A stretch of 6,259 bases of DNA from Clostridia bacterium (GTDB taxonomy: Bacteria; Bacillota_E; SLMV01; PUMD01). Below the pieces are notes generated by a model. That model did no database searches, was not told the DNA's origin, and saw nothing but the letters and a program-made list of their open reading frames with translations. The stretch is from positions 1 through 6,259 of the forward strand of contig PWUC01000132.1 in assembly GCA_003562655.1 (NCBI GenBank), written 5' to 3'. Positions 1-6,259 of this stretch are shown in pieces. The position numbers and the translations under genes are program-made. How positions within the stretch are numbered: the stretch's first letter is position 1; each line of letters begins with the position of its first letter.

Positions 1-272
1 ACGGTTAGTCCAACTCAGGGCGCTGCACACCTTGACTACCCATCAGTACAGCCATTGGGCCAGAACTACCACACCAGAAGGCTCAGAAGCACCGGTTCTC
101 CTGCCACTGCAGCACTGCAGGGCCCCATCGAGACAGCAGCCGATACGCCCTCGATCAGATACGTCCCGGTGTGCAGAGCGGGAGGCTCACTTCGCCTCCT
201 CCGCCAGATCCGTTAGAAACACGACGGTCGCACCGACCTTCGGCACCAGACACTGGCCCAGGAGCACCCCTC
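1..272. other. Region downstream of the amidohydrolase operon, no supported gene
   Basis: This stretch follows the stop codon of the last amidohydrolase gene and runs to the window edge. Open frames on both strands lack a convincing ribosome binding site or any recognisable protein family. The only structures I see are a 6-bp GC-rich hairpin at 181-199 and an exact tandem copy of the 8-mer CACTGCAG at 105-120. A 26-codon minus-strand frame at 187-267 opens with GTG just after the operon and reads as a mildly hydrophobic peptide. It has no well-spaced Shine-Dalgarno sequence and is not called as a gene. Confidence 0.5.
181..199 (-). terminator. Weak hairpin, possible end of the amidohydrolase transcript
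   Basis: GGAGGC (181-186) and GCCTCC (194-199) form a 6-bp perfect stem with a 7-nt loop, about 70 nt beyond the stop codon of the last amidohydrolase gene. No T-run follows on the minus strand, so it does not fit the classical intrinsic terminator. It may instead protect a transcript end or be chance in GC-rich DNA. Confidence 0.22.
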
Positions 273-1427
273 TCAGTGCCTCTCAAAGACGATCCTTCCA
301 TCGATGATGGTCAGGTCAGCAAAGGTGCGCGCGTCCAGGGGATCTCCCGACCACATGACCAGATCCGCATCCCTTCCGGCCTGCAGCGAACCGATTCTGT
401 CGCCGACCCCTACGTGTTCTGCCGCCCAGAGGGTTACGCTGCGGAGGGCGTCCTCATCCGGTACTCCCCGGGCACTGAGCATTCCCGCGACGGCGCGCAG
501 GTTCCGCCCGTGCACCACAGGGTGGTCGTTGGTGAGACAGAAGTGCACTCCCGCCTTCCACAGGGCAACAGCACTTTCAAACCCGTTGCCCCGCATCTCC
601 ACCTTGGCCTCGGCGACCAGGCTCGGGCCCACAGCGCACCAGGCATCGTGTTTCTTGAGATAGCCGGGGATCTTGAAGGCCTGGGTGGCGTGCTCCAGCG
701 TATACCGGATGCCGAATTCCCTCGCGATGCGGATGGCCGTGGCCATGTCATCGGCCCGGTGACAGTGAATTCTGAGCGGAATCTTTCGGTCAATGACCGG
801 CAGCAAGCCCTCCATCTGAGCATCGAACGTCGGAGCTTCGCCGTCTGCCCGCTGCTTTTTCTCCCCGTAATCCCTGGCCTTCTGCAAAGACCGGCGCATG
901 ATCGCTGCGTTCCCCATCCTGGTTGAGGGCCCCTTCTTCGACCCGTACACCCTCTTCGGATTCTCTCCCAGGGCATCCTTCATCCCGGAGGGGTTCAAAA
1001 GCACCATCTCCTCAATGACCTGGCTCTGGCGGCACTTCAGGACGAACTGCTCGCCCCCAATGATGTTGGCACTGCCGGGTGTTATCTGTGCCGCGGTCAC
1101 CCCGGCCTCGCGAAAGGCGGCGAAAGCCCTGTCCTCGGGGTTGGCCCCATCAAGCGCACGGACGTGGGCAGTGACGGGATTTGTGGACTCATTCCCGTCG
1201 CTGCCCTCCCATCCAAGACCCTCCTCATGCACGCCGGCGTGGCAGTGGGCCTCAATGATCCCCGGGGTGACGTCGCGACCGCGGGCGTCGATCACGGCGG
1301 CCTCCCCCGGCACCTCAATCTCATCCGCGACCGCCGCGATCTTCCCCTCGTCATCAACGACCAAGACCCCGTCTGGTATCACCGGTCCCGTCATCGTGTG
1401 CAGCCGGGCGTTGATTATGGCCAGCAT
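273..1427 (-). CDS. Metal-dependent amidohydrolase, paralog 3 of 3 in the operon
   Basis: This is a predicted cytoplasmic hydrolase of the amidohydrolase superfamily (imidazolonepropionase-like, COG1228 type) that should cleave a cyclic or linear amide using bound divalent metal; the substrate is unknown. The 384-residue product opens with the N-terminal beta-sandwich strands and the typical TPGIIEAH lead-in. The HxH metal motif is H61/H63. Further likely ligands or catalytic residues are H221 (RIHCHR), H246 (TLEH) and D301 (LTNDHP). Lysines shared by all three paralogs occur at K131 and K150 (GMKDALGENPK). The C-terminus (GSLQAGRDADLVMWSGDPL) rebuilds the beta-sandwich as in urease-type amidohydrolases. 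The ATG at 1425-1427 is chosen because GGAGG lies 6 nt upstream and the product then aligns with the paralog MLAIINA start. A longer in-frame start near 1580 would lie inside the preceding gene and adds non-homologous sequence. The gap to the preceding stop codon is 1 nt. It is closest to the operon's first gene. Confidence 0.92.
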   Translation of the reverse strand: MLAIINARLHTMTGPVIPDGVLVVDDEGKIAAVADEIEVPGEAAVIDARGRDVTPGIIEAHCHAGVHEEGLGWEGSDGNESTNPVTAHVRALDGANPEDRAFAAFREAGVTAAQITPGSANIIGGEQFVLKCRQSQVIEEMVLLNPSGMKDALGENPKRVYGSKKGPSTRMGNAAIMRRSLQKARDYGEKKQRADGEAPTFDAQMEGLLPVIDRKIPLRIHCHRADDMATAIRIAREFGIRYTLEHATQAFKIPGYLKKHDAWCAVGPSLVAEAKVEMRGNGFESAVALWKAGVHFCLTNDHPVVHGRNLRAVAGMLSARGVPDEDALRSVTLWAAEHVGVGDRIGSLQAGRDADLVMWSGDPLDARTFADLTIIDGRIVFERH

Positions 1428-1428
1428 G

Positions 1429-2598
1429 TCATTCCTCCGATCCGTAGGGAGTCCGGGTATACACTTCATCGCCCTCGATGTAAGTGGCGAGAACAGGTGA
1501 CCTGTAGCTGAAGGGCTCTCCGGCCAGAACGATGAAATCGGCGTCCTTGCCCGGGCCCAGAGAGCCCACGCGATCAGCAACCCCTATGGACTCCGCCGGC
1601 GTCAGTGTTATGGCGCGAAGGGTGTCACTGAGGGACAGGCCATGTTTGTGGGCTACCCCGGCGTATGCCATGAAGTAGCGGGAATCGAGAAAGGGATGGT
1701 CGGTCACCAGCGAGACCCTGACCCCGGCCTCAGCAAGTTGAGCGGGATTGGCCTCATTCCGGTTGAAGGTCTCAACCTTGCCGCGGCTCGAGAGCCCGGG
1801 CCCCACATGGGCCCAGACCTGCCGTTTGCCGAGGTAATCAGCAATGAGATGACCATCGGTGCAGTGCTCAATGCTGTAGGTGATACCCAGCTCCTCGCAC
1901 AGGCGAACTGCAGTCACGATATCATCGTGGCGGTGGGCGTGTATCCGGAAGGGGATCTCGCCTCTGAGTACCCGGCCGACGTTCTCCAGTCCCAGGTCGG
2001 TATCGGGCACCTTTGTTTCCCCTTCCCTCCTGCACAGGTATTCCCTCGCCTCGGCAAAATAGTTCCGGATGAGGGCAGCGATCCCCATGCGGGTATAGGG
2101 AGCCTGTTTGCGTCCCATTCCGTGGGATCTCTTGGGGTTCTCACCGAGGGCACCCTTCAGCCCGGTGGGAAACTTGACCACCATCTGATCGATAACTGTT
2201 CCCGAGGTTTTGCAGGCAAAACACAGACCGCCTATGGGATTGCCCGATCCCGGGGGAATCTGGACGGTGGTGATCCCTCCCTCGCGGCAACCGGCAAAAC
2301 TCGTCTGCTCCGGGTTAGCTGCATCCAGGGAGCTCACATCGGCGGTTATCGGACCTGGACCCTCGTTGCCGTCGTTCGATGCCGATCCTTCCCCGTCGCC
2401 CCATATACCGGCGTGACTGTGGGCGTCCACCAGACCGGGCAGCACCACCCTGTCCGTCAGATCCACTTCATCCACCCCATCCGGAACCGGCGTGTTCGCA
2501 CCGATCTCAACGATCTTGCCGTCCTCAACCAACATGACGCCACCATCGATGACAGGACTCTCCACAGGATAAAACCTGGCTCCAGTGTATGCGCGCAT
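1429..2598 (-). CDS. Metal-dependent amidohydrolase, divergent paralog 2 of 3
   Basis: The 389-residue product is a second predicted cytoplasmic amidohydrolase of the same family. It carries H60/H62 in DAHSHAG, shared lysines K130 and K148 (GLKGALGENPK), H220 in RIHAHR, H245 in SIEH and D300 in LVTDHP, so the metal centre appears intact. It is the most divergent of the three. Its N-terminus (MRAYTGARFYP) differs from the MLAIINA start of the other two. The loop after HxH reads GIWGDGEG rather than the GWEG-containing form. The C-terminal segment lacks the WSGDPLD motif and ends in a different tail. This suggests a different substrate rather than simple redundancy (inference). The ATG at 2596-2598 is preferred because GGAGGTG ends 8 nt upstream. 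An in-frame GTG at 2605-2607 overlaps the upstream stop codon but would leave only 1 nt after the Shine-Dalgarno core. The gap to the upstream gene is 5 nt. Confidence 0.92.
   Translation of the reverse strand: MRAYTGARFYPVESPVIDGGVMLVEDGKIVEIGANTPVPDGVDEVDLTDRVVLPGLVDAHSHAGIWGDGEGSASNDGNEGPGPITADVSSLDAANPEQTSFAGCREGGITTVQIPPGSGNPIGGLCFACKTSGTVIDQMVVKFPTGLKGALGENPKRSHGMGRKQAPYTRMGIAALIRNYFAEAREYLCRREGETKVPDTDLGLENVGRVLRGEIPFRIHAHRHDDIVTAVRLCEELGITYSIEHCTDGHLIADYLGKRQVWAHVGPGLSSRGKVETFNRNEANPAQLAEAGVRVSLVTDHPFLDSRYFMAYAGVAHKHGLSLSDTLRAITLTPAESIGVADRVGSLGPGKDADFIVLAGEPFSYRSPVLATYIEGDEVYTRTPYGSEE
1434..1438 (-). promoter_or_regulatory. Ribosome binding site of the last amidohydrolase gene
   Basis: GGAGG on the minus strand lies 6 nt before the ATG at 1427. 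It sits inside the final codons (Ser-Glu-Glu-stop) of the preceding amidohydrolase gene. This fixes the start and implies that ribosomes finishing the upstream gene reach it directly. Confidence 0.8.
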
Positions 2599-2603
2599 TC
2601 CCC

Positions 2604-3767
2604 TCACACCTCCCTCTCGTGGACGATTTCTCCGTCTATGATCGTGTAGTCCGCAAAGGTCGTGTAGTCCAGGGGATCGCCGGACCAGATGACCACATCG
2701 GCATCCTTTCCGACTTCCAGGGAGCCGACCCGATCTTCAATCCCGATGTGCTCGGCAGCAGAGAGGGTGATGGATCTAAGCGCGGTGTCATAGTCCATGC
2801 CCCATGAGACCGCAATCCCGGCCGTGATCGGTAGGAACTGGCCCGCAATGACAGGATGATCCGTTATGAGACAGAAGTGCACGCCCCTGCGAGCCAGTTC
2901 CACGGGAGTGCGAAAGCTCCGGTCCCGGTTCTCCACCTTGGAACCGTACTTCAGTGTTGGACCCACGGCACAGTAGGCCTCATGGTCGAGTAGCAGATCC
3001 ACCACGCGGTCACCCTCCGTCACATGCTCCAGGGTGAACCGCAGCCCGTACTCCTCACACAGTCGGAGGGCGGTGACGATGTCGTCAGCCCGGTGGCAGT
3101 GAACCTGCAGGGGGATCTGGCGGTTCAAGACGGGGATCAGGGCCTCTGCCCTCGCATTGAAACCCGGCGGCTTCTCCCCGTCATCCTCCGCCCTCTGCTT
3201 GCGCTCCATGTACTGCCTCGCCTCACTCAGGGCCTCCCTGATCATGGCCGCACTCCCCATCCTGGTAGAAGGAGCCTTGCCTCTCCGCCCGTAAGAGCCC
3301 TTCGGGTTCTGCCCGAGAGCCGCCTTCATCCCAACTGGATGTGCGATCACCATCTCATCTGCGATACTGCCCCAACACTTGATCGCCACGGCCGTCCCGC
3401 CGATCAGATTTCCACTTCCGGGTGGGACCAGCGCCGAAGTGATGCCCGCCTCCCGGAATTCCCGCAAGGCATCATCCCTGGGGTTGATGCCGTCCAGCGC
3501 GTCAACCTCTGGCGTAAAGGGATCACTGGACTCGTTGGCATCTCTGCCCTCCCATCCCACACCCTGTTCGTTGATTCCCACGTGGGCGTGGGCCTCCACT
3601 ATGCCCGGGGTGACCGGCCTTCCACCCGCGTCAATCACGCGGGCCTCCTCCGGGATCTCGACATCCGTCCCGACAGCGGCGATCTTTCCCTCGCGGATCA
3701 GCAGAGTTGAGCCACATATCCTCCCGTGACTGACGGCATGAATTTCCGCGTTGATGATTGCCAGCAT
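2604..3767 (-). CDS. Metal-dependent amidohydrolase, paralog 1 of 3, first gene of the operon
   Basis: The 387-residue product is a predicted cytoplasmic metal-dependent amidohydrolase of the imidazolonepropionase-like group; the substrate is not assignable. The N-terminal beta-sandwich leads into H60/H62 (EAHAHVG). After that come a glycine-rich [10 protein letters not shown] segment (116-124), shared lysines K130 and K148 ([11 protein letters not shown]), H223 (QVHCHR), H248 (TLEH) and D303 (LITDHP). The C-terminal [20 protein letters not shown] is the usual strand that closes the sandwich around the barrel. The ATG at 3765-3767 has GGAGG 9 nt upstream and aligns with the last gene of the operon. 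The open frame extends upstream to 3929, but that extension crosses the promoter and operator of the divergent gene and shows no family similarity. The next gene begins 5 nt after its stop codon. No convincing minus-strand promoter was found in the 193-base divergent region. Confidence 0.92.
2609..2613 (-). promoter_or_regulatory. Ribosome binding site of the middle amidohydrolase gene
   Basis: GGAGG, continuing as GGAGGTG, lies on the minus strand within the last codons (Glu-Val-stop) of the first amidohydrolase gene. It is 10 nt from the ATG at 2598 but only 1 nt from the in-frame GTG at 2607, so it supports the ATG start and translational coupling. Confidence 0.72.
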
Positions 3768-3860
3768 CGAAATTCGCCTCCGTTCCTGTCCACATGTATG
3801 CGTTCTTCGTGGACTTCCACATCCACTGACGTCCTTCCTGCGATGCCATGCGATTGCGTC

Positions 3861-3890
3861 TTGACATCCCCCCGGCTCAGCGTATAAGAT
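3861..3890 (+). promoter_or_regulatory. Sigma-70-type promoter of the Cys/His-rich protein gene
   Basis: A perfect -35 hexamer, TTGACA, lies at 3861-3866. The -10 can be read as TATAAG (3883-3888, 16-nt spacer) or TAAGAT (3885-3890, 18-nt spacer). Transcription should begin near 3895-3898, giving a leader of roughly 65 nt before the ATG at 3961. The spacer holds a run of seven C residues. This is the clearest promoter in the window. Confidence 0.72.
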
Positions 3891-3898
3891 AGAGTCCA

Positions 3899-3919
3899 CT
3901 ATATGTTTGCGACATATAG
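3899..3919. promoter_or_regulatory. Inverted-repeat operator overlapping the predicted transcription start
   Basis: CTATATGT (3899-3906) and ACATATAG (3912-3919) are perfect 8-bp inverted arms around a 5-nt spacer. The element stands out as AT-rich in GC-rich DNA. It lies immediately downstream of the -10, where a dimeric repressor would block initiation. AT-rich palindromes at this position are known for metal-sensing ArsR/SmtB-type repressors and other winged-helix or TetR-type regulators. The sequence alone does not identify the protein, and no regulator gene is in the window. Because the region is divergent, it could also affect the amidohydrolase operon. Confidence 0.6.
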
Positions 3920-3945
3920 ATAGACACAACCCTCATAAACGGGAG

Positions 3946-3953
3946 AAAGGAGG
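3946..3953 (+). promoter_or_regulatory. Strong ribosome binding site of the Cys/His-rich protein gene
   Basis: AAAGGAGG lies 7 nt before the ATG at 3961, which is close to ideal. It selects that ATG over the in-frame upstream start at 3907, which falls inside the operator and has no Shine-Dalgarno sequence. Confidence 0.85.
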
Positions 3954-3960
3954 CCATCGC

Positions 3961-4230
3961 ATGTGTGGTAGGAGAAGAGGCTGTCACCGGGGACACCGTG
4001 GGCACCGTCGGCATTCAGGTTGCGGCTGTGAACGTCATGTCCATTATCATTATCACTGCTGCTGTGGCAGGCACCATCAGACCCGCAAGTCCGAATGCTG
4101 CTGTGGCGGGGAAAAGCACGACGAGGGCGAGGACTGCTGTCGGGGCGAAAAGCGCAGCGAGGACTGTGAGCACGACAAGAAGGAATGCTGCCACTCGGAA
4201 GATGCCGCTGAGGAATCCTGTAAGGAGTAG
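3961..4230 (+). CDS. Small Cys/His-rich protein, probable metal binder (unrecognised family)
   Basis: I do not recognise this 89-residue protein. It contains 16 Cys (2, 8, 21, 23, 33-35, 46-48, 59-60, 69, 76-77, 87) and 13 His, with no signal peptide or membrane segment, so it is probably cytoplasmic. Residues 1-43 are basic, with ten Arg, one Lys, one Glu and most of the His (HRGHRGHRRH, then RHVHYHYHCCC). Residues 44-89 are acidic, with 17 Asp/Glu against 7 Lys/Arg, and carry CCC and CC clusters. The motif CC-(G/R)-GEK recurs 12 residues apart, and the DNA of that unit is visibly duplicated (4099-4134 and 4135-4170). Cys density and His-rich segments suggest metal storage, detoxification or chaperoning, analogous to metallothioneins (inference; no known metallothionein signature was recognised). 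Promoter, operator and ribosome binding site are all well formed, which argues that it is a real, regulated gene. A hairpin follows the stop codon. Confidence 0.83.
   Translation: MCGRRRGCHRGHRGHRRHSGCGCERHVHYHYHCCCGRHHQTRKSECCCGGEKHDEGEDCCRGEKRSEDCEHDKKECCHSEDAAEESCKE
4099..4170 (+). repeat. Two tandem 36-bp units inside the Cys/His-rich gene
   Basis: The segments 4099-4134 and 4135-4170 are adjacent 12-codon units, identical at 25 of 36 positions by my manual comparison. Both begin TGCTGT and share a GAAAAGC block. They encode related peptides starting CCGGEK and CCRGEK. The 12-mer TGCTGCTGTGGC also occurs twice, at 4057 and 4096. The gene seems to have grown by in-frame duplication of Cys-containing units. 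Confidence 0.6.
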
Positions 4231-4246
4231 ATCGGCTGATCCTAGA

Positions 4247-4277
4247 GGGGGTGGGCCGGAGTTCCTGTCCCACCCCC
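4247..4277 (+). terminator. GC-rich hairpin after the Cys/His-rich gene, putative terminator
   Basis: GGGGGTGGG (4247-4255) pairs perfectly with CCCACCCCC (4269-4277), giving a 9-bp stem and a 13-nt loop that starts 16 nt after the stop codon. It would be very stable, but no T-run follows, so it may pause or terminate without the canonical tail, or protect the 3' end of the messenger. Confidence 0.45.
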
Positions 4278-4869
4278 CGATGATGTGCGAAGGGCGGCCA
4301 GCACCACGAATCCCACCCCACCCTCACTGTGTCCGTCCAGACCACCCCGGATAATTCCAGATGGGCCAGCCACAGACGGGTGCGCACCGGGCCCGCCTGC
4401 ATCCTGCGCTGTGAGCCGCGGTCTCTGCCCCCTGCACTGGGAAAAACTGAAGAGATAGCGTGTAGAGAGAAAGGATATCGGGCGAGTTTCGTGGAATAGC
4501 GAGCCAGAGACAATGGATATATGCATGTACCACATGGAACACCTGCGCGCATGGCGGATCCGCAATACCGTGCATCGGTACCGGATACACTCCTTGCGGG
4601 ACCCAGGCGCACGCGTTCAGCACGGTAGCATGTACGAACAGCCGGGCTGTGCCGTTGTGCGTGTGGCAAGCCTGTTGCACAGAGATGTACCGACGTCCCT
4701 GGCTGGGGATGCATAGGGCGTACACACTGTCAACGGTACCTCGCACCCCGGTTCGCATTCGCAGGAGGATCCGGCCCTGTGATTGGGTGGGTTGACCGAT
4801 CCAGCGCATGTCCTGACCAGGGAGCGCCGGTCGGTTTGGCGGGAGACATCCGCACGAAGGGGGAGTTCG
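4278..4869. other. Intergenic region of about 590 bases without a supported gene
   Basis: Both strands carry open frames here, including a minus-strand frame of 250 codons at 4324-5076. None has family-like sequence, and the longest overlap the lipoprotein start. I see only short palindromes: GCGGATCCGC at 4554-4563, CGGTACCG at 4576-4583, and CATGT/ACATG arms at 4524-4536. There is no tRNA cloverleaf or convincing promoter. The stretch could hold the unseen promoter and leader of the downstream lipoprotein gene, an unrecognised small RNA, or decayed sequence. Confidence 0.5.
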
Positions 4870-6259
4870 ATGAGAGCACATCTCTGGGCACTCGCGTTGT
4901 TGTGGATAGTTGTCGCTGTCGTACCGGGCGGCTGCGCCGTCCTCGGAACCGCAGCCATTTCCCCGGGAGATGCCGACGAGTACCAGGTGGGCAATGTGCC
5001 GTTCACCGTGCGGCACGTCCCGTCGGCCACCTTCCCGGCGGGTGTGGAGGACGAAGAGGAGGCGACGGTTGCACACGATTTCTGGATCGGCGAGATGCCC
5101 GTGACCTACGAGCTATGGTATGAAGTCCGGGTTTGGGCGGAGGAGAGAGGATACAATTTCCGTAACCCGGGGTACGAGGGAAGCGACGGGAATCGCGGGA
5201 GGGAACCGTCAGAGGACCGGTACCAGCCGGTGACCAGGATCAACTGGTATGAGGCCATGGTCTGGTGCAACGCCCTGTCGGAATACATGGGGTTCCTCCC
5301 CATCTACATCCACGAGGGACAAGTGTACCGGGATTCCACCGACCGCGCCGACCCCGAGGGCTTTCTTGTGCAGCAGGTCATCGGTTTTCGCCTGCCCACG
5401 TCGGACGAGTGGGAGCTGGCCGCCCGGTACCGGGGCCGGGACCGGAGGCACGGGGCCATCCGGTGCCCCGACGGTGGCCGCATCTACTACACGCCGGGCA
5501 GTTATGCCAGCGGCGCCACCGGTCCCTACACGGACGAGGAGGCCACCGCCGCGGCGGCCTGGTATCCGGGCAATACCGACGGACAGACGCAGCCCGTGGG
5601 CGGGAAACCCCCGGACGGCAACCACCTCGGTCTGTACGACATGAGCGGCAACGTTTTCGAATGGGTCGATGCTCCTGAGGGGGGCGAGCCCCTACTTCGC
5701 GGTGGATCCATCTCCGGCAACATCGCCGATCTGCAGGTGGGCATGGCAAACCCGCGGGGGTCCCCCCGGCCCGGCACTACCTTCACCAATGTCGGCCTGC
5801 GCGTCGTGTTGGCCCTCGAGGTGGCGCCGACAGAGGTGGTCGTCGTCTTTGATCGGGAGGACGTCGGGCGCGAGGAAGAGCTCGAGAAAGAGGATATAGT
5901 TGATGAGGATGTCCCCTATCCCGTCGGAAGCCTCGTCGAGGTGCAGTGGCAGGGCAACTGGTACAGCGCCCAGGTGCTGGAGACCGATGGGGACCGTCAC
6001 TACATCTCCTACGAAGGCTACGACAGCAGCTGGGATGAGTGGGTCGACTCCTCGCGCATTCGGGACCGGAGCGACGAGCTGGTCATCGAGACCATCGAGC
6101 GGGCGGCCGTCGTCGTGGATCACGGTACGGACCTGGCAGACGTGGAGTTCCCCGGGGAGGTCCAGGTGACGCTGCAGGATGGTTCCACTTTCTGGGCCGA
6201 CGTGCAGTGGGGTCGCGCCCCCTACGATCCCGATGCGGAGGGGGAGTACCCGTTTTCCG
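4870..6259 (+). CDS. SUMF1/FGE-fold lipoprotein with Tudor-like and Ig-like modules (3' end outside the window)
   Basis: 463 residues are visible, with no stop codon before the window edge. The N-terminus has one Arg, a hydrophobic core (about 5-18) and a relaxed lipobox ending VPGG-C22, so it is probably a lipoprotein exported to the envelope. Residues about 43-318 match the formylglycine-generating-enzyme/SUMF1 fold (FGE-sulfatase family): FWIGEMPVTYELW (71-83), VTRINWYEAMVWCN (121-134), GFRLPTSDEWELAAR (172-186), GLYDMSGNVFEWV (254-266), RGGS (277-280) and VGLRVV near 310-315. The catalytic cysteine pair expected between RGGS and the final GFR motif is absent; the only cysteines are C22, C133 and C199. 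Formylglycine synthesis is therefore unlikely, and a binding or structural role is more plausible. An acidic linker (about 331-350) leads to a Tudor-knot-like module (351-398; GNWYSAQVL, YEGYDSSWDEWV). A Big_4-like Ig module begins near 411 (PGEVQVTLQDGS, VQW, YDPDAEGEY). The ATG is chosen for the signal peptide and the purine-rich AAGGGGGAG ending 4 nt upstream. Confidence 0.85.
   Translation, partial: MRAHLWALALLWIVVAVVPGGCAVLGTAAISPGDADEYQVGNVPFTVRHVPSATFPAGVEDEEEATVAHDFWIGEMPVTYELWYEVRVWAEERGYNFRNPGYEGSDGNRGREPSEDRYQPVTRINWYEAMVWCNALSEYMGFLPIYIHEGQVYRDSTDRADPEGFLVQQVIGFRLPTSDEWELAARYRGRDRRHGAIRCPDGGRIYYTPGSYASGATGPYTDEEATAAAAWYPGNTDGQTQPVGGKPPDGNHLGLYDMSGNVFEWVDAPEGGEPLLRGGSISGNIADLQVGMANPRGSPRPGTTFTNVGLRVVLALEVAPTEVVVVFDREDVGREEELEKEDIVDEDVPYPVGSLVEVQWQGNWYSAQVLETDGDRHYISYEGYDSSWDEWVDSSRIRDRSDELVIETIERAAVVVDHGTDLADVEFPGEVQVTLQDGSTFWADVQWGRAPYDPDAEGEYPFS

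Follow-up and report, generated by a model that had tools for sequence, protein, structure and literature searches.

Bacterial metallothioneins of the SmtA/BmtA type are small, Cys-rich proteins with some His residues and without a hydrophobic core, which are induced by metals via a repressor; SmtB is a repressor of the ArsR type. Hpn and Hpn-like are His-rich nickel proteins, which are short and contain few Cys residues. Within the PadR family of regulators, Rv3488 is a metal-binding protein of mycobacteria with structures on record, and LmrR is the PadR-type regulator of the multidrug ABC exporter LmrCD. The PadR-family gene chrI of Bacillus cereus SJ1 is induced together with chrA1 by chromate (PMC2936356), and published PadR operators are inverted repeats of the form ATGT-(N)8-10-ACAT (PMC3506622).

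The gene considered here (3961..4230, forward strand) lies in a 6,259-nt stretch of DNA from a Clostridia bacterium (contig PWUC01000132.1), the whole of which is referred to as the window. It was delimited and assessed by its reading frame, an ortholog alignment, a codon-position test and residue conservation. The encoded protein of 89 residues starts with MCGRRRGC and holds 16 Cys and 13 His, exactly as counted in a preliminary description of this DNA. Residues 1-44 include 10 His, 11 Lys/Arg and a single acidic residue, and residues 45-89 include 9 Cys and 17 acidic residues. The Cys clusters (residues 21/23, 33-35, 46-48 and 59-60) and their period of 12-13 residues, both pointed out in that description, are present in the window protein; as a family feature the period does not hold, since it is not conserved in the alignment of the distant relatives. 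The 89-residue sequence contains no hydrophobic signal-like stretch. AlphaFold2 (with 5 sequences), in whose output a Csp-type four-helix bundle was looked for, gave a mean pLDDT of 38 and no secondary structure for this protein, which also lacks a Pfam match. Small size combined with a very high Cys content, a trait of metallothioneins, is found both in the window protein (89 residues, 16 Cys) and in its relatives (91-168 residues, 14-35 Cys).

A scan of contigs with the nearest amidohydrolase as the query yielded two loci, both in Clostridia MAGs: L001 (T3Sed10_282; 88% amidohydrolase identity) and L002 (B1Sed10_244R1; 73%). T3Sed10 and B1Sed10 are sample names of a soda-lake sediment study (PMC6146748). 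At the equivalent position, L001 (genome G001) carries an ortholog of the Cys/His gene with 63% protein identity, in which all gaps are multiples of three and the frame is preserved. Over 82 aligned codons, the two genes differ at 14, 17 and 44 first, second and third codon positions, respectively (pS 0.84, pN 0.19; no dN/dS ratio is given because pS is saturated at this value). Conserved in L001 are 12 of the 16 Cys, 11 of the 13 His and 29 of the 60 other residues, so Cys and His are retained at a higher rate than the remaining residues. Conservation extends to the promoter, the arms of the palindrome, the ribosome binding site and the G+C-rich hairpin 3' of the stop codon, all described below. 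In a simulation of 200,000 frames of 89 codons with a first-order Markov chain trained on positions 3780-4500 of the window, the 7,253 stop-free frames contained at most 18 Cys plus His, versus 29 in the real protein. That 3961-4230 is a real protein-coding gene is thus well supported, in agreement with the original judgement that a chance frame is unlikely. Of the findings that had been named in advance as able to overturn it, the two based on sequence, a lack of homologs with conserved Cys/His and a non-coding substitution pattern, turned out the other way: a homolog keeping most of the Cys and His was found, and the L001 comparison gave the pattern of a coding gene.

Upstream of the Cys/His gene, the minus strand of the window carries three tandem paralogous amidohydrolases (276-1430, 1432-2607 and 2607-3770; Pfam PF07969/PF01979), with no NCBIfam equivalog at cut-off among the best 25 matches listed; their gene order is conserved in several relatives. 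A link between this operon and the Cys/His gene was considered and rejected: no Cys/His gene adjoins the amidohydrolases of L002 (the operon of genome G002), where it sits on another contig, and operon and Cys/His gene are on separate contigs in G005 and G007 as well. Between 4331 and 4480, on the minus strand, lies a possible remnant of the end of a leucyl-aminopeptidase-like gene (tblastn E 0.027), and such a gene occupies the equivalent place in L001; this remnant suggests a rearrangement adjoining the Cys/His gene. Further downstream, a lipoprotein-like frame on the plus strand (4870-6257) contains, according to Pfam, an FGE-sulfatase domain and then a Tudor-knot/chromo-like domain, which is unusual for a bacterium.

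Several control signals accompany the gene, with the promoter elements and the ribosome binding site on the plus strand. A consensus scan identified a -35 element TTGACA (3861..3866), identical in L001, L051 and L052 and replaced by TTGACC in L050, and, 18 bases further, a -10 element TAAGAT (3885..3890). Together they match 10 of 12 consensus bases; between 3700 and 4900 there are 2 sites of that quality versus 0.6 expected in shuffles, and taken alone this promoter match is weak. The 21-bp palindrome CTATATGT-TTGCG-ACATATAG (3899..3919), read from the sequence, consists of perfect 8-base arms around a 5-base centre, is expected to cover the transcription start, and is represented below by the pattern CTATATG-N7-CATATAG. 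The ribosome binding site AAAGGAGG (3946..3953), also read from the sequence, ends 7 bases upstream of the ATG, with GAGGAGG at the equivalent place in L001. Beyond the stop codon, the G+C-rich hairpin GGGGGTGGG...CCCACCCCC (4247..4278, plus strand) is a possible terminator without a T run; a terminator scan in which a T run was required found none. Of the control signals claimed in the preliminary description, the promoter and the palindromic operator are borne out by their conservation.

The palindrome proved to be a route to further members of the family. It was searched for with at most 1 mismatch in 101 relatives, and the loci were then scanned for Cys/His-rich frames. This revealed 10 sites in 10 genomes: (i) four open directly onto a Cys/His-rich frame (in G001, the L001 ortholog already known, and in G002, G005 and G007), (ii) three lie at padR genes (G033, G072 and G080) and (iii) three (L046, L048 and L054) are linked to neither. 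The genes of G002, G005 and G007 are new loci, on contigs other than those with the amidohydrolase operon. The five members, including that of the window, have 89-168 residues with 14-35 Cys and 13-29 His, and Cys equals or outnumbers His in four of them. In all five, a His/Cys half almost without acidic residues (0-2) precedes an acidic Cys half (14-25 acidic residues), so the two-part layout noticed in the window protein, with a basic His half and an acidic Cys half, recurs throughout the family. Their control regions are alike too: the hexamers are 17 or 18 bases apart and the -10 element lies 8 bases from the palindrome in each case (the G002 hexamers in L050, TTGACC and TACACT, were picked by eye), and the distance from the palindrome to the start codon ranges from 31 to 71 bases. 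The G002 protein (L056, 5672-6019; 116 residues, 30 Cys, 27 His) has an extended stretch in which Cys and His alternate as dipeptides, an unusual ligand array. Two genes for ABC exporters lie directly downstream of the Cys/His gene in both G005 and G007.

Exact copies of the palindrome were found at 5 sites in 154 genomes of the class and at 7 sites in 398 genomes of the phylum, with one in common. Three of these 11 distinct sites are located at Cys/His genes of the family (G001, G005 and G007), seven at padR genes (G072, G102, G460, G423, G503, G373 and G532) and one at a chromate transporter gene; an operator common to padR genes, as is characteristic of a PadR regulon, is hence seen at 7 of the 11 sites of the class and phylum samples. 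In G532, the site separates padR from a divergently oriented ABC exporter gene. All seven of these PadRs, as well as that of L047, match Pfam PF03551. In G485 (L121, 1501-2803), the chromate transporter gene (PF02417) is directly 3' of the exact operator, and no padR was found in this 3-kb locus; the operator copy is nested there inside a longer palindrome. The reversed pattern, used as a control, gave 2 sites versus 5 palindromes in the class genomes and 10 versus 7 in the phylum genomes, and in a comparison with 2 mismatches in nine close genomes 12 sites stood against 42. Because the palindrome count does not exceed that of this control, the case for an operator rests on the positions of the sites. 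Its conservation in L001 and its recurrence at Cys/His genes in three other genomes and at padR promoters bear out the operator signal that had been proposed, and the palindrome is well supported as the putative operator of the Cys/His gene.

For the analysis of the regulators, 13 hand-picked PadRs were aligned; one Cys column on the N-terminal side of the winged helix is invariant in all 13, most of which have Cys-x-Cys there. When the class was searched with this alignment, 92 of the 154 genomes had matches at E<=1e-15, and the best 30 loci were taken, of which 29 were parsed (L148 was left out). Seven of the 29 have an upstream operator-like site with at most 2 mismatches (a quality reached at none of these loci by any of 200 shuffles), and at an eighth (L127, the same locus as L068) an exact site is found just beyond the stretch examined. 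A small Cys/His protein is encoded immediately downstream in 9 of the 29 class loci, as counted by eye: a script had flagged 12, and L126, L131 and L155 were dropped on inspection as other Cys-cluster frames or likely out-of-frame readings. These PadR-linked proteins mostly have a helical C-terminal tail and show no alignable similarity to the window family (hhalign probability 0.2), and the two groups may be alike by convergence only. Other genes 3' of padR, named by eye, encode permeases (that of L047 matches ArsP_1), a ferredoxin-like membrane protein and ABC exporters. The latter adjoin padR in G002 and L125, and ABC pairs also occur by padR without a Cys/His gene. G002 has a second PadR, with Cys-x-Cys, directly 5' of an ABC gene that is 60% identical to the one behind the Cys/His gene of G005. 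Three side observations concern these loci: in L106, L107 and L108, padR is followed by a gene resembling, by eye, cobalamin adenosyltransferase (GDGKGKTTAALGLALRAVGR); in L108 (G005), a near-perfect palindrome ATTTGTGA-G-TCACAAAT at about 1173-1193, 5' of padR, is possibly its own operator; and in L151, a PadR precedes a short acidic frame rich in Cys (MKCGCFDKDDKKCC...) and of metallothionein-like appearance.

A search with the L055 PadR retrieved close PadRs (E 1e-27 or better) from G001, G002, G005 and G007, i.e. the genomes with the Cys/His gene; of the other four among G001-G008, G003 and G006 gave none, G004 a match at E 4e-4 and G008 a partial one at 2e-12, while the more distant G009 has one PadR at 5e-25 (all of these being MAGs whose completeness is not established). 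The PadRs of the four genomes carry motifs such as CRCHHPGQG and agree with the operator-linked PadRs in the residues of the recognition helix and the wing. No good copy of the palindrome is present upstream of the best PadRs of these four genomes: the best upstream sites have 4 mismatches in L126 and L131 (8-9 of 200 shuffles equal) and 6 in L128 and L132 (no better than shuffles). As the sites are at least 4 mismatches away, they give no cis proof linking these PadRs to the operator of the Cys/His genes.

Sequence searches agreed with the initial impression that the protein belongs to no recognised family, as nothing matched in Pfam, NCBIfam, the PDB sequences or a large protein set. Neither the window protein nor its four relatives hit a Pfam or NCBIfam family at E<=1, and the PDB sequences gave no match to the window protein or to the alignment A3. 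In the large protein set, the single protein or a two-row alignment returned nothing at E<=10, and a five-row alignment nothing at E<=0.01 among 1,031 candidates; this absence is weak evidence because the L001 ortholog was not returned either, the gene probably not being predicted there. No match to the Cys/His protein was found in phages or plasmids, and none to Rfam in the window at E<=1. The genome profile search with A1 retrieved G001 only, plus eight matches at E 0.08-0.95 that are taken for chance, and that with A3, the five-member profile, recovered G002, G005 and G007 and missed G001. Since such profile searches are insensitive, absence from other genomes is not proven. Similarity searches miss metallothionein-like proteins because these are short, of low complexity and fast-evolving; the operator search reached genes that the protein searches had missed and thus offers a means of uncovering a class of metal chelators that is otherwise hidden. 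In the portions of literature retrieved by joining PadR to metals, metallothionein or proteins rich in Cys or His, the present system was not found, and looking for Rv3488 in connection with PadR and cadmium led to no paper.

Taken together, we consider it somewhat probable that the gene encodes a metallothionein-like, cytosolic, metal-sequestering protein that is repressed by a PadR sensor at the palindrome. The small, unstructured protein would sequester soft metal or metalloid ions (candidates are Cu(I), Ag, Cd, Hg, Zn and As(III)/Sb(III)) by binding them through the side chains of its Cys and His residues; metal binding is suggested by its composition and by the gene company. A PadR dimer of the window organism would occupy 3899-3919, over the expected transcription start, and block RNA polymerase. 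Its N-terminal Cys(-x-Cys)/His segment, with the Cys as the putative sensor, would bind the same ion or be oxidised, whereupon the dimer would be released and the chelator made on demand, in two relatives jointly with an ABC exporter pair. The purpose would be detoxification or buffering, and the small proteins packed with Cys and His that some uncultured clostridia make probably serve to trap toxic metals. Held more tentatively, with doubt slightly outweighing belief, is a wider metal-response circuit of the Bacillota, in which PadRs with an N-terminal Cys/His sensor segment, acting at CTATATG-N7-CATATAG, would control several kinds of unrecognised Cys/His chelators, some of them with extended Cys-His dipeptide runs, as well as permeases, ABC exporters and chromate transporters. 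The gene of the window would be one target. No such circuit was found in the portions of text that literature searches returned. For PadRs with an N-terminal Cys, this proposal would provide target genes and a DNA site that can be tested.

Several other explanations were weighed. The PadR could sense drugs or organic toxins, as LmrR does for LmrCD, and the Cys/His protein would then be a thiol buffer or a scavenger of electrophiles or oxidants. Multidrug systems classically combine a PadR with a pair of ABC exporters (LmrR/lmrCD is named in PMC3506622), and exporters of this type are present in the operon of G005 and G007 and by padR in G002 and L125. However, 13-29 His per protein and runs of Cys-His dipeptides would be of no use to a thiol scavenger, and a chromate transporter and the ArsP_1-matching permease are found at the same operator, so we regard this explanation as unlikely. 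Much less probable still is export of the protein by the adjoining ABC pair for an extracellular role, metallophore-like or as a toxic peptide. The two exporter genes immediately behind the Cys/His gene in G005 and G007 invite this idea, but the genes of the window, L001 and G002 have no ABC neighbours, the ABC proteins lack a peptidase domain (Pfam), the 89-residue protein has no signal-like hydrophobic stretch and ABC pairs accompany padR even where there is no Cys/His gene.

A comparably low, marginally smaller probability is given to the palindrome acting as a 5'-terminal mRNA hairpin, serving stability or an RNA-binding protein, rather than as a DNA operator. It would lie where the transcript begins, and in each of the five members it is able to pair (-2.6 to -6.6 kcal/mol), but the G002 stem is broken by one unpaired position, the loop varies widely between padR loci and the window gave no Rfam match. 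That the frame is functionless and merely of low complexity, as its strongly skewed composition and mean pLDDT of 38 in AlphaFold2 might suggest, is refuted by the comparisons and retains almost no probability: the L001 codon-position pattern, the in-frame indels and the conserved Cys/His and control signals contradict it, as do the similar proteins encoded downstream of this operator in three further genomes.

Systems in which a repressor controls a small chelator are known as such; within the scope of our searches, no description was found of this protein family, its two-part layout or the PadR operator. Like the SmtA/BmtA metallothioneins, the window protein is small, Cys-rich and without a hydrophobic core, and induction by metals via a repressor is expected; unlike them, its family has no Pfam or NCBIfam match, contains far more His and has halves of opposite charge, and its operator is common to PadR genes rather than to an ArsR-type repressor as in SmtB-type control. 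With Hpn and Hpn-like it shares a short, His-rich sequence and the predicted character of a probably disordered metal store, but Cys equals or exceeds His in four of the five family members (16 Cys in the window protein) and there is no family match. The PadR-linked small proteins of L120, L122, L055, L129, L139 and L147 are also short, Cys/His-rich and under the same type of operator or regulator, but a coiled-coil helical tail replaces the acidic Cys half. The window palindrome resembles the inverted repeat ATGT-(N)8-10-ACAT reported for PadR operators in PMC3506622, but has a shorter spacer than this canonical form (ATGT-N5-ACAT). LmrR-lmrCD and ChrI-chrA1 share with the present system the repressor family, an inverted-repeat operator and neighbouring genes for ABC exporters or a chromate transporter; what sets the present system apart is that the predicted target is a Cys/His chelator gene and that the PadR carries Cys/His at its N-terminus.
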